From contig ONEX01000008.1 in the NCBI GenBank assembly GCA_900316955.1, positions 62,001 to 126,000 on the forward strand: a DNA stretch of 64,000 bases. Reading direction: 5' to 3'. Both the position numbers and the translations under genes were made by a program. Source of the DNA: an uncultured Bacteroidales bacterium. Lineage in GTDB: Bacteria; Bacteroidota; Bacteroidia; Bacteroidales; UBA932. Below the pieces are notes generated by a model. That model saw nothing but the letters and a program-made list of their open reading frames with translations, was not told the origin of the DNA and did no database searches. Below are positions 1 through 64,000 of this stretch, piece by piece; the stretch's first letter is position 1; each line of letters opens with the position of its first letter.

Positions 1-1239
1 ATCGTGAAGGGACGCCTGACCAAGATGAAGGATCCCGAGGTCCTGAGCCGGATGATGGCCGGCGGCCACCTTGTGACCGACCGCTGGGCGATCCTTGACA
101 TCCTGAACGGCATCGACCCGGACAAGTATCCGACCAGCATCACCCCGGAGACGGCCCCCGCCCCGAGCGAAGTCGCCGGCGTGGACTACAACTTCAAGAT
201 GCCGCAGGTGTGGAAGAGTTCCCTCGCCGTCGACTATTCCTTCCCGTTCTCCTTCCCGCTGACCATCAGCGCCGAGTACATCTTCAACAAGACCATCAAC
301 GGCGTGATGCTCACCAACTACAACATCCCGGAGGACAACGCGGGCTGGGTGACCTTCAACGGCCCCGACAAACGGCACATCTATCCGGCCGACTACCGGT
401 ACACCAACAAGGACGCCTACGTCCTGACCAACACGAACAAGGGCTGGGGCTCCATCGCCACCATCTCCCTGAACGCGCAGCCGCTGCAGAACCTCAGCAT
501 CACGGCGGCCTATACGCACACCGTGAGCAAGGAAATCACCGGTATGCCGGGCTCCAACGCCTCCGCCGCCTGGAAGTACATTCCTTCCGTGGACGGTCCT
601 AACTACAACATCCTGCACAACTCCTCCTACAACCTGCCCGACCGTCTGATGGCCTCCATCGCCTACACCGACGCCGCGCACAACCACTGGAGCCTGTTCT
701 ACGAGGGTCTCCGCTATTCGGGCAACAGCTATGTCTACGGCAACGACCTGAACGGCGACGGCAACGCCTACGACCTGATGTACATTCCCGCCAACAAGAG
801 CGAGATCCGCTTCATCGACGGGGACAACGAGAGCCGCTACTGGGAGTTCGCCGCGCAGGACGCCTACCTCACCAAGAACGCGGGCAAGTACGCCGAGGCC
901 TATGCCGTGAACCAGCCGATGCGCCACGTGTTCGACTTCCGCTTCGCCCACGACTTCATCGTGAAGGTGGGCAGCGTCCGCAACACCCTGCAGGTGAGCC
1001 TCGACGTCCAGAACGTCAGCAACCTATTCAACTCCCGCTGGGGCGTGACGAAGGGCTTCAACCCGGACGTCCCCAACGCCAGCGGCAACGCCAAGATCCT
1101 GAAGTACGAGCGGACGGATCCGGACGGCGTCCCCGTGTTCTCCACGATGGTGGATTCCGGCGTGAAGACCTGGGACTACCAGCACAGCCTCGGCAACTGC
1201 TGGTACATGCAGATCGGTGTCAAGTACATGTTCAACTAA
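1..1239 (+). CDS. TonB-dependent receptor, Oar-like, C-terminal part (5' end outside window)
   Basis: The reading frame is open from the first base, so this is the 3' part of a longer gene. The roughly 412 visible residues are an outer-membrane beta-barrel: alternating amphipathic strands rich in aromatic residues, and a terminal strand ending YMQIGVKYMFN, the aromatic C-terminus expected of a barrel inserted by BAM. The segment NDLNGDGNAYDLMYIP resembles the large Oar-type TonB-dependent receptors of Bacteroidota. The plug and signal peptide lie upstream of the window. The next gene starts 19 bp downstream and the following genes encode OB-fold lipoproteins and secreted nucleases, so the transported ligand may be related to nucleic acid. 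That substrate is inferred from context only. Confidence 0.85.
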   Translation: MVKGRLTKMKDPEVLSRMMAGGHLVTDRWAILDILNGIDPDKYPTSITPETAPAPSEVAGVDYNFKMPQVWKSSLAVDYSFPFSFPLTISAEYIFNKTINGVMLTNYNIPEDNAGWVTFNGPDKRHIYPADYRYTNKDAYVLTNTNKGWGSIATISLNAQPLQNLSITAAYTHTVSKEITGMPGSNASAAWKYIPSVDGPNYNILHNSSYNLPDRLMASIAYTDAAHNHWSLFYEGLRYSGNSYVYGNDLNGDGNAYDLMYIPANKSEIRFIDGDNESRYWEFAAQDAYLTKNAGKYAEAYAVNQPMRHVFDFRFAHDFIVKVGSVRNTLQVSLDVQNVSNLFNSRWGVTKGFNPDVPNASGNAKILKYERTDPDGVPVFSTMVDSGVKTWDYQHSLGNCWYMQIGVKYMFN

Positions 1240-1258
1240 CCCCCAAGCACGCGACGAT

Positions 1259-3136
1259 ATGAAACTCTACAGATTCTTCCTTTCCATCCTCGCCGGTGCG
1301 GCGCTCGCCGCCGGCTGCGTGCAGGAGCAGGTCATCTCCTCCCTGGACAGCTTCCAGGTGGAGAATTCCTATCTGAGCATCGCCCTGGAAGGCGGCATTG
1401 CCAATACCGCCGTCAAGGCGACGACCCAGTGGTCCTTCGACGACGCCACCGTTCCCGAGTGGCTCACCGTCACCCCGCGCAGCGGCGGTTCCGAGGTCAC
1501 CGGCCTCGTGTTCGCAGCTGACGCGAACACCGGTTCGTCCGCGCGGACGGCCAACCTCGTGGTGAACGTGGGCAGCCGCAAGCAGCGCTTCACCGTGATC
1601 CAGGCCGGACCGGGCGCCTATGAGGCTCCGATCTCCACGATCGCGGAAGTGATGGCGGGCAACGACGGCCAGACCTTCCGCATCCGCGGTACCGTGACCA
1701 CCATCGTCAATACGAATTACGGCAACCTGAATGTCCAGGACGAGACCGGCACCATCTATATCTATGGCCTGTTCAATGCGAAGGGGCAGTATCCGAAGGA
1801 CGCCGGTGGCTGGAACACCTTCGGGGTCGAATCGGGTGACATCATCACCGTCCAGGGTCCGCGCACCATGTATGGCAGCACCCTCGAGCTCGTGGACGCC
1901 ACCCTCATCAAGGTGGAGAAGTCCCTGATCAGCGTCGAGCCGGGCGAGATCGCGCTCGAGAGCGCCGAGGCAGGCACCTTCACCATCTCCGTGGTCTCCA
2001 AGGCCGACGGCATGGCGGTCCTCCCGTCCGAGAGCTGGATCAAGCTGACCGACATCGCGGCGGACGAAGGCGGCGCAGCCGTCTACAGCTTCGCCTACGA
2101 GGCCAACACCACCACGGCCGCCCGTACGGCCACCGTCGTGTTCAAGGCCACGAACTCCTCCAAGAGCGTTTCCGTGAGCCAGCCGGGCGTTCCGCCGACC
2201 GGACAGAGCATCACCGATATCGTGGCCCTGCCGGACAACTCCGGCGTGGAGACCCTCGAGTCCACCGTCGTGGCGAAGACCACCAAGGGCTTCGTGATTT
2301 CCGACGGCGCCACCGCCATCTATGCCTATGACAACGGCGCCAATGCCGTCGAGGTCGGCGACAAGGTGAAGGTCCTCGCGACCAAGACCACCTACAACGG
2401 CGTTCCCGAACTCGCCACCCTAACCTCCGTCGAGAAGACCGGCACCGCCGCCGTCGTGCACCCGGCGGTGAAGGACATCACGGCCGGCGCCCTCGACTAT
2501 GCGGCCACCGTCGCCGAGTACATCCAGTTCAAGGGTGTCCTCAAGAAGTCCGGCAATTACTACAACGTGGAAATCGACGGTGTGGACGCCGGCACCAAGC
2601 AGGGCAGCCTGGTGCAGCCGGTCGAGGCCGTCGGCGCCGATGCGTTCGATGGCAAGGCGATCACCGTGACCGGCTACTTCAACGGTCTCTCCGGCGGCGG
2701 CAAGTACATCAATGTCATCGTGACGAAGATCGTCGGGGCCGATGCCAAGGGCACGCTCTCGAACCCGTACACCCCGGCGGAAGCCGCCGACGCTGTGAAG
2801 GACCTGAAATGGACCTCCAACACGGACTATGAGTCCACGGACGAGGTGTATATGAAGGGCAAGATCTGCAAGATCGCCAACAAGGGCACCTATACCGAGG
2901 GCGGCACCTACGGCAACGCTTCCTTCTACCTGTCCGCCGACGGTACGGGTGACGGCGAGTTCTATGTGTTCCGCGCCCTCTATCTCGGCAACAAGAAGTT
3001 CGAGGCCGGCCAGACCGACATCAAGGTGGGCGACGAAGTCGTCGTCTACGGCAAGCTGATGAACTACCAGAACAACACGCCCGAGACCGTTTCCGGCAAG
3101 GCCTACCTCTATTCCCTGAACGGTAAAACCGAATAA
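1259..3136 (+). CDS. Lipoprotein with BACON domains and several OB-fold-like modules
   Basis: A 625-residue predicted lipoprotein. The start MKLYRFFLSILAGAALAAGC gives a lipobox (AAGC) and was preferred to a codon 42 bases upstream that lies inside the preceding gene. Visible order: BACON-like beta-sandwich (about 30-125), an OB-fold-like domain (about 130-225, with LNVQDETGTIYIYG), a second BACON-like domain (about 230-315), an OB-like domain (about 325-405), a further OB-like segment (about 410-495), and a C-terminal module starting GTLSNPYTP that matches the modules repeated six times in the next gene (DUF6359-like). OB folds often bind nucleic acid or oligosaccharide. Together with the two nuclease genes downstream this suggests a surface nucleic-acid-binding role, which is inference. 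Confidence 0.75.
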   Translation: MKLYRFFLSILAGAALAAGCVQEQVISSLDSFQVENSYLSIALEGGIANTAVKATTQWSFDDATVPEWLTVTPRSGGSEVTGLVFAADANTGSSARTANLVVNVGSRKQRFTVIQAGPGAYEAPISTIAEVMAGNDGQTFRIRGTVTTIVNTNYGNLNVQDETGTIYIYGLFNAKGQYPKDAGGWNTFGVESGDIITVQGPRTMYGSTLELVDATLIKVEKSLISVEPGEIALESAEAGTFTISVVSKADGMAVLPSESWIKLTDIAADEGGAAVYSFAYEANTTTAARTATVVFKATNSSKSVSVSQPGVPPTGQSITDIVALPDNSGVETLESTVVAKTTKGFVISDGATAIYAYDNGANAVEVGDKVKVLATKTTYNGVPELATLTSVEKTGTAAVVHPAVKDITAGALDYAATVAEYIQFKGVLKKSGNYYNVEIDGVDAGTKQGSLVQPVEAVGADAFDGKAITVTGYFNGLSGGGKYINVIVTKIVGADAKGTLSNPYTPAEAADAVKDLKWTSNTDYESTDEVYMKGKICKIANKGTYTEGGTYGNASFYLSADGTGDGEFYVFRALYLGNKKFEAGQTDIKVGDEVVVYGKLMNYQNNTPETVSGKAYLYSLNGKTE

Positions 3137-3139
3137 CCA

Positions 3140-6100
3140 ATGCTTCGCAATATGAAACTCAGAACACGTATGTTCGCCCTTCTGGGCCTGGCGGCCGCTC
3201 TCGTCGGCTGCCGGCCGGAAGAGGCCGATATCATGCTCCCGGAGATCAAGATCGCCGGACCGGCGCTCACCTTCGACGCGGAGACCAAGCTGGCCTCGTG
3301 CCCGCTGGACATGCAGCTGGTGAACATTCCGCTGACCATCACCGCGAACCGCGACTGGGTCGCCGACATCAACTGGGACGCCGACGAGGTTCCGTGGATC
3401 GCCGTGACGCCCGAATCCGGTGTCGCTTCGGACCAGCCCCAGTCGGTGACCCTCACCGTCCTGAACAACGCCGGCTACAACCGCAACAAGCGGGTGAAGT
3501 TCTCCATCGGGTATGACTACAAGACCATCGACATCACCCAGACCGGCGAGCGCGGCGAGGAAATCATCGGCACGCTCGACAACCCGCTCACCGTGGCGGG
3601 CGCCATCAAGTACGTGAAGAGCCTGGGCGCCGACGTCCAGAGTTCCTCCGGCGTGTATGTCAAGGGTAAGATCTCCCGGATCGACGAAGGCAACAACTTC
3701 GCCGCCAGCGGCACGTACGGCAACGCCACCTTCTACATCTCCGACGATGGCGCCACGACCTCCGACCAGTTCTACTGCTACCGCGTGCTGTACCTCGGCA
3801 ACAAGAAGTGGACCTCCAAGGATCCGGATGTCAAGGTGGGCGACGACGTAATCATCTACGGCCACGTGGTCAACTACAAGGGCAACACGCCCGAGACCGT
3901 GCAGGGTACCGCCTTTGTGTACGAGCACAACGGCGTGAACCGCGGCACCGACGAAGGCGGCGGTGGCGGCACCGAAGGCACGCCCGCCGGCACCGGTACC
4001 GTGGACGATCCGTACAACGTGGCGGCGGCCCGGGCGGCGGTGAAGGACCTCACCTGGACCAGCAACACCGAGTACGAGAAGACGGGCACCGTCTATGTGA
4101 AAGGCAAGATCTCCCGGATCGCCGACAACGGCACCTTCGGGCAGAGCGGCACCTTCGGCAACGCGACCTTCTACATCAACGACGACGGCGCGGAGGGCGC
4201 TGAACTCTACGCCTACCGCATCCTGTACCTCGGCAACAAGAAGTACACGTCCGGCACCGACATCAAGGTGGGCGACGAGGTGGTCATCTGCGGCGAGCTG
4301 ATGAACTACCGCGGCAACACGCCCGAAACCGTATCCAACGCGGCCTACCTCTACTCGCTGAACGGCGAGGGCGGTGGCGGCGACACGCCTCCGGGCCCGG
4401 GCGGCGATCCCGCCGGCACCGGCACCGCGACCGACCCGTACAACGTGGCGGCCGCCCGCAATGCGGTCAAGGATTTCACCTGGACCAGCAACACCGAATA
4501 CGACAAGACGGGCACCGTGTATGTGAAGGGCAAGATCTCCAAGATCGCCGACAACGGCACCTTCGCCCAGAGCGGCACCTTCGGCAACGCGACCTTCTAC
4601 ATCTCCGACGACGGCAAGGAGGGCAACGAGCTCTACTGCTACCGCATCCTCTATCTCGGCAACGTGAAGTACACCTCCGGCACCGACATCAAGGTGGGTG
4701 ACGAGGTGGTCGTCTGCGGCGAACTGATGAACTACCGGGGCAACACACCCGAGACCGTGGCCAACGCGGCCTACCTCTATTCGCTGAACGAGTCCGGCGG
4801 CGGTGGCGGCGGCGGGGATACGCCCGGCGGCGCTTCCGGCTCCGGCACCCTGGCCGATCCGTACAATCCGCTCGGCGCTATCAACGCCGTGAAGGGCCTG
4901 ACCTGGACTTCCAACACGGAGTATGAGAGCACGGGTGAAGTGTACGTGAAGGGCAAGATCTCCCGCATCGCCTCCGGTGGCACCTACACCGAGGGTGGCA
5001 CTTTCGGCAACGCTTCCTTCTATATTTCTGAGGATGGCGCGGAGAAGGACGAGTTCTACTGCTTCCGCGTCCTGTACCTCGGCAACAAGAAGTTCGAGGC
5101 GGGCCAGACCGATATCAAGGTGGGCGACGAAGTCGTCATCTACGGCAAGCTGATGAACTACCGGAACAACACCCCGGAGACGGTCTCCGGCAGCGCATAC
5201 CTCTATTCTCTGAATGACAGCGGCAGCGGTGGAGGCGGCGACACGCCCGGCGGCGGCAACGGCTCCGGCACGCTGGCCGATCCGTACGACGCGCTCGGCG
5301 CCATCAACGCCGTGAAGGGCCTGACCTGGACCAGCAACACCGTCTACGACAAGACGGACAAGGTGTATGTGAAGGGCAAGATCTCCCGCATCGCCAACAA
5401 CGGCACCTATGGCCAGAGCGGCACCTTTGGCAACGCCTCCTACTGGATTTCCGTCGACGGTACCGAGAAGGACGAGTTCCAGATCTATCGCAGCCTGTAT
5501 TTCAACGGCGAGAAGTACACCGAAGGCACCGACATCAAGGTCGGTGACGAAGTGGTCGTGTACGGCTCCCTGATGAACTACAAGGGCAATACGCCGGAGA
5601 CGGTGGCGAACGAGAACTGGCTGTACTCGCTGAACGGCAAGACTGACGGCAGCGGCGGTGGCGGCGGCGACACGCCCTCCGGCAACGGCTCCGGCACCCT
5701 GGCCGATCCTTACACCGCGCTCGGTGCCATCGACGCCGTGAAAGACCTGACCTGGACCAGCAACACCGTCTATGACAAGACGGACAAGGTGTATGTGAAG
5801 GGCAAGATTTCCCGGATCGCCAACAACGGCACCTATGTGGGTGGCGGCACCTTCGGCAACGCTTCCTACTGGATCTCCGCCGACGGTACCGAGAAGGATG
5901 AGTTCCAGATCTTCCGCAGCCTGTATTTCAATGGCGAAAAGTACACCTCCGGCACCGACATCCAGGTGGGTGACGAAGTGATCGTGTACGGCGCCTTGAT
6001 GAACTACAAGGGCAACACACCGGAAACGGTGGCGAACGAGAACTGGCTGTACTCGCTGAACGGCAAGACTGACGGCAGCGGTGGTGGCGGTGGCGACACG

Positions 6101-6523
6101 CCGGCCGGCAGCTCGCTCACCATCGAGACGAATGACGCCCTGTCCTGGGGAGAGGAGACGGACGGCACCTACGGAGCCGGCTTCAGCGTCACCACCCAGG
6201 GGATGAAACTGGGTTTCTACAAGCATGCGGCGGGTCTCGCCGTGCCGGCCCCGAACGCCTCTCACATCCGCGTCTATAAGAATGCCGCCTTCAGCATCGC
6301 CTCGGCGGAAGGGAAGAAAATCAAGAAGATCGTCATCGGCTGCGCGCCCAATGCCGGCAACACCTCCTACTGCTTCGACATGGCAGGCCTGGAGGGCGGC
6401 GCTTCCGCGACCTGCGACAAATCGGCCCTGACCGTTACGTGGACCGGTTCCGCCTCCAAGGTGGTCCTCCAGGCCAACAACGGACAAGTCCGCGTAGAAA
6501 AAATTACCGTGGAATTCGAATAA
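3140..6523 (+). CDS. Giant lipoprotein with six tandem OB-fold-like (DUF6359-like) modules
   Basis: A 1127-residue predicted lipoprotein (lipobox Cys24; an alternative ATG at 3152 would give a 20-residue signal). After a BACON-like domain (about 40-135) come six homologous modules of about 115-120 residues, each beginning G(T/S)GT..DPY and containing VYVKGKISRI, YGNA or FGNA, YLGNKKY, D(I/V)KVGDEV and NYKGNTPETV, and mostly ending LYSLNG. Modules 2-6 are separated by Gly-rich linkers (for example GGGGGDTP). A different beta-rich domain of about 135 residues closes the protein. The modules look like OB folds of the DUF6359 type. The gene begins 3 bp after the preceding stop and sits upstream of two nuclease genes. 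A surface scaffold or capture protein for nucleic acid is a plausible but untested role. Confidence 0.75.
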   Translation: MLRNMKLRTRMFALLGLAAALVGCRPEEADIMLPEIKIAGPALTFDAETKLASCPLDMQLVNIPLTITANRDWVADINWDADEVPWIAVTPESGVASDQPQSVTLTVLNNAGYNRNKRVKFSIGYDYKTIDITQTGERGEEIIGTLDNPLTVAGAIKYVKSLGADVQSSSGVYVKGKISRIDEGNNFAASGTYGNATFYISDDGATTSDQFYCYRVLYLGNKKWTSKDPDVKVGDDVIIYGHVVNYKGNTPETVQGTAFVYEHNGVNRGTDEGGGGGTEGTPAGTGTVDDPYNVAAARAAVKDLTWTSNTEYEKTGTVYVKGKISRIADNGTFGQSGTFGNATFYINDDGAEGAELYAYRILYLGNKKYTSGTDIKVGDEVVICGELMNYRGNTPETVSNAAYLYSLNGEGGGGDTPPGPGGDPAGTGTATDPYNVAAARNAVKDFTWTSNTEYDKTGTVYVKGKISKIADNGTFAQSGTFGNATFYISDDGKEGNELYCYRILYLGNVKYTSGTDIKVGDEVVVCGELMNYRGNTPETVANAAYLYSLNESGGGGGGGDTPGGASGSGTLADPYNPLGAINAVKGLTWTSNTEYESTGEVYVKGKISRIASGGTYTEGGTFGNASFYISEDGAEKDEFYCFRVLYLGNKKFEAGQTDIKVGDEVVIYGKLMNYRNNTPETVSGSAYLYSLNDSGSGGGGDTPGGGNGSGTLADPYDALGAINAVKGLTWTSNTVYDKTDKVYVKGKISRIANNGTYGQSGTFGNASYWISVDGTEKDEFQIYRSLYFNGEKYTEGTDIKVGDEVVVYGSLMNYKGNTPETVANENWLYSLNGKTDGSGGGGGDTPSGNGSGTLADPYTALGAIDAVKDLTWTSNTVYDKTDKVYVKGKISRIANNGTYVGGGTFGNASYWISADGTEKDEFQIFRSLYFNGEKYTSGTDIQVGDEVIVYGALMNYKGNTPETVANENWLYSLNGKTDGSGGGGGDTPAGSSLTIETNDALSWGEETDGTYGAGFSVTTQGMKLGFYKHAAGLAVPAPNASHIRVYKNAAFSIASAEGKKIKKIVIGCAPNAGNTSYCFDMAGLEGGASATCDKSALTVTWTGSASKVVLQANNGQVRVEKITVEFE
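3569..6073 (+). repeat. Six tandem in-frame OB-module repeats, about 423-426 bp period
   Basis: Module starts fall near 3569, 3989, 4415, 4838, 5261 and 5687, so modules 2 to 6 recur every 423-426 bp. A seventh related copy ends the preceding gene (about 2749-3127). The last two copies are the most alike, which suggests recent expansion by unequal recombination. Confidence 0.85.
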
Positions 6524-6535
6524 GGCAGGGTGACT

Positions 6536-7696
6536 ATGCGAACGAGACTACATACTGTTTTCGGCGCGGTCCTGCTCGGGATCCTCTCGCTGGGGTTTGT
6601 CTCCTGCGAGGAGGAGCCCGTCATTCCCGATCCGGATTTCGTCCTCGTGCGTGATGCCGTTTCCAGCCGGAAAGGCAGCCAGTTCCTGGAGGTGTATGCC
6701 CAAGGGAAATGGACCATCACGTGCGACGCGGACTGGATCCGGATCACCCCGGACAAGGGCAGGGGGAACAACAGGGCCATCGCGCTGCAATATGACGCCA
6801 ATACCGAGGAAGGGCCCCGCCAGGCCGATATCCGGCTCCAGGCGCAGGAGAAGACCCTCACGGTCACCCTGCACCAGAACGCCCCTTCCGACGATCCCGA
6901 ACCCGAGATCAACGGCGGTTCCTCCACCCGCAAGGGCTGGATGGAACTGCCCGAGACCCGGTCGGACGACGGCCTGAATATTTTCTGGCACACCATGACG
7001 GTCGGAAACTACACGGGCCGCAACTACTCCTTCTACTGGGATTACTCCAAACTGGTCTCCCACTGGGTGGCCTATCCGCTCAACAACGGCCTGCGCGCCA
7101 GCGGCTCCCGCTCCGACGCCTGGGGCCTCGACCCGCTCGTGCCGGCTTCCCGTCAGCCCAACGTCACCAGCACCTTCCGGGGCGGCTGGGCGCGCGGACA
7201 CCAGCTCCCGTCGGCCGACCGCCTGAGCTACAACGCCAACGTCCAGACCTTCTACGGCACCAACATGACGCCCCAGAACTACAACTTCAACGGCGAAATC
7301 TGGGCCCGTCTGGAGGACAAGGTCCGCGGCTGGTCCGGCCGGTGCGACACCCTGTACGTGGTGACCGGCTGCGTGGTGGACGGCAACGTCAGCTACACGA
7401 CGGACATCGACGGCAAGAAGGTCGCGATTCCGAACGCTTACTACAAGGCGGTTCTCAGCTACAGCAAGTCGGCGTCCGAGAACGGCGGCTACCGCGGCTG
7501 CGCCGTCTATCTGGAGCACACCCACAACCCGAACGAGACCGTGGCCCGCAACCATTCTTCCGTGATGTCCATCAAGGATCTGGAAGCGAAGACCGGGGTG
7601 AACTTCTTCGTGAACCTGCCGGCCGCCATCGGCGCCGAAGCCGCCGCGGCCGTGGAAGCGGAGAATCCGAACTCGGTCAGCTGGTGGTGGAACTAA
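6536..7696 (+). CDS. Secreted DNA/RNA non-specific endonuclease (NUC1 family) lipoprotein
   Basis: A 386-residue predicted lipoprotein. The start chosen is the ATG at 6536, preceded by AGGCAGGG; a GTG two codons upstream is possible. The signal peptide ends at lipobox Cys24. Residues about 35-120 form a BACON-like domain and about 140-386 the nuclease. The NUC1 hallmark is seen as WARGHQLPSADR (His222), the place of the family DRGH motif, with Ala where Asp is usual. TNMTPQNYNFNGEIW supplies the conserved downstream metal-binding Asn segment. In the Serratia nuclease family the His is the general base and the Asn binds Mg2+. It should hydrolyse DNA and RNA at the cell surface. It lies between the OB-fold lipoproteins and a second nuclease in a gapless operon. 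Confidence 0.85.
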   Translation: MRTRLHTVFGAVLLGILSLGFVSCEEEPVIPDPDFVLVRDAVSSRKGSQFLEVYAQGKWTITCDADWIRITPDKGRGNNRAIALQYDANTEEGPRQADIRLQAQEKTLTVTLHQNAPSDDPEPEINGGSSTRKGWMELPETRSDDGLNIFWHTMTVGNYTGRNYSFYWDYSKLVSHWVAYPLNNGLRASGSRSDAWGLDPLVPASRQPNVTSTFRGGWARGHQLPSADRLSYNANVQTFYGTNMTPQNYNFNGEIWARLEDKVRGWSGRCDTLYVVTGCVVDGNVSYTTDIDGKKVAIPNAYYKAVLSYSKSASENGGYRGCAVYLEHTHNPNETVARNHSSVMSIKDLEAKTGVNFFVNLPAAIGAEAAAAVEAENPNSVSWWWN

Positions 7697-7708
7697 AACG
7701 ACGAGACG

Positions 7709-8779
7709 ATGAAAAGATTCATAACCATCCTTGCGTTCCTGCTGGCGCTGACGCCGGCCTTCGCCCAGAAGGGCGGAACGAAGAACTATGTCATCGGGTT
7801 CTACAACCTGGAGAACCTGTTCGACACCTACCATGACGAGGGAAAGAACGACTACGAGTACCTCCCCGACGGCGCGAACGAATGGACCGACTTCAAGTAC
7901 CAGAAGAAGCTCGCCAACATGGCCCGGGTCATCCGGGCGATGCGGGACGAGAACAAGGCCTATCACGCCATCCTCGGCGTCTCCGAGATCGAGAACCGTC
8001 ACGTCCTGGAGGACCTGGTGGCCGAGCCGGCCATCGCCGACGCGCACTACCAGATCGTCCATTACGACGGTCCGGACCGCCGCGGCGTGGACGTGGCCCT
8101 GTTCTACCGTCCGGAGCTGTTCACGGTCCTGGAATCCAAGTCCATCCCCTTCAACTTCGACAGCGAGCTCGAATTCGGCATGACCAAGGAGGAGCAGGAC
8201 GCCTTCCGCACCCGTGACCTCCTGATGGTCCGCGGTCTGCTGGGCGGCGAAATGTTCGCTTTCTTCGTGGCGCACCTTCCTTCCCGCCTGGGCGAGAAGA
8301 GCGGCGCCCTCCGTTCCCGTGGCGGCCAGATGATGTACGAGGAGAGCGTCCGCCTGATGCAGGAGTATCCCGGCATCAAGATCGTGGCGATGGGCGACAT
8401 GAACGACAACCCCACCGACGACAGTATGGCCGTGTGGATGCACGGCCGCGAGAAGGTCGAGGACGTGGGGCCGATGGATTTCTTCTCCCCGTTCCTGTCG
8501 ATGCTCAAGGCCGGGTACAGCTCCCTGTACTATCGCGGCGAGAACAACATCTACGACATCCTCGTGGTCAACGAACCGCTCGTGAACGCGCCGAAGGGCA
8601 CGCTCAAGATCCAGCCGATCGTGAAGAAGAAGTACTATGGACGCATCTTCAACCCGCCGTTTATGGTCCAGCAGGAAGGCCAGTATGCCGGCCAGCCGCT
8701 GCGCACCTTCTCGAACGGCGCCTTCGTGGGCGGCTACAGCGACCACTTCCCGACCTATATTGTAGTAAGTAACAAGTAA
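7709..8779 (+). CDS. Secreted endonuclease/exonuclease/phosphatase-family protein
   Basis: A 356-residue protein with a cleavable signal peptide (MKRFITILAFLLALTPAFAQ). The fold signature is complete: FYNLENLFDT (Asn), GVSEIENR (metal-binding Glu), DRRGVDVALFYRPE, FFVAHLPSR (His), MGDMNDNPTD (Asp and Asn) and the final GYSDHFPTYIVV (Asp-His pair). These are the conserved positions of the DNase I-like metallo-phosphoesterase superfamily. Bacteroidota members of this group are annotated as nucleases; a phosphatase on another substrate cannot be excluded. It begins 12 bp after the NUC1 nuclease gene and 6 bp before a TonB-dependent receptor gene, supporting joint work on an extracellular phosphodiester polymer. 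Confidence 0.85.
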   Translation: MKRFITILAFLLALTPAFAQKGGTKNYVIGFYNLENLFDTYHDEGKNDYEYLPDGANEWTDFKYQKKLANMARVIRAMRDENKAYHAILGVSEIENRHVLEDLVAEPAIADAHYQIVHYDGPDRRGVDVALFYRPELFTVLESKSIPFNFDSELEFGMTKEEQDAFRTRDLLMVRGLLGGEMFAFFVAHLPSRLGEKSGALRSRGGQMMYEESVRLMQEYPGIKIVAMGDMNDNPTDDSMAVWMHGREKVEDVGPMDFFSPFLSMLKAGYSSLYYRGENNIYDILVVNEPLVNAPKGTLKIQPIVKKKYYGRIFNPPFMVQQEGQYAGQPLRTFSNGAFVGGYSDHFPTYIVVSNK

Positions 8780-8785
8780 CCGGAT

Positions 8786-11680
8786 ATGATCAAGAAACTA
8801 ACCTTGGCGACCGCCGCACTTCTCCTGGCGCTGGGCCTTTCCGCCCAGACGTTCACGGGAGGCGTGCGCGGCACGGTCGTCAGCCGTACCGACCGGTCCC
8901 CGGTCCCCGGTGCGGTCCTCGTGCTGTACCAGGGTACGGCCGAAGTGGCCACGGTGACTTCCGGCGACGACGGCCGCTTCCTCATCGAGGACCTGGACAA
9001 CGGCATCTACGACCTGGTGATCCAGGCCCCGGACTACCTGGAAACGCGTGTCAACGTCACCGTCAACGACGGATATGTCAAGAACATGTTCAACCTCTCC
9101 CTGACCCGCGGCACGGTCGTCAGCGAGGTGGACGTGGACAACCTCGTGGAGTTTGACATGGACGACACCGGCTACGGTGACTCTCCGACGGTCCTGTTCG
9201 GCCAGAATGACGTGTTCAACAACATGGCGGGCTACAACTTCAGCTCCGTCCGCTACCGCGTGCGCGGTTACTCCTCCGAGTCGCAGGACGTGTACCTGGC
9301 CGGCGTCAAGATGAACGACGCCATCACCGGGTACTCCCCGTTCTCCCTGTGGAGCGGCCTCAACGAGGCCACCCGCACGAAGTACACCGTCAACGGCGCC
9401 GAAATCTCCGACTACGGCATCGGCGGCTACAACGGCCTGACGAACCTGCCTGTCAACGCCCTGTCCGTCCGCAAGGGATGGCGGGGGAGCGTGCTCACCA
9501 ACAGCCAGCTGTACCGGCTGCGCCTGATGATGACCTACGCCTCCGGCCCCCGGGACGACGGCTGGTCCTACGCGTTCAACGTGTCGGCCCGCCTGGGCGG
9601 CAACGACTGGGTGAAGGGCGTGTACTACCGTTCCTTCGCCTATTATGCCGCGGTCGAGAAGCAGTTCAACGACGCGCACAAGCTCGGCCTGGTCTTCATG
9701 GGCACGCCCGGGCAGCGTGGCGCCGCGAACGCGTCCACCCAGGAGGTCTATGACCTCATGGGCGACAATATGTACAACTCCAACTGGGGTTACCAGAACG
9801 GCAAGGTGCGCAACGCCCGCGTCCGCAAGACGCACGAGCCCATCGCCATCCTGAAGTACGACTTCACGCCCGGCCCCAAGTTCAACGCCGCCGCGACGGT
9901 CCTGTACCGCTTCGGCAAGAACGGCTACACCGCCCTCGACTGGTATGACGCCCAGGATCCGCGTCCGGACTATTACCGGAACCTCCCGAGCTACTTCTAT
10001 ATGGAGGACGACGACTACAACCGGATGAACGGGATGAAGGCGGCCTGGGCCGAGGAAGTCTGGCGGAACGACCTTCCGCAGTACGCCCACATCAACTGGG
10101 ACCGCCTGTACGCCGTGAACAAGCTGAATGTCGAGGACGGCGAGCGCCGCTCCAAGTACGCGCTGCAGGAACGCCGCGTGGACCAGCAGGACCTGAACTT
10201 CGCCCTCAACTTCAAGTGGCGTCCGTCCCGGATCTTCACCCTCACCGGCGGCGCCGATGCGAAGGTGAACCGGACCGAGTACTACCAGAAGATGGACGAC
10301 CTCCTCGGCGGCGAGTACTTCTACAACATGGACTCCTTCGCCGAGCGCGACTATGCGGCCTTCCCGTATATGACCCAGAACGACCTGGATTACTGGATGA
10401 AGAACGGTTCCGCGCAGAAGATCCGCGTCGGGGACAAGTACGGCTATGACTACTATGCCAACGTCCGCAAGTGGAACGGCTGGCTGTCCGGCAAGCTGAA
10501 TGTCGGCAACTTCGAGATGGCCGTCGGCGGCCGCGTGGGCCAGACCGCCTTCTGGCGGCAGGGCCTCAACCGCAAGGGCCTGTTCCCGGGCGTGGATGAC
10601 AACGGGAAGCCGATCTACATCGACGGCCGGGAAGTGACCACCTATGACGAGAACGGCGACCCGATCACGTCCTACGGCAAGTCCAAGGTGGCGCGGTTCC
10701 TGACCTACGCCGGCAAGGTGAACCTCAACTACGTCCTTCCCGGCGGCCACCGGTTCTATGCCAATGCGGGCTACTTCAACGACGCGCCCACCTTCAGCCA
10801 GTCGTTCATGTCCCCGCGTACGCGCAACCAGCTGGCTCCGGAGCTGACGACCGTCAAGACCCTCACCGGCGACATCAACTACCAGGTGTCCTCCAACGGC
10901 TACAACTTCCGGATCACGGGTTACTACACCGACATCATGGACCAGGCCAAGGTGATGAGCTTCTATGACGACGGCCAGAACTCCTTCACCAACTTCGCGC
11001 TGACCGGCATCGACGAGCGGCACGTGGGCATGGAGATGGGCTTCAAGATCCCGACCGACTTCCCGAACCTCGCCCTCCAGGGCGTGATCGGCTACGGCGA
11101 GTACTACTACACCTCCAACCCGAAGATGTACCAGACCATCGACAACAACGCCTCCATCGTGGAAGGCACCTACGGTGTCGTGGTCCCGTACTGGAAGAGC
11201 CATCCCGACACGGACGGCACGATCGTCCGCCACTATGTGGAATCCACCCCGCAGCTCGCCGTGAGCCTGGGCCTGGCGTGGAACTGGAACTACTGGTTCG
11301 TGGATGCCGACATCGACTACTTCGGCCATTCCTACCTGTCGATGAACCCGCTCTACCGCACGGACTACGCGACGGCCGGCCCGGACCGCGAGGTCACGCC
11401 GTTCGAGGTCGCGTACATGTGCGCGCAGGAAAAGTTCGACCCGCAGTGGCTCCTGAACCTGTCCGTGGGCAAGTCCTGGTACATCCAGCGGAAGTACCAG
11501 CTGGGCTTCTCCCTGAATGCGAAGAACCTGCTGAACAACACCTGGGTGAAGACCGGCGGTTACGAGCAGACCCGCATCGTGAAGAACTCCGTGTCGAAGG
11601 CGATGTTCTACCGCTTCGACTCCAAGTACTTCTACATGAGCGGTTTCAATTACATGTTGAACATCTATTTCCGATTCTAG
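8786..11680 (+). CDS. TonB-dependent receptor with N-terminal carboxypeptidase-regulatory-like domain
   Basis: A 964-residue outer-membrane receptor. The signal peptide ends LALGLSAQ. Residues about 25-110 are a carboxypeptidase-regulatory-like beta-sandwich (GVRGTVVSRTDRSPVPGAVL). A plug-type domain follows (FSSVRYRVRGYSSESQDVYLAG), then a large beta-barrel with aromatic-rich strands ending NYMLNIYFRF. It lacks the standard SusC GxxxVDG plug pattern, and no SusD partner is adjacent. A DUF5689 lipoprotein follows after 3 bp and may serve as its surface partner. It is the second TonB receptor of the operon. Import of the products of the two upstream nucleases is the simplest context-based role, though unproven. 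Confidence 0.85.
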   Translation: MIKKLTLATAALLLALGLSAQTFTGGVRGTVVSRTDRSPVPGAVLVLYQGTAEVATVTSGDDGRFLIEDLDNGIYDLVIQAPDYLETRVNVTVNDGYVKNMFNLSLTRGTVVSEVDVDNLVEFDMDDTGYGDSPTVLFGQNDVFNNMAGYNFSSVRYRVRGYSSESQDVYLAGVKMNDAITGYSPFSLWSGLNEATRTKYTVNGAEISDYGIGGYNGLTNLPVNALSVRKGWRGSVLTNSQLYRLRLMMTYASGPRDDGWSYAFNVSARLGGNDWVKGVYYRSFAYYAAVEKQFNDAHKLGLVFMGTPGQRGAANASTQEVYDLMGDNMYNSNWGYQNGKVRNARVRKTHEPIAILKYDFTPGPKFNAAATVLYRFGKNGYTALDWYDAQDPRPDYYRNLPSYFYMEDDDYNRMNGMKAAWAEEVWRNDLPQYAHINWDRLYAVNKLNVEDGERRSKYALQERRVDQQDLNFALNFKWRPSRIFTLTGGADAKVNRTEYYQKMDDLLGGEYFYNMDSFAERDYAAFPYMTQNDLDYWMKNGSAQKIRVGDKYGYDYYANVRKWNGWLSGKLNVGNFEMAVGGRVGQTAFWRQGLNRKGLFPGVDDNGKPIYIDGREVTTYDENGDPITSYGKSKVARFLTYAGKVNLNYVLPGGHRFYANAGYFNDAPTFSQSFMSPRTRNQLAPELTTVKTLTGDINYQVSSNGYNFRITGYYTDIMDQAKVMSFYDDGQNSFTNFALTGIDERHVGMEMGFKIPTDFPNLALQGVIGYGEYYYTSNPKMYQTIDNNASIVEGTYGVVVPYWKSHPDTDGTIVRHYVESTPQLAVSLGLAWNWNYWFVDADIDYFGHSYLSMNPLYRTDYATAGPDREVTPFEVAYMCAQEKFDPQWLLNLSVGKSWYIQRKYQLGFSLNAKNLLNNTWVKTGGYEQTRIVKNSVSKAMFYRFDSKYFYMSGFNYMLNIYFRF

Positions 11681-11683
11681 GCC

Positions 11684-12781
11684 ATGAGAAAGCGTATCCT
11701 GATTGTTGCTGCGGCAACCCTCGCCCTCGCTGCCTGCGAGGAGTGGCAGCCGGTGTTCACCGGCGAGTACGGCGACGTATACATGTATGAGGCCGCGGAT
11801 CTGAAAGTGACGTCCACCATCGCGGAACTCAAGGAACTGTATGCCAAGCACGGCGTCCTGAAGATCCAGGACGACGACATGGTCATCGCCGGCAAGGTCA
11901 TCTCCGACGACCATTCCGGCAATATCTACCGGGAACTGTACATCCAGGACGAGACCGGCGTGATCAGCGTCAAGATCGGCCTCTCCTCCCTGTACAGCGA
12001 CTTCAAGCTGGGCCAGACGGTCTATGTCAAGTGCAGTGGCCTGACCATCGGCCAGTACAACGGCATGCCCCAGCTGGGCATCGAGGATCCTACCGGCGAG
12101 TACGAGACTTCCTACCTGGACAACCGATACCTGATCGACGCCCACGTGGTCCGCGGCGCCTGGGGCGACCCCGTCCCCCCGCTCCGGGTTACGGAAGCCG
12201 AGCTCGCGGCGGCCCTCAAGGAGGGCTATACCAACCCGCTCTGGGGGCAGCTGGTGACGCTGGAGGACCTGCAGTACGGCGCCAAACCCGAGTACAACAC
12301 CGAGGCGTACAAGCGCATCTTCATCCTCCTCTACATCGACCCGTACAAGGACAAGAAGGCCTCCACCAACCGTGTCTTCTGCTCCACCGAGACCTTCGGC
12401 GTGACCACCTGGGCCATGTCCAAGAACAAGTTCCTGGAGTACCTGGATGCCGGCTGTTTCGACCGTTGCTCCAGCTCGGACAAGTCGATGGACGACATCT
12501 TCGACGAGATGACGGGCCTGACGGTGAAGCAGACCATCCGCGAGAACGCGACGGCCATCACCACCAGCCACTACTTCCACCTGCCGGACGGCCAGGCGGT
12601 CCAGATCCGCACCAGCGGCTACGCGAAGTTCGCGGACACGGAGATCGATCCGGCCATCCTCGGCGATCCCAAGGGGAAGGATGACGGCGCGCTCTGCTCC
12701 GCCACGGGCATCCTGACCGTGTACAACGGGGCGGCGCAGCTGGCCCTGGTCGATGAAAACAGCGTAAAGATCCAGAAGTAA
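11684..12781 (+). CDS. DUF5689-type OB-fold lipoprotein
   Basis: A 365-residue predicted lipoprotein (MRKRILIVAAATLALAAC). The N-terminal half carries the DUF5689 pattern: a TIAELKELY helix, then an OB-like strand set with AGKVISDDHSGNIYRELYIQDETG, LGQTVYVKCSGLTIG and a GMPQLGIED closing strand. The C-terminal half has a second beta-rich region with TSGYAKFADTEI and TGILTVYNG near the end. DUF5689 proteins commonly accompany TonB receptors and secreted hydrolases in Bacteroidota. Spacing is 3 bp from the receptor, and the stop overlaps the next start (TAATG), so it is translationally linked to both neighbours. Its ligand is unknown. Confidence 0.75.
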   Translation: MRKRILIVAAATLALAACEEWQPVFTGEYGDVYMYEAADLKVTSTIAELKELYAKHGVLKIQDDDMVIAGKVISDDHSGNIYRELYIQDETGVISVKIGLSSLYSDFKLGQTVYVKCSGLTIGQYNGMPQLGIEDPTGEYETSYLDNRYLIDAHVVRGAWGDPVPPLRVTEAELAAALKEGYTNPLWGQLVTLEDLQYGAKPEYNTEAYKRIFILLYIDPYKDKKASTNRVFCSTETFGVTTWAMSKNKFLEYLDAGCFDRCSSSDKSMDDIFDEMTGLTVKQTIRENATAITTSHYFHLPDGQAVQIRTSGYAKFADTEIDPAILGDPKGKDDGALCSATGILTVYNGAAQLALVDENSVKIQK

Positions 12782-14778
12782 TGACGAGAAAAATCCTGAC
12801 TATTGCAGCGATGGCATTGACGATGACCGCCTGCGGCCCGAAGGCCGGAAAGATTTTCAGTGAGGAGTGGAACACCCCGTATGGGACGGCTCCGTTCAGC
12901 AAGATCACGGAGGCGGACTACATGCCCGCCATCCTGGCCGGTATCGAGGCCCAGAAGGCCGAAATCCGTGCGATCGTCGAGAATCCGGACGCTCCCACGT
13001 TCGAGAACACGATTGCGGCCTACGAGCTTTCCGGCGACCTGCTGTCCAAGGTGACCGGCGTCTTCTTCAACCTCTCCGAATCGGACTCCACCCCCACGAT
13101 CCAGCAGATCGAGGAGGAGGTGACTCCGATCATCACGGAGGCCTCCGACGCCATCTTCATGGACAGCGGCCTTTTCGCCCGCGTGAAGGCCGTGTACGAG
13201 AACATGGACGGCCTGGACCGCGAGCAGCAGATGGTCGTGAAGAAGCTCTATGACCGCTTCATCCGCAACGGCGTCGGCCTGGACGCGGAGAAGAAGGCCC
13301 GCTTCGCGGAGATCAACAGCCGTCTCGCCGTCCTCAGCCAGAAGTTCGGACAGAACCTCCTGGCGGAGAACAACGCTTTCCGGGACGAAATCGGCGTGAC
13401 CGTGTCGGCCTATCCGACCTTCATGGCCACCTGCGAGGACCGCGCGCTCCGGGAGAAGGCCTTCAAGGCCTATTCCAGCCGCGGCAACCACGGTGACGAG
13501 CACGACAACAACGCCATCGTCCTGGAGATCATGAAGCTCCGGACGGAGAAGGCGAACCTGCTGGGTTACAAGACCTCCGCCGAATATCTCCTCGCCGACA
13601 AGATGGCCGGCAACCCGGAGACGGTGGACGCCTTCCTGCAGCCCATCATGGACGCGTCGATGCGCAAGGCCAAGGAAGAGATCGCCGACATGGAAGCGGT
13701 CGCCGGCCACAAGATCGAGCCCTGGGACTGGTTCTACTACGCGGAGAAGGTCCGCGCCCTGAAGTACGACCTGGACGAATCCGTCACCGGCCCGTACTTC
13801 ACGGCGGACAGTGTATCGAAAGGCGTTTTCGCCGCCGCGGAAAAGGTCTATGGCATCCACATCGAGCCCGCGCCCGAGGTGGAGGTCTACAATGATGTGA
13901 CGAAGGCTTACAAGCTCACGGACGCCGACGGTTCCCTCCTCGGCATCTTCTACCAGGACTGGTTCTCCCGCGACACCAAGCGGGGCGGCGCCTGGATGAA
14001 CAACTTCCGCGAGCAGTACGTCAAGGACGGCCAGGATGTCCGCCCGATCATCGTGAATGTCTGCAACTTCCCGCCCGCCACGGAGGACGCGCCGTCGATG
14101 CTTTCCATCGACAACGTCCAGACCGCCTTCCACGAGTTCGGCCACGCCCTGCACGGCTTCCTGACGAAGTGCCGGTACGAGGACGTGTCCGGTACCGCCG
14201 TGACCCGCGATTTCGTGGAGATGTTCTCCCAGTTCAACGAGAACTGGGCCTTCGTCCCCGAGATCCTGGCCGTGTATGCCAAGGACTACCGCACCGGCGA
14301 GCCCATCCCGGCGGAACTCGTGGAGAAGATCGGCAAGTCGCTGAAGTTCAACCAGGGCTTCACGACGGGCGAGCTCTGCGCCGCGTCCATCCTGGACATG
14401 AAGTGGCATGAGCTGACGGCCGAGCAGCTGGAGAAGTTCACCGACGCCCAGTCCATCCGCGACTTCGAGACGAAGGTCTGCGGCGAGATGGGCCTCATCG
14501 ACGAGATCATCCCGCGCTACCGGACGACCTACTTCAACCACATCTTCAACAGCGGCTACAGCGCCGGCTACTACAGCTACCTGTGGTCCGAGGTCCTGGA
14601 CGTGGACGCCTGGGAGAAGTTCGTCGCCGACGGTGTCTTCAACCCCGCCACGGCGAAGGCCTTCCGCCAGACCTTCCTCGAGAAGGGCGGTTCCGAAGAG
14701 CCGATGACCCTCTTCCGCCAGTTCCGCGGCGCCGATCCCGATCCGGCCGCCCTCCTCCGCGCCCGCGGCCTGGAGTAA
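12781..14778 (+). CDS. M3-family metallopeptidase (dipeptidyl carboxypeptidase/oligopeptidase-like) lipoprotein
   Basis: A 665-residue member of the thimet oligopeptidase family. The zinc site is H451-E-F-G-H455 (AFHEFGHALHGF), with Glu480 in VTRDFVEMFSQFNENW as third ligand, the Dcp-type arrangement. The start MTRKILTIAAMALTMTAC is a lipoprotein signal, so the enzyme is predicted to be membrane anchored, whereas E. coli Dcp and OpdA are soluble. Length and the C-terminal substrate segment (FNSGYSAGYYSYLWSEVLDVD) match full-length family members. It overlaps the preceding stop by one base and a strong hairpin follows, so it appears to be the last gene of the operon. It would cleave short oligopeptides, perhaps from protein attached to the scavenged material. 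Confidence 0.9.
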   Translation: MTRKILTIAAMALTMTACGPKAGKIFSEEWNTPYGTAPFSKITEADYMPAILAGIEAQKAEIRAIVENPDAPTFENTIAAYELSGDLLSKVTGVFFNLSESDSTPTIQQIEEEVTPIITEASDAIFMDSGLFARVKAVYENMDGLDREQQMVVKKLYDRFIRNGVGLDAEKKARFAEINSRLAVLSQKFGQNLLAENNAFRDEIGVTVSAYPTFMATCEDRALREKAFKAYSSRGNHGDEHDNNAIVLEIMKLRTEKANLLGYKTSAEYLLADKMAGNPETVDAFLQPIMDASMRKAKEEIADMEAVAGHKIEPWDWFYYAEKVRALKYDLDESVTGPYFTADSVSKGVFAAAEKVYGIHIEPAPEVEVYNDVTKAYKLTDADGSLLGIFYQDWFSRDTKRGGAWMNNFREQYVKDGQDVRPIIVNVCNFPPATEDAPSMLSIDNVQTAFHEFGHALHGFLTKCRYEDVSGTAVTRDFVEMFSQFNENWAFVPEILAVYAKDYRTGEPIPAELVEKIGKSLKFNQGFTTGELCAASILDMKWHELTAEQLEKFTDAQSIRDFETKVCGEMGLIDEIIPRYRTTYFNHIFNSGYSAGYYSYLWSEVLDVDAWEKFVADGVFNPATAKAFRQTFLEKGGSEEPMTLFRQFRGADPDPAALLRARGLE

Positions 14779-14806
14779 GTCGCTGACAGATTGTTCTTTA
14801 ACGATT

Positions 14807-14834
14807 GAGAGGTGCACCGGCCGGTGCACCTCTC
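14807..14834. terminator. Perfect 28-bp palindrome between convergent genes, probable bidirectional terminator
   Basis: Two 14-base arms (GAGAGGTGCACCGG and its exact complement) meet with no spacer, 28 bp after the M3 peptidase stop and 24 bp before the end of the convergent PMI gene. A short AT-rich stretch (GCTATTTAA) follows on the plus strand. Position and symmetry fit a terminator serving both operons. The T-tract is weak, and a protein-binding site is the alternative. Confidence 0.7.
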
Positions 14835-14858
14835 GCTATTTAATGTGTTGCCAGTCAG

Positions 14859-15875
14859 TTACTTGATGTAGCTCGTGATGACCTTCATGCCGCCCTCGGC
14901 GGGCTTGAAAGTGACGCCGGTGGAGGAGGCGGGGACGAGGACCGTCTCGCCCTGGCGGAGGTCGACGACGTGGCCCTTGGTGGGGCCGCGGCGGCCTTCG
15001 GCGTCATAGACGGGCTCGGCGTCCGTCAGAGAGCCGTGGCCGGAGAGGCACATCACCACGAGGAAGGAGTCGGTGTCCTCCAGGTTCTTCGTGACGGCCT
15101 GGTCCAGGTCGTAGATGCTGGTGGTGAAGTACTTGCAGGAAACGACTTCGTTCTCCGCGTCCTTGACGGGGGTGTAGGGGGTGCGGTACTCCGGATACAC
15201 CTTGTAGTCGATGGCATCCTTCGCGAGCTCCGTGTGGAGCTGGCGCGGCTTGCCGTCCAGGCCCAGCCGGCCGTAGTCGTAGATGCGGTAGGTGATGTCG
15301 GAAGTCTGCTGGATCTCGGCGATGAAGCAGCCGCCGCAGATGGCGTGGATGCGCCCGGCCGGGAGGAAGAACACGTCGCCGGGATGCACGTCGTGGCGGG
15401 CCAGCACCTCGGTGATGGTGCCGTCGGCCACGCGCTTCTCATACTCCTCGGGGGTGATTTCCTGCGTCATTCCGGCAAGCAGGTGCGCGCCCGGCTCCGC
15501 ATCGACCACATACCACATCTCGGTCTTCCCCTTGGAGCCGTTGTGCCGCACGGCGGCCAGCTCGTCGTTCGGATGGACCTGCACGGACAGGTCGGAGAGG
15601 GCGTCGATGAACTTGATCAGCAGCGGGAACTCGTCGCCGGTGTTGGCGTAGACATGCTCGCCCACGAGGCGGCCCTTGTACTCTTTCACGAGGTCCGCGA
15701 TGGTGCGGCCCTTGAGGGCGCCGTTCGCGACCACGGACTCGTTCCCTTTCACGCCGGACAGTTCCCAGCTTTCGCCGATATGCTCCTGTTCGGTCTCCAC
15801 GCCCTTGTACGGGGCAATCTTTTCGCCACCCCAGACGATGGTCTTGAAGATGGGCTCGAATTTCAGCGGATACAT
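14859..15875 (-). CDS. manA: Class I mannose-6-phosphate isomerase
   Basis: A 338-residue type I phosphomannose isomerase, cytoplasmic with no signal. It interconverts mannose 6-phosphate and fructose 6-phosphate. Visible signatures are the N-terminal FKTIVWGGEKI, LSVQVHPNDELA (metal-binding Gln and His), KTEMWYVV (Glu) and LPAGRIHAICGG (His), the four zinc ligands of the cupin family. Length suits the short bacterial form. It is the last gene of the minus-strand mannosidase operon, 3 bp after the ROK kinase, where it would pass kinase-made mannose 6-phosphate into glycolysis. Confidence 0.92.
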   Translation of the reverse strand: MYPLKFEPIFKTIVWGGEKIAPYKGVETEQEHIGESWELSGVKGNESVVANGALKGRTIADLVKEYKGRLVGEHVYANTGDEFPLLIKFIDALSDLSVQVHPNDELAAVRHNGSKGKTEMWYVVDAEPGAHLLAGMTQEITPEEYEKRVADGTITEVLARHDVHPGDVFFLPAGRIHAICGGCFIAEIQQTSDITYRIYDYGRLGLDGKPRQLHTELAKDAIDYKVYPEYRTPYTPVKDAENEVVSCKYFTTSIYDLDQAVTKNLEDTDSFLVVMCLSGHGSLTDAEPVYDAEGRRGPTKGHVVDLRQGETVLVPASSTGVTFKPAEGGMKVITSYIK

Positions 15876-15878
15876 AGG

Positions 15879-16988
15879 CTATTTAGCGTCTAATTGGGCC
15901 AGCGCGAAGTCATAGGCGCCGACGGAAATGGCCTTGGAGGCGCCGATCTTGGAGATCATCACGCCGATGCGCTTCTGCGGGTCGTAGGAGACGGTCTTGT
16001 CGGAGCCGTACACCTTGAGCTCGCGGGCGCTGCCCTTGGCGAAGGCCTCGAACTCGGCCTCGTCGTCCAGGTTATAAACCTTCATCTGCACCTTGGCGAG
16101 GGTGTCGCCGGACAGGGTGCGGACCGTGCCGCGGAGGGCGTCCAGCAGGGACGGCAGGAAATACTTCTTGGAAGCGGTGATGCCGCCGCCGATGACGATG
16201 AGGCCGTCCATCAGCTGGGCCGCGATGGCCATCGCGTTGCCCGCGACGGTGCCCATCTCGGCGAAGGCGGCCTGTGCGGCCTCTGGATTTCCGGGACGCG
16301 TGCCTTCGGCGATCTCGTAGATGTCCTTCGGGCTGAGGGAAGGATCGTTGATGCCGGAACGTTCGGCATAGACACGCTTGACGGCGCGGACGGCGACGCC
16401 GTCCTCCACGATGACGTCCTGGATGCGGCTGTGCGGGAGACAGTAGGTCTCCACGCAGGAGTTGTCGCCGCGGTTCAGCTTGCCGTTGATGACGCAGCCG
16501 ATGCCGAAGCCCGTGCCGAAGGTGTAGCCGATGAGGTTATGATAGCGCTTGGCGCTGCCGTAGTATTCCAGTTTCGCGTTGACCTGCGGCAGGACGCCGC
16601 CGAGGGCCTCGCCGAAGGCGTACAGGTCCCCGTCGTTGTTGATGAACACGGGCACGCCGAACTTCTCCTCGAGGAACGGTCCGAGGGCCACGCCGTCGCG
16701 GAAGGACGGGAAATTCGGCAGGTAACCGCCGATGATCCCGTTCGGATAGTCGGCCGGGCCGGGGAAGGCGAAGCTGATGGCGACGGGCTTTTCGCCGCCG
16801 AGGGAGTTCATCACGGACTCGAACCCGACGACCATCGTCTTCAGGCACAGGTCCAGGTCATTGGCATTGGCAGGCAGCGTGATCGGCTCGCCCACGTACT
16901 CTTCGCCCTTCATCGCGCCGAACACCATGTTGGTGCCGCCGGCGTCCAGGGTAAGGACGATCCTGGAATCGTTGGAGTAGTTTCCCAT
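15879..16988 (-). CDS. ROK-family sugar kinase (probable manno/fructokinase)
   Basis: A 369-residue actin-like sugar kinase. The ATP-phosphate motif LTLDAGGTNMVFGAM is at the N-terminus, with PGPADYPNGIIGGYLPNF, VFINNDGDLYAFGEA (catalytic Asp in NND) and GYTFGTGFGIGCVINGKL following. The usual ROK zinc motif CxCGxxGCxE is absent; the corresponding stretch reads RGDNSCVETYCLPH, so this is a divergent subgroup. The start at 16988 was chosen because it lies one base beyond the preceding gene's stop; a start 24 bases upstream would overlap that gene. Between a GH92 mannosidase and PMI genes, it most likely phosphorylates free mannose, with fructose or glucose as alternatives. Confidence 0.8.
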   Translation of the reverse strand: MGNYSNDSRIVLTLDAGGTNMVFGAMKGEEYVGEPITLPANANDLDLCLKTMVVGFESVMNSLGGEKPVAISFAFPGPADYPNGIIGGYLPNFPSFRDGVALGPFLEEKFGVPVFINNDGDLYAFGEALGGVLPQVNAKLEYYGSAKRYHNLIGYTFGTGFGIGCVINGKLNRGDNSCVETYCLPHSRIQDVIVEDGVAVRAVKRVYAERSGINDPSLSPKDIYEIAEGTRPGNPEAAQAAFAEMGTVAGNAMAIAAQLMDGLIVIGGGITASKKYFLPSLLDALRGTVRTLSGDTLAKVQMKVYNLDDEAEFEAFAKGSARELKVYGSDKTVSYDPQKRIGVMISKIGASKAISVGAYDFALAQLDAK

Positions 16989-16989
16989 A

Positions 16990-19209
16990 TTATTTTCCCA
17001 TTGTGAATTCAAGTGTTCCGCCCTTGACGATGTCCTTGTACTCGATGTACGGAAGGTCGTAGGGCTGGCCGTTCAGCTTGACGCCGCGGATGTAGGGCTT
17101 CTCGTCGGAGAGGCCCTTGGCCGTGATGGTGAAGGTGCCGCCGGCGACCTTCAGGACCGCCTTCTCCAGGTTCGGGGCGCCGAACCAGAAGCGCGGGCAG
17201 GCCGGCTCCACCTGGTAGAAGCCGAAGCTGGACAGGACGTACCAGGCGCTCATCTGGCCCACGTCCTCGTTGCCGGCGAGGCCTTCCACGTCGTTGAAGT
17301 ACATTTCCTTATAGACCTGACGGAGCCGGTCCGCGGCCTTGTCGGGCTCGCCCAGCATCGAATACAGGTAGATGGTGTGGTGCCCGGGCTCGTTGCCGTG
17401 GGCGTACTGGCCGATGAGGCCGGAGATGTCCGGGGAGGCGTTTTCGCCCTCCACGTGGTCCGGCGCCTCGAAGAGGCCGTCCAGCTTCGCAAGCATCGCC
17501 TCGCGGGAACCGAACAGGTCCTGGAGGCCCTCCACGTCCTGCGGGACGAGCCAGATGTACTGCCAGCCGGTGCCCTCGGTGTAGTCGGAGGTCTCGTGGC
17601 GGGAGTAGATCGGGTCGAAAGGCTCGGTGAAGGTGCCGTCGACCTTGCGGCCGCGCATGAACTGCAGGTCCGGATCCCAGAAATGGCGGTAGGAGTGGCT
17701 GCGGTCGCGATAGACGATGGCCGTGGCCTTGTCGCCGAGGAACTCGGCGGCGTTCGCCAGGGCGCCGTCCGCGACGGCGTATTCCATGTCGTTGGCGACG
17801 GACTCGGCGTAGAGGTCGGCCGGGATGTAGCCGTATTCCATCCGCAGGTCCTGACCGCGGTCGGGCCGGGTGGCGGTGTTGGTCATCGCGGTGATCATCT
17901 GCTCCTTGGTGAGGCCGGCCTGGAAGCCCTTGACGATGTTGTCGGCGAAGGCGATGAGGCCCGGGTTGCCCACCATGCAGTCCGTCTCGTTGCCCATCAG
18001 GTGCCACACCGGCAGGTCGCCCTGCTCCTCGAAGATGTGGTAGAAGGTGGCGGTGATGTCGTTGCAGCGGTCCGCGTGGATGAGGGTCATCAGCGGCATC
18101 TGGGCGCGGTAGGTGTCCCAGAGGGAGAAGGTGGTGTAGTTCCGGAAGTTGCCCTTCCGGACGACATCGTCGGAGCCGCGGTACTGGCCGTCCACGTCGT
18201 CGAAGATGGACGGAGCGACCATCGTGTGGTACATCGCGGTATAGAAGACGGTCTTGGTGTCGGCATCCGGGCAGGTGACGGCGACGCGGCCCAGTTCCTC
18301 GTTCCAGGCCGCCCGCGCGGCGGCCTTCGTGGCCTCGAAGTCCCAGCCGGGGAGTTCCGCGGCCATGTTGGCCTTGGCGCCTTCGACGGAAACGGGGGAG
18401 AGGGCGACCTTCACGAGCACCTGCGTCCCTTCCTCGACCTTGCCCAGGTTGTAGTAGCCGTAGATGGGCTTGCGGGTGCGTCCGCGCTCGCTGTCGTTGT
18501 TCGGGTTCTCCGCGACGGAGAATTCCACGGACGGCTGGGAGAATTCGGCCCAGAAGAAGATCTTCTGGTTCTTGGCCCATCCCGTCGAGAAGCGGTATCC
18601 GCCGAGGGCCTTCACGTGGCCGGCGTCGTCCTTGACGACCTCGAAGCCGGCGTCGGTGACGTCATCCCAGCAGCCGCCGTTCTCCAGGTCGAAGACGAGG
18701 TTCGCGTTGTCCGTGGCCGGGAAGGTATAGCGGTGGAAGCCCACACGGGTGGTGGCGGTCATTTCCGCCGTGATGCCGTAGCGCTCCAGGGGAACGCTGT
18801 AATAGCCGGGTTCGCAGATTTCCTTCGTGCGGTCCGCATAGGACCAGGCGCCGGACTGCGGGTCTTTCTCCGTTCCGCGGGCGGGCGCGGTGGGGCCGGT
18901 CGTCGGCATCACCGTGATGTCGAACAGGTCGCCGATGCCTGTGCCGCTGAGGTGCGTATGGCTGAAGCCGATGACGGTCCGGTCGCTGTCGTGGTAGCCG
19001 GAGCACCAGTCCCAGCTCTGCGGGATGCTGGTCGGGCCCAGCTGCACGAGGCCGAAGGGCACGTTGGCGCCCACGAACACGTGCCCGTGGCCACCCGTCC
19101 CGATCTTCGGGTTCACGAAGGCGGCATAGTCTTCAGAGGCAGGGGTTTCCGTGTGGCAGGCGGCCAGCAGAAGGGCCGATGCGGCAAGAAGAATAGTGCG
19201 GAATTTCAT
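16990..19209 (-). CDS. GH92 exo-alpha-mannosidase (lipoprotein)
   Basis: A 739-residue GH92 enzyme with a lipoprotein signal (MKFRTILLAASALLLAAC); this start was preferred to one 14 codons upstream lacking a signal. The beta-sandwich opens FVNPKIGTGGHGHVFVGANVPFG. The (alpha/alpha)6 domain carries MGNETDCMVGNPG, YTEGTGWQYIWLVPQDVEGL (general-acid Glu region), YAHGNEPGHHTIYLYS and GNEDVGQMSAWY (base region). GH92 enzymes are calcium-dependent inverting exo-mannosidases. The HGNEPGHH segment resembles members active on alpha-1,2 linkages, but specificity cannot be fixed by eye. It lies in an operon with a second GH92, GH125 and GH130 and should trim mannose from N-glycan or mannan oligosaccharides in the periplasm or at the surface. 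Confidence 0.92.
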   Translation of the reverse strand: MKFRTILLAASALLLAACHTETPASEDYAAFVNPKIGTGGHGHVFVGANVPFGLVQLGPTSIPQSWDWCSGYHDSDRTVIGFSHTHLSGTGIGDLFDITVMPTTGPTAPARGTEKDPQSGAWSYADRTKEICEPGYYSVPLERYGITAEMTATTRVGFHRYTFPATDNANLVFDLENGGCWDDVTDAGFEVVKDDAGHVKALGGYRFSTGWAKNQKIFFWAEFSQPSVEFSVAENPNNDSERGRTRKPIYGYYNLGKVEEGTQVLVKVALSPVSVEGAKANMAAELPGWDFEATKAAARAAWNEELGRVAVTCPDADTKTVFYTAMYHTMVAPSIFDDVDGQYRGSDDVVRKGNFRNYTTFSLWDTYRAQMPLMTLIHADRCNDITATFYHIFEEQGDLPVWHLMGNETDCMVGNPGLIAFADNIVKGFQAGLTKEQMITAMTNTATRPDRGQDLRMEYGYIPADLYAESVANDMEYAVADGALANAAEFLGDKATAIVYRDRSHSYRHFWDPDLQFMRGRKVDGTFTEPFDPIYSRHETSDYTEGTGWQYIWLVPQDVEGLQDLFGSREAMLAKLDGLFEAPDHVEGENASPDISGLIGQYAHGNEPGHHTIYLYSMLGEPDKAADRLRQVYKEMYFNDVEGLAGNEDVGQMSAWYVLSSFGFYQVEPACPRFWFGAPNLEKAVLKVAGGTFTITAKGLSDEKPYIRGVKLNGQPYDLPYIEYKDIVKGGTLEFTMGK

Positions 19210-19247
19210 TTCAATGTGGTTTATCTCGTAAATATACGGATTATTTG

Positions 19248-21023
19248 TCATTTTTCAATCCACCGGAGGTTGAACCGGTAGTGGACGCGACTGGAGAGGA
19301 GGTGGATCATGCCGTCGGGGGACTGGGTGCAGGCAAGGTAGCCCTTGGGCTCGGCGTGGGTGGCGTCCATCGTGAAGGTGCCGGTCCAGGCGCCGCCGTC
19401 CAGGACGCGCGTCTTGCCGTCGGTGAGGAGTTTCTTCACGGGCCAGGTGGCTCCCTCGTCATAGCTCAAGGCCACGAACAGACCGTTCTCGCCGAAGGAG
19501 CACAGCATGATGGGCCCTTCCTGCAACCGCTTGAGCACCAGCCGCTGGCCGCTGCCGATGGGCGGGAACTCCGTGGCGGAATAGGTCCAAGTGTACCCGC
19601 CGTCATAGGAAATGCTGCAGGGCATGTGACCGTCGATGGCGTTGCCCCGCCCGAAGGCCATCAGGGAGCCGTCCTTGCGCTCCACGATGCCCGCGTGGAT
19701 ACCGGCGATGGTGCTGCCGGTATCCTCCCAGGTCTTTCCGCCGTCCTTGGACACGTGGAGCGAAGTCCCGGCCTCGCCGTCCGGACCGGCGTCGCAGCAC
19801 AGCAGGATCCGGCCGTCTTTCGTGACGATGGGCCCCGCGATGACCTGGTGGCGGACGCGGTGTTCGGGTTCGATGTATCTCAGATCCGTCCACATCCAGG
19901 GACCGTGTCTGCGGACGGAAAGCCTTCTGCGCATCGCCAGGGCCAGGTCCTTCCATTCCCCGGCATCGCCGACACCCTGGAAATGGAGGATTTCACTCCT
20001 TCTTCCGGCGGTGCGGGTCAGCAAGGCGCTTCCGGTCATATTCCGGTCCGGGACTTTGCAGAACAGCCTGGCCGGGGACCATTTCCCGTCCTGGAAGGAG
20101 GATTGCAGCACGACCATCTCGCGCCCGGCCTCGGCGTCGGTCGAAAACCAGATGGCCAGCAGTTCGCCACCGGGCACCCAGGTGACGGCCGGCTGGTGGT
20201 TATGGGCATAGAAAGGGGTATGGGCGTCCTCCGGCTCGATGACATAGGGAAGCGGCTCCAGGAAAACAGGTTCACGGGCTGGACGGCCCCATCTTCCCCT
20301 GGTTCTTCCGTCGCTGCGCAGGGGCCCGCCAATGACATCGGGACCCTGATTACTTTCCACCACCCGGAATCCCAGCAGGACGGAGCGGTCGGCCTGCACG
20401 GATCCAGACCGGTTGGCGCTGCGGAGATACCGCACCGGGGTGTTGTGGCTACCTCCTCGGACGACACGGAATTCCGTGTCGCCGTAGTAGTCAGCGCACC
20501 ACTCCTCCACATTCCCGTGCATGTCGTACAAGCCCCACGCATTGGGCTCGAACTGAGCCACTTGCAGGGAAACGTGCTCCTTGTCGCGGGTATTCTTCTG
20601 GACCTTCCACTGGCTTTCCGGGAACGCGTCTCCGGTGTAATAAGCAGTGGTCGTGCCTGCCCGGCAGGCGTACTCCCATTCCTCCTCGGTGGGGAGGCGG
20701 TAGTGCTTGCCGGTTTGCTCGGAGAGCCATCGGCAGTAGGCCATGGCATCGTCCCAAGAGACCATGATTACTGCCTCGTCGTCTCCGGTGGAGAAGCCTT
20801 GCTCGCCCCGCTTGTGCGTCGGGTCGAATGCCTCGTACTGCGCGTTGGTGATTTCCGTCGCGCTCATCCGGAACGCATCGACCTTCACCTCCCGCCGGGG
20901 CGCCTCGTCCCAGTCCTCCATGGGCGGATTGTACGTTCCCATCCAGAACCTCCCCGCCGGGATGTCCACCATCCGGGGAAGGGGGAGCGCCTGGAGGGCC
21001 AGGGAAAGCAGGAGGGTCAGCAT
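19248..21023 (-). CDS. SUMF1-like domain fused to sialidase-like beta-propeller
   Basis: A 591-residue secreted protein with a short hydrophobic signal (MLTLLLSLALQALPLP). Residues about 18-235 are a SUMF1/FGE-sulfatase fold: IPAGRFWMGTY, EITNAQYEAF, YRLPTEEEWEYACRAGTTT, GLYDMHGNVEEW and VVRGGSHNTPVRYLRSANR. The two catalytic cysteines of true formylglycine-generating enzymes, expected near the RGGS segment, are missing, so sulfatase maturation is unlikely. Residues about 250-591 are a sialidase/BNR-type six-bladed propeller with three Asp-boxes (SKDGGKTW, SYDGGYTW, SYDEGATW). It abuts the GH130 stop (TAG|ATG). Its place in a mannosidase operon suggests a glycan-active or glycan-binding role; the substrate is unknown. 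Confidence 0.8.
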   Translation of the reverse strand: MLTLLLSLALQALPLPRMVDIPAGRFWMGTYNPPMEDWDEAPRREVKVDAFRMSATEITNAQYEAFDPTHKRGEQGFSTGDDEAVIMVSWDDAMAYCRWLSEQTGKHYRLPTEEEWEYACRAGTTTAYYTGDAFPESQWKVQKNTRDKEHVSLQVAQFEPNAWGLYDMHGNVEEWCADYYGDTEFRVVRGGSHNTPVRYLRSANRSGSVQADRSVLLGFRVVESNQGPDVIGGPLRSDGRTRGRWGRPAREPVFLEPLPYVIEPEDAHTPFYAHNHQPAVTWVPGGELLAIWFSTDAEAGREMVVLQSSFQDGKWSPARLFCKVPDRNMTGSALLTRTAGRRSEILHFQGVGDAGEWKDLALAMRRRLSVRRHGPWMWTDLRYIEPEHRVRHQVIAGPIVTKDGRILLCCDAGPDGEAGTSLHVSKDGGKTWEDTGSTIAGIHAGIVERKDGSLMAFGRGNAIDGHMPCSISYDGGYTWTYSATEFPPIGSGQRLVLKRLQEGPIMLCSFGENGLFVALSYDEGATWPVKKLLTDGKTRVLDGGAWTGTFTMDATHAEPKGYLACTQSPDGMIHLLSSRVHYRFNLRWIEK

Positions 21024-22013
21024 CTACAGGATGTTCGTCCGCTTGGTGAACTCGACGATCTCCGGGATGTAGCCGAAGGCGAGGCCGGTGACGGTGTCGG
21101 CGCAGCCGTAATAGACGGCGATGCGACCGGTCTCCGGGTCGTGCAGGGCGGCGCAAGGGAAGGTGACGCTGGGCACGTCGCCCACCAGCTCGTAGTACTC
21201 GCGCGGGCTGATGAGGTACTGGCCGCTGCGGGCGAGGACCTTCCAGGGCTCGTCGAGGTCCAGCAGGGCGCTTCCGAACGCATAGACATAACCGTTGCAG
21301 GAGCGGAGGACGCCGTGATAGAGGAGGAGCCAGCCTTCGGAGGTCTCGATGGGCACGGGACCCGCGCCGATCTTCATGCACTGCCATGCGCTCACCTCGA
21401 AGGGGGCCGGCGCCATCACGTGCCGATGGTGCCCCCAGAACTCCAGGTCGGGGGATTCGCTGTAGAAGATGTCGCCGAAGGCCGTGTGGCCGGTATCGGA
21501 GGGCCGGGAGAGCATGGCGAACCGGCCGTTGAACTTCTTCGGGAACATCACGCCGTTGCGGTTGTACGGCAGGAAAGCGTTCTCCACCTGGTGGAAGGTC
21601 TCGAAATCGTCGGTCCAGGCCACGCCGATGGTAGGCCCATGGTACCCGTTGCACCAGGTCACATAGTAGCGGCCGTCGATCTCCACGACGCGCGGGTCGT
21701 AGCCGTAGACCCATTCCGCGACCTCGGGGATGTCGCAGGAGAACTTGATTGTCTCCGGCCTGATGTCCCACTTGATGCCATCCTTGGAGAAGCCCACGTG
21801 CAGCGTCATGCGCCGGTTCTTGTCGTCGCAGCGGAACACGCCGGCGAACCCGCCCTTGAACGGGACCACCGCGCTGTTGAAGATGCTGTTGCTGTCCGGG
21901 AGCAGGTCTCTCGGAATCACGGGGTTCTTGCTATAGCGCCACAGGACGTCCTTGCATCCTTCGGGCCTTTCTTCCCAGGGCATTCCCGGGAGGGGATTTC
22001 CAATAATCTTCAT
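21024..22013 (-). CDS. GH130 beta-mannoside phosphorylase (Man-GlcNAc type likely)
   Basis: A 329-residue cytoplasmic protein of the GH130 five-bladed propeller family, without a signal peptide. Signatures: [41 protein letters not shown] (catalytic Asp region), [32 protein letters not shown] and [10 protein letters not shown]130 enzymes phosphorolyse beta-1,4-mannosides to mannose 1-phosphate. In N-glycan loci such as that containing B. thetaiotaomicron BT1033 the substrate is Man-beta-1,4-GlcNAc, the core left after alpha-mannosidases act. The neighbouring GH92, GH125 and PMI genes favour that activity here over mannosyl-glucose phosphorolysis. It lies 3 bp from the GH92 gene upstream. Confidence 0.88.
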
Positions 22014-22016
22014 AGT

Positions 22017-24296
22017 TTATTCTTGACTGAATGAATAAGGTTTGTCTTCTTGTTTCGTGCCGCGGTCCTTGGCGGGTTCCGTGCCCATGCCGAACTGCAG
22101 CGAGGCGCCCTTCACCAGGTCGCCGTATTCCACATAATTGTGCGTCCAGTCCTTGCCGTTGAGCTTCAGGGACTGCACGTAGAAGGCCTCGGCGCCGTTG
22201 TCGGGAGCGTCGATGGTGAACTGCGTGCCGTCCGGGCGCGTCACGACCGCCTGCTTGAACAGCGGCGTTCCCAGCGCGTACTGCGTGCTGGCGGGGCATA
22301 CTGGGTAGAAGCCCAGGGCGGAGAAGATGTACCAGGCCGAGGTCTGGCCGTTGTCCTCGTCGCCGCAGTAGCCGTCCGGCGTGGCGCGGTACAGGCGGTC
22401 CATCGTCTCGCGGATGTGCTGCTGGCCCTTCCAGGGCTGCCCGGCCCAGTCATACAGGTACAGCATGTGCTGCGCGGGCTGGTTGCCGTGGGCGTAATTG
22501 CCCATGTCGGCCACCTGCATCTCGGCAATCTCGTGGATGCGGAAGCCGTAGTAGGCGTCGTCATAGATGGGCGGGACCACGAAGACGGAATCCAGCATCT
22601 GGGTGAAGGATTCCTCGCCGCCCATGGCATCGACCAAGCCTTGGACGTCGTGGAAGACGGACCAGGTGTAGTGCCAGGAGTTGCCCTCGGTGAAGGGACC
22701 GCCCCAGCGGTAGGGGCTGAAATCGGCCTGGAAGGTGCCGTCGGCGTTGCGGCCGCGCATCAGGCGGTCTTCCGCGCTATAGACGTTCTTCCAGTTGTTC
22801 GCGCGGGCGGCCCACTTGTCCAGTTCCGCCTGCGGACGGCCCAGGATCTTCGCGAGCTGGAGGATGCACCAGTCGTCGTAGGCGTATTCCAGGGTGCGGG
22901 CGGCGCTTTCGTTGATGCCCACGTCGCAGGGAACATAGCCCAGCGTGTTGTAGTATTCGTGGCCCAGGCGGCCGGTGGAGCTCACCGTGGGATGCACGTG
23001 TTCCGTGCCGTACTGGATGCAGTCGTAAAGGACTTGCAAGTCCTTGTCGTTCACGCCCTTGACGACGGCATCGGCGATGACGGATGCGGAATTGTTGCCC
23101 ACCATGCAGCCGCGGTGGCCCGGGGAGGCCCATTCCGGCAGGAAGGAGTTCTCGCGGGCGACGTTGGCATAGCCGGACTGGATTTCGGCGTTGACGTCGG
23201 GATAGACGAGGTTCAGCAGCGGGAACAGGGCGCGGAAGGTGTCCCAGAAGCCGGAATCGGTGTACAGGTAGCCTTTCTCGACCTTCCCGTTGTAGGGGCT
23301 GTAATGGACGGGCTGTCCGTCCGCGTCGATTTCATACAACTTCCGCGGGAAGAGGACGGCGCGGTACAGGCAGGAGTAGAAGGTGCGGTACTGGTCCTCG
23401 GTGCCGCCGCCGACGGCGATGCGCCCCAGGATCTCGTTCCAGCGGGCCTTCGCATCGGCGCAGACCTCCTCGAAGGAGGCGCCTTCCACCTCGCGGAGGT
23501 TGCGGTTCGCCTGCTCCAGGGAGATGAAGGAGGAGGCCACGCGGGCGTTGACCTGCTCGCCGCGCCTGGTCGCGAACTTCACGACCGCCATCGCGTGCTC
23601 GCGCGGACGGTCCTCGGGATACTCCCGCGCTTCGCCGTTGTAGATGTCGAAGGAGACGATGTCCTTGTCGAACAGGACGGTGAACCAGTTCTTGAAGTCG
23701 CCTTCCACGCCGCCGTGGTTGTTGGTGCAGTAGCCCACGACCGTGCGCTTGTCGTCCAGGACCTTCACGTAGGAACCGCCGGCGTAGGCGTCGATGACCA
23801 CGCCGGAGGTCTCGCTCTCCGGGAAAGTGAAGCGCATGATCGCCGCCCGTTCCGTCGGGGTGATTTCCGTCTTGATGTCGTGGTCGGCAAGGTAAACGCT
23901 GTAATAATAGGGCTTGGCGACCTCGCTCAGGTGGGAGAAGATGCTCTCCCGCTCCTTCTCCTGCGGCTTCTCGGCATCGCGTACCGGCATCAGCGAGAAG
24001 GCCGCGTAGTCGTTGATCCACGGCGAGGGCTGGTGCGTCTGCTTGAAGCCACGGATGTGGTGGGCGTCATAGGTATAGGCCCATCCGTCCCCGTTCTTCC
24101 CCGTCTGCGGGGTCCAGAAGTTCATCCCCCAGGGAAGGGCGATGGCGGGATAGGTGTTGCCCGTGGAGAGGGTGAAGTCGGACTGGGAGCCCACGAGGGT
24201 GGACACGTAGTCCGCCGGGTCGGTGACGAGGGTCTCTCGGACCGGGGCCGTGCAGGCCGCGGCGAGGAAGGCCAGGAGGATCAGAGTCTTTTTCAT
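22017..24296 (-). CDS. GH92 exo-alpha-mannosidase (lipoprotein)
   Basis: A 759-residue GH92 lipoprotein (MKKTLILLAFLAAAC). Family features: LVGSQSDFTLSTGNTYPAI at the N-terminus, WASPGHRGCMVGNNSASV, FTEGNSWHYTWSVFHDVQGL, MGNYAHGNQPAQHMLYLYDW and CGDEDNGQTSAWYIFSALGFY. The HGNQPAQH stretch differs from HGNEPGHH in the other GH92 of this operon, so the two probably prefer different linkages or positions. The start codon overlaps the GH125 stop by four bases (ATGA), so the pair is translationally coupled. Confidence 0.92.
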   Translation of the reverse strand: MKKTLILLAFLAAACTAPVRETLVTDPADYVSTLVGSQSDFTLSTGNTYPAIALPWGMNFWTPQTGKNGDGWAYTYDAHHIRGFKQTHQPSPWINDYAAFSLMPVRDAEKPQEKERESIFSHLSEVAKPYYYSVYLADHDIKTEITPTERAAIMRFTFPESETSGVVIDAYAGGSYVKVLDDKRTVVGYCTNNHGGVEGDFKNWFTVLFDKDIVSFDIYNGEAREYPEDRPREHAMAVVKFATRRGEQVNARVASSFISLEQANRNLREVEGASFEEVCADAKARWNEILGRIAVGGGTEDQYRTFYSCLYRAVLFPRKLYEIDADGQPVHYSPYNGKVEKGYLYTDSGFWDTFRALFPLLNLVYPDVNAEIQSGYANVARENSFLPEWASPGHRGCMVGNNSASVIADAVVKGVNDKDLQVLYDCIQYGTEHVHPTVSSTGRLGHEYYNTLGYVPCDVGINESAARTLEYAYDDWCILQLAKILGRPQAELDKWAARANNWKNVYSAEDRLMRGRNADGTFQADFSPYRWGGPFTEGNSWHYTWSVFHDVQGLVDAMGGEESFTQMLDSVFVVPPIYDDAYYGFRIHEIAEMQVADMGNYAHGNQPAQHMLYLYDWAGQPWKGQQHIRETMDRLYRATPDGYCGDEDNGQTSAWYIFSALGFYPVCPASTQYALGTPLFKQAVVTRPDGTQFTIDAPDNGAEAFYVQSLKLNGKDWTHNYVEYGDLVKGASLQFGMGTEPAKDRGTKQEDKPYSFSQE

Positions 24297-25723
24297 TGGG
24301 GCAGGTTGTTGAGAAGTTCAAGTTTTCCGTCGCCGACGAGCTTCACGATGAGCTCGCCGAAGAGGGTGTTCTGCCAGGCGAACCAGGGGCGCGTGAAGTC
24401 GTCCGCATTGTCCTTGTTGAAGGACTCGTGGATGAAGCCCGTGCCGGCGTCGGTACGGAGGAGTTGGATGAGGCACGCGCGGATCTCGTCGTCGTCCTGC
24501 GCGGTGAAGGCCTTCATCATGATGGACATCGGCCAGACATTCTCGATGCCGATGTGCGGGCCGCCGATGCCTTCGCCCGCCTTGCCACGGTGGAAGTAGG
24601 GATTGTCCTCGCTCCAGACGAACTTCCGGGTGTTCAGGTACACGGGGTCGTCGTACCGCTGCGGGTCCAGGTAGCCGAGGGCGAGGAGGGACGGGACGTT
24701 GGCGTCGTCCATCAGCTGCTGGGAGCCGAAGCCGTCGACCTCATAGGCATAGATCTTTCCATAGACGGGATGGTCCACGACGGCGTACTGCTGCAGGGCC
24801 TGCTCCACCTCGGCGGCGAGGGCGGTGCATTCGGCGGCCATCTCCGGCTTGCCGTTGACCGTCGCGAGAATCTCCGCCATCTTGCGCAACGTGGTGACGG
24901 CCATGAAGTTGGAGGGCACCAGGAATTCGAAGGTCGTGGCGTCGTCGGAGGGACGGAAGGCGGAGGCGATGAGCCCCACGGGCTTCACCGGATTGCCGCG
25001 TCCCACCACGCATTTGGTGTCCAGCTGGCGGTCGGTCTTCCGGAGGAACCAGTAGCTGCCGTGGCCTTCCTTGCGCTGCTGCTCCTTGAAGGTGGCGAGG
25101 ATGGTCTTCGCCGTCTGTAGCCACAGGTCGCCGAAGACGGAGGTGTCCCCGGTCTTCTTCCAGTAGGCGTAGGCGAGGCGCACCGGGTAGCAGTGCGAGT
25201 CGATCTCCCACTTGCGCTCGAACACGTACGGGTCGGTCGCGGGGAGGTCCGACTTGTCGGCCGGGCCCACGGGCTCCACGTTGAACGCGTTGGCGTACGG
25301 GTCGATGAGGATGCACTTGAACTGGCGGTTGACCACGCCCGCGAGCATCTTCCGGAGGGCCTCGTCCTCATTGGCATACTCCACGTAGGGCCAGACCTGG
25401 GCGCCGGAATCGCGGAGCCACATCGCCGGGATGTCGCCGGTATAGACGTAGGTGTCGGGCCGTCCGTCCTCGTCCTCGGCGTAATGGACGGTGGTGTCCA
25501 GGGTGTTCGGGAAGCATTTCCGGAACATCTCCTGCAGCTTGGGATGGGTAAGTTGGGCCGCAATCGCCTCCGTGGCTGCGTCGACGGCGGGGGAGACGAA
25601 GGCGCGTTCCTCCACGGGAGGACGGTCGGTGTACAGTTTCGTGGATTTCTCCTCCTGCTGCGGCCTGGACGTGCAGGAGACCAGCGCAAGGATGGTCAGG
25701 ATCAGTATTTTCTGTGGTTTCAT
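24293..25723 (-). CDS. GH125 exo-alpha-1,6-mannosidase (lipoprotein)
   Basis: A 476-residue member of GH125 with a lipoprotein signal (MKPQKILILTILALVSC). The (alpha/alpha)6 barrel shows TGDIPAMWLRDSGAQVWPYV, NRQFKCILIDPYANAF, YELDS-like KWEIDSHCYPVRLAY, RPSDDATTFEFLVPSN, DDANVPSLLALGYL and TGFIHESFNKDN, which are diagnostic of the family. GH125 enzymes are inverting exo-alpha-1,6-mannosidases, matching the alpha-1,6 arm of N-glycans and the mannan backbone. It follows a small unknown gene by 30 bp and overlaps the GH92 gene by four bases, so it acts within the same transcriptional unit. Confidence 0.92.
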   Translation of the reverse strand: MKPQKILILTILALVSCTSRPQQEEKSTKLYTDRPPVEERAFVSPAVDAATEAIAAQLTHPKLQEMFRKCFPNTLDTTVHYAEDEDGRPDTYVYTGDIPAMWLRDSGAQVWPYVEYANEDEALRKMLAGVVNRQFKCILIDPYANAFNVEPVGPADKSDLPATDPYVFERKWEIDSHCYPVRLAYAYWKKTGDTSVFGDLWLQTAKTILATFKEQQRKEGHGSYWFLRKTDRQLDTKCVVGRGNPVKPVGLIASAFRPSDDATTFEFLVPSNFMAVTTLRKMAEILATVNGKPEMAAECTALAAEVEQALQQYAVVDHPVYGKIYAYEVDGFGSQQLMDDANVPSLLALGYLDPQRYDDPVYLNTRKFVWSEDNPYFHRGKAGEGIGGPHIGIENVWPMSIMMKAFTAQDDDEIRACLIQLLRTDAGTGFIHESFNKDNADDFTRPWFAWQNTLFGELIVKLVGDGKLELLNNLPQ

Positions 25724-25753
25724 ATTCTTAATGTCGTTTCTCGCGGGGAGGGT

Positions 25754-26332
25754 TTACTCCCATTCGACCCGGGCGCGGTCCAGCCGGATGCGTTTCGGGG
25801 CGCCGGCCTTGCCGGTCAGCGTATAGGCGTGCAGCTTTTCCGGCGGAAAGTACTTCGAAAGGGCTGCCGCCAGGTTCGCGGCCTTCTCGTGGATGGAGTT
25901 GTCCCGCGGGTCGACGAGGCGGTCGATGCTCGCTTCCGTCTCCGGCCCGCTGGAGCGCCGGGTGATGCCCATGTACAGGTCCATAAGTTCGTTCCGGTAT
26001 GCCGGCAGGTCCCCGAACCGGATGCCTTCCGGATGGCGGAGGAACAGCAGGAACACCGTCTTCACGAGGGGCCGCAGGCGGATTTCCGTGTCGAAGCGGT
26101 CCGGGAGGAGGATGCGGAAGTCCTTCGTGACTCGGATCCTTTCCCCTTCGTCCGTCCCCTCGAGCGCCTCGATTTCCGCGAGCCGTTTCCGGATCAGGCC
26201 CATGGCTTCCAGCAGGGCGGCGGCGTCCATTTCGTCCACCCGTTCCGCCAGATAGTCCACGGCCGGGTCCTCCAGGACCCCGCCCTCCAGGCAATGCCGG
26301 AGCCAGAGTTGTGCTTCCCAGCCAATCATCAT
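25754..26332 (-). CDS. Conserved hypothetical protein, 192 aa, first gene of the mannosidase operon
   Basis: A soluble protein without signal or membrane segment, largely alpha-helical and rich in Arg, Glu and Leu. A recognisable stretch is KTVFLLFLRHPEGIRFGDLPAYRNELMDLY (split here as KTVFLLFLRHPEGI and the following FGDLPAYRNEL), a pattern I associate with small unnamed Bacteroidota proteins found near glycan loci; I cannot assign a function. Start at 26332, or one codon later (Met-Met). It precedes the GH125 gene by 30 bp. A -7-like element (TATCTTCG, minus strand 26341-26334) lies so close to the start that a leaderless transcript, or the second Met, would be implied. A regulatory role for the operon is possible but unsupported. 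Confidence 0.6.
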   Translation of the reverse strand: MMIGWEAQLWLRHCLEGGVLEDPAVDYLAERVDEMDAAALLEAMGLIRKRLAEIEALEGTDEGERIRVTKDFRILLPDRFDTEIRLRPLVKTVFLLFLRHPEGIRFGDLPAYRNELMDLYMGITRRSSGPETEASIDRLVDPRDNSIHEKAANLAAALSKYFPPEKLHAYTLTGKAGAPKRIRLDRARVEWE

Positions 26333-26373
26333 ACGAAGATACGCATTTTTTGCGGTCCTCCCCTAAAAAAGTC

Positions 26374-26412
26374 TGCAAGCCTTGCAGGAAATCCGACATT
26401 GCAAGGCTTGCA
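26374..26412. promoter_or_regulatory. Pair of 13-bp dyad sites (TGCAAG-N-CTTGCA), operator-like
   Basis: TGCAAGCCTTGCA occupies 26374-26386 and TGCAAGGCTTGCA 26400-26412. Each is a palindrome around one central base, and the two are exact reverse complements with centres 26 bp apart. They lie in the 136-bp divergent gap between the mannosidase operon and the RNA ligase gene, 57 bp upstream of the ligase ATG. Two sites of one dimeric regulator, or the arms of a 13-bp stem with a 13-nt loop, would both look like this. Confidence 0.6.
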
Positions 26413-26468
26413 ATCGTACCGTCCTTTTCTATTCCCTTCCCGAACTTTGCGAAAAAGAGAAAACGGCT

Positions 26469-27170
26469 ATGATCCAGTTCAAACCTTATCCTTCCATCGG
26501 GAATGCCGCGGATGCGGTGTGGATGGCGCAAGTGCGTGAAAATGTGGAAATAGGAACCTTATTCGCCGTGCAGGAGAAAGTGGACGGAGCGAACGTCTCC
26601 TTCCTGTGTGACGACCTGGAGGTCCGGATGGCCCGGCGGACGGCCATCCTGGATCCGCTGGAGCCCTTCTTCGGCTATCAGCAGGTTCTCGAGCGGTACT
26701 CCGGGCATATCTATCACATCTACAACCGGCTCCGGCTGGTGTATCCGGAAATGACTTCCGTTGCGGTCTATGGGGAACTGTTCGGCGGGTATTACCCGCA
26801 TCCGGACGTGGCGCCGGACCCGGTGGGCTGGCCCGTCCAGAAAGGCATCTGGTATGCCCCGGGGCACGATTTCTATGCCTTCGACATCTATGTCTTCACG
26901 AAGGACGGCGGGTTTTTCCTCCCGGTTATGGAGGCGAATGCCCTCTTTGCGGATGCGGGTCTCCTGTACGCCTGGAACCGCTTCATCGGCCTCCTGGACG
27001 ACTGCCTGGCCTACCCGCACGTCTTCCCGACGGCCATCCCGGGCGAGCTCGGTCTGCCGGCCATCGATGGCAACCTCTGCGAAGGCATCGTGATCAAGCC
27101 GCTCATCCCCATCTACCTTCCCGACGATGCCCGCGTCGCGGTGAAGGTGAAGAGGACTACTGCCACTTGA
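26469..27170 (+). CDS. Rnl2-family RNA ligase, nucleotidyltransferase domain only
   Basis: A 233-residue cytoplasmic protein with the full set of T4 Rnl2-type motifs: motif I EKVDGAN (nucleophile Lys37), RMARRTAIL (motif Ia region), motif III VYGELFGGYYP (about 100-110), FYAFDIYV (motif IIIa), motif IV EGIVIKP (205-211) and motif V VAVKVK (Lys226, Lys228). It stops five residues after motif V, whereas T4 Rnl2 (334 aa) has about 100 further residues of C-terminal domain. It should seal 3'-OH/5'-phosphate RNA nicks using ATP. The start at 26469 was chosen because the homology begins there; upstream in-frame codons run through the dyad sites. The last 14 bases overlap the convergent GH92 gene. 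No repair partner such as Pnkp or RtcB is adjacent. Confidence 0.85.
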   Translation: MIQFKPYPSIGNAADAVWMAQVRENVEIGTLFAVQEKVDGANVSFLCDDLEVRMARRTAILDPLEPFFGYQQVLERYSGHIYHIYNRLRLVYPEMTSVAVYGELFGGYYPHPDVAPDPVGWPVQKGIWYAPGHDFYAFDIYVFTKDGGFFLPVMEANALFADAGLLYAWNRFIGLLDDCLAYPHVFPTAIPGELGLPAIDGNLCEGIVIKPLIPIYLPDDARVAVKVKRTTAT

Positions 27171-29454
27171 TGGTGCCGGCGTTCACGAGGGTGTCGTGGG
27201 AGATGCGGTAGTCGGAGACTTTCCTGGACCCGACGCGGGCCGCAGTGCCCTTGGCGGGCCTGGCAGTGGTGGCTTTCGTCACCGTCAGGGTCTTGCCGCC
27301 GGGCAGGTCGATGTCCACGCGGTCAAAGACCGGCAGGGTGAGCGTGTAGGACGGATCGCCCGGACAGTCGGGGTAGAAGCCCATCATCGAGAACACGGCC
27401 CAGGCCGACATCGTGCCGGTGTCGTCATTGCCGGGGATGCCGTTCGGGGCATTGTGATAGTGCTTGGCCAGGAGGTCGTGCACCGTGCTCCAGGTGCGCC
27501 ACTGCTCGCCCTTCACGCGGCTGTACAGGTACGGATAGGCGATGTCCGGCTCGTTGGCGGGATCGTACAGGCCCTGGTTGAATACCTTGTTCAAGGCCTT
27601 CACAAAGGCTTTGGAGCCGCCCGTGAGCTTGATGAGGCCGTCCACATCGTGGGGAACATAAAACGTGTAGTTCCAGGCGCTTCCCTCGTGGAAGCCCGGC
27701 ACGGGCTCGAAGTTCTCGCCCTGGCGCGGGTTGAACGGCTCCAGGAAGGTGCCGTCCTTCCGGATCGGCCGCAGGCAGCCGTATTCCGGGGACCAGTAGT
27801 GCTTGTAGCCCAGCGAGCGCTGGCGGTACTTGGCGGCATCCTCGGGATGCCCCAAGGCCTCCGCCAGGCGGGCGAGCGCCGCGTCGGCCATATAGTACTC
27901 CAAGGCGTGTGACACGGAGTTGTCGCCGGAGAAATCCTGCGCGAACCAGCCCAGCGGCACGTAGCCCCGCTCGATGTACGGGTCCACGTCCGGCCGCATC
28001 CGGTTCTTCTCGCCCGGCGTGTCGGCGGACTTCAGGAAAGCCTCGTAGGCCGTGGCGATGTCAAAGTCCGTCAGGCCCTTGAGGTAGGTGTCCGTCAGCA
28101 TCGGGATCACCGGGTCGCCCTCCATCGTGAAGGTCTCGCGGCCGTACAGCTCCCATTTGGGCATCCAGCCCCATTCGCGGTACATGTTCACCACGGACCG
28201 GGCCATGTCGATCTGCTTCTCCGGATAGAGCAGCGTCAGCAGCTGGTGCAGGTTCCGGCAGGTGTCCCACAGGGAGAACACCGTGTAGCGGTGCTGCCCC
28301 TCGGGGACGCGGCCGAGGCCGCGGGCGCGCAGCTTGCGCTGGGCCACCCCGTTGCGGCCCGTCGCGAACGGAATGCTGTTCACGGCTTCCGGATTGCCGA
28401 ACTCCATCAGCGGATACTCCCCGTTCACATCCTCCAGGATGTTCGGGTGGATGAGCGCGTGGTACAGGGCGGTGTAGAAGATGGTTTTCTGGTCGTCGGT
28501 GCCGCCGGTCACGCGGATGCGGCCCAGCTGCTCCTGCCAGGCCTTTGACGCCGCGGCGCAGACTGTGTCGAAATCGAATCCCTGCTGTTCGGCCTCCAGG
28601 TTCTCCCGCGCATTGTCGATGCTCACGAAGGACACGCCCACATGCAGCATCACCTGCTCTCCTTCGGCGAGGTCCTCATAGCGGAACCAGTAGCCGATGT
28701 CCTCGCCGGACAGGTCCCGGGAATAGGCCTCGTACAGCTTGTATCGGCCTGCATCGGCATCCCAGGCGGCCTCGGCCGTCATCGGGCGCTGCTTCTTCCA
28801 GTAGCCGCTGCGGTCCGGCGTCTTGCTCACGCGCAGGACGAAGTACAGCGGGAACACCGCATCCCGGTTGTAGCAGAACGTGCCCATCAGCTTGACCCCC
28901 TCGATCTCCGTGGCGGAAACCCGGCGGACCATCGCGCCCGACTCGTTGGTCAGGCCTTCGCCCAGGTTCACGAGGATGTTGCCGGCCCCGGCCGGGAAGG
29001 TGTAGCGCTCCAGCGAGGTCCGGGTGGTGGCGGTGGCCTCCGTCAGGATGCCCGTGGCCAGCCGGTTGGAATAGTAGCCGGGATGCGCCTGCTCGTCGGA
29101 ATACTCGCTTCCGTAGGTGTGATAATCGACCTCCAGCGGTCCGGTCGTGGGCATCGTGAGGACGGAACCGAGTTCCGGGCAGCCGACGCCGGAGAGGTTC
29201 ACGTGCGCGTATCCCGTGAAATAGCTGTTCTCTTCCACGTAAGGCGTGGACCACCAGCGGCTATCCTTGTCCCAGGTGTTGAGGCTGGAACCCATCACGT
29301 TGAAGGGTGTCACGCTCATCAGCCCGTTCGGCGTCACAGCGCCGGGGTTGCACGCCCCGAAGTTGGTCGTGCCGATGAACGGGTTCACATATTCGGTCTG
29401 GGCCTGCAGGGACAGGCTCAGCAGGACGGAAGTCAGGAGAAGGATTCTACGCAT
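27157..29454 (-). CDS. GH92 exo-alpha-mannosidase (secreted)
   Basis: A 765-residue GH92 with a signal peptidase I signal (MRRILLLTSVLLSLSLQAQ); the start at 29454 suits the promoter at 29477-29508. Motifs: TEYVNPFIGTTNFGACNPGAV, YTFPAGAGNILVNLGEG, MYREWGWMPKWELYGRETF, FHEGSAWNYTFYVPHDVDGL, GNDDTGTMSAWAVFSMMGFY. It lacks the HGNxP segment of the two GH92s in the other operon and has ANEPDIAYPYLYS instead, so it belongs to a different subgroup and probably another linkage specificity. It lies downstream of the N-glycan SusC/SusD/GH18 genes but is separated from them by a terminator and has its own promoter. Confidence 0.92.
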   Translation of the reverse strand: MRRILLLTSVLLSLSLQAQTEYVNPFIGTTNFGACNPGAVTPNGLMSVTPFNVMGSSLNTWDKDSRWWSTPYVEENSYFTGYAHVNLSGVGCPELGSVLTMPTTGPLEVDYHTYGSEYSDEQAHPGYYSNRLATGILTEATATTRTSLERYTFPAGAGNILVNLGEGLTNESGAMVRRVSATEIEGVKLMGTFCYNRDAVFPLYFVLRVSKTPDRSGYWKKQRPMTAEAAWDADAGRYKLYEAYSRDLSGEDIGYWFRYEDLAEGEQVMLHVGVSFVSIDNARENLEAEQQGFDFDTVCAAASKAWQEQLGRIRVTGGTDDQKTIFYTALYHALIHPNILEDVNGEYPLMEFGNPEAVNSIPFATGRNGVAQRKLRARGLGRVPEGQHRYTVFSLWDTCRNLHQLLTLLYPEKQIDMARSVVNMYREWGWMPKWELYGRETFTMEGDPVIPMLTDTYLKGLTDFDIATAYEAFLKSADTPGEKNRMRPDVDPYIERGYVPLGWFAQDFSGDNSVSHALEYYMADAALARLAEALGHPEDAAKYRQRSLGYKHYWSPEYGCLRPIRKDGTFLEPFNPRQGENFEPVPGFHEGSAWNYTFYVPHDVDGLIKLTGGSKAFVKALNKVFNQGLYDPANEPDIAYPYLYSRVKGEQWRTWSTVHDLLAKHYHNAPNGIPGNDDTGTMSAWAVFSMMGFYPDCPGDPSYTLTLPVFDRVDIDLPGGKTLTVTKATTARPAKGTAARVGSRKVSDYRISHDTLVNAGTIKWQ

Positions 29455-29476
29455 GGAGTTTCGTGTTATCAAGACT

Positions 29477-29508
29477 CAAAAGTACGAAAAAACGGCGGTA
29501 AAAACAAA
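29477..29508 (-). promoter_or_regulatory. Bacteroidota-type promoter for the GH92 gene
   Basis: On the minus strand a -33 TTTG (29508-29505) and a -7 TACTTTTG (29484-29477) are separated by 20 bases, matching TTTG/TAnnTTTG. The GH92 ATG lies 22 bp further on. The -33 element falls in the T-rich tail of the preceding terminator. Confidence 0.6.
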
Positions 29509-29536
29509 GCAGGAAACCCCGTACGGGGTCTCCTGC
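29509..29536 (-). terminator. Rho-independent terminator after the LamG lipoprotein gene
   Basis: Twelve-base arms with one A/C mismatch and a GTAC loop (left arm GCAGGAAACCCC on the plus strand), followed on the minus strand by TTTGTTTTT. It lies 23 bp past the LamG lipoprotein stop and ends the SusC-SusD-GH18 operon. Confidence 0.8.
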
Positions 29537-29559
29537 CTTGAAAGGATGTAGTCCGTGAA

Positions 29560-32295
29560 CTAGAAGGCGCAGAGGTTGCCTTCCCACTTTTCGATGGCGC
29601 CCTCCACCTCGGAGGAGAGATCCAGTTCCTTGCGGATCGTGTTGCCGTCCATCTGCTGGGCCTTGCTCCAGTCGATGTCGTAGGCGGCGTCGCCGGCGAG
29701 GTTGACGGTCTTGGCATTCTCGGTGTCACCGAAGACCCACTTGACCATCAGGCCTTCCGCGTTGTTGTCCACGTCGCAGAGACCCTTGGCAATCTCGGAC
29801 TGGGCGAGCGGACGGGTCCATACGCGGGCATAGTCGAGATAACCGTCGAAGAGCTGGCTCAGGGAATAACCGGTGTTGTTCCATCTCTCATCCCAGGACA
29901 TGCCGACCTCGAAGCGCTCGAGGAAGAAGTCGGAGGCTCTGCCGGCATTGTAGGTATAGGAGTTGATGAACTCGCCGTTGTCGTAGATGTCCAGCTTGCC
30001 CTCGGGATTGACGACCAGCGTGAGGACGTGCCACTTCTCGGGCTCGCAGATGTAGAAGTCATCCTCGCCCTGCTTCTTCACCTTCAGGTCCAGACCCCAT
30101 TCGTTGTTGTTGATACGGAGGGCGCCGGGAGCGGTGTTGTCGCAGCTGAAGCGGATCAGGAAGGCGGGATTCTCGTCGCGGGCCTCGAAGGTGCAGAGGC
30201 GGTCCACCTGGTTGCCGCTCTTCCATTTGTTGGCATAGAACTTCACCTGGAAGGTGCCGCCCTGCTTGAAGTTGTAGGGCTCCTCCTTGGTGAAGAGGAA
30301 GTTCTCGGAGAGGGCCGGGGAGATCTTGAAGGCATAGCCCTCGCGCTCGGTGACCGAGTGGTCCGGCTCGGGAAGGCCCATGCCGTCGCAGAGGTTGCCC
30401 TCCCAGTTCTCGATGGCGTTCTCCACCTCGGCGGAGAGATCCAGTTCCTTGCGGATCGTGTTGCCGTCCATCTGCTGGGCCTTGCTCCAGTCGATGTCGT
30501 AGGCGGCGTCGCCGGCCATGTTGACGGTCTTGGCGTCTTCCGTCTCACCGAACATCCACTTGACCATCAGGCCTTCGGCGTCGTTCTTCACGTCGCACAG
30601 GCCGGCCAGGATCTCGGACTTGGCGAGCGGACGGGTCCACACGCGGGCATAGTCGAGATAGCCGTCGAAGAGCTGGCTCAGGGAATAACCGGTGTTGTCC
30701 CATCTCTCATCCCAGGACATGCCGACCTCGAAGCGCTCGAGGAAGAAGTCGGAGGCTCTGCCGGCATTGAAGGTGTAGGAGTTGATGAACTCGCCGTTGT
30801 CGTAGATGTCCAGCTTGCCCTCGGGATTGACGACCAGCGTGAGGACGTGCCACTGCTCAGGGGCGCAGATGTAGAAGTCATCCTCGCCCTGCTTCTTCAC
30901 CTTGAGGTCCAGACCCCACTCGTTGTTGTTGATACGGAGGGCGCCGGGGGCGGTGTTGTCGCAGCTGAAGCGGATGAGGAAGGCGGGATTCTCGTCGCGG
31001 GCCTCGAAGGTGCAGAGACGGTCCACCTGGTTGCCGCTCTTCCACTTGTTGGCATAGAACTTCACCTGGAAGGTACCGCCCTGCTTGAAGTTGTGGGGGT
31101 TCTCCTTGGTGAAGAGGAAGTTCTCGGAGAGGGCCGGGGAGATCTTGAAGGCATAGCCCTTGCGCTCGAGGACGGCGTCGGACGGGAAGTCGGGCTCCTG
31201 CGGCGCTTCGCCGGCCTTCTGGGCGATGGTGATGGTCTGGAGGACATCCTCGGTGCCGGCGCGGACGATCTTCACTTCGCCGGTGCGGATTTCCTGGGTC
31301 GGGTTGTCATCGACGGAGAGGACGATGGTGTAGTTGGTGGCGCGGGTCTCCACAAAGTGGATCCAGTCCACCTGCGGCTTCACCTCGAAGGCGAGGTTGG
31401 AGACGGCGTGGGCCTCGACGGTGGCGTCCTTGGCCTCGGCGACGTACTCGATGCTCTCGTCGGTGATCTGGAAGGTGTCAGGCTCGGCTTCGGCGCCGAA
31501 GTTGAGCTTCACGATGGAGGTCAGGCCCACCTGGGAGTCGGCATAGGCGAGGGCGGAACCCTTCACGACCGCGAGCGGGGTGATGGTGATCTTCTCGGCA
31601 TCGACCGCAGCCTCGTAGTTGGCGTCGGTGAAGACGTCCACCACGGTGTTCGCGGTCTTGTTGTCCACGGTGTAGGGGATCTCGATCGGATCGGTGGAAG
31701 TCACGGCGTACTGGGTCTTCGCGATGACGAGCTTGAACGCCTTGGCGAAGGGGATCTCGACGGTGCTGTTGTCGTCCATCGTCAGGACCACGGCCTTTTC
31801 GGTGACCTTGATGTCCTTGAAGATGGCGTCGCCGAGGCCGCCGCCCATCGCGCCGACATCGGTCTTCTTGCCGTCCACGGTGACGAACAGGTGGCCGTTC
31901 TCCACGGAGAAGGTCGGCGTCTGGCCCACTTCGAGGTCCTTGCCGTCCACCTGGAGGATCTTGCCGTTCAGGGCCCAGCAGAGCTTGCCCGCGGCGTTGC
32001 GGATGGCGGAGAGGTTGGTCTCGGCGCCGGCGCCGGCGATTTCGAAGGTCACGACCTGGCCGGTCGTGTAGGTGACGGTCACGCCGACGACCTTGCCGTC
32101 CTTGGTGAGTTCCTCGACCTTCTGGACGAACATGCCGTCGTTGGTCGCGCTCTGGATGGCCTTCATGTTGGCCTCCAGGTTGCCGACCTTGGTCTCGAGC
32201 GTGGTGACGCGGTTGCGCAGCTCGGAGTCATCGTACTGGCGGGCGCACCCCACGAGAAGGAGCCCCAGTGCGAAAGCAGTCAATAACTTTTTCAT
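29560..32295 (-). CDS. Surface lipoprotein with coiled-coil N-terminus, BACON-like domains and two tandem LamG domains
   Basis: A 911-residue lipoprotein (lipobox Cys17). Residues about 20-60 form a short coiled coil (NRVTTLETKVGNLEANMKAI), as in the PL29 N-terminal/DUF4988-like start of many Bacteroides surface glycan-binding proteins. A beta-rich central part (about 60-380) includes a BACON-like domain. Two concanavalin A-like LamG domains follow, nearly identical to one another, each starting GYAFKISPALSENF and ending near ENWEGNLC or EKWEGNLC. It sits directly after the DUF1735-LamG gene in the N-glycan locus and ahead of a terminator. A surface glycan-binding role is likely from family and context; catalytic residues are not evident. 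Confidence 0.8.
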   Translation of the reverse strand: MKKLLTAFALGLLLVGCARQYDDSELRNRVTTLETKVGNLEANMKAIQSATNDGMFVQKVEELTKDGKVVGVTVTYTTGQVVTFEIAGAGAETNLSAIRNAAGKLCWALNGKILQVDGKDLEVGQTPTFSVENGHLFVTVDGKKTDVGAMGGGLGDAIFKDIKVTEKAVVLTMDDNSTVEIPFAKAFKLVIAKTQYAVTSTDPIEIPYTVDNKTANTVVDVFTDANYEAAVDAEKITITPLAVVKGSALAYADSQVGLTSIVKLNFGAEAEPDTFQITDESIEYVAEAKDATVEAHAVSNLAFEVKPQVDWIHFVETRATNYTIVLSVDDNPTQEIRTGEVKIVRAGTEDVLQTITIAQKAGEAPQEPDFPSDAVLERKGYAFKISPALSENFLFTKENPHNFKQGGTFQVKFYANKWKSGNQVDRLCTFEARDENPAFLIRFSCDNTAPGALRINNNEWGLDLKVKKQGEDDFYICAPEQWHVLTLVVNPEGKLDIYDNGEFINSYTFNAGRASDFFLERFEVGMSWDERWDNTGYSLSQLFDGYLDYARVWTRPLAKSEILAGLCDVKNDAEGLMVKWMFGETEDAKTVNMAGDAAYDIDWSKAQQMDGNTIRKELDLSAEVENAIENWEGNLCDGMGLPEPDHSVTEREGYAFKISPALSENFLFTKEEPYNFKQGGTFQVKFYANKWKSGNQVDRLCTFEARDENPAFLIRFSCDNTAPGALRINNNEWGLDLKVKKQGEDDFYICEPEKWHVLTLVVNPEGKLDIYDNGEFINSYTYNAGRASDFFLERFEVGMSWDERWNNTGYSLSQLFDGYLDYARVWTRPLAQSEIAKGLCDVDNNAEGLMVKWVFGDTENAKTVNLAGDAAYDIDWSKAQQMDGNTIRKELDLSSEVEGAIEKWEGNLCAF
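29563..31151 (-). repeat. In-frame tandem duplication of a LamG domain, 819-bp offset
   Basis: Copy A spans about 31151-30382 and copy B about 30332-29563, 819 bp (273 codons) apart. By hand alignment about 18 of roughly 257 residues differ, so the copies are about 93% identical, pointing to a recent duplication. Confidence 0.85.
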
Positions 32296-32314
32296 GGAAA
32301 TATCGATTTTTTAT

Positions 32315-33556
32315 TTATTGTGCACACTTGTTCTTTTCGTCCTTGACCCAGACGATGGAGGCCCCGGCTTCGGGGGTGGTGACGTAGTTCTTCTCGTCCT
32401 TCTGGCGCTCGGACTTGTCCCAGTCCATGTCGTTGCCGGCGACGGAGTCGTGGAAGATGTGCCCTTCGCCTTCGTTCATCTTCCAGTAGCCGACGAGGCC
32501 CTCGGACTTGGGATCCACCGAGCACTGCGTGGAGGCGATGTCGCTGGCGCTGCGGGCGATGTTCCAGATGCGCATCTCGGCCATGCGGCCGGTGTAGCTC
32601 TGGGAAGAACCGTAGCCGCCCCAGGACATGCCGATCTCGAAGCGGTTCAGGTTGAAGCCCTGGTTGCCGGAGACTGAGTTCTCGGACGGGGTGTCCTTCT
32701 CGCCGTTGATATAGACGCTCATGTTGGAGCCGTCCCAGACGATGGAGATCATATACCACTGGTTCTGCTCGAAGGAGCCGGTGGCCGGGTCGCCGGTCGC
32801 GCCGGTGACGTAACGGCCGGAGGGCGCCACGATGTCCAGGGTCTTCCAAGGCTTGCCGTTCTCGTTGAAGCGGAGCAGCACCTGGCCGCCGCCGTCTTCG
32901 TTCCAGCAGCAGAACCGGCACAGCTGGTCGTTGCCGCGGGACTTCATGTTGTACGGATGGGCCTTGATCTCGAGGGTCCAGGTGTTCAGGTTGTAACCGG
33001 CGCCGAGGCTGTGCGTGGAATAGACGCCCGTTCCCGGGATGTCCAGGGAGAAGGTCTCCATGGTCTTGCCGATCTTGATGAACAGGTTCTTGGAGGCGTC
33101 CAGGATGCCGGCCTTGCCACCGTCCATGTAGGCGACGGCGAGCGGAATCACGTAGTTGACGCCTTCCTGGATGAACGAGTTGTCACGCAGGGTGACGGAG
33201 GTCATCGGGGAGGTCGCGGTTCCCTTCTTGATGGTGACGAATTCGTCGTTGATCACGAAGGTGTTGCGCGGGACGGCGGCGTAGTTCGTCTTGTTCAGGG
33301 CGTTGTAGCGGACCACGGCCAGGCTGTCATAGGCGATATGGACCTGGACGTCCTCCCGGGCGACGCCCGTCAGGGAGACGGAGAAGTTGTAGGAGATCGG
33401 AATCTCGTCCGCCAGGATCTGGTCCTTGGAGACCGGCGAGGCGTCGGTCCCGGTGATCAGGGCGATTTCCTGGCCATAGTCGAAATGGTCGGCCTTCTGG
33501 GTGCACGCGGCGAGGCAGAGGGCCGCGGCGGAAAGGAGTAGGATATACTTTTTCAT
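32315..33556 (-). CDS. DUF1735 and LamG domain lipoprotein (surface glycan-binding protein)
   Basis: A 413-residue lipoprotein (MKKYILLLSAAALCLAAC). Residues about 45-160 match DUF1735 (VSLTGVAREDVQVHIAYD, LRDNSFIQEGVNYVIPLAVAY); about 175-370 form a LamG/concanavalin A-like domain (FNLNRFEIGMSWGGYGSSQSY, YTGRMAEMRIWNIARSASDI, GLVGYWKMNEGEG). This two-domain layout is common for glycan-binding lipoproteins in Bacteroides N-glycan loci, next to GH18 endo-beta-N-acetylglucosaminidases, exactly as here (10 bp after the GH18 gene). It probably holds N-glycan at the surface for the GH18 enzyme and SusC/SusD. Confidence 0.87.
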   Translation of the reverse strand: MKKYILLLSAAALCLAACTQKADHFDYGQEIALITGTDASPVSKDQILADEIPISYNFSVSLTGVAREDVQVHIAYDSLAVVRYNALNKTNYAAVPRNTFVINDEFVTIKKGTATSPMTSVTLRDNSFIQEGVNYVIPLAVAYMDGGKAGILDASKNLFIKIGKTMETFSLDIPGTGVYSTHSLGAGYNLNTWTLEIKAHPYNMKSRGNDQLCRFCCWNEDGGGQVLLRFNENGKPWKTLDIVAPSGRYVTGATGDPATGSFEQNQWYMISIVWDGSNMSVYINGEKDTPSENSVSGNQGFNLNRFEIGMSWGGYGSSQSYTGRMAEMRIWNIARSASDIASTQCSVDPKSEGLVGYWKMNEGEGHIFHDSVAGNDMDWDKSERQKDEKNYVTTPEAGASIVWVKDEKNKCAQ

Positions 33557-33566
33557 AAGGCGCGTC

Positions 33567-34715
33567 TTACTTGGCAGGGTTCACGATCTGGATGGCGCGG
33601 CGGAGGAAGGCGTAATTCTGGTAGCTGCCGGAATAGCCCTTCTTCTGGAGCGCGTCCACGCCGTTGTCATAGTCGTTGTCGATGTAGTAGGCACCGAAGC
33701 CGCCTTCGCCGTTACCGGCTTCGTTGGCATAGCGGGCGTAGCGCTCGAGGGTGTACATCTTCGCGCCGCCCTCGGTGGTCATCGAGGTGGGATAGCCGCC
33801 GTTGAGGTAGTTCGGGCCGTCGCCGGAGGACTGCTCGTACTGCTCGCAGTAGACCATCTTGGATTCGGGGCACCAGCCGGGGCCGCCGACACCGGAGCCC
33901 TGCATGGAATAGGCCTGTTTCACGAGATAGTCGATGTACGGCTCGACATTGGCGCCGGGAGAGCCGCCGAAGTAGTCGATGATCAGGAGCTTGGACGGGT
34001 CGGAGCCCTTCGGGCCGAAGTGCTTGCCCACTTCGTCGATGACCCAGAAGATCTGCTGGGAGCCCCAGCCTTCATAGTCGAAGTCCACGCCGTCCAGGCC
34101 GTGGGTGTTCACGATGTCCACCACGAGACGGCCGTAGGCGCGGATGCTTGCCTCGTTGCCGCCCTCCACCTTCCAGTGCTTGACTTCGCCGGTGGCTTCG
34201 TCCAGCAGGTCGAACTCCTGGCCGTAGTGCGAGGCGTCGGCGTGCATCACGAAACGGGTGCCCTTCACCTTCTGGCAGTACTCGAGGTCCGCATAGGCGT
34301 TCGGGGAGTAGTCGTAGGTGTGCATCGGGGCTTGCTCGATTTCGCCGGTCTCCTGGTTCTTCACGTTGCCGTAGAAGCAGGCGTCGGTGTACTCCTCCTT
34401 CATGGGCGTGCCCATCCAGAGGTTCACGATGTCCAGCGAATCCGGCAGGGCCATCAGGCGCGGGCGCATCGTCTTGTATTCGATGAAGAGGCTGGTCGCG
34501 CCTTCCGGCGGGGCCCAGCGGGCGAAGTACACGTAGGAGATGGTGTGCTTGGACTGCTTCCATTCGCGGAGGTTCTCGTAGTAGGGATCCTGCGCGTCCT
34601 TCTCGAGGTCGTACGTGTTGAAATGCTGGATTTCAAGCTTCTCCACCTTGGTGTCGCAGCTCTGGACCGCAAGGAGGGCCAGGGCGACAGGGATTATGCT
34701 CAGTATCTTTTTCAT
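33567..34715 (-). CDS. GH18 endo-beta-N-acetylglucosaminidase (lipoprotein)
   Basis: A 382-residue lipoprotein (signal ending LLAVQSC, Cys20). The GH18 signature DxxDxDxE is present as D208-G-V-D-F-D-Y-E215, with Glu215 as proton donor, and the barrel strand with LLIIDYFGG follows. The single compact barrel and its place between SusD and the DUF1735-LamG lipoprotein match the surface endo-beta-N-acetylglucosaminidase of the B. thetaiotaomicron high-mannose N-glycan locus (BT3987 type), which cuts between the two core GlcNAc residues. A chitinase is less likely in this context. It would initiate glycan release from glycoproteins at the cell surface. Confidence 0.88.
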   Translation of the reverse strand: MKKILSIIPVALALLAVQSCDTKVEKLEIQHFNTYDLEKDAQDPYYENLREWKQSKHTISYVYFARWAPPEGATSLFIEYKTMRPRLMALPDSLDIVNLWMGTPMKEEYTDACFYGNVKNQETGEIEQAPMHTYDYSPNAYADLEYCQKVKGTRFVMHADASHYGQEFDLLDEATGEVKHWKVEGGNEASIRAYGRLVVDIVNTHGLDGVDFDYEGWGSQQIFWVIDEVGKHFGPKGSDPSKLLIIDYFGGSPGANVEPYIDYLVKQAYSMQGSGVGGPGWCPESKMVYCEQYEQSSGDGPNYLNGGYPTSMTTEGGAKMYTLERYARYANEAGNGEGGFGAYYIDNDYDNGVDALQKKGYSGSYQNYAFLRRAIQIVNPAK

Positions 34716-34728
34716 CTTTCACGCGTCA

Positions 34729-36309
34729 TTAATTGTTGAACGGCTTGGCATCCCACCACAGGCGCACGCCTGCGTTGTCCACGCCGCCGAGGGCCGCGAC
34801 GCCGGAAGCATAGCCTTCGGGGTTGTCGGTCTGCTCGGAGACGGGGTAGGGGACGCGACGGATGCCCTGGTCGGTATTCACGATGCCGTTGGAGAAGTTC
34901 TTCGCCGGAGGGACGAGCACCGGGTAGTGGAGGCGGCGGTATTCCGCCCACGCCTCGGCGCTGTTCGGGAACAGGGCGATCCACTTCTGGGTGGCGATCT
35001 TCTCGAGCTTCTTCTCGTCGGAATCGGCGTTGTTCCAGGCGATCGTGACGGTGGAAGGAGCGCTGGCGTTGGCCCGGGCCACGTTGTCCTTGAAGTCGGC
35101 CGGCTTGGCAGAGGTGTTCGCGATGTAGGCGGAGGCGCCTTCGGCACCCCACTCCTCGAAGGAGAGCTTGATGCCCTGCTCGTAGAACTCCTGGGCCGTA
35201 CCGCCCATGTTCCAGCCTTTCAGGGCGCCTTCGGCGCGGAGGAAGGCCACTTCGGCGGCGTTCAGCCAGCAGATCTTGTAGATACCGGCGTTCGGGGCGG
35301 AGACCTTCGCGGCGGTGTTCTTGTAGTTGGTCCAGCTGGACGGGGAGATGCCCGGACGCACGCCGTGGAGCTTGCCGTCGCCGGCGGGCTTGGCGTACAG
35401 GAACATGCGGGGATCGTTGTAACCGTTCAGGTAGGAATCCAGGGAAGCGCCCACCTGGGTGTCCGCGTCGTTGAACTCCACGTTGATGGTGTAGATCGGA
35501 TGGCGGACGCCGGCCTCGGCGATAACCGCGTTGTCGCTGTTGGCGACGACGACGCCGAAGGGGCTGTTGATGGACTTCTCGGCCTCTTCCCGGGCGAGGG
35601 ACGGGTCGGCATAGCTGACGCGCATCGCCAGGCGGAGGCGCAGGGAGTTCGCGAAGCGGACCCACTTGGCGGCGTCGCCGCCGTACACGAGGTCGTAATC
35701 CTCGAGGAGCTTGGCGCCGGAGGCGGCCACCTTCTCGAGCACTTCGATGGACTCGTCGAGCTCGTCGAAGAACTGGACATAGACCTGGTCGAGCGGGTCG
35801 TAGAGGTTGGAGAGGTCGCCGGTGTGGGCGTAGGCGATCGGGCCGTAGTAGTCGGCCACCTGGTGCATCGAGGCCACTTTCAGGACCTTGGCGAGCGCCA
35901 GTTCGTTCTCCATCCCGTATTCGATGGCGGCGTTTTCGAAGTTCGTGTAACCGCCCATCGCATACTGGTACTTGACGGTGAACATCCGGCGGTGCCAGCC
36001 GTCGTTCACGTCCCAGCCGGCGTTGTGGCCGTCGCTCAGGGTCGGGGCCATGTAGCCGCACCAGGTCTCGGCGCACAGGTTGTACATGATCTGGTAGTCG
36101 GAGTCCAGCCAGGTTCCGTCGCGGTAGATGATGACGGAACGTTCGAGCTGCTGGAGCATGCCGCCGAGGGCGAGACCGTCCTGGGCCATCTGCTCGTCGC
36201 TCACGCCATAGACGTTCTCGGCCAGCTTTTCAAAGTTCTTGGTGCACCCGGCAAGGACGGTCAGCGCTGCGACCGCCGCAAGCATATATTTGGAAATGTT
36301 CTGTTTCAT
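34729..36309 (-). CDS. SusD/RagB-family glycan-binding lipoprotein
   Basis: A 526-residue lipoprotein; the start MKQNISKYMLAAVAALTVLAGC gives a clean lipobox and begins 11 bp after the SusC stop. Family features: the N-terminal FEKLAENVYGVSDEQM, TPR-like helices with YYGPIAYAHTGDLSNLYDPL and WVRFANSLRLRLAMRVSYAD, and the C-terminal ATQKWIALFPNSAEAWAEYRR. It resembles the SusD-like_2 branch. It should cap the SusC-type transporter encoded upstream and bind N-glycan released by GH18. Confidence 0.92.
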   Translation of the reverse strand: MKQNISKYMLAAVAALTVLAGCTKNFEKLAENVYGVSDEQMAQDGLALGGMLQQLERSVIIYRDGTWLDSDYQIMYNLCAETWCGYMAPTLSDGHNAGWDVNDGWHRRMFTVKYQYAMGGYTNFENAAIEYGMENELALAKVLKVASMHQVADYYGPIAYAHTGDLSNLYDPLDQVYVQFFDELDESIEVLEKVAASGAKLLEDYDLVYGGDAAKWVRFANSLRLRLAMRVSYADPSLAREEAEKSINSPFGVVVANSDNAVIAEAGVRHPIYTINVEFNDADTQVGASLDSYLNGYNDPRMFLYAKPAGDGKLHGVRPGISPSSWTNYKNTAAKVSAPNAGIYKICWLNAAEVAFLRAEGALKGWNMGGTAQEFYEQGIKLSFEEWGAEGASAYIANTSAKPADFKDNVARANASAPSTVTIAWNNADSDEKKLEKIATQKWIALFPNSAEAWAEYRRLHYPVLVPPAKNFSNGIVNTDQGIRRVPYPVSEQTDNPEGYASGVAALGGVDNAGVRLWWDAKPFNN

Positions 36310-36320
36310 AGGGCACATGC

Positions 36321-39300
36321 TTATTTGACGATGCACACGGCGACGCGGTTGGATTCGGGGCTCAGGGAAGCGTCCCGGTCTCCGGCGACGGAGTTCTCGG
36401 TGATACGGCTGCGGGCGATGCCGGCCTTCACGAGCATGTCGACGACCTTGGCGGCGCGCTGCCGGGAAAGCTCGGTGTTGATCTGGTCGGTGCCGGTGCC
36501 GCTGTCGGCGTAACCGGTGACGGTGATCTTGGCATCCGGGTTCTCGGAGAGCACCTGGACGATGCGTCCGAGCTTGAGGGCTTCCTCCGGGCGGATCTCG
36601 GCCTTGCCGATGATGAAGAAGAGGTCGTCATTGTAGGAGCTCACGGCGGGAACCTTGACTTCCTTCACGACTTCCTTGACCACTTCCTTCTCGACCACCT
36701 TCTCCACGACCTTCTCGACCACCTTGGGCTCGGAAGGAACATAGACGGGAGCCGGGGCGGCCTTCGCGGCGGTGCTGCCGCCGAAGCGCATCTTCACGGC
36801 GAAACCGAGGCTCCGGGTGGAAGGCTGCATGAAGTAGTCGATGCCCTGGTTGTATGTACCCACGTTGGAGGTCATTTCCGGATCGAACGGGGCCTTGAGG
36901 TACAGCATGGCGAGGTTGTTGCCCACCACGGAGAGGGTGATGCCCTTGACCCAGGCGCCGAGCTTCTTGACCGGCAGGTCATAGTTCAGGGAGACCTCGG
37001 CGAGCCGGGCGTTCGTCGCGGAATAGACGTACTGGCTCATGATGCCGTCGCGGATGCCGAGGGTCTGGTAGTAGCCCTGGACGTCGGAGGTCTTCATTCC
37101 GTTGAATTCGAAGAAACCCTTCTCGCGGGCGTCGGCGGTATCCTGTGACACACCGTAGTAGTCCAGGATGGCCTGCGTCTTGGAGATGGCGATGCCGCCC
37201 AGGCGGGCGGTGAACAGCCAGTTCAGGGTGAGGCCGTTCCAGCCCAGGTGACCGCCCCAGGAGAGGCGGTGCTTGGCATCGGTGGAACCGGCGAAGATCA
37301 TGTCCTTCTCGTCGTAGTCGGCGATGATCATGCCGTCGGCGTTCAGCTTGTAGAAGCCGTGCTCGTCGGTGGCGATCGTGGTCACGTACACGTCACCGAG
37401 GGTGCCGCCTTCGTACAGGAAGTTGTTCACGCCGCCGAAACCGCCCATGGGCAGGCCGTTGCCGTCACGCATCGTGCCGCTCACGGGATCGCGGAACTGC
37501 AGGTCCACGATCTTGTTCTTGTTCCAGGTCCAGGTGAGGTAGGTGCCGTAGTTCCACTTGCCGCGGCTGTCGTCGAAGCGGAGAGCCATCTCGACGCCGG
37601 TGTTGTCCACGCGGCCGCCGTTCAGGTACATGTCCGTGCTGAGGGAGGTGGTGGAGATACGGGGATCGTAGAACTGGTTGAAGGTCTTCGCGTAGTAGTA
37701 AGTCGCGTCGATCTGCAGCTTGCTGTCGAAGAAATGGATGTTCGTACCGAGTTCCCAGGACTTCGTGCGCTCGGGGACGAGCTCGGTGTTGCGGCGGCGG
37801 GCGCTGGTGGCGACGTTGCCGCTCACCTGCTCGTGGCGGGGATCCAGCAGGAACAGGGACGGATCCGGGGCGTTACCCACTTCGGAGTAGGAGCCGCGGA
37901 TCTTCCAGTACGGGAAGAAGGAGCTCTTCAGGAACGGAAGGAGCTCGGTCACGATGCCGGAAAGGCCGATGGTCGGATAGGTGATGCCGCCGGCCGTGTA
38001 AAGCGCGGAGTTCCAGTCCACGCGGTAGGTCATGTCCAGATAGACCTTGCTGCGATAGCCCAGCTGGGCGTTCGCGAACACGGACTGGTTCTGGTAGCGG
38101 TAACCGCGGGAGGAAAGCAGCGTGTGGGAGTTGTTCTGGTCGATGTTGCTCAGGTCGAACTTGTTGTTGACGGTCTTGAGCGGACCGGAGACGTTGTCCG
38201 ACCGGAAGGTGATGTCGTCGATGTTGGCGCCCACCACGCCGGTGAGGTTGAGCACATTGTCACCGAAATACTTGTTGAAGGTGGCGAGGACCTCGCCGAA
38301 CTTCTGCTCGGTGTACTGGTTCACGCGGCCGTAGAAGCCGTGCTTGGAACCTTCGGTGAAGAGGGTGTTCGTGGAGGCGTCGAACTTGCGCTCCTGGACC
38401 TCGTCGGTGCGGTCGTACTTGGCGCGGGCGCTCAGGGTCAGCCACTTGAAAGGCTTGTAGGAGAGCTGGCCGGAACCCATCATACGGTTCTTCTGGTTCT
38501 GCCACTTCTGGTGCTCGGTGATCCAGTAGGGATTCTGCATCGAGTGCTCGAAGTCGTAGGGCCAGTACTGGGTCTTGATGTTGCGGCCGGCGTCATAGCG
38601 CTCGTACACGCCCACCTTGGAGAAGTCGTCTCCCGCAGGGAACAGGTACACCGGGACGATCGGGTTTCCGTATTCGCCCTGGGCGATCATGTTCTGCTCG
38701 TCCACGCGGCCGTAGGTCATGTTCACGTCCATCGTGAGGATGTCCTTCACAAGGTCGGTGGTGTTGCGGAAGGAGAGGTTGTAACGGTCCACATTGTTGT
38801 TATGGACGATGCCACGGGCGTTCGCGACTGCGGCGGAGACATAGGTCTGGCTGCGGTCGGTACCCGTCGACAGGGCGATGGAGTTCACCTCGTTCACACC
38901 CGTCTGGAAGAAGTCGCGCGGGTTGTAGGTGGACGGGGTGTCCAGCTTCGCGCCCCAGCTGTAGTAGGAGCCGGGGGAGGACGGGCCGTACGTGTTCTGG
39001 AACTGCGGCATCACATAGGCGCGGGAAAGGGTCGTGGAGTTCGAGTAGTCGATGTCCAGCCGGTCCTTGCCGCCCTTCTTGGTGGTGATGATGATGACGC
39101 CGTTCGCCGCGTTGGCACCGTACAGGGCCGCCGCGGACGGGCCGGAGAGGACGGAGATCGACTCGATGTCGTCCTGGTTCAGGGAACCGAGCACGTCACC
39201 GGTCTGGCCGGCGCCGGCATAGACGCCTTCCGGCTGGGAACCGCGCAGGGACTGCATCGGGATACCGTCGATCACATACAACGCATTGTTGTTGTTGGAG

Positions 39301-39836
39301 ATGGACTTGGAACCGCGCATCACGATACGGGATGCGCCGCCCGCGCCCGTGGAGGACTGGCTGATGGATACGCCCGCCACCTTGCCGTTCAGGCCGTTGA
39401 CGAAGGAACCCACCGGACTCACCGTCTCCACTTTGGCCTGCTGGACATTGTAGGAGAGGGATTTTTCCTCCTTGCGGATACCCATGGCGGTGACCACCGT
39501 CGCGTTGAGCGCGATGTTGTCCGACGCCAGGGTGACATCGATGACCGAACGGCCTCCGATCTGCTCGACGGCGTCTTTCTGGCCGATGTAGGAGAAGCGG
39601 AGGGCCTCCGCCTACGCCGGGACGGTGATCGAATAGTGACCGTCCAGGTCGGTGATGGCACCTACCGAGGTATCTCCCTCCACGACGACGCTGGCGCCGA
39701 TGAGCGGTTCTCCGAAGTCATCGGTGACGGTACCCGTGATGGTCCGGTTCTGGGCCAGGGCGAGTCCGCCAGCGATGAACAGCCCCGACAGGGCCGCAAG
39801 GGTCCTGGTCAAGACTTTCTTTAGTTGGAAACTCAT
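36321..39836 (-). pseudogene. SusC-type TonB-dependent transporter fused to a C-terminal OmpA domain; one in-frame TAG at codon 75
   Basis: Read through one stop codon, this is a 1171-position SusC protein. Codons 1-74 give the signal peptide and start of the carboxypeptidase-regulatory-like domain (TITGTVTDDFGEPLIGASV). TAG follows (39614-39612), and the same frame then continues ALRFSYIGQKDAVEQIGG, TVVTAMGIRKEEKSL, the plug (GKVAGVSISQSSTGAGGASR, LYVIDGIPMQS) and the barrel. The barrel closes at RSLGFAVKMRF. About 49 residues of Pro/Ala and VVEKVVEKEVVKEVV linker follow, then a 104-residue OmpA-family domain (IIGKAEIRPEEALKLGRIV, GYADSGTGTDQIN, ELSRQRAAKVVDML). TAG is used as an ordinary stop by several neighbouring genes, so nonsense mutation or sequence error is likelier than recoding. 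A restart at Met114 would lack a signal peptide. Confidence 0.8.
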
Positions 39837-39902
39837 AAGGTTGATTGGTTGGTTGATAATAGGTTGTTAAGTATTATGTTCCGATTTCGTTAAAAAATCT
39901 CA

Positions 39903-39938
39903 CAAAGATACGGATAATAGTTAAGGAATAAAAGCAAA
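39903..39938 (-). promoter_or_regulatory. Putative promoter of the SusC-SusD-GH18 operon
   Basis: On the minus strand -7 TATCTTTG lies at 39910-39903 and TTTG at 39938-39935, 24 bases apart, slightly long for the Bacteroidota consensus. This leaves a leader of about 60 bases before the SusC ATG, containing repeated GGTTG-type words (39843-39874) of unknown role. Confidence 0.5.
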
Positions 39939-39943
39939 TGGCC

Positions 39944-40675
39944 TTATTTCTTCCAGGCCCATATCTGCAGCTTCTCCTCCGTCGGCTTCCCGTCCACCAA
40001 GGGCTGCACGGCGAATTTCACCGTGTCCAGACCGTCGGGCATCGTGAACTTCACGTGGATGGTGTCGCGCTCGTCGGCCTTCATCTTGCCGGGCTGACGC
40101 ATCCGGAGATAGGGTTTCCACGAATCGGGAATGTCGAAGACGATGTTCGCCTTGCGGGTGTTTCCGTTCCCGTGGCGGAAGAAGAAGTCGCCCGTCTCGC
40201 CGGGCCGGAGGGCGCCGTAGCTGAGCACCTTGTGGCTCATGTACAGCCCTTCGCCGTAAGCATAGGGGCGGTCCTCCTCGATCGGGTGGTTGAAGCCGAT
40301 GACTTCGCCCTTGATGGCGAAGGTGCGGACGTTCACCGGGGAGTGCTGGTAACGCACCTGGATTTCCTCCCGCATCGGCCCGGGCCGGTACGCGGGATTG
40401 TAGGTGACTTCCAGCACCTCGTCGGCCCCCGGCGGCACCGGTTTCCGGTCGAACTTGGCCTCCGTGCACCCGCAGGGGGTGTAGAGCTGGACCGGGTACA
40501 GGGTGTCCGGGTACACATTCTTGGCCACGAGCCGGACGGTCACCGGCCCCTCGATCTCCTTGATCTTGCCCAGGTCGGCCTCCCGGCCTTCGGACGTCCG
40601 AATGGTCCGGATGCCGTCCTTGGGGGCGCAGGCGGCTGCGAAAAGCAGGGAAAGGAACAATACTTTTTTCATCAT
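39944..40675 (-). CDS. DUF1573-domain lipoprotein
   Basis: A 243-residue lipoprotein (MMKKVLFLSLLFAAAC; the second Met is equally possible). The DUF1573 hallmark is YTPCGCTEAKFDRKPVPPG followed by DEVLEVTYNP, an immunoglobulin-like ASH/MSP-type fold, repeated more weakly in the second half (LSYGALRPGETGDFFF). Function of the family is unknown; members are often lipoproteins in glycan loci. The start overlaps the GH29 stop by four bases, so it is the last gene of this operon. Confidence 0.8.
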   Translation of the reverse strand: MMKKVLFLSLLFAAACAPKDGIRTIRTSEGREADLGKIKEIEGPVTVRLVAKNVYPDTLYPVQLYTPCGCTEAKFDRKPVPPGADEVLEVTYNPAYRPGPMREEIQVRYQHSPVNVRTFAIKGEVIGFNHPIEEDRPYAYGEGLYMSHKVLSYGALRPGETGDFFFRHGNGNTRKANIVFDIPDSWKPYLRMRQPGKMKADERDTIHVKFTMPDGLDTVKFAVQPLVDGKPTEEKLQIWAWKK

Positions 40676-42489
40676 AATCCGCTGACGGTGTCGTTATAGA
40701 GCCCGAACCCGTTCAGGACGGGGCAGGCGAGGGAGGATTTGATCCGGATGCGCACGGCATCGGCCGTGACGGAACTTCCCAGGACGATGCGCTTGTGGCC
40801 GATGGTGCTCTTGGTGCCGTTGCCCCAGGACTTCCAGCTGCCGCCGGAACGGACCTGGATCTCGAAGCTTTCCACGCGCTGGCCCAGCGGGATGTACTCC
40901 TGGAGCATCACGCGGTTGAACGTCTTCTCGCCGGAAAGCGTGAATTCGATGTCCACGGCCTTCACGTCGTCATTCGTGGCGAAATAGGAGTCATAGTTCC
41001 CGTCCAGCATCTTCGCCGGGCCATATTTGTCCGGATTGTCGCCGCGGACGGCCGTCGCCGTGGCGGTGGCCCCGTCGGCGAGGTTCGTGGCGAACACCGC
41101 CTCCCGCATCTTCGTGAAGGCTTCGATCACCTTCACTTCCTTGTCGTCGATGACGCCCTTGTCGGACGGCGGCACGTTCATCAGGAACACGGAGTTGCGT
41201 CCGACACTCTTGTAATAGAGGTCCATCAGCTCCTTCGCCGTCTTCCGGCTGTCGTTCGCGCCGTAGAACCAGCCGTTGTGATCGCCGATTTGCTGGATGG
41301 AGAAGTCGGATTCGGCCGGGCACCAGGAGGCGGCGCCCTTGTCGCCGGAGCCCAGGTAGGCCTCGTAGTTGCCGGGCAGGTTGCTCGGGGTGAGCCGGCG
41401 GCCCGCGATGTCCAGGGTGGCCCAGTCGGTCTCCCCGGCGACGCCGGCCTCATTGCCCACCCAGCGGCAGCCGGGGCCGCCGTTGGAGAAGATGACGCAC
41501 TGCGGGTTGGCGTCGAAGACGACCTGGTTCACGGACGCCCAGTCGAAGTTCCCGGCGTGGTTGCCGTCGAACCACATCTCCACGACGGGCGCGTACTTGG
41601 TCATCAAGTCCTTGAGGGCGTTCTTGTACATGGTCTCATACTCGGCCGTGCTCTTGCCGGACACTTCGATCATCCGGTCCCAGGGGGAGAGGTAGATGCC
41701 CATGTTCACGCCGTACTTGTTACAGGCGTCGCGGAGGGCCTGGAGCACGTCGGTATGGTTCGAGCAGCCGGCGTTGGCCACGTCCGTCGTGCTCTCCGGA
41801 TTGTCCCAGAGGCAGAATCCGTCGTGGTGCTTGGCGGTGATGATGATCTCGCCGAACCCGTTGTCCTTCGCGGTCTTCACCCACTGGTCCGCGTCGATGG
41901 TCGTGGGCTTGTAGTTCTGGAGCAGGAGGCTCTCGGACCAGGCTTTTCCGTTGCAGTTGGGATTCTCGCCGTCCCAGCCGGAGAAGGTGGCCTGGCCGTA
42001 GTGGTAGAACATCAGCAGCTCTTGGCGCTGCCAGGCGAGCTGCCCTTCCGTGGGCACGGCGCCGAAGGCGGCCGGTGCGCCCGGGTCGGAGGGCGTGGGC
42101 GGGGCCGGCGGATCCGGCGTCGTGCCGCCGGTCACGGTGACGGGGCAGGTGGCGGTGAAGCCGCCGTCCACCGTCGTGACGGTGATGACGGCGTTGCCGG
42201 CGGCGACGGCCTTGACCTGGCCGTCCTCCTTGCCCACCGTTGCGACGGACTCCTTGTCGGAAGACCAGGTCACGCGGGGGTTGGTGGCGTTTTTCGGGGT
42301 CACGCGGGCGCCGAGATGGAACCCTTCGCCCACCTTGAGCTCCAGGTTGGCGCGCGTGATCGCGACGCCGGTCACGGAGACGGTGTCGTCTTTTTCTTCG
42401 GGCGTCTCGGGCGCCGGTTTCGGTGTGCATGTGCAGGCGGTCGCCAGGAGGGCGGCCGTCGCAAGCAAATTTCGGAGGTTTTTCATCAA
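40672..42489 (-). CDS. GH29 alpha-L-fucosidase with N-terminal Big_2 and C-terminal F5/8-type domain
   Basis: A 605-residue lipoprotein. Residues about 37-120 are a bacterial Ig-like Big_2 domain (VSVTGVAITRANLELKVGEG, VTWSSDKESVATV). A Pro-rich linker leads to the GH29 barrel (about 145-450) with ITAKHHDGFCLWDNPEST and the nucleophile region EMWFDGNHAG (Asp308). About 455-605 is an F5/8 type C (CBM32-like) module (ATATAVRGDNPDKYGPAKML). It hydrolyses terminal alpha-L-fucose, and the added modules suggest binding to polymer or cell-surface glycan. It is 7 bp from the GH2 gene upstream. Confidence 0.9.
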   Translation of the reverse strand: MMKNLRNLLATAALLATACTCTPKPAPETPEEKDDTVSVTGVAITRANLELKVGEGFHLGARVTPKNATNPRVTWSSDKESVATVGKEDGQVKAVAAGNAVITVTTVDGGFTATCPVTVTGGTTPDPPAPPTPSDPGAPAAFGAVPTEGQLAWQRQELLMFYHYGQATFSGWDGENPNCNGKAWSESLLLQNYKPTTIDADQWVKTAKDNGFGEIIITAKHHDGFCLWDNPESTTDVANAGCSNHTDVLQALRDACNKYGVNMGIYLSPWDRMIEVSGKSTAEYETMYKNALKDLMTKYAPVVEMWFDGNHAGNFDWASVNQVVFDANPQCVIFSNGGPGCRWVGNEAGVAGETDWATLDIAGRRLTPSNLPGNYEAYLGSGDKGAASWCPAESDFSIQQIGDHNGWFYGANDSRKTAKELMDLYYKSVGRNSVFLMNVPPSDKGVIDDKEVKVIEAFTKMREAVFATNLADGATATATAVRGDNPDKYGPAKMLDGNYDSYFATNDDVKAVDIEFTLSGEKTFNRVMLQEYIPLGQRVESFEIQVRSGGSWKSWGNGTKSTIGHKRIVLGSSVTADAVRIRIKSSLACPVLNGFGLYNDTVSGL

Positions 42490-42496
42490 GTTTGGG

Positions 42497-45400
42497 CTAA
42501 TAACGGTAGGTTACGGCTTTCTCGGTCTTCCGGGCCCGGGTGGGCACGAGCGTGAAGGTGAAGCTCCGGTCCTCGTTGGACCAGACGGTGCGGGCGGGCT
42601 CGGGGCGGGAGCCCCAGCTGTCGTAGCCGCCCACGCCGGAGGCAGCCCCGTCGATGCAGATTTCGGTGAAATCGCGGTCGGGGACGTCGCAGAGGTGGGT
42701 CTGATGGCGCTTGTGATACTTCGCGGCCTCTTCCTCGTCGTGGACGGGCGGGGTGTCGAAGTTGGTCCACTGGAACGGCTGCCCGGACTCCTCGCTGTCC
42801 AGGTCCTCGACGCTGTGGCGGAGGGCGCTGAACTCGAAGGAGCCGTCCGCGACGATGGTCAGTGGCTTCGTGGCCAGCCACTCGGTCTCCGTGTGGTGGC
42901 CGGTTTCCTGCGGCCGGACATACGGGTAGAACTCGTCGGAAGCCTTGGCCGTGAAGACGGACTTGAAGGTGCCGGTGTTGCGGTCGATGTAATTCTCCAC
43001 CGGACCACGGCCGAAGTACCGGAAGTCATTCTCCTTCACGCGGAAGCGGAACCCGATGCTGGGAATGTCCACGGGCTTCTTTTCGGCGCCGTGGAATGCG
43101 GCCGCGATCTTCAGGAGGCCGCCGGAGAGGAGGGTGTAGTCCACCGCCATCGTGCATCCGCCCGGCAGGGCGTAGGTGACGCGGATGGTGGATGGCGGCC
43201 CTTCGACAAGCTCAGGGGCCGCCTTCAACTGGAAGGCCTGGGAGGCCTCTTTCCAGGCGTAGGCCCGGTAGGGCTGGTTGTTGCCGTAGTCGTTGTCGGT
43301 GGGGCCGCGCCAGAAGTTCGGGCGCAGGCCGAAGTCCGGATCGAACAGGTTGTTCCCCTTGTAGGTATAGCTCCGGACGATGCCGAGGGCCTTGTCGAAG
43401 ACCAGGACGCCGTTCCCGGCCTCGAGGCGGATTTCAGACTCGCTCTCCGTCACTTCCGCCGGACGGCGGGACTTGTAGTCTTTCGGCGCGCCCGTGTCCT
43501 TGACGAGAACCTCGTCCGCGGCGACGACCGTGCCTTTGGCGAGCAGCGGCAGCGCGCGGGCGGTCTCCGTCTCGAAGAAGATCCGGTACTCGCCGCGCTT
43601 GCGGAGCTTCCGCTTCGGAATCTCCACGGTGAACTCCTCGGAACTTTGGGCGGGCGTGGAGAAGGAGAGCCGGCCTTTCCGCACCGGCTTTCCGTCGCGC
43701 TCGATCCGCCAGCGGACCGAGTAGTCGGTCAAATCCTTGAAATAGAACCGGTTCTGGATAGCGTACCGGCCTTCCTCCGGCGCGACGCCGGTGATGACGA
43801 TGTCCTGGTACACGTGCTTCACCTCATAGTAGCCGGGATGCGGGTTGCGGTCCGGATTGACGATGCCGTTGCACAGGAAGTTCGCATCCGAGGGGGCGTC
43901 CACGCCGTAGTCGCCGCCGTAGGTCCATCCCTTCTCGGCATCGTACAGGCCCTGGTCCACCCAGTCCCAGATGAAACCGCCCTGCAGGTGCGTGTGGGCG
44001 TAGATCTGCTCCCACTGGAGGTCGAGGGAGCCGGTGGAGTTGCCCATCGCGTGGGCGTACTCGGAGGGAACGACCGGCCGGCCGGACTCCCGTTCGCCCA
44101 TGCGGGCGAACCAGTCGGCGCCGGGGTACTGCGGGACGAGCATGTCCGTATTCCACTCCCTTTCCGCGCGCTCGTAGCACACGGGACGGTTCTGTCCGTC
44201 CTTTTCCAAGGCCTTCAGCACGCGGTAGGCCTCGTAGAAGTTCACACCGTTGCCGGCTTCGTTGCCGAGGGACAGGATGGTCACGCACGGATAGTTCGCC
44301 GTGCGGTGGTACATGTTCAGGACACGGTCCAGGTGCTTGGCCTGCCAGGCGGCGTTGTTGCCGAGGGTGCGGTCCAGCTTGTAGCCCATGCCGTGGGACT
44401 CGATATTGGCCTCGTCATAGACGTAGAAGCCGAGGCTGTCGCAGAGCTCGTAGAACTCCCGCGGCTGGGGATAGTGGCAGGTGCGGATGGCGTTGATGTT
44501 CGCCATCTTCATCAGTTTCAGGTCCTCCAGGATGTTCTCCCGGGTCTGGTAATGGCCGGTGTAGGGGTTGTGCTCGTGCATGTTCACGCCCTTGAACTTG
44601 ACCGGCTGTCCGTTCACGAGCAGGGCCTTCACGTCGCGCTCCCCGTCCTTGACCGTGGCGATCTCGATGCGGCGGAAGCCCACGTGGAAGCGGGTGTATT
44701 CTCCGTTGACCTTCAGGAGGAGGGTGTACAGTTCCGGGGTTTCAGCCGACCATTTCCGTACGTCCGGAATGGTGTCGGCGGCTGTGGTCAGCTCGCCGGT
44801 GAAATCGTAGATGGCGTCGGCGACCGTTTCCCCGTTCTTGTCGAGGAGCTCATAGAAGACCTCGGCGCGGGCCGACGAGCGCATTTTCAGCTGGAAGACG
44901 CCCTTGGTGAGGGTGGGGTCCAGGGTGGAGACGACGCTGAAGTCGAAGCGGGCCGGCGTCTTCTCGCTGGACAGGTACACGTCCCGCTCGATGCCGCTGA
45001 TGCGCCAGAAGTCCTGGCACTCCAGCCAGGAGGCGGTGGTATAGCGGAACACCTTGAGGGTCAGGTCATTGTCTCCTTCCCTTAGGGCCGTCGTGATGTC
45101 GAACCGGGCGAGGCTCTTGGAGTCCTCGGAGTAGCCGATCTCCTTCCCGTTCACATAGACATACGCGCCGGACTTGATGCCGGCGAGGTTCAGGAACACC
45201 GTCCGTCCCTTCCAGCCGTCGGGCACGGTGAACGTCCGGTGGTAGATGGCGGCGGGGAAGACTTCCGGCAGTACGGGCGGCTGGGGATCCTTCGGGCAGA
45301 AATCGTACGGGATGTTGGTGTAGATGGCGACCCCGTGCCCCTGCACCTCCCAGTTTCCCGGCACCTGGATCCGGTCCCAGTCGGTACCTTGGTACCGTAC

Positions 45401-45637
45401 CATCTCGTGGTAATCGTCGAAGTACTTGAAATCCCACGTCCCGTTCAGGTCCATGTAGTTCTCGCTCTCCCGGAAACTCTTGGACAGCGCGCCGGACCGG
45501 CTGGTGAACCAGACCGCCTCCGTGCGCTGGGTTTCGGCGTTCACGTTCGTCACGTCCACGTCCTGCCAGTAAGGCAGGTTCTGGGCGGCGGCAAAGACCG
45601 GGAGCAACAGGGCGAGAAATATCGGTATATTTTTCAT
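42497..45637 (-). CDS. GH2 beta-galactosidase (LacZ-type), secreted
   Basis: A 1046-residue protein of LacZ-like length with signal MKNIPIFLALLLPVFAAAQ. Domain order: sugar-binding jelly roll (NGTWDFKYFDD, PGNWEVQGHGVAIYTN), Ig-like domain, TIM barrel with acid/base SLGNEAGNGVNFYEAY and nucleophile VPSEYAHAMGNS followed by GGFIWDWVDQGLYD, and a C-terminal Bgal_small_N-type domain (FRGPTDNDYGNNQPYRAYAWK-like, seen as FWRGPTDNDYGNNQPY). Near residue 813 the in-frame PELVEGPP is encoded by a REP-like repeat (43194-43222). A beta-galactosidase active on a glycan also carrying fucose fits its operon. Confidence 0.92.
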   Translation of the reverse strand: MKNIPIFLALLLPVFAAAQNLPYWQDVDVTNVNAETQRTEAVWFTSRSGALSKSFRESENYMDLNGTWDFKYFDDYHEMVRYQGTDWDRIQVPGNWEVQGHGVAIYTNIPYDFCPKDPQPPVLPEVFPAAIYHRTFTVPDGWKGRTVFLNLAGIKSGAYVYVNGKEIGYSEDSKSLARFDITTALREGDNDLTLKVFRYTTASWLECQDFWRISGIERDVYLSSEKTPARFDFSVVSTLDPTLTKGVFQLKMRSSARAEVFYELLDKNGETVADAIYDFTGELTTAADTIPDVRKWSAETPELYTLLLKVNGEYTRFHVGFRRIEIATVKDGERDVKALLVNGQPVKFKGVNMHEHNPYTGHYQTRENILEDLKLMKMANINAIRTCHYPQPREFYELCDSLGFYVYDEANIESHGMGYKLDRTLGNNAAWQAKHLDRVLNMYHRTANYPCVTILSLGNEAGNGVNFYEAYRVLKALEKDGQNRPVCYERAEREWNTDMLVPQYPGADWFARMGERESGRPVVPSEYAHAMGNSTGSLDLQWEQIYAHTHLQGGFIWDWVDQGLYDAEKGWTYGGDYGVDAPSDANFLCNGIVNPDRNPHPGYYEVKHVYQDIVITGVAPEEGRYAIQNRFYFKDLTDYSVRWRIERDGKPVRKGRLSFSTPAQSSEEFTVEIPKRKLRKRGEYRIFFETETARALPLLAKGTVVAADEVLVKDTGAPKDYKSRRPAEVTESESEIRLEAGNGVLVFDKALGIVRSYTYKGNNLFDPDFGLRPNFWRGPTDNDYGNNQPYRAYAWKEASQAFQLKAAPELVEGPPSTIRVTYALPGGCTMAVDYTLLSGGLLKIAAAFHGAEKKPVDIPSIGFRFRVKENDFRYFGRGPVENYIDRNTGTFKSVFTAKASDEFYPYVRPQETGHHTETEWLATKPLTIVADGSFEFSALRHSVEDLDSEESGQPFQWTNFDTPPVHDEEEAAKYHKRHQTHLCDVPDRDFTEICIDGAASGVGGYDSWGSRPEPARTVWSNEDRSFTFTLVPTRARKTEKAVTYRY
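43194..43222. repeat. REP-like palindromic element inside the GH2 gene
   Basis: Eight-base arms GGCGGCCC and GGGCCGCC flank TTCGACAAGCTCA. The core CCCTTCGACAAGCTCAGGG (43199-43217) occurs again as its exact reverse complement at 55132-55150. Confidence 0.65.
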
Positions 45638-45639
45638 AA

Positions 45640-47967
45640 TCAGTAGGTTATCGTTTCGGTGAGGCGGATGTCCTCGGAGGAGGCGCCCACCTGGAGGAGG
45701 AAGTCGCCGCGCTCGATGACGGTGTCGCCGGCGGCGTTCACGAGCGAGAACGCATCGGCCCCGAGCTTCAGGGTGACGGGAACGGTCTCGCCGGCCTTGA
45801 TGAAGACGCGGTCGAAGGCGCGGAGCTGCTTTCGCGGCCGGACGGTGGAAGCAAGCGGGTCCACGACATACAGCTGGACCACCTCGTCACCGTCGCGGGA
45901 GCCGGTGTTCTTCACGTTGACGGTCACTTCCACGTCAGGAACGCGGCCGGAGACGGTGAGGCCGGAATATTCGAAGGTCGTGTAGCTCAGGCCGTAGCCG
46001 AAGGGGTAAAGCGGATCGGCGGACATCTCCACGTAGTCGTGTCCGCGCGGATTCTTCTTGTTGTAATAGACCGGGAGCTGGCCCGCGTCGCGGGGAACGC
46101 TCACGGGGAGGCGTCCGGCCGGGTTGTAGTCCCCGAACAGGACGTCGGCCAGGGCCGTGCCGCCCTCGCCGCCGGGGTACCACATCGTCAGGAGGGCGTC
46201 GGCCTTCTCCGCGGCCCATTTCTTGTCCAGCGGTCGGCCTTCGACATACACCACCACGACGGGTTTCCCGACGGAACGCACGGCCTTCAGGAGCTCGTTC
46301 TGCAGGCCGAGGAGATCCAGCGACGCGCGGTCGAAGCCTTCGCCTGCCTCCATGTCGGAGACGGATTCCTCGTCCACGACGGCCGCGCCGGTGTCGATGT
46401 ACTTGGTCTTGAAGTCGCGGGCGGAGGAGCCGCCCACTACGACCACGGCGACATCGGACAGCATCGTGGCGACGAGCGCCTGCGCGATGGAGGAGTGTTC
46501 CTTGTCGCGGACGGCGCAGCCTTTCACGTAATGGACATCGATGCCCTTGGCTTCGAGGCCTTCCTTCATCGTGACCACGTGGTCCTCCGCCTGCGGGGCG
46601 GTGTAGTCGCCGAGCTGGTTGTACTGGTTGTCGGCGTTCGGGCCGATGAGGGCGACGGTCATGCCCTTCGAGAGCGGCAGGACGCCGTTGTTCTTGAGGA
46701 GGACGACGCCTTCCCGGGCGGCCTGCGCGGCCACTTCGATATGCTCGGGGGTGCGGACGAGGCCGGCGGCCGCGGTTTCATCGACATAGGGGTGGTCGAA
46801 CAGGCCCGCCTCGAACTTGCGGACGAGGACGCGCTTCACGGCGCGGTCCAGGACGGCCTTGCTCACGCGGCCCTTCTCCACGGATTCCTTCAGCAGCGAG
46901 AAGCAGTTCGCGCCCAGGTCCACGTCCACGCCGGCGTTCAGCGACAGCTCGCCGGCTTCCTGCTTGTCAGCGGCGACCTTGTGGTCCCGGGCGAGGCCGT
47001 CGATGCTCTCCAGGTCGCTGACCACGAATCCCTTGAAGCCCCACTCGTCGCGCAGGACGCCGGTCAGGAGCTCCGGGTTGCAGGTGGTGGGGATCCCGTC
47101 CAGGGAGTTGTAGGAGGTCATCACGGACAGGGCGCCCGCGTCGATGGCGGACTTGAAAGTGGGCAGGATGTTCTCCTTCAGGTCGCGCATCCCGATGATG
47201 GACGGGTTGCCGTTATGGCCGCCCTCCGGGACGCCGTAGGCGACGAAATGCTTGAGGGTGGAGACCACGCCCTTCGAGGAAGTGCCCCGCACCATCGCGG
47301 AAGCCATTTCCGAGGTCAGGTGGACATCCTCGCCGTAGGTTTCTTCCACGCGGGACCAGCGCGGCTCGCGGGCCAGGTCGATGACCGGGCCGTAGCCGAT
47401 GGTCGCCCCCTGCGCCTGCAGTTCCGTGCCGATGGTCTCGCCCACGAGCTCCACCAGTTCCGTGTCCCAGGTCGATGCCAGGCCGATCGAGGTGGGGAAC
47501 ACCGTCGTGCCGATGGCCATGTGCCCGTGCGGCGCCTCCTCGGCGAGGAGGATGGGGATCCCGAGCCGGGTCGAGTCCATCGCGTAGCGCTGCAACGCGT
47601 TATAGGCCTTCGCGGCGAGCGTGGGATCCAGTCCGTTCTCCAGCGTCTTCTTCGTCCACGGATCGGCCCGGAACGTGGCCCAGAGCATGCCTCCGTGCTG
47701 GTTCTGGATGAAGTCGCGGTATTGGTCGGAGATGGTGACGCTGTCGGCCGACACCTTGTCATACATCGGCCAGCCCAGCGGGCAGATGAGCTGTCCGAGC
47801 TTCTCCTCGACGGTCATCCGCTTCAGCAGGTCGTCGGCCCGCTCCTCCGCGGAGCGGTTTGCATCTTTATACAGCGAAGTCTTGCCACTGCATCCCGCGA
47901 GGACAAGCAGGGCGGCGGCCAGCGAAAGGCCGGCCGCCGCCGCGGGGATGAACAGTCTTCTCATCAT
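45640..47967 (-). CDS. GH3 beta-glucosidase (BglX-like) lipoprotein
   Basis: A 775-residue GH3 enzyme with a lipoprotein signal (ending LLVLAGC). It shows RADDLLKRMTVEEKLGQL, the barrel motifs GYGPVIDLAREPRWSRVEETYGED and LKHFVAYGVPEGGHN, the nucleophile segment FVVSDLESIDGL (Asp; Leu replaces the more common Trp), the alpha/beta sandwich with REGVVLLKNNGVLPLS and a C-terminal fibronectin III-like domain (YPFGYGLSYTTFEYSGLTV). Full-length family architecture. Substrate could be beta-glucoside, beta-xyloside or similar. It lies 2 bp from GH2 and 3 bp from GH43. Confidence 0.9.
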   Translation of the reverse strand: MMRRLFIPAAAAGLSLAAALLVLAGCSGKTSLYKDANRSAEERADDLLKRMTVEEKLGQLICPLGWPMYDKVSADSVTISDQYRDFIQNQHGGMLWATFRADPWTKKTLENGLDPTLAAKAYNALQRYAMDSTRLGIPILLAEEAPHGHMAIGTTVFPTSIGLASTWDTELVELVGETIGTELQAQGATIGYGPVIDLAREPRWSRVEETYGEDVHLTSEMASAMVRGTSSKGVVSTLKHFVAYGVPEGGHNGNPSIIGMRDLKENILPTFKSAIDAGALSVMTSYNSLDGIPTTCNPELLTGVLRDEWGFKGFVVSDLESIDGLARDHKVAADKQEAGELSLNAGVDVDLGANCFSLLKESVEKGRVSKAVLDRAVKRVLVRKFEAGLFDHPYVDETAAAGLVRTPEHIEVAAQAAREGVVLLKNNGVLPLSKGMTVALIGPNADNQYNQLGDYTAPQAEDHVVTMKEGLEAKGIDVHYVKGCAVRDKEHSSIAQALVATMLSDVAVVVVGGSSARDFKTKYIDTGAAVVDEESVSDMEAGEGFDRASLDLLGLQNELLKAVRSVGKPVVVVYVEGRPLDKKWAAEKADALLTMWYPGGEGGTALADVLFGDYNPAGRLPVSVPRDAGQLPVYYNKKNPRGHDYVEMSADPLYPFGYGLSYTTFEYSGLTVSGRVPDVEVTVNVKNTGSRDGDEVVQLYVVDPLASTVRPRKQLRAFDRVFIKAGETVPVTLKLGADAFSLVNAAGDTVIERGDFLLQVGASSEDIRLTETITY

Positions 47968-47970
47968 TCT

Positions 47971-49419
47971 TTATCTGTCACGGAAGTTCCACTTGCAGTT
48001 GTCGCTCGAGAAATCGAAGTCGCCCATCGCGACGGTGCTGTCGCCGGTGCTCAGGAGGCAGCGCTGCTTTCCGCATTTGCAGGCCACCTTGGTCAGGATG
48101 CGGAAGGTGCCGTCGGTGAGCTGTTCGATGCGCCAGAGTTCGTTGTCGGCGCCGGTGTAGGCCGGAACGGCCATGAGTTCGCCGTCCTCGTCCACGGCCA
48201 GGGCCCGCTCGGTGCCGGCGATGGTGATCTTGTAGTACGGAGCGCCGAGGTAGCCGCCCTTGTCGGGCACGGCCGTGACGGTCCAGCGCTGGTGCGGACG
48301 GAACATGTAGTCGCCCGCGCGGACGGGAATCTCGCCGGCGGGCCAGCGGTCCTCCACCTCCTCGAGCGTCTGCTCGGCCAGGGAGACGACGGGTTCGTTG
48401 GGATCGATGCGGAAGGCCCGCATTCCGCCCTGCTGGCGCACGAAGTCGACGGCGAGCTCCAGCGCGTACCCGCGGCGCTCGGATTCGATCTCGTAGGTCC
48501 CTTCCTTGAACGGGTCGGCCGCCACCGGCCAGCCGTTCTTCCAGAGCAGGGAGCGCACGGCGAGGACGCTGCGGCCGCTGCGGTTGTAGTCCGCCTCGTA
48601 GTGGAAGGACATCTTCTCCACGCCCTCTTCCTCGACGTACCAGCCGAAGTGGCCGGGACCGGTGGCGCGGTTGCCCGCGGACAGGACCATCTTGCCGCCG
48701 CCCTGGAGCATGTCGCGGCCCATGTTGTCCAGATACGGGCCGGTCACGCTGCGGGAACGGCCGCAGACGATGTTGTAGGTGGAGTTGACGCCGTCGCAGC
48801 AGGTGCCGTGGGTGCCCAGCAGGTAGTACCAGCCGTCCTTGTACATCAGGGCCGTGGCCTCGCAGTCGATGGCGATGTCGACGGCCTGGTTGCCGGCGAC
48901 CCGCTTGCCCGTCTCGGGATCCAGCTCGACGATGCGGATGGCGCCGAAGTAGGTGCCGTACGAGCACCAGAGGCGTCCGGTGGTGGGATCGAGCAGGAAG
49001 GCCGGGTCGATGGCCCAGCAGTCTTCGTCATCTCCCGCCCAGGCCACGAGTTCGGGCTCGGTGTAGCCGAAGTCGGGGGACTGGGGATCCAGGGTCTTGG
49101 TCCACATGGTGGTGACGTTGCCGCGGGTCTTGCCTTCGGTGCCGGGATAGCCGGCGCTGTAGGACACGAGGTAGCGGTCGCCGATCTTGATGACGTCCGG
49201 GGCCACGCCGCCGCCGGTGCGGACGGCGCCGTCATGCCAGGTCCAGCCGTCCTCCGAGATGAGGCCGCCGGCGCCTGTGCCGAAAGTATAGTATTTGCCG
49301 TCGCACTTGACGATCGTGGACGGGTCGTGGATGTAGACGTTGCCGATCTGGGCCGCAGCGGGAATCGCATACAGGGCCGTCAGGAGGAAGACGATGAGGT
49401 AGAGAGCGATCTTTTTCAT
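47971..49419 (-). CDS. GH43-family glycosidase with C-terminal beta-trefoil-like region
   Basis: A 482-residue secreted protein (MKKIALYLIVFLLTALYAIPAAAQ). The GH43 five-bladed propeller occupies about 28-310, with the catalytic triad regions YIHDPSTIVKCDGKYYTFGT (Asp base), CWAIDPAFLLD (Asp) and DCEATALMYKDGWYYLL (Glu). The layout resembles endo-1,5-arabinanase-type members. Residues about 370-482 look like a ricin-type or RICIN_2 beta-trefoil (RPHQRWTVTAVP, ALAVDEDGELMAVPAYTGADN, ELWRIEQL). Specificity between arabinan, xylan and galactan cannot be decided. It is the second gene of its operon. Confidence 0.85.
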   Translation of the reverse strand: MKKIALYLIVFLLTALYAIPAAAQIGNVYIHDPSTIVKCDGKYYTFGTGAGGLISEDGWTWHDGAVRTGGGVAPDVIKIGDRYLVSYSAGYPGTEGKTRGNVTTMWTKTLDPQSPDFGYTEPELVAWAGDDEDCWAIDPAFLLDPTTGRLWCSYGTYFGAIRIVELDPETGKRVAGNQAVDIAIDCEATALMYKDGWYYLLGTHGTCCDGVNSTYNIVCGRSRSVTGPYLDNMGRDMLQGGGKMVLSAGNRATGPGHFGWYVEEEGVEKMSFHYEADYNRSGRSVLAVRSLLWKNGWPVAADPFKEGTYEIESERRGYALELAVDFVRQQGGMRAFRIDPNEPVVSLAEQTLEEVEDRWPAGEIPVRAGDYMFRPHQRWTVTAVPDKGGYLGAPYYKITIAGTERALAVDEDGELMAVPAYTGADNELWRIEQLTDGTFRILTKVACKCGKQRCLLSTGDSTVAMGDFDFSSDNCKWNFRDR

Positions 49420-49429
49420 GGCGTGCGGA

Positions 49430-50143
49430 TTATTGGTTGGTGACGGTGAAGTTCGTGTACGGGCGGCCCGCTCCGTCGAGGAAGCGGACGCAGAAGTCGC
49501 TCATGCCCGGGCCGTTGATGACGGCGCCCCGGAGGACGTGGCGGCCGGCCTTGAGGGTGATCCGGCGGGAGACGCAGTCGTCCACCACCATGCGGCGGTC
49601 GCCGGACAGGAGGAGGGCTTCCTCGCCGTCGATCCACCACTTGGAACCGGAATTGGAGCCGACGGAAAGGCGTACGGTGACGTCTTCGGGGATGTTGAGC
49701 ACGGTTACGGCCAGGTAGAGCGCCTCGGTCGGATGCAGGCCGAGGCCGGTGGCGAAGCGGTAGAGCTTCACGTTGTAGCGCTTGCTGTCATAGCAGTGCC
49801 AGGCGAGCCTGGTCTTCTTGTCCAGCTTGACCTTCTGTCCGTCCTTCGGGACGATGGTCATCTGGTCCGGGAAGTGGATTTTCGCGAATTCGTCGTTCAG
49901 GTAGCTGTCGTCGAAGATGGCGTTGGTGCGGATCTCCGGCTTGGCGATGGGCTCCAGGAGCGACCAGCGGCGGATGAAGCCGTCGGCGTCCGGGGTGGCG
50001 GGAGCGACGCCCGCGGGGGCGAAGTAGTCCTCCAGGACGGGCTTGTGGTAAGAGAGGTCCAGCTGGGCGTGGGCGGGCAGCGCCGCGAAAAGGCCCAGGG
50101 CGAGGGCGGAAACGAAGAGCCGCCGGAAAAAGGTCATGGACAT
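49430..50143 (-). CDS. Secreted beta-sandwich protein of unknown function, first gene of the GH43-GH29 operon
   Basis: A 237-residue protein with a cleavable signal (FRRLFVSALALGLFAALPAHA). The mature part is beta-rich; the segment VRLSVGSNSGSKWWIDGEEAL with ITLKAGRHVLRGAVING resembles PA14-like or acetylxylan-esterase-associated sandwich domains that bind carbohydrate, but I do not recognise it firmly. The start at 50143 (or 50137, second Met) is about 36 bp after a -7 element on the minus strand (50187-50180). It lies 10 bp before the GH43 gene and probably helps that enzyme. Confidence 0.65.
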   Translation of the reverse strand: MSMTFFRRLFVSALALGLFAALPAHAQLDLSYHKPVLEDYFAPAGVAPATPDADGFIRRWSLLEPIAKPEIRTNAIFDDSYLNDEFAKIHFPDQMTIVPKDGQKVKLDKKTRLAWHCYDSKRYNVKLYRFATGLGLHPTEALYLAVTVLNIPEDVTVRLSVGSNSGSKWWIDGEEALLLSGDRRMVVDDCVSRRITLKAGRHVLRGAVINGPGMSDFCVRFLDGAGRPYTNFTVTNQ

Positions 50144-50167
50144 AAGTGAAACGATTGGTTTAGTCGG

Positions 50168-50200
50168 TTGTCATTCACACAAAGATAATGATTATATTTG
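50168..50200 (+). promoter_or_regulatory. Promoter of rnr
   Basis: A TTG (50168-50170) and a perfect -7 box TATATTTG (50193-50200) lie 22 bases apart. Transcription should begin near 50204-50209, which makes the ATG at 50205 almost leaderless and favours the ATG at 50220. Confidence 0.6.
50180..50187 (-). promoter_or_regulatory. -7 element of the divergent glycosidase operon
   Basis: TATCTTTG on the minus strand, 36 bp upstream of the 50143 start. It lies between the -33 and -7 elements of the rnr promoter, so the two promoters overlap and may compete. Confidence 0.55.
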
Positions 50201-50219
50201 CATAATGAAAGGAAAATCT

Positions 50220-52439
50220 ATGAGCAAAAGAAGAGGCGACCGGGCCCGTAACCGGAAAGAACTGGGACAGAAGCGGCAGAAGAAAGTACGAGTCGTCCCC
50301 GAATACGTGGGAACGGCGATGATGTCCCGGGAGGGATTCGTGTTCGTACGCATTGAAGGACAGGAGGAAGACGTTTTCGTCAAGGCCTCCAAGACCCGGG
50401 GCGCCCTGCACGGGGACACCGTGCGGGTGGCGGTCACCCAGGAGCGGGAAGGCAATGTCCGGCGCCGCAGCGGCGAGATCATCGCCATCCTCGAGCGTTC
50501 CAAGAAGCCCTTCGTGGGCATTCTCCATATCGTCGGGAAGCAGGCCTGGGTGCTGATGTCTTCCAAGACGATGCCCTATGACATCTCGGTTCCCATTCCG
50601 GAAGGCGGCGTGCGCGGCATGAAGGTCGCGGCCGTCGTGGACGAGTGGCCGCGCGGCGAAGCGGGCCCCGTCGGCCACGTCGTGGACGTGCTGGGCATGC
50701 CTGGCGAAAACAATACCGAGATGCACGCCATCCTGGCGGAGTTCGGTCTTCCGTACAAGTTCGACAAGGCCGTGGAGAACGCCGCGGACGCCATTTCCGA
50801 CGAGATCACCGACAAGGACCGCGCCGGCCGCAAGGATTTCCGGAAGACTCTCACCTTCACCATCGACCCGGCCGATGCGAAGGACTACGACGACGCCCTG
50901 TCGTTCCGCAAGCTGGACAACGGCAACTACGAGGTGGGCGTCCATATCGCCGACGTCTCGTACTACGTGAAGCCCGGGACGCCGGTGGACGCCGAGGCCC
51001 AGGCCCGCGGCACCTCCGTCTATCTGGTGGACCGCACCGTGCCCATGCTGCCGGAGAAACTCTCCAACAAGCTGTGCTCCCTGCGCCCGCACGAGGAGAA
51101 GCTCACCTTCTCCGCCGTGTTCGAGATCACCCCGCTCGCGAAGGTCATCAACCCCTGGTTCGGCCGGACGGAAATCATTTCCGACTACCGGTTCTCCTAC
51201 GAGCTGGCCCAGGCCATCATCGACGCCGGGGACCACGCGATGGTCGAACAGTTCGGCGAAGGCTCGGAATGCGGTATCGTCCCGGACGAGGTGAAGGAAG
51301 CCGTCCTCACCCTCAACAAACTGGCCCTGAAGCTGCGCAAGAAGCGTTTCGCCGCCGGCGCCGTCAGCTTCGACCGCCCCGAAATGAAGGTCGACATCGA
51401 CGAGAACGGCAAGCCCATCGCCGTGCGGCAGAAGTTCTCCAAGGAAGCCAACTGGCTCATCGAGGAGTTCATGCTCCTGGCGAACAAGAACGTGGCGGAG
51501 TACGTCGCCTCGGGCGGCAAGATGGGCGGCAAGGCCCTCTCCAACGCCAAGACTTTCGTCTACCGTGTCCACGACGAGCCCAACCTCGAGAAAGTGACCG
51601 GCCTGCGCGAGTTCGCCGGCAACCTGGGCTACAAGATGGGCCCCATCGGCAGCGGCAAGGACATCGCCCTCTCGCTGAACAACCTCCTGGCCGACGCCAA
51701 GGAGAAGCCGGAGCTGGGCGCCATCCAGATCCTGGCGCTCCGGTCCATGGCCAAGGCCTGCTACAGCACCGACAACATCGGCCATTACGGCCTGGCCTTC
51801 AAGTTCTACACGCATTTCACCTCCCCGATCCGCCGCTATCCGGACCTGATGGTCCACCGCCTGCTGGCGATGTACCTCCGCGGGGCCGATTCACAGTCCC
51901 TGGACTATTACACCGCCCAGTGCAAGCACGCCTCCGAACGGGAGGTGGTCGCCGCCGAGGCCGAGCGCGAGAGCGTCAAGTACAAGCTCGTGGAGTTCAT
52001 GGAGGACAAGGTGGGCCAGGAGTTCGACGGCCACGTGTCCGGCGTCACCCAGTGGGGCATCTACGTGGAGATCGAGCCCACCAAGATCGAGGGCATGATC
52101 CCGTACCGGACCATCCGGTCGGACTTCTACGACTTCGACGAGGACCACTACCGCGCCGTCGGCCGGCGCAAGCACGGCGTCATCAAGCTCGGCGACCCGC
52201 TCCGCATCCGCGTCAAGGGCACCAACCTGGAACAGAAGCTCCTGGACTACGAGCTCGTGGAGCCGGAACACGAAAACGACCCCGTGCCCTCCGAGGACGA
52301 ATACATCGAATCCCTCACCGAGGCCCCGATGCCCAACCGGCCGCGCAAGCCCGGCCGGGCGGCCAGGAAAGGCTCCTCGACGCCCCGGAAGGGGGCGTTG
52401 AAGGCCGAGCGGGAAAAACTGAAGAAGGGCCGGAAATAA
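50220..52439 (+). CDS. rnr: Ribonuclease R
   Basis: A 739-residue RNase II/R-family exoribonuclease. Order: basic N-terminus (MSKRRGDRARNRKELGQK), cold-shock domains (about 30-190), the RNB catalytic domain with TFTIDPADAKDYDDALSF (metal-binding Asp cluster) and FTHFTSPIRRYPDLMVHR (seen as YTHFTSPIRRYPDLMVHR), an S1 domain (EFDGHVSGVTQWGIYVEIE) and a Lys/Arg-rich tail (RPRKPGRAARKG). The tail is typical of RNase R. The ATG at 50220 is preceded by AAAGGA and fits the promoter; 50205 is an alternative. It degrades structured RNA 3' to 5'. It converges on the oxidoreductase gene with a 1-bp gap. Confidence 0.93.
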   Translation: MSKRRGDRARNRKELGQKRQKKVRVVPEYVGTAMMSREGFVFVRIEGQEEDVFVKASKTRGALHGDTVRVAVTQEREGNVRRRSGEIIAILERSKKPFVGILHIVGKQAWVLMSSKTMPYDISVPIPEGGVRGMKVAAVVDEWPRGEAGPVGHVVDVLGMPGENNTEMHAILAEFGLPYKFDKAVENAADAISDEITDKDRAGRKDFRKTLTFTIDPADAKDYDDALSFRKLDNGNYEVGVHIADVSYYVKPGTPVDAEAQARGTSVYLVDRTVPMLPEKLSNKLCSLRPHEEKLTFSAVFEITPLAKVINPWFGRTEIISDYRFSYELAQAIIDAGDHAMVEQFGEGSECGIVPDEVKEAVLTLNKLALKLRKKRFAAGAVSFDRPEMKVDIDENGKPIAVRQKFSKEANWLIEEFMLLANKNVAEYVASGGKMGGKALSNAKTFVYRVHDEPNLEKVTGLREFAGNLGYKMGPIGSGKDIALSLNNLLADAKEKPELGAIQILALRSMAKACYSTDNIGHYGLAFKFYTHFTSPIRRYPDLMVHRLLAMYLRGADSQSLDYYTAQCKHASEREVVAAEAERESVKYKLVEFMEDKVGQEFDGHVSGVTQWGIYVEIEPTKIEGMIPYRTIRSDFYDFDEDHYRAVGRRKHGVIKLGDPLRIRVKGTNLEQKLLDYELVEPEHENDPVPSEDEYIESLTEAPMPNRPRKPGRAARKGSSTPRKGALKAEREKLKKGRK

Positions 52440-52440
52440 T

Positions 52441-55400
52441 CTATTTGAACGCGTTCTCGCTGAGGCCGGAGCCGGCGAGGCCGAGGTCGGCGAAGAAGGC
52501 GGGGACGGGACGCCCGAGGAGGGTGTCCACATACAGCTTGGCGATATACTGCGACAGCATGAAACCGTGGCCGCGCATGCCGACAAACAGGCCCGCGGCC
52601 GGGTCCACGATGTAGCGCGGCTCGGTGTAGTAGCCGCACCAGGTGGCCTGGAGGCTCATGCCCTTCAGCTGCGGGATCCATTCGGTGAAGACCTCGGTGG
52701 CGATTTCCAGGAAGGCCTGCGTATTGACCTTCAGGTTCTTGCCGGCCTCGGAGGCGTCGGAGGCGGGGGATGCGCAGCCGATGATCTGGCCGGTGGCGGC
52801 GAGCTGCTGGCCGTACACGGCGGAGAAGCCCTTGTAGTGGCGGCGGTCGATGAGCATGTCCAGCGAGTCTCCTTCACGTCCGATAAGCGGCAGCCGCTTG
52901 GTGATGAACGCCTGGTGGCGGACCGGGAAGAGGCCGGTGTCCAGGCCCAGCATCCGGGCGAACTGCTCCGCGCCGGCGCCGAGGGCGTTCACGAAGACGG
53001 CGGTCTTGAACTTCCGGTAGCGTCCGTCGGCCGTCCGCACCGTGACGAGATAGGTCTTCCCGTCCTTCGCCACATCGACGAGTTCCGTGTCCTCCATCAC
53101 CCGGCCGCCGAGGCCGGCGCCGATGAGGCGCACCGCGTCGATGGTCTTGCCGGGGCTGGCCTGCCAGCAGTCGTTGGAGATGAGGGCGTGGGAGTAGATG
53201 TCCAGGTTCGGATTGATGTACGGGGAAATCTCACGGGCGAAGTCTTTCCGGTCGATCATGTAGGCATCGGACCAGGCGCGGGAGGCGTCGAGGCTCTGGT
53301 AGGTGGCTTCGTCGTGGACGAAATTCACGTAGCGCGTCATCTTGAAGTCGATGTCGCACTGCTTCTGCAACTCTCTGAATATCTGCAGGTTGCCATTTGC
53401 GATTTCCGCGAGGGCGGGGACGGAGAAAGCCGGGCGGCCGCCGGCGATGCAGCGCCAGGAGCTGCCGTGGTCCTTGTTCACGAGGACCGGCTTCAGGCCG
53501 GCTTCCGCCAGGTAGCGGAACAGGGCCGTGCCGGCCATGCCGCCGCCGGCGACGAAGGCGCCCACCTCCTCGGCCGCCGCGTCGGAGAACTGCGGGGAAG
53601 TGACGAGGGTATGGGCCCCGGAGAGATTGCTCACGTTGCCGATCTCCACGAGGTTCGCCATCGGCCCGCGCGGGGTGAACTCGCCGGTCACCTCGATGCC
53701 GTACGCCCGGAGAATCTGCTTGGCGCGGGGAAGGCAGCGGGAACCGCGGCACGGGCCCATGCCCAGCCGGGTCACGTGCTTGAGCTCCTGCGCGGTGATG
53801 CGCTTGCGGCCCTTCAAGGCCTCTAGGATTTCCTGGAGGCTCACGTCCTCGCAGTGACAGACGTAGGTCTCGGCTCCGTCGGCATGGCAGGGGACCAGCT
53901 TCAGCGGCTCGGGATAGTTCTCCTTGAGGATGAACCCGCGGGCGTCGGTGATGGGACCGTCCAGGCGGATGGCCTTGACGACGGCGATGTTCGTCTTGTT
54001 GGGCTTGGGAATCACGCGCTCGATCTCGCCTTCGCCTACCTTCTTGCCGTTGTCATCGACCAGGAAGACTTCCCTGGCGCCCGCCGGCAGGTTGAATTCC
54101 AGCGGGAGGAAGAGCTGGCCGCGGTCCTGGCGGTAGCCGAAAATGGCCAGGCCCGGACACTGCGCCACGCATTCCATGCAGCCGATGCACTTGTCATAGT
54201 CGATGACCGGCGTGACGGAGGTGGAACTCTTGGTGATCGCGCCCTGCTTGCAGGAGAACGAGCAAGGGTTGCAGGCGAAGCCGTACAGGCAGTCCGCGAT
54301 GACGAAGCCCTTGGACACCCGTCTTTCGCCGGAGGGCATCGCGGGCTTGTCCAGCAGGCGGACGGGGCGCTGCTGGGAGTCGACATAGTCCTTGGAGATG
54401 GTCAGGTAGTTGCTGTAGTCGATCCGCTTTCCGAGGTCCATCATCACCTCGTAGGCGCACTGGCGGCCCCGGAGGACGGCGGAAGTGCCCTCGCCGATCC
54501 GGACGGCGTCGCCCACGCCGTAGCAGGCGCGGCCGAACACCTCGGCCCCCTTGCGCAGGAGCTGGTTGTCAGGCAGCAGGCCCGTGCAGATGTTGATGCA
54601 GTCGATCCCGTCGATGCGCACTTCCGTCCCCGGGATGGGCTGGAAGTTCTCGCATTTGGCGATGACGGCGCCTACGATGCCGGTGCGGTCCTCGTTCGGA
54701 ATGGCTTCCACGAGGGTGTAGGACGTGAGGATGGGGATGCCGAGCCGGCGGACGCGGTTCGCCTGGACGGGGAAGCCGCCCTCGGCGGGCATCGCCTCGA
54801 TGATGGCCTTGACCTTCGCCCCGGCCTGCACGGCCTGGTAGGAGGTGAGGTAGCCGATGTTGCCGGCGCCCACGGTGAGGATGTTCTTCCCGAGGAGGGT
54901 GAACTCCGTGTTCATCATCCGCTGCACGACGGCGGCGGTATAGACGCCCGGGAGGTCGTCATTCTTGAAGGCGGGCATGAAGGGGAGCGCGCCGGCGGCC
55001 ACCACGAGCTGGTCCGCATCGACATAGAAGATTTCCTGCGTGGCTACATTCTTGACGGCGAGGCGCTTGCCTTCCAGGATATCCCACACGACGCTGTCCA
55101 GCAGGATTCCTTCGTGCTGGCCGGTCCCGGTCCCTGAGCTTGTCGAAGGGGTCGAAGGGCCGGCGAGGGTCTCGGCGATGTCGAAGCCGCGCATGCCGCC
55201 GAACTTCTTCCGCTTCTCGAAAAAGAAGAACTGGTGCGTCTGCATCCGGAACTGGCCGCCGATGGAACTGTTGTTGTCGATCACGAGACAGTCCACCCCG
55301 GCCGCCCGGAGTTCCTCGCGGACGGCGAGGCCGGCCGGGCCTGCGCCGATGATGGCGACGGTGGTCTTGTACACCTTCTTGGGCGCATCCTCCGATACGG

Positions 55401-55707
55401 CCCGGACCTCGGCAAAGCTCTCGGTCCCGGCGCGGTGGACTTCCTTCACGCCGTCCACCTTCGTGATGCAGATGCGGCGGATGTGGCCGTCCACGACCAT
55501 CTCGCAGGCGCCGCACTTGCCGATCCCGCACTCCATCGTGCGGTTGCGGTCCTTCAGGCTGTGGTGATGGACGGGAAAGCCCGCCTGGTGCAGGGCGGCG
55601 GCGATGGTCTGGCCTTTCTGGCCGGTGACGGGATGTCCTTCGAAGATAAACGAATGCAGGTCCTCCTGCGGAACGCTGAGGATGGGATGCTCCGTGATTC
55701 TGTACAT
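52441..55707 (-). CDS. Fused HcnABC-like FAD/iron-sulfur oxidoreductase (amino/imino acid dehydrogenase type)
   Basis: A 1088-residue cytoplasmic protein joining modules usually on separate subunits. Residues about 15-105: [2Fe-2S] Fer2_4 domain (Cys60, 65, 68, 80; CGIGKCGAC). About 114-470: FAD/NAD-binding oxidoreductase like HcnB (VAIIGAGPAGLA, ILTVGAGNIGYLT). About 485-560: ferredoxin-like segment with CNPCSFSC and CIGCMECVAQCPG. About 635-700: BFD-like [2Fe-2S] domain (CHCEDVSLQEIL, GPCRGSRC). About 740-1088: DAO-type FAD domain like HcnC (FVAGGGMAGTALF, WCGYYTEPRYIVDPAAGLFVGM). The order A-B-ferredoxin-BFD-C matches multi-subunit proline, hydroxyproline, opine and cyanide-forming glycine dehydrogenases. 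Substrate is unknown. Confidence 0.85.
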   Translation of the reverse strand: MYRITEHPILSVPQEDLHSFIFEGHPVTGQKGQTIAAALHQAGFPVHHHSLKDRNRTMECGIGKCGACEMVVDGHIRRICITKVDGVKEVHRAGTESFAEVRAVSEDAPKKVYKTTVAIIGAGPAGLAVREELRAAGVDCLVIDNNSSIGGQFRMQTHQFFFFEKRKKFGGMRGFDIAETLAGPSTPSTSSGTGTGQHEGILLDSVVWDILEGKRLAVKNVATQEIFYVDADQLVVAAGALPFMPAFKNDDLPGVYTAAVVQRMMNTEFTLLGKNILTVGAGNIGYLTSYQAVQAGAKVKAIIEAMPAEGGFPVQANRVRRLGIPILTSYTLVEAIPNEDRTGIVGAVIAKCENFQPIPGTEVRIDGIDCINICTGLLPDNQLLRKGAEVFGRACYGVGDAVRIGEGTSAVLRGRQCAYEVMMDLGKRIDYSNYLTISKDYVDSQQRPVRLLDKPAMPSGERRVSKGFVIADCLYGFACNPCSFSCKQGAITKSSTSVTPVIDYDKCIGCMECVAQCPGLAIFGYRQDRGQLFLPLEFNLPAGAREVFLVDDNGKKVGEGEIERVIPKPNKTNIAVVKAIRLDGPITDARGFILKENYPEPLKLVPCHADGAETYVCHCEDVSLQEILEALKGRKRITAQELKHVTRLGMGPCRGSRCLPRAKQILRAYGIEVTGEFTPRGPMANLVEIGNVSNLSGAHTLVTSPQFSDAAAEEVGAFVAGGGMAGTALFRYLAEAGLKPVLVNKDHGSSWRCIAGGRPAFSVPALAEIANGNLQIFRELQKQCDIDFKMTRYVNFVHDEATYQSLDASRAWSDAYMIDRKDFAREISPYINPNLDIYSHALISNDCWQASPGKTIDAVRLIGAGLGGRVMEDTELVDVAKDGKTYLVTVRTADGRYRKFKTAVFVNALGAGAEQFARMLGLDTGLFPVRHQAFITKRLPLIGREGDSLDMLIDRRHYKGFSAVYGQQLAATGQIIGCASPASDASEAGKNLKVNTQAFLEIATEVFTEWIPQLKGMSLQATWCGYYTEPRYIVDPAAGLFVGMRGHGFMLSQYIAKLYVDTLLGRPVPAFFADLGLAGSGLSENAFK
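55132..55150. repeat. REP-like core, reverse complement of the GH2 copy, inside the oxidoreductase gene
   Basis: CCCTGAGCTTGTCGAAGGG, exactly complementary to 43199-43217, followed directly by a second partial GTCGAAGGG. On the minus strand it encodes the low-complexity insertion TPSTSSGTGTG within the first FAD domain. Confidence 0.65.
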
Positions 55708-55738
55708 GTCGATGTGGTTAGTTCAGTGTTTGGGCTAT

Positions 55739-55746
55739 CAAAGATA
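55739..55746 (-). promoter_or_regulatory. -7 element for the fused oxidoreductase gene
   Basis: TATCTTTG on the minus strand, 31 bp upstream of the ATG at 55707. No convincing -33 box is seen. Confidence 0.5.
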
Positions 55747-55823
55747 ACAAATCCGAACGAAAAACCTTGAAAAACCGACGATTTTTTACTGCCGGGGCCT
55801 TTCTCCCTTGGGACGGTCATTGC

Positions 55824-55852
55824 TTGTGAATAGAAGAGAATTGCTATCTTTG
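55824..55852 (+). promoter_or_regulatory. Promoter of the small peptide/LRR operon
   Basis: TTG (55824-55826), an 18-base spacer and a perfect -7 TATCTTTG (55845-55852). The first ATG, of the 48-residue peptide, is 31 bp downstream. Confidence 0.6.
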
Positions 55853-55883
55853 TATGGAACTTAATCTGTAATTGTTTGGCTTT

Positions 55884-56030
55884 ATGTGCTATTCTGATGA
55901 CAAGGCGTCTTCACGCAGCAAGTACGACGCTCCGCTGGCGAGAACGATTGCTCTCCGGTATGATGCGTCATTCCTCCTTTCCGGCGGGAACAATGACAAC
56001 GAATTGATCGATGAAGAGGATCTGTTTTAA
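55884..56030 (+). CDS. Small Bacteroidales peptide (48 aa) preceding an LRR lipoprotein
   Basis: A 48-residue open frame starting MCYSDDKASSRSKYDAPLA and ending NELIDEEDLF. The pattern KYxAPxxxxxxLxxxxxxLLSG, with an acidic, aromatic-ended tail, matches the small unannotated Bacteroidales peptides that often sit just upstream of fimbrillin-like or LRR lipoproteins. It has no signal peptide. Promoter spacing and a 12-bp gap to the next gene support translation. Function unknown. Confidence 0.65.
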   Translation: MCYSDDKASSRSKYDAPLARTIALRYDASFLLSGGNNDNELIDEEDLF

Positions 56031-56042
56031 AGGACTTGCGCT

Positions 56043-57816
56043 ATGAAAACAAGAATGCTTGCCTGCCTGGCGCTGGCCCTTGTCCTCGGAGCCTGCCAGA
56101 AAGAATCGAAGAAGAATGCGACGCTTCCGGAAGAAAGCGCCGGCCTGCCCGAAATCCTCGCCGAGGTCGAATCCGGCCAGGAATCCCGTTCCACGGTCGC
56201 GTTCGACGAGCACAGGGTCGGCACCATCCTGTGGACGCCGTACGACGAGATCAACGTGTTTTTCGGGTCGGAAGGCTTCCGCTATGTCTCCCAGAATTCG
56301 CAGAATGCCGCGAACGCCGTTTTCCGCTCGACCGACGAAGGCGCCGAGATGGCAGAAGGCGAAGCGGACAATATCTGGGGCCTGTATCCATACGACAGGG
56401 ATGCCGTCTGTGACGGCGCTTCCGTCACGACGACCCTTCCCGGAGCGCAGCGCGGCGTGCCGGAAACGTTCGATGACGACCTGTTCATCACCCTGGCCCA
56501 TTCCACCACGAACACCCTGAAATTCTTCAACGTCTGCGGCGGCGTCCGGTTCAGCCTGACCCGCAGCGACATCGCCTCCGTCACCTTCAAGGGCAACAAC
56601 GGGGAAGACATCGCCGGCGACATCTCTCTCACCTTCGTGGACGGCGCCCCGAAGGCGACCGTCGTGAACGGCCTCCAGGAGATCACCCTGACCCCGAGAT
56701 ACGGCAGAACCTTCGAGAAGGATGTCAACTATTGCATCGTCGTCCTCCCGGTCACCCTTTCCGGGGGCTTCACCATCACCTTCACGACGGAGAACGGCAC
56801 CGTGGCCGAATTCGAATACACGGACAAGCCCATCACCATCAAGCGTTCCACCTTCGGCCGGAAGGCGGACTTCGACTCCTATTCCACCTTCGTCGGCTTC
56901 AAGACCCTCCACTATACCACCTCGGACGGTCAGCTGCTCAACTTGCCCTATCCCGACAGCTTCGGCGCCGCCATCGAATCCCATACCTATGAAAACGGCG
57001 TGGGCACGATTACCTTCGAGGCGCCTGTGAACGCAATCGGTGACAACGCTTTTTCCGGTTGCAATACGCTGACTTCCATCGACTTGCCTGAGGGATTGAC
57101 GAGCATCGGGGAATCCGCATTCTACTATTGCACCGGCCTTACCTCCCTCACCATTCCGAGCACGGTGACGAGCCTCGGCTACCGTGCTTTCTACTACTGC
57201 ACGGGCCTGACATCGATGTACATTCCTGACAGCGTGACGAGTTTTGGCGGCAATTTGTTCCAGGGGACGAACGTCACCTCCGTGTCTTTGGGCCCTGTCG
57301 TGGAAACGCAGACGATGAATTCGCCCCTGAATGGTTGCCAGAACCTTTCGTGGCCACGCTTGCCAGGAACGCATTTTCCGGCTGTTACTATATGACGTCG
57401 ATCACCCTGCCGGAGAGTTTGACGGGCATCGGCGAGTACGCGTTCAATGGTTGTTCCGGCCTGACGTCTTTAACCATCCCTGCCGGCGTGACGAGCATCG
57501 GCCAATCTGCATTCTCCAGTTGCACGGGCCTCACCTCGATAGATGTTCCCGGCAGTGTGACGAGCCTTGCAAACGCGGTGTTCTCAACTCCCTCACCATT
57601 CCGAGCACGGTGACGAGTCTCGGCTATCGCGCCTTCCAATATTGCACAGGCCTGACCGAATTCAAGTGTCTGCCGGTCACGCCTCCGAGCGCCGCGTCAG
57701 GGCTGTTCTATCAGGCGAGCGAATGCCCGATCTACGTGCCGGCGACCAGTGTGGAGGCTTATCAGATGGCGGATAATTGGAAGGCCTACGCCGCCCGGAT
57801 CCAGGCGATGCTGTAG
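56043..57816 (+). pseudogene. BspA-type leucine-rich-repeat lipoprotein, broken by two frame shifts
   Basis: The gene starts as a lipoprotein (MKTRMLACLALALVLGAC) with a fimbrillin-like N-terminal region (about 40-290). BspA-type LRR_5 repeats of 23 residues follow (NAFSGCNTLTSIDLPEGLTSIG, SAFYYCTGLTSLTIPSTVTSLG, here each over-length motif being two adjoining strands). Frame 1 ends at 57395, but the repeats continue in a second frame from about 57345 (AFSGCYYMTSITLPESLTGI) to about 57585, then in a third (SLTIPSTVTSLGYRAF) to the stop at 57816, with a normal C-terminal cap (YVPATSVEAYQMADNWKAY). Against the 69-base repeat about 22 bases are missing at the first junction and about 16 at the second. 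A degraded gene or an assembly fault in repeats are both possible. Confidence 0.75.
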
Positions 57817-57818
57817 CG

Positions 57819-58469
57819 TTACGCGAACACTTCGCGCAGGACGGCGAGCGACCGGACGTTGATGCTGGATTCCGTGTGGTATTCCAGATAGCGGAGGAGG
57901 TCTTCGCACAGGGCGTTGCGCTCTTCGCCCCGGAGGGGGAGGAGCATCGACTCGGAGAAGGTCGATGTCAGGAAGGGCTTGAGCTGCGCGAGGTGCTTTT
58001 CCGCGAAGGGAGCGATGTCCTCGAAGGTGGGGCTGAAGCCCAGGGCGCCGGCGAATTCCAGCAGGAACCGGATGTGGAAGTTGGAGAAATCGCTGTCCAG
58101 GCTGTCCAGCGTGAGGATGCTGCGGACGCACCAGGGGTACAGGCCGTCCTCCGCCTGCCCGTCCTTGACGGCGCGCAGGAGCACCTCCGACAGGAACAGG
58201 CTCATCGTATTCTTGTACAGGTTGTTCCGGATGCCGTTCAGCGGGTCTTTCGCCGTGAGGTTCCGGGCCGACCACAAGGTCGATTTCGGATTCGGGACGA
58301 TGTCCATCTCCAGGATGTTCAGGGGCAGGAGCAGGGCCATCCCCGCTTTCCGGCCCACGCGGACGAGGAATCCGCGCCGCCCGTACGCTTCCGAAAGCGT
58401 ATGCACGACGACCGAATTCTCACCGAACTTCGTGTAGCCCAGGACGATCGCCTCGATGTTCTCCGTCAT
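57819..58469 (-). CDS. recO: DNA repair protein RecO
   Basis: A 216-residue cytoplasmic protein. The N-terminal OB domain (EAIVLGYTKFGENSVVVHTLSEAYGR, in two adjoining strands) is followed by the helical C-terminal domain (SLFLSEVLLRAVKDG, FHIRFLLEFAGALGFSP). It lacks the four-Cys zinc finger of some RecO proteins, as is usual for the short Bacteroidota form. RecO loads RecA onto SSB-coated DNA together with RecR. The start overlaps the rdgB stop by four bases; the 3' end is 2 bp from the LRR gene stop. Confidence 0.85.
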   Translation of the reverse strand: MTENIEAIVLGYTKFGENSVVVHTLSEAYGRRGFLVRVGRKAGMALLLPLNILEMDIVPNPKSTLWSARNLTAKDPLNGIRNNLYKNTMSLFLSEVLLRAVKDGQAEDGLYPWCVRSILTLDSLDSDFSNFHIRFLLEFAGALGFSPTFEDIAPFAEKHLAQLKPFLTSTFSESMLLPLRGEERNALCEDLLRYLEYHTESSINVRSLAVLREVFA

Positions 58470-59089
58470 CGGCTCTTCAGGTAGTCCGCCATGGCCCTGA
58501 GGGCCTTGCCGCGGTGGGAAATGGCGTTTTTCTGCTCTTCCGTAATTTCGGCGGCGGTGACGTCGTAACCGTCCGGGATGAAGACGGGATCGTAGCCGAA
58601 CCCGCCCTTGCCGGCCTTGGTGTAGGCGATCTTTCCTTCCATGATGCCGTCGAAGAAATGCTTCTCTCCGCCGATGATGAGGGTGACGGAGGTGCGGAAG
58701 CGGGCCCGGCGGGTGGCGTGGGGGGTATTGAATCCGTACTCGCGGGCGACGGAGGCCTCGCGCTCGCGGCAGGCCATTTCCCGCAGGAGCCGGGCGATGT
58801 TGTCGGCCGGGTTCTTCTGCGGGCCGCCGTAGCGGGCGGTGTGGACGCCGGGCGCCCCGGCCAGGATCTCGACTTCCAGGCCGGTGTCGTCGGCGAAGCA
58901 GTCCAGGCCGGTCTTTTCGTAGATGTATTGGGCTTTCTGCAGGGAATTGGCCCTGAGGGTCTCGCCCGTTTCAGGTATATCTTCCGGAATGCCGGCTTCA
59001 GCGGGGGTGACGAGCTCGAAGCCCTCGCCCAGGATCTCGCTGGCCTCGCGCAGCTTGCCGGGATTGCCGGTGGCAAAAACAATCTTCAT
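58466..59089 (-). CDS. rdgB: RdgB/HAM1 non-canonical purine NTP pyrophosphatase
   Basis: A 207-residue ITPase-family protein with the N-terminal substrate motif MKIVFATGNPGKLREAS, FADDTGLEVEILAGAPGVHT and the C-terminal GKGGFGYDPVFIPDGYD, plus ISHRGKAL. It hydrolyses dITP, ITP and XTP to the monophosphates. The start at 59089 was chosen because the family motif begins there; an ATG four codons upstream is unlikely. A -7 element lies 22 bp upstream on the minus strand. It forms an operon with recO, a genome-maintenance pairing. Confidence 0.92.
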   Translation of the reverse strand: MKIVFATGNPGKLREASEILGEGFELVTPAEAGIPEDIPETGETLRANSLQKAQYIYEKTGLDCFADDTGLEVEILAGAPGVHTARYGGPQKNPADNIARLLREMACREREASVAREYGFNTPHATRRARFRTSVTLIIGGEKHFFDGIMEGKIAYTKAGKGGFGYDPVFIPDGYDVTAAEITEEQKNAISHRGKALRAMADYLKSR

Positions 59090-59110
59090 AAACAGTTGCA
59101 ATTAACGCCG

Positions 59111-59118
59111 CAAAGATA
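59111..59118 (-). promoter_or_regulatory. -7 element of the rdgB-recO operon
   Basis: TATCTTTG on the minus strand, 21 bp upstream of the rdgB ATG; no clear -33 box. Confidence 0.5.
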
Positions 59119-59131
59119 CTCCATTTTTTCG

Positions 59132-59139
59132 TAACTTTG
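59132..59139 (+). promoter_or_regulatory. -7 element of the S41 protease gene
   Basis: TAACTTTG, 49 bp upstream of the ATG at 59189 and divergent from the rdgB element 13 bp away. Confidence 0.5.
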
Positions 59140-59188
59140 TCCCGCTGGCACGCCGTTTGTGCGATGGCGTCCCTGGAACTGATTGCAT

Positions 59189-60823
59189 ATGAAGATTACG
59201 AGATATTTCCTTGCGGCCCTCGCCGCCCTCACCGTTTCCGTCACCGCATCGGCCCAGTCCAAGAGTTTCTCCCTGGGCAAGTGGGTCGAGCTCCACAACG
59301 CCATCCTCAAGGAACTGAACCGCTCCTATGTCGACTCCCTGGAAGTCGGCCGCATCGAGCGGGAGGGGGTGGACGCGATGCTGGAAGCCCTGGATCCCTA
59401 TACCGTGTATGTCCCTGAGGAAGAGCAGGAAGACTTCCAGATGATGCTGTCCAACACCTACGGCGGCATCGGCGCGGTCATCTATAAGCCCGACGTGAAC
59501 GGCAACGTGCAGATCAACGAGCCCTATGCCGGCTCCCCGGCCGCCAAGGCCGGCCTCCGCTGCGGCGACGAGATCGAGACCATCGACGGGGAAACCACCC
59601 ACGGTCTCACGAGCCAGCAGAGCTCCGACAAGATGCGCGGCAAGCCCGGCACGACGGTCGTCTTCCGCGTGAAGAAACTGCGCGGCGGCCCCACCTGGCA
59701 GGCCGGCGAGGTCATCGAAGTCCCCGTCACGCGCGAGCGCATCGCGCTTCCTTCCATCGAATATGTGGACATGCTCAACGACCGCGACGGCTATATCATG
59801 ATGACCAAGTTCACCGAAGGTGTGGGCCAGGGCATCCGGGATGCGTACAACACCCTGAAAAGCAAGGGAATGAAACGGCTCGTCCTGGACCTCCGCAGCA
59901 ATGGCGGCGGCCTGATGCACGAGGCGGTGAACATCGTCTCCCTGTTCGTCCCGAAGGGCTCCGTCGTCGTGTCCTCCAAGGGCCGCGCCGCCGGCTCCGG
60001 CCAGGTTTACAAGACCACGACCGACCCCATCGACCTGGAAATCCCCATCGTGGTGCTGGTCGATTCCGGTTCCGCATCGGCCTCCGAGATCGTGTCCGGC
60101 GCCCTGCAGGACCTGGACCGCGCCACCATCATCGGCACCCGCACGTACGGGAAGGGCCTGGTGCAGAGCATCCGTCCGCTGCCGTATGACGGCCAGCTGA
60201 AAGTGACCACCGCCAAGTACTACACGCCCTCCGGCCGCTGCGTGCAGGCCATCGACTACAGCCACCGCAACGAGGACGGCAGCGTGGGCCACATTCCCGA
60301 TTCCCTCACGCACGAATTCAAGACCCTCCACGGCCGCACGGTCCGGGACGGCGGCGGCATCACCCCCGACTTCGAAGTCAAGGGGCACAAGTACTCCCGC
60401 CTGACCTATTCCCTGGTACTGAACGGCATCGTGGACCAGTACGCCATGAAGTATGTCCGGGAGCACGAGGCGCTTCCCTCGGTGGATGATTTCCATTTCG
60501 ACGCCTTCGACGACTTCGTCGCCTTCGCGAAGGACAAGGAGTTCGACTACCGTTCCTCCGCCCGCGCCCTGTTCGACGAGATGAAGAAAACGCTCGCCGA
60601 GGATGGCCTCAGCGAGGCGATGTCCGGTGAACTGGCCGCGATGGAGAAGTCCCTGGACATGGACAAGGAAACCTTCCTGCGGCTGAAGAAGGACGAGATC
60701 ATCCCCTTCATCGAGGAGGAGATCGCCGTCCGCTACTGGTTCCAGGAGGCCGGCATCAAGGTCCGCCTCCGCACCGACGACCAGCTGAAGGAGGCGCTCA
60801 CGAAGCCGGCGATCAGCTGGTAA
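59189..60823 (+). CDS. S41-family C-terminal processing peptidase
   Basis: A 544-residue exported protease (signal MKITRYFLAALAALTVSVTASA). The N-terminal helical part ends near TVYVPEEEQEDF, a PDZ domain spans about 88-175 (GIGAVIYKP, GSPAAKAGLRCGDEIETIDG), and the protease core carries LDLRSNGGGLMHEAV, DSGSASASEIVSGALQD with Ser297, and RTYGKGLVQ with Lys322. The 25-residue Ser-Lys spacing is that of the CtpA/Prc dyad. A C-terminal extension follows (about 400-544). Such enzymes trim or degrade periplasmic proteins. A TTG two codons upstream is a weaker start. It is monocistronic and converges on the regulator gene with a 1-bp gap. Confidence 0.92.
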   Translation: MKITRYFLAALAALTVSVTASAQSKSFSLGKWVELHNAILKELNRSYVDSLEVGRIEREGVDAMLEALDPYTVYVPEEEQEDFQMMLSNTYGGIGAVIYKPDVNGNVQINEPYAGSPAAKAGLRCGDEIETIDGETTHGLTSQQSSDKMRGKPGTTVVFRVKKLRGGPTWQAGEVIEVPVTRERIALPSIEYVDMLNDRDGYIMMTKFTEGVGQGIRDAYNTLKSKGMKRLVLDLRSNGGGLMHEAVNIVSLFVPKGSVVVSSKGRAAGSGQVYKTTTDPIDLEIPIVVLVDSGSASASEIVSGALQDLDRATIIGTRTYGKGLVQSIRPLPYDGQLKVTTAKYYTPSGRCVQAIDYSHRNEDGSVGHIPDSLTHEFKTLHGRTVRDGGGITPDFEVKGHKYSRLTYSLVLNGIVDQYAMKYVREHEALPSVDDFHFDAFDDFVAFAKDKEFDYRSSARALFDEMKKTLAEDGLSEAMSGELAAMEKSLDMDKETFLRLKKDEIIPFIEEEIAVRYWFQEAGIKVRLRTDDQLKEALTKPAISW

Positions 60824-60824
60824 G

Positions 60825-62435
60825 CTAACCGGGGTTCCCGATTTCCATCAGCCTTTTCTCGAATTCGTCGCGGCCGCAAGCCGCGGCGTTTCTCAGTTTG
60901 ACGCGGTAGTTGTACACCGTGGAGGGTGATTTCTTCAGGAAGCGGGCGATCTGGGCCGATTCGGTGACGCCCAGGCGGATGAGGGCGAAGATGCGGAGCT
61001 CGTTGGAGAGCTTGCCCTCCGGCAGGTCCTGCCCGATCCGGGCCTCTTCCCGCAGGAGGCCGTTCAGCTGGTTCACGAAGTCCGGGAACACGCCCAGGAA
61101 AGTGGCGTCGAACTCGTCGTACAGGGTTTTCCGTTCCGTGTCGATGTACGCGTCCGACTTGAGGACGCGCAGGATGTCGTCCAGGTCCTTGGATTTGGCC
61201 GTCACCCGGAGACTGGACCGGTAGCGCTCCAGGGCGTCGATGTGCTCGGAGAACATGGACAGGTAGCGGCCCAGGTAGGTGTCCTTGATCTGGTTGGATT
61301 CCTTGAGCCGGTCCACGTTCTCCAGGATCTGCCGCTGCATCCGGCCGATCCGCTTGTGGTTCCGGTAGAGGCGCAGGAGGGCGAGGCCCAGGGCGGCCAG
61401 GATCAGCACAGTGACGGCCAGAGAGCCCTTCAGCTGGCGCTGGCGGCGCTGTTCCAGCTTTTCATAGGAGGCGATGATGCCGGGCTGCGACTGGTTGATC
61501 TCGTCCAGGGCGGTGCGGGCGTCGGACCGGGTGGCGTCCTCGTAGGCCCGGACAATGTAGGTGTACGCGCGGTCCAGGTCCCCGCGTTCGTACAGGATGC
61601 GGGACAGGCGGATCAGGGACCGGGACGCCTTGACCGGGGCCAGCTGGTCGCAGTTCGCGCTGATGGCATAATGCTTCAGTTCGTTCTCCTGGTCCCCTTC
61701 CTCCCGGTAGGTCTTGGCGATCCAGTAATGGACGATGGCCTGGTCCTGGAGGGAGAGGCGCTCGTCGGCGAGACGCTCTTCCATCAACTGCCGGGCCCGC
61801 TCGGGATGCCCGTTCTCGATTTCGATGTCGGCGTTGACCGTGTAATAGTTCAGCATGTCCTCCGTGAGCGCCGCCCGGCTGCGGCGTTGGTACAGCAGCT
61901 CCTGCGAGCGGAACCGCGTAGACATTTCCGGGTCCTTGGCCGCCAGGGCCATGCCGTGGTAGATGGAGTTCAGGGTCTGGTAGTAGGTGGCCAGCAGGCC
62001 GGGGGAGCGGACCGATGCCGTATCGGCGGCGTTGACCGTCTCGAGCGCGGTGTGGTACATGCCGGAAATCAGGTAACGCTGGGCGAGGTCCAGGGCGGCG
62101 TCCAGGCGGAGTTCGGCATCGTCCGTGCCGGCCGCGATTCCCTCCTTCAGGTGCGCATACCGGAGGGCGGAATCCACATCGTACTTGAGGTATCCGTCGA
62201 AGATCCGGTCGCAGAAGCGGTAGCGGGCGCGGGGAGTGGCTGCGTGCTTGAACTGGATCTTCAAGTCCGCCAGGTCCGCGACGTGCTGCTGGCTGAGGCT
62301 GGCTTCCTGGGCGAGGGAACGGTCCAGCTCCCGCAGGGCGGACTCCCATTCCGGGGCGCGTTCCCGTGCATCCCGGCAGGCGGGAAGGAGGAGAAAGAGG
62401 CAGGCCGCAAGCGGCGCGATGAACGCAGGACGCAT
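60825..62435 (-). CDS. DUF6377-type membrane-bound transcriptional regulator
   Basis: A 536-residue protein. It starts with a lipoprotein-like or membrane signal (MRPAFIAPLAACLFLLLPAC), has TPR-like helical repeats (about 40-310), one transmembrane helix (LAVTVLILAALGLALLRLY, about 335), a coiled coil (RMQRQILENVDRLKESNQ) and a C-terminal cytoplasmic part ending in a LuxR-like helix-turn-helix (LRIFALIRLGVTESAQIARF, then KKSPSTVYNYRVKLRN). This is the DUF6377 layout of Bacteroidales regulators. The start at 62435 was chosen because the promoter at 62460-62490 would begin transcription downstream of the alternative ATG at 62486. It is divergent from a SusC gene, which it probably controls. Confidence 0.82.
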   Translation of the reverse strand: MRPAFIAPLAACLFLLLPACRDARERAPEWESALRELDRSLAQEASLSQQHVADLADLKIQFKHAATPRARYRFCDRIFDGYLKYDVDSALRYAHLKEGIAAGTDDAELRLDAALDLAQRYLISGMYHTALETVNAADTASVRSPGLLATYYQTLNSIYHGMALAAKDPEMSTRFRSQELLYQRRSRAALTEDMLNYYTVNADIEIENGHPERARQLMEERLADERLSLQDQAIVHYWIAKTYREEGDQENELKHYAISANCDQLAPVKASRSLIRLSRILYERGDLDRAYTYIVRAYEDATRSDARTALDEINQSQPGIIASYEKLEQRRQRQLKGSLAVTVLILAALGLALLRLYRNHKRIGRMQRQILENVDRLKESNQIKDTYLGRYLSMFSEHIDALERYRSSLRVTAKSKDLDDILRVLKSDAYIDTERKTLYDEFDATFLGVFPDFVNQLNGLLREEARIGQDLPEGKLSNELRIFALIRLGVTESAQIARFLKKSPSTVYNYRVKLRNAAACGRDEFEKRLMEIGNPG

Positions 62436-62459
62436 GGCAAAAAACGCTGGATACCGCGA

Positions 62460-62490
62460 CAAAAATACGAAGAAATCCCTTTTCATCCAA
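62460..62490 (-). promoter_or_regulatory. Promoter of the DUF6377 regulator
   Basis: On the minus strand TTG (62490-62488), a 20-base spacer and -7 TATTTTTG (62467-62460). The regulator ATG is 24 bp downstream. Confidence 0.6.
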
Positions 62491-62620
62491 TTGTTCCATC
62501 TACTATTTTATGTGCTGGTGATATGGAAGTTCCATTTGAGTATCAATGATTTATTGGAAGAGAAGCGGTCGTAGTCCCTACTATTTCCCGGGCGACCCTT
62601 CAGGTTTGTCCGAGAATCCA

Positions 62621-62628
62621 TAACTTTG
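62621..62628 (+). promoter_or_regulatory. -7 element of the SusC gene
   Basis: TAACTTTG, 33 bp upstream of the ATG at 62662. A TTTG at 62605-62608 is too close to be a standard -33 box, so activation by a regulator may be needed. Confidence 0.5.
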
Positions 62629-62661
62629 TACTGACCGCAAATTCACTTTAACCATATTCAT

Positions 62662-64000
62662 ATGTTATCCAAGAAACTGCTCAGCGTACTGGTCATACTC
62701 TTCGGTGTGACCGTCTCTTTTGGGGCCTATGCCCAAAAGATCGCAGTACGCGGTACCGTCTCGGATGCCAACGGCCCCGTCATCGGTGCCGTCGTGCTCT
62801 CCGGCAGTACCGGCGTGACCACGGACGCGGATGGATCCTTCTCCATCAGCGTCGACCCCAACGCTGTCCTCGAGGTTTCCTGCCTGGGTTATCTGACGCA
62901 GCAGGTTCCCGTCCAGGGACGCAGCCAGATCCTGGTGGTGCTCGAAGAGGACCAGAACATCCTGGAAGATGCCGTGGTCGTGGGCTACGGCACCCAGAAG
63001 AAGGCCAACCTCACGGGCGCCGTGTCCGTGGTGAAGGCCGATGAACTCAAGGACCGCTCCGCCCTCGACGTGGGCCACATGCTGCAGGGCACCGTCCCGG
63101 GCCTGAACATCACGTCGGGCTCCGGCCGTCCCGGCCAGGCCGCCTCGCTCAACATCCGCGGTTGGAACTCCATCAACGGAGGCAGCCCGCTGGTGCTCAT
63201 CGACGGCGTGGAAGGGGACATCCAGTACCTCAACCCGGTGGACGTGGAGAGCATCTCCGTCATCAAGGACGCCGCCGCGGCCGCCATCTACGGCGCCCGT
63301 GGCTCGGCCGGTGTGATCCTCGTGACCACCAAGAGCGGCAGCCGCGAGAAGGAAGGCCGCGCCAAGGTCACCTACAGCGGCCGCTTCGGCGTCACCGCCC
63401 CGACCACGCGGACCGACTACGAGACCCGCGGCTATGACTCCGTCTATCTGAACAACCTCTTCTGGGGCACCTACAGCCCGGGCACCAAGTATGCCAACTA
63501 CTCCGACGCGGACATGCAGGAACTCTGGGCCCGCCGGAATGACAAGGTGGAGAATCCGGAGCGCCCCTGGGTGGTTATCTCCCAGGAGAACGGCAAGGAT
63601 GTCTACAATTATTACGCGAACACGGACTGGTGGCACGTCCTGTACAATGACATCAAGCCCACCACGAACCACACCATCTCGGCCAGCGGCGCCACGAACC
63701 ACGTGAGCTATCTGGTGTCCGGCGGCTATACCTACGAGCAGGGTATGTTCAAGGAGAAGCCCGATAATTATTCGCGCGTGAACCTGCGTGCGAAGATCGC
63801 CTTCGACGTGACCGACTGGCTCCGGATCGGCTCCAACACGAGCTACTTCAACAGCTCCTACTTCTATCCGGGCCAGGGCGGCATCAACAACAACTTCGCC
63901 AAGAGTTCCGCCCATGCTCTCGCGAGTTTCCCTGCCACGAACCCGGACGGATCGACCTTGTACTACACCAAGTACAACGGATATACGGTCATGGACGGTC
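62662..64000 (+). CDS. SusC/RagA-type TonB-dependent transporter, N-terminal part (runs off window)
   Basis: The frame is open from ATG 62662 to the window end (446 codons). Signal peptide MLSKKLLSVLVILFGVTVSF followed by GAYAQ. The carboxypeptidase-regulatory-like domain (about 27-100) has VRGTVSDANGPVIGAVVL and VSCLGYLTQQVPV. The TonB-box region is DAVVVGYGTQKKANLTGAVS, and the plug carries MLQGTVPGLNITSGSG, LNIRGWNSINGGSPLVLIDG and KDAAAAAIYGARGSAGVILV, the SusC hallmarks. Barrel strands begin near residue 225. No STN domain is present, so control by FecR/ECF factors is unlikely; the divergent DUF6377 gene is the probable regulator. A SusD gene is expected just beyond the window. Confidence 0.93.
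   Translation, partial: MLSKKLLSVLVILFGVTVSFGAYAQKIAVRGTVSDANGPVIGAVVLSGSTGVTTDADGSFSISVDPNAVLEVSCLGYLTQQVPVQGRSQILVVLEEDQNILEDAVVVGYGTQKKANLTGAVSVVKADELKDRSALDVGHMLQGTVPGLNITSGSGRPGQAASLNIRGWNSINGGSPLVLIDGVEGDIQYLNPVDVESISVIKDAAAAAIYGARGSAGVILVTTKSGSREKEGRAKVTYSGRFGVTAPTTRTDYETRGYDSVYLNNLFWGTYSPGTKYANYSDADMQELWARRNDKVENPERPWVVISQENGKDVYNYYANTDWWHVLYNDIKPTTNHTISASGATNHVSYLVSGGYTYEQGMFKEKPDNYSRVNLRAKIAFDVTDWLRIGSNTSYFNSSYFYPGQGGINNNFAKSSAHALASFPATNPDGSTLYYTKYNGYTVMDG

What the first reader, a model, noticed from the sequence alone, without database searches (positions are those of the whole stretch)
1..12781. Candidate extracellular nucleic-acid capture and degradation locus
Seen: a gapless operon with two TonB-dependent receptors, three lipoproteins containing up to about eleven OB-fold-like modules, a secreted NUC1 nuclease and a secreted EEP-family nuclease. 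Known: NUC1 and many EEP enzymes hydrolyse DNA or RNA; OB folds often bind single-stranded nucleic acid, and some secreted nucleases carry OB domains. Inference: the operon does for DNA/RNA what a Sus system does for glycans, with lipoproteins that capture, nucleases that cut and receptors that import oligonucleotides or nucleosides. The OB modules take the place of SusD.
Basis: partly seen in the sequence, partly recalled or inferred. Interest (0 to 1): 0.78.

Follow-up and report, generated by a model that had tools for sequence, protein, structure and literature searches.

The report
Nuclease-armed outer-membrane DNA import operon
This operon looks like a version of an outer-membrane gene pair that a duck bacterium needs to take up DNA, here armed with extra nucleases and DNA-grabbing lipoproteins, so it probably captures, cuts and imports DNA from outside the cell.

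Summary
The operon is real. It starts 2,024 bases before the window and runs to 14778 (through an M3 peptidase).

A named R. anatipestifer receptor finds only the window receptor in this genome. DUF5689 follows the receptor in 98 of 101 unnamed and 63 of 63 named loci with room; an EEP nuclease lies upstream in 84 of 105 and 60 of 62.

The 22 loci that carry NUC1 in one operon form a single clade. DUF5689 is predicted as OB folds, nearest to nucleic-acid binders (weak scores).

Best reading: a TonB-driven importer of DNA or DNA pieces. Scavenging seems likelier than transformation here because this genome's ComEC is short and lacks its OB domain, but that is only a hint. The nucleic-acid idea is supported; 'OB modules replace SusD' is not: the conserved partner is DUF5689, and the OB arrays are lineage extras.

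The parts
1..1239 (+). 3' part of Oar-like TonB-dependent receptor (1087 aa; starts 2,024 nt upstream of the window, L009:7976-11239)
   Evidence: CarbopepD_reg_2 match at G000:C19:60069; also directly upstream in same-genus G008; in the 20 further loci an Oar match appears only once, a few genes downstream (L245)
1259..3136 (+). lipoprotein 1: BACON domains and OB-like modules, lipobox LAAGC
2759..3127 (+). OB-like repeat module in lipoprotein 1
   Evidence: alignment A3; profile's best PDB match is single-strand binding protein 1se8, E 0.036
3140..6523 (+). lipoprotein 2: six OB-like repeat modules (about 3557-6034), lipobox LVGC
6536..7696 (+). NUC1 (DNA/RNA non-specific endonuclease) lipoprotein with N-terminal BACON; RGH motif aligned with solved nuclease 2o3b; GTG start at 6530 possible
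7709..8779 (+). EEP-family nuclease, PF19580, signal peptide, no lipobox (probably periplasmic)
8786..11680 (+). TonB-dependent-transporter-like barrel, 964 aa, CarboxypepD_reg N-domain; ortholog of R. anatipestifer RA0C_RS04915
11684..12781 (+). DUF5689 lipoprotein, OB folds predicted; counterpart of RA0C_RS04920 by place and domain
12781..14778 (+). M3-family peptidyl-dipeptidase lipoprotein, last gene of the operon; role unexplained
   Evidence: also in G008 and G714

Best explanation
An outer-membrane DNA-import operon. Surface OB and DUF5689 lipoproteins bind extracellular DNA, the surface nuclease NUC1 cuts it, the barrel (8786-11680) brings DNA or fragments across the outer membrane with TonB energy, and EEP trims it in the periplasm. 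[quoted passage not shown] anatipestifer. In this lineage the module occurs as a single operon with NUC1 and an extra binding lipoprotein, apparently built once; the end use here is more likely nutrient (nucleotide, phosphate) scavenging than transformation. Shown: families, barrel orthology, gene order, one clade for the operon form, predicted folds. Shown elsewhere: need for the two Riemerella genes; tonB mutants transform less (one of the two through iron, its authors say). Inferred: DNA binding, cutting, surface and periplasmic placing, direction of transport, end use.
For: Barrel: a match in 200 of 247 genomes of the order and 201 of 345 of the phylum, weak paralogs included, with many full-length. 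The barrel of named R. anatipestifer CCUG25054 (L116) hits only the window barrel in this genome, E 7.6e-63 plus 7e-33. In L116 and in G636 (93% identical barrel) the order ComEC, two genes, EEP, barrel, DUF5689 fits RA0C_RS04895 to RS04920. RS04915 and RS04920 markerless deletions gave no transformants (PMC8459023 sections 18-21 read); tonBA and tonBB mutants transform less (PMC8383284 abstract and section 20). Linkage: DUF5689 next downstream in 98 of 101 unnamed and 63 of 63 named loci with room; EEP upstream in 84 of 105 and 60 of 62. In G195, which has no EEP beside the barrel, an Endonuclease I gene fills the slot. The 22 co-directional loci all show NUC1 upstream and form one clade. DUF5689 model: the 50 Foldseek hits shown are OB-fold proteins by title and recalled fold, mostly nucleic-acid binders such as CST, HIN-200, Teb1, RPA, lysyl-tRNA synthetase. 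Barrel model: TonB transporters, best E 6.8e-24. OB modules: best PDB profile match is an SSB, E 0.036. Scavenging: ComEC here is 358 aa, Competence domain only; in the family the barrel is present in 17 of 43 short-ComEC and 9 of 30 long-ComEC genomes, no association.
Against: No test of binding, cutting or uptake exists for these proteins. Barrel and DUF5689 are only about 30% and 26% identical to the Riemerella pair. The window DUF5689 protein lacks the C-terminal DUF5017 part. 21 of 105 unnamed loci have no EEP beside the barrel. Foldseek E-values for DUF5689 are weak (best 1e-3, low TM-scores); model pLDDT is 72, and 67 for the barrel, with a low-confidence plug. Barrel fold matches are to small-ligand transporters. 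A profile comparison found no homology of the OB repeats with DUF5689. BACON domains are named for carbohydrate binding (recalled). Short ComEC does not exclude competence: 6 of 51 competent strains have Competence-only ComEC, though the range given is 417-872 aa (PMC6299819 passages). Three genomes with the NUC1 operon have a long ComEC. F. johnsoniae, said to have the homologs, was not transformable as tested. The M3 peptidase fits no DNA pathway.
Confidence: 0.62

Rival explanations
1. It is a natural-transformation (competence) locus in this organism too: intact strands pass the barrel, NUC1 and EEP act as entry nucleases, ComEC and DprA finish the job.
For: Counterparts essential for transformation in R. 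anatipestifer; ComEC and DprA found in own genome and the five others searched; Competence-only ComEC occurs in 6 of 51 competent strains.
Against: Own ComEC is 358 aa without DUF4131; G224 ComEC is split by a transposase-like ORF while its operon has all genes; two exported nucleases would destroy donor DNA; barrel presence does not track ComEC length in the family.
Confidence: 0.2
2. A nucleic-acid-linked system with another main job, for example defence against DNA traps or biofilm DNA turnover, where the receptor imports only small products such as nucleosides, phosphate or bound metal.
For: Surface nuclease plus binding lipoproteins would also clear host or biofilm DNA; barrel fold matches are to small-ligand transporters.
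Against: Transformation loss on deleting the Riemerella pair implies that DNA itself passes or docks there, unless the effect is indirect.
Confidence: 0.12
3. A Sus-like glycan or glycoprotein system with incidental nucleases; BACON, OB and M3 peptidase parts serve mucin or protein.
For: BACON domains, named for carbohydrate binding (recalled), and M3 peptidase; arrays of BACON and Fn3 matches in some lineage lipoproteins.
Against: No SusD or glycosidase among the eight proteins scanned, the Oar one in part only; nucleases sit beside the barrel in most loci.
Confidence: 0.06

Closest known systems
RA0C_RS04915-RA0C_RS04920 natural-transformation pair, Riemerella anatipestifer (PMC8459023)
   Same: Orthologous barrel, DUF5689 lipoprotein directly downstream, EEP gene next to the barrel
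   Different: Here EEP is co-directional, with NUC1, BACON/OB lipoproteins, Oar and M3 added; the DUF5689 protein lacks DUF5017; ComEC is elsewhere and short. The paper calls the homologs widespread in Bacteroidetes but says RS04915 was found only in Flavobacteriaceae
SusCD-type nutrient import loci
   Same: Surface lipoproteins, enzymes and a TonB-type receptor in one operon
   Different: No SusD; receptor not matched by any Pfam or NCBIfam barrel or SusC model at E 0.1; nucleases instead of glycosidases
NUC1 / Endonuclease_NS nucleases (2o3b, recalled as Anabaena NucA; Serratia type)
   Same: Catalytic domain and RGH motif region (phmmer E 8e-18)
   Different: Lipoprotein with a BACON domain, in an operon with an importer
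DNA-entry nucleases of Gram-positive competence (EndA, NucA; recalled, no call)
   Same: A surface nuclease coupled to DNA uptake
   Different: Other envelope, other transporter; analogy only

Membership tests
RS04915/RS04920-type outer-membrane DNA-uptake module | Barrel orthologous to RS04915 | tested here: met
   Named R. anatipestifer barrel finds only the window barrel in the genome; both in one tree of 111 barrels
RS04915/RS04920-type outer-membrane DNA-uptake module | DUF5689 lipoprotein directly downstream | tested here: met
   Pfam DUF5689 1.5e-41; 3-nt gap
RS04915/RS04920-type outer-membrane DNA-uptake module | C-terminal DUF5017 part in the lipoprotein, as in RS04920 (present there, not shown to be required) | tested here: not met
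   No DUF5017 hit at E 0.1 in the window protein, 4e-5 in Riemerella; so the lipoprotein is filed only as a DUF5689 protein, not as an RS04920 ortholog
RS04915/RS04920-type outer-membrane DNA-uptake module | Needed for natural transformation | not testable with these tools
   Known only for the Riemerella genes (PMC8459023)
SusCD-type system | SusD lipoprotein partner | tested here: not met
   No SusD family in eight proteins at E 0.1
TonB-dependent transporters | Plugged beta-barrel fold | tested here: met
   Foldseek best E 6.8e-24 to PqqU, then YncD, Fiu, FecA, BtuB; plug region of low confidence
TonB-dependent transporters | Transport depends on TonB | not testable with these tools
   Riemerella tonB mutants transform less (PMC8383284), effect of tonBB ascribed to iron
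NUC1 / Endonuclease_NS | Catalytic domain with RGH motif | tested here: met
OB-fold nucleic-acid binders (DUF5689) | OB fold | tested here: met
   The 50 Foldseek hits shown of 590 are OB-fold proteins by title and recalled fold; scores weak, best E 1e-3
OB-fold nucleic-acid binders (DUF5689) | Binds nucleic acid | not testable with these tools
   Inferred from fold neighbours only
OB-fold nucleic-acid binders (repeats of lipoproteins 1 and 2) | OB fold | tested here: inconclusive
   Pfam OB 8e-14 on the whole of lipoprotein 2 with no stretch alone; SSB profile match E 0.036; not folded

The most novel reading that the evidence does not exclude
Many Bacteroidia use a TonB-driven outer-membrane transporter with a surface OB-fold lipoprotein and a dedicated nuclease, rather than a competence pilus, to bring DNA into the cell; in one lineage this importer was rebuilt once into a nuclease-armed operon that turns DNA uptake into feeding.
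Probability: 0.35. Interest if true: 0.85.

Novelty: new variant of a known kind. Interest (0 to 1): 0.64.

Why it matters
How Bacteroidota move DNA across the outer membrane is unsettled: the Riemerella screen named two genes for it and left open which protein makes single strands (ComEC itself was offered as one possibility). The conserved neighbourhood found here names a further candidate, the adjacent EEP gene, extends the barrel to other orders of the class, and shows a lineage where it is coupled to a second, surface nuclease. That makes DNA import, as food or as genes, directly testable in laboratory Bacteroidota.

Tried and rejected
Sus-like reading with OB modules as SusD: rejected as stated, because DUF5689 is the conserved partner and no SusD is present. 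Homology of the OB repeats with DUF5689: none found. ComEC length as proof against transformation: weakened by PMC6299819. Paper searches for DUF5689 gave one paper; 'M949_1556' and an Alistipes search led nowhere useful. PMC6668835 (passages) and PMC12455585 (abstract and outline) were looked at for background only. phmmer of EEP against the PDB gave no true match; a profile of the barrel against PDB sequences matched only its N-terminal domain.

Rows dropped: one search removed 38 narrow loci that had a wider copy and counted only loci with at least 500 nt downstream or 1200 nt upstream of the barrel; three distant paralog loci (L209-L211) stayed in its counts; 63 of the 64 named loci held a barrel of 600 aa or more. 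Named and unnamed loci may include the same species, so they are counted apart. One search used numbers typed, called a barrel present at 300 bits or more and a ComEC long at an open frame of 600 aa or more, and left out G653, G684, G699 (broken or fragment ComEC) and the three genomes without a ComEC match; only four ComEC proteins besides the Riemerella one were scanned for DUF4131, and G224, counted short, has that domain in its split gene. The tree left out L046, L209-L211, the odd-numbered of L067-L095, all but 14 named loci and the 38 narrow copies, and is midpoint-rooted. Antisense ORF picking hid NUC1 in L253 and L255; one search recovered it.

Full report
Observation. The operon is present and gapless. 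It begins before the window with an Oar-like receptor (L009:7976-11239, ending at window 1239) and continues through two BACON/OB lipoproteins, NUC1, EEP, a second receptor, a DUF5689 lipoprotein and an M3 peptidase ending at 14778. The next gene is on the other strand (14859-15875). NUC1, DUF5689 and M3 also carry lipobox-like signals, while EEP has a plain signal peptide (sequence).

Who the second receptor is. It has no Pfam barrel hit, only CarboxypepD_reg-type hits and similar small domains. A match at E 0.001 was found in 200 of 247 genomes of the order, 201 of 345 of the phylum sample and 59 of 60 of a Riemerella-containing family; weak paralog matches are included in these tallies, but many are full-length at 30-60% identity. 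The experimental lead came from the literature: in R. anatipestifer RA0C_RS04915 (CarboxypepD_reg outer-membrane protein) and RA0C_RS04920 (DUF5689, DUF5017) lie side by side and markerless deletion of either abolishes transformation (PMC8459023; I read the outline, sections 18-21 and passages). A named-genome scan confirmed the link: R. anatipestifer CCUG25054 encodes a barrel 93% identical to that of genome G636, and both loci show ComEC, two genes, EEP, barrel, DUF5689 in order (Pfam of the G636 genes), which fits the RS04895-RS04920 numbering. Chryseobacterium matches of 60-66% (one of 44%, one of 54%) agree with the paper's 65.9%. The named R. anatipestifer barrel, searched back into the window's genome, finds the window barrel and nothing else. 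The paper calls the homologs widely distributed in Bacteroidetes, yet states that RS04915 was found only in Flavobacteriaceae; here orthologs are found in other orders of the class. G636 is 'same class' but not 'same order' as the window; with Riemerella placed by GTDB in Bacteroidia, order Flavobacteriales (recalled), the window is from another order of that class. My guess of an Alistipes-like organism is not tested.

Gene order. With profiles built here, DUF5689 follows the barrel in 98 of 101 unnamed loci with room (missing in L046, L077, L203) and in 63 of 63 named loci. EEP lies upstream in 84 of 105 unnamed loci (62 divergent, 22 co-directional, 21 without) and 60 of 62 named loci, all divergent. 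Of the unnamed loci with 2600 nt of room, 21 of 21 co-directional ones carry NUC1 upstream and 0 of 15 divergent ones do. In a tree of 111 barrels the 22 co-directional loci, all with NUC1, form one clade with support 1.0. In 15 of the 16 loci of this form fetched a protein related to these lipoproteins lies upstream of NUC1 (the sixteenth begins at a contig edge). Of ten such proteins scanned, seven have an OB-type or DUF5689 match at E 0.001 (some below Pfam's own cut-off) and three only BACON, Fn3 or F5/8-type matches. In G195, whose barrel has no EEP directly beside it, an Endonuclease I gene sits in that place: a different nuclease in the same slot.

Folds. The DUF5689 model (pLDDT 72, pTM 0.69) matches OB-fold proteins, with CST/POT1, HIN-200, Teb1 and RPA near the top; E-values are 1e-3 and weaker and TM-scores low; 50 of 590 hits were shown. 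The barrel model (pLDDT 67, pTM 0.67) matches TonB-dependent transporters, best E 6.8e-24; its plug region is of low confidence. The seven OB repeats have a single-strand binding protein as best PDB profile match, E 0.036, and do not match DUF5689 by profile.

Eat or keep. ComEC and DprA are present in the window's genome. Its ComEC is 358 aa with the Competence domain only; G008 is alike (373 aa); G224 has ComEC interrupted by a transposase-like ORF (recognised by eye); G165 and Riemerella have DUF4131 plus Competence. In the family survey the barrel (300 bits or more) is in 27 of 79 genomes, and among genomes with scorable ComEC in 17 of 43 with a short and 9 of 30 with a long one (Fisher p 0.46). 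So the operon persists where ComEC is reduced, which leans towards scavenging. Against this, 6 of 51 known competent strains have Competence-only ComEC, lengths 417-872 aa over all 51 (PMC6299819, passages), and three NUC1-operon genomes have a long ComEC. TonB: Riemerella tonBA and tonBB mutants transform less, the second ascribed to iron (PMC8383284, abstract and section 20). F. johnsoniae, said to have the homologs, was not transformable as tested, and the authors of that test thought a pilus-type system possible (PMC7965970 passages).

Conclusion. That this operon form is not in print rests on search listings only, in an open-access library.

Noticed in passing
L111:11445-12917 (genome G195): Endonuclease I (PF04231) fills the place upstream of a barrel-DUF5689 pair that has no EEP directly beside it.
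   Followed up: partly
L185 (genome G224): ComEC reading frame interrupted by a transposase-like ORF, while the nuclease-barrel operon has all its genes.
   Followed up: partly
L182:1150-2226 (own genome): ComEC of only 358 aa without the DUF4131 (OB) domain; an open frame under 600 aa in 43 of the 73 scorable family genomes.
   Followed up: yes
12781-14778: M3 peptidyl-dipeptidase lipoprotein closes the operon; also follows in G008 and G714; no role in DNA import is apparent.
   Followed up: partly
39492-39740: CarboxypepD_reg_2 receptor match on the minus strand in a frame with one TAG.
   Followed up: no
L096 (genome G636, probably R. anatipestifer): The EEP gene beside the barrel, RS04910 by position, is a candidate for the unidentified nuclease in the published transformation model.
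   Followed up: no
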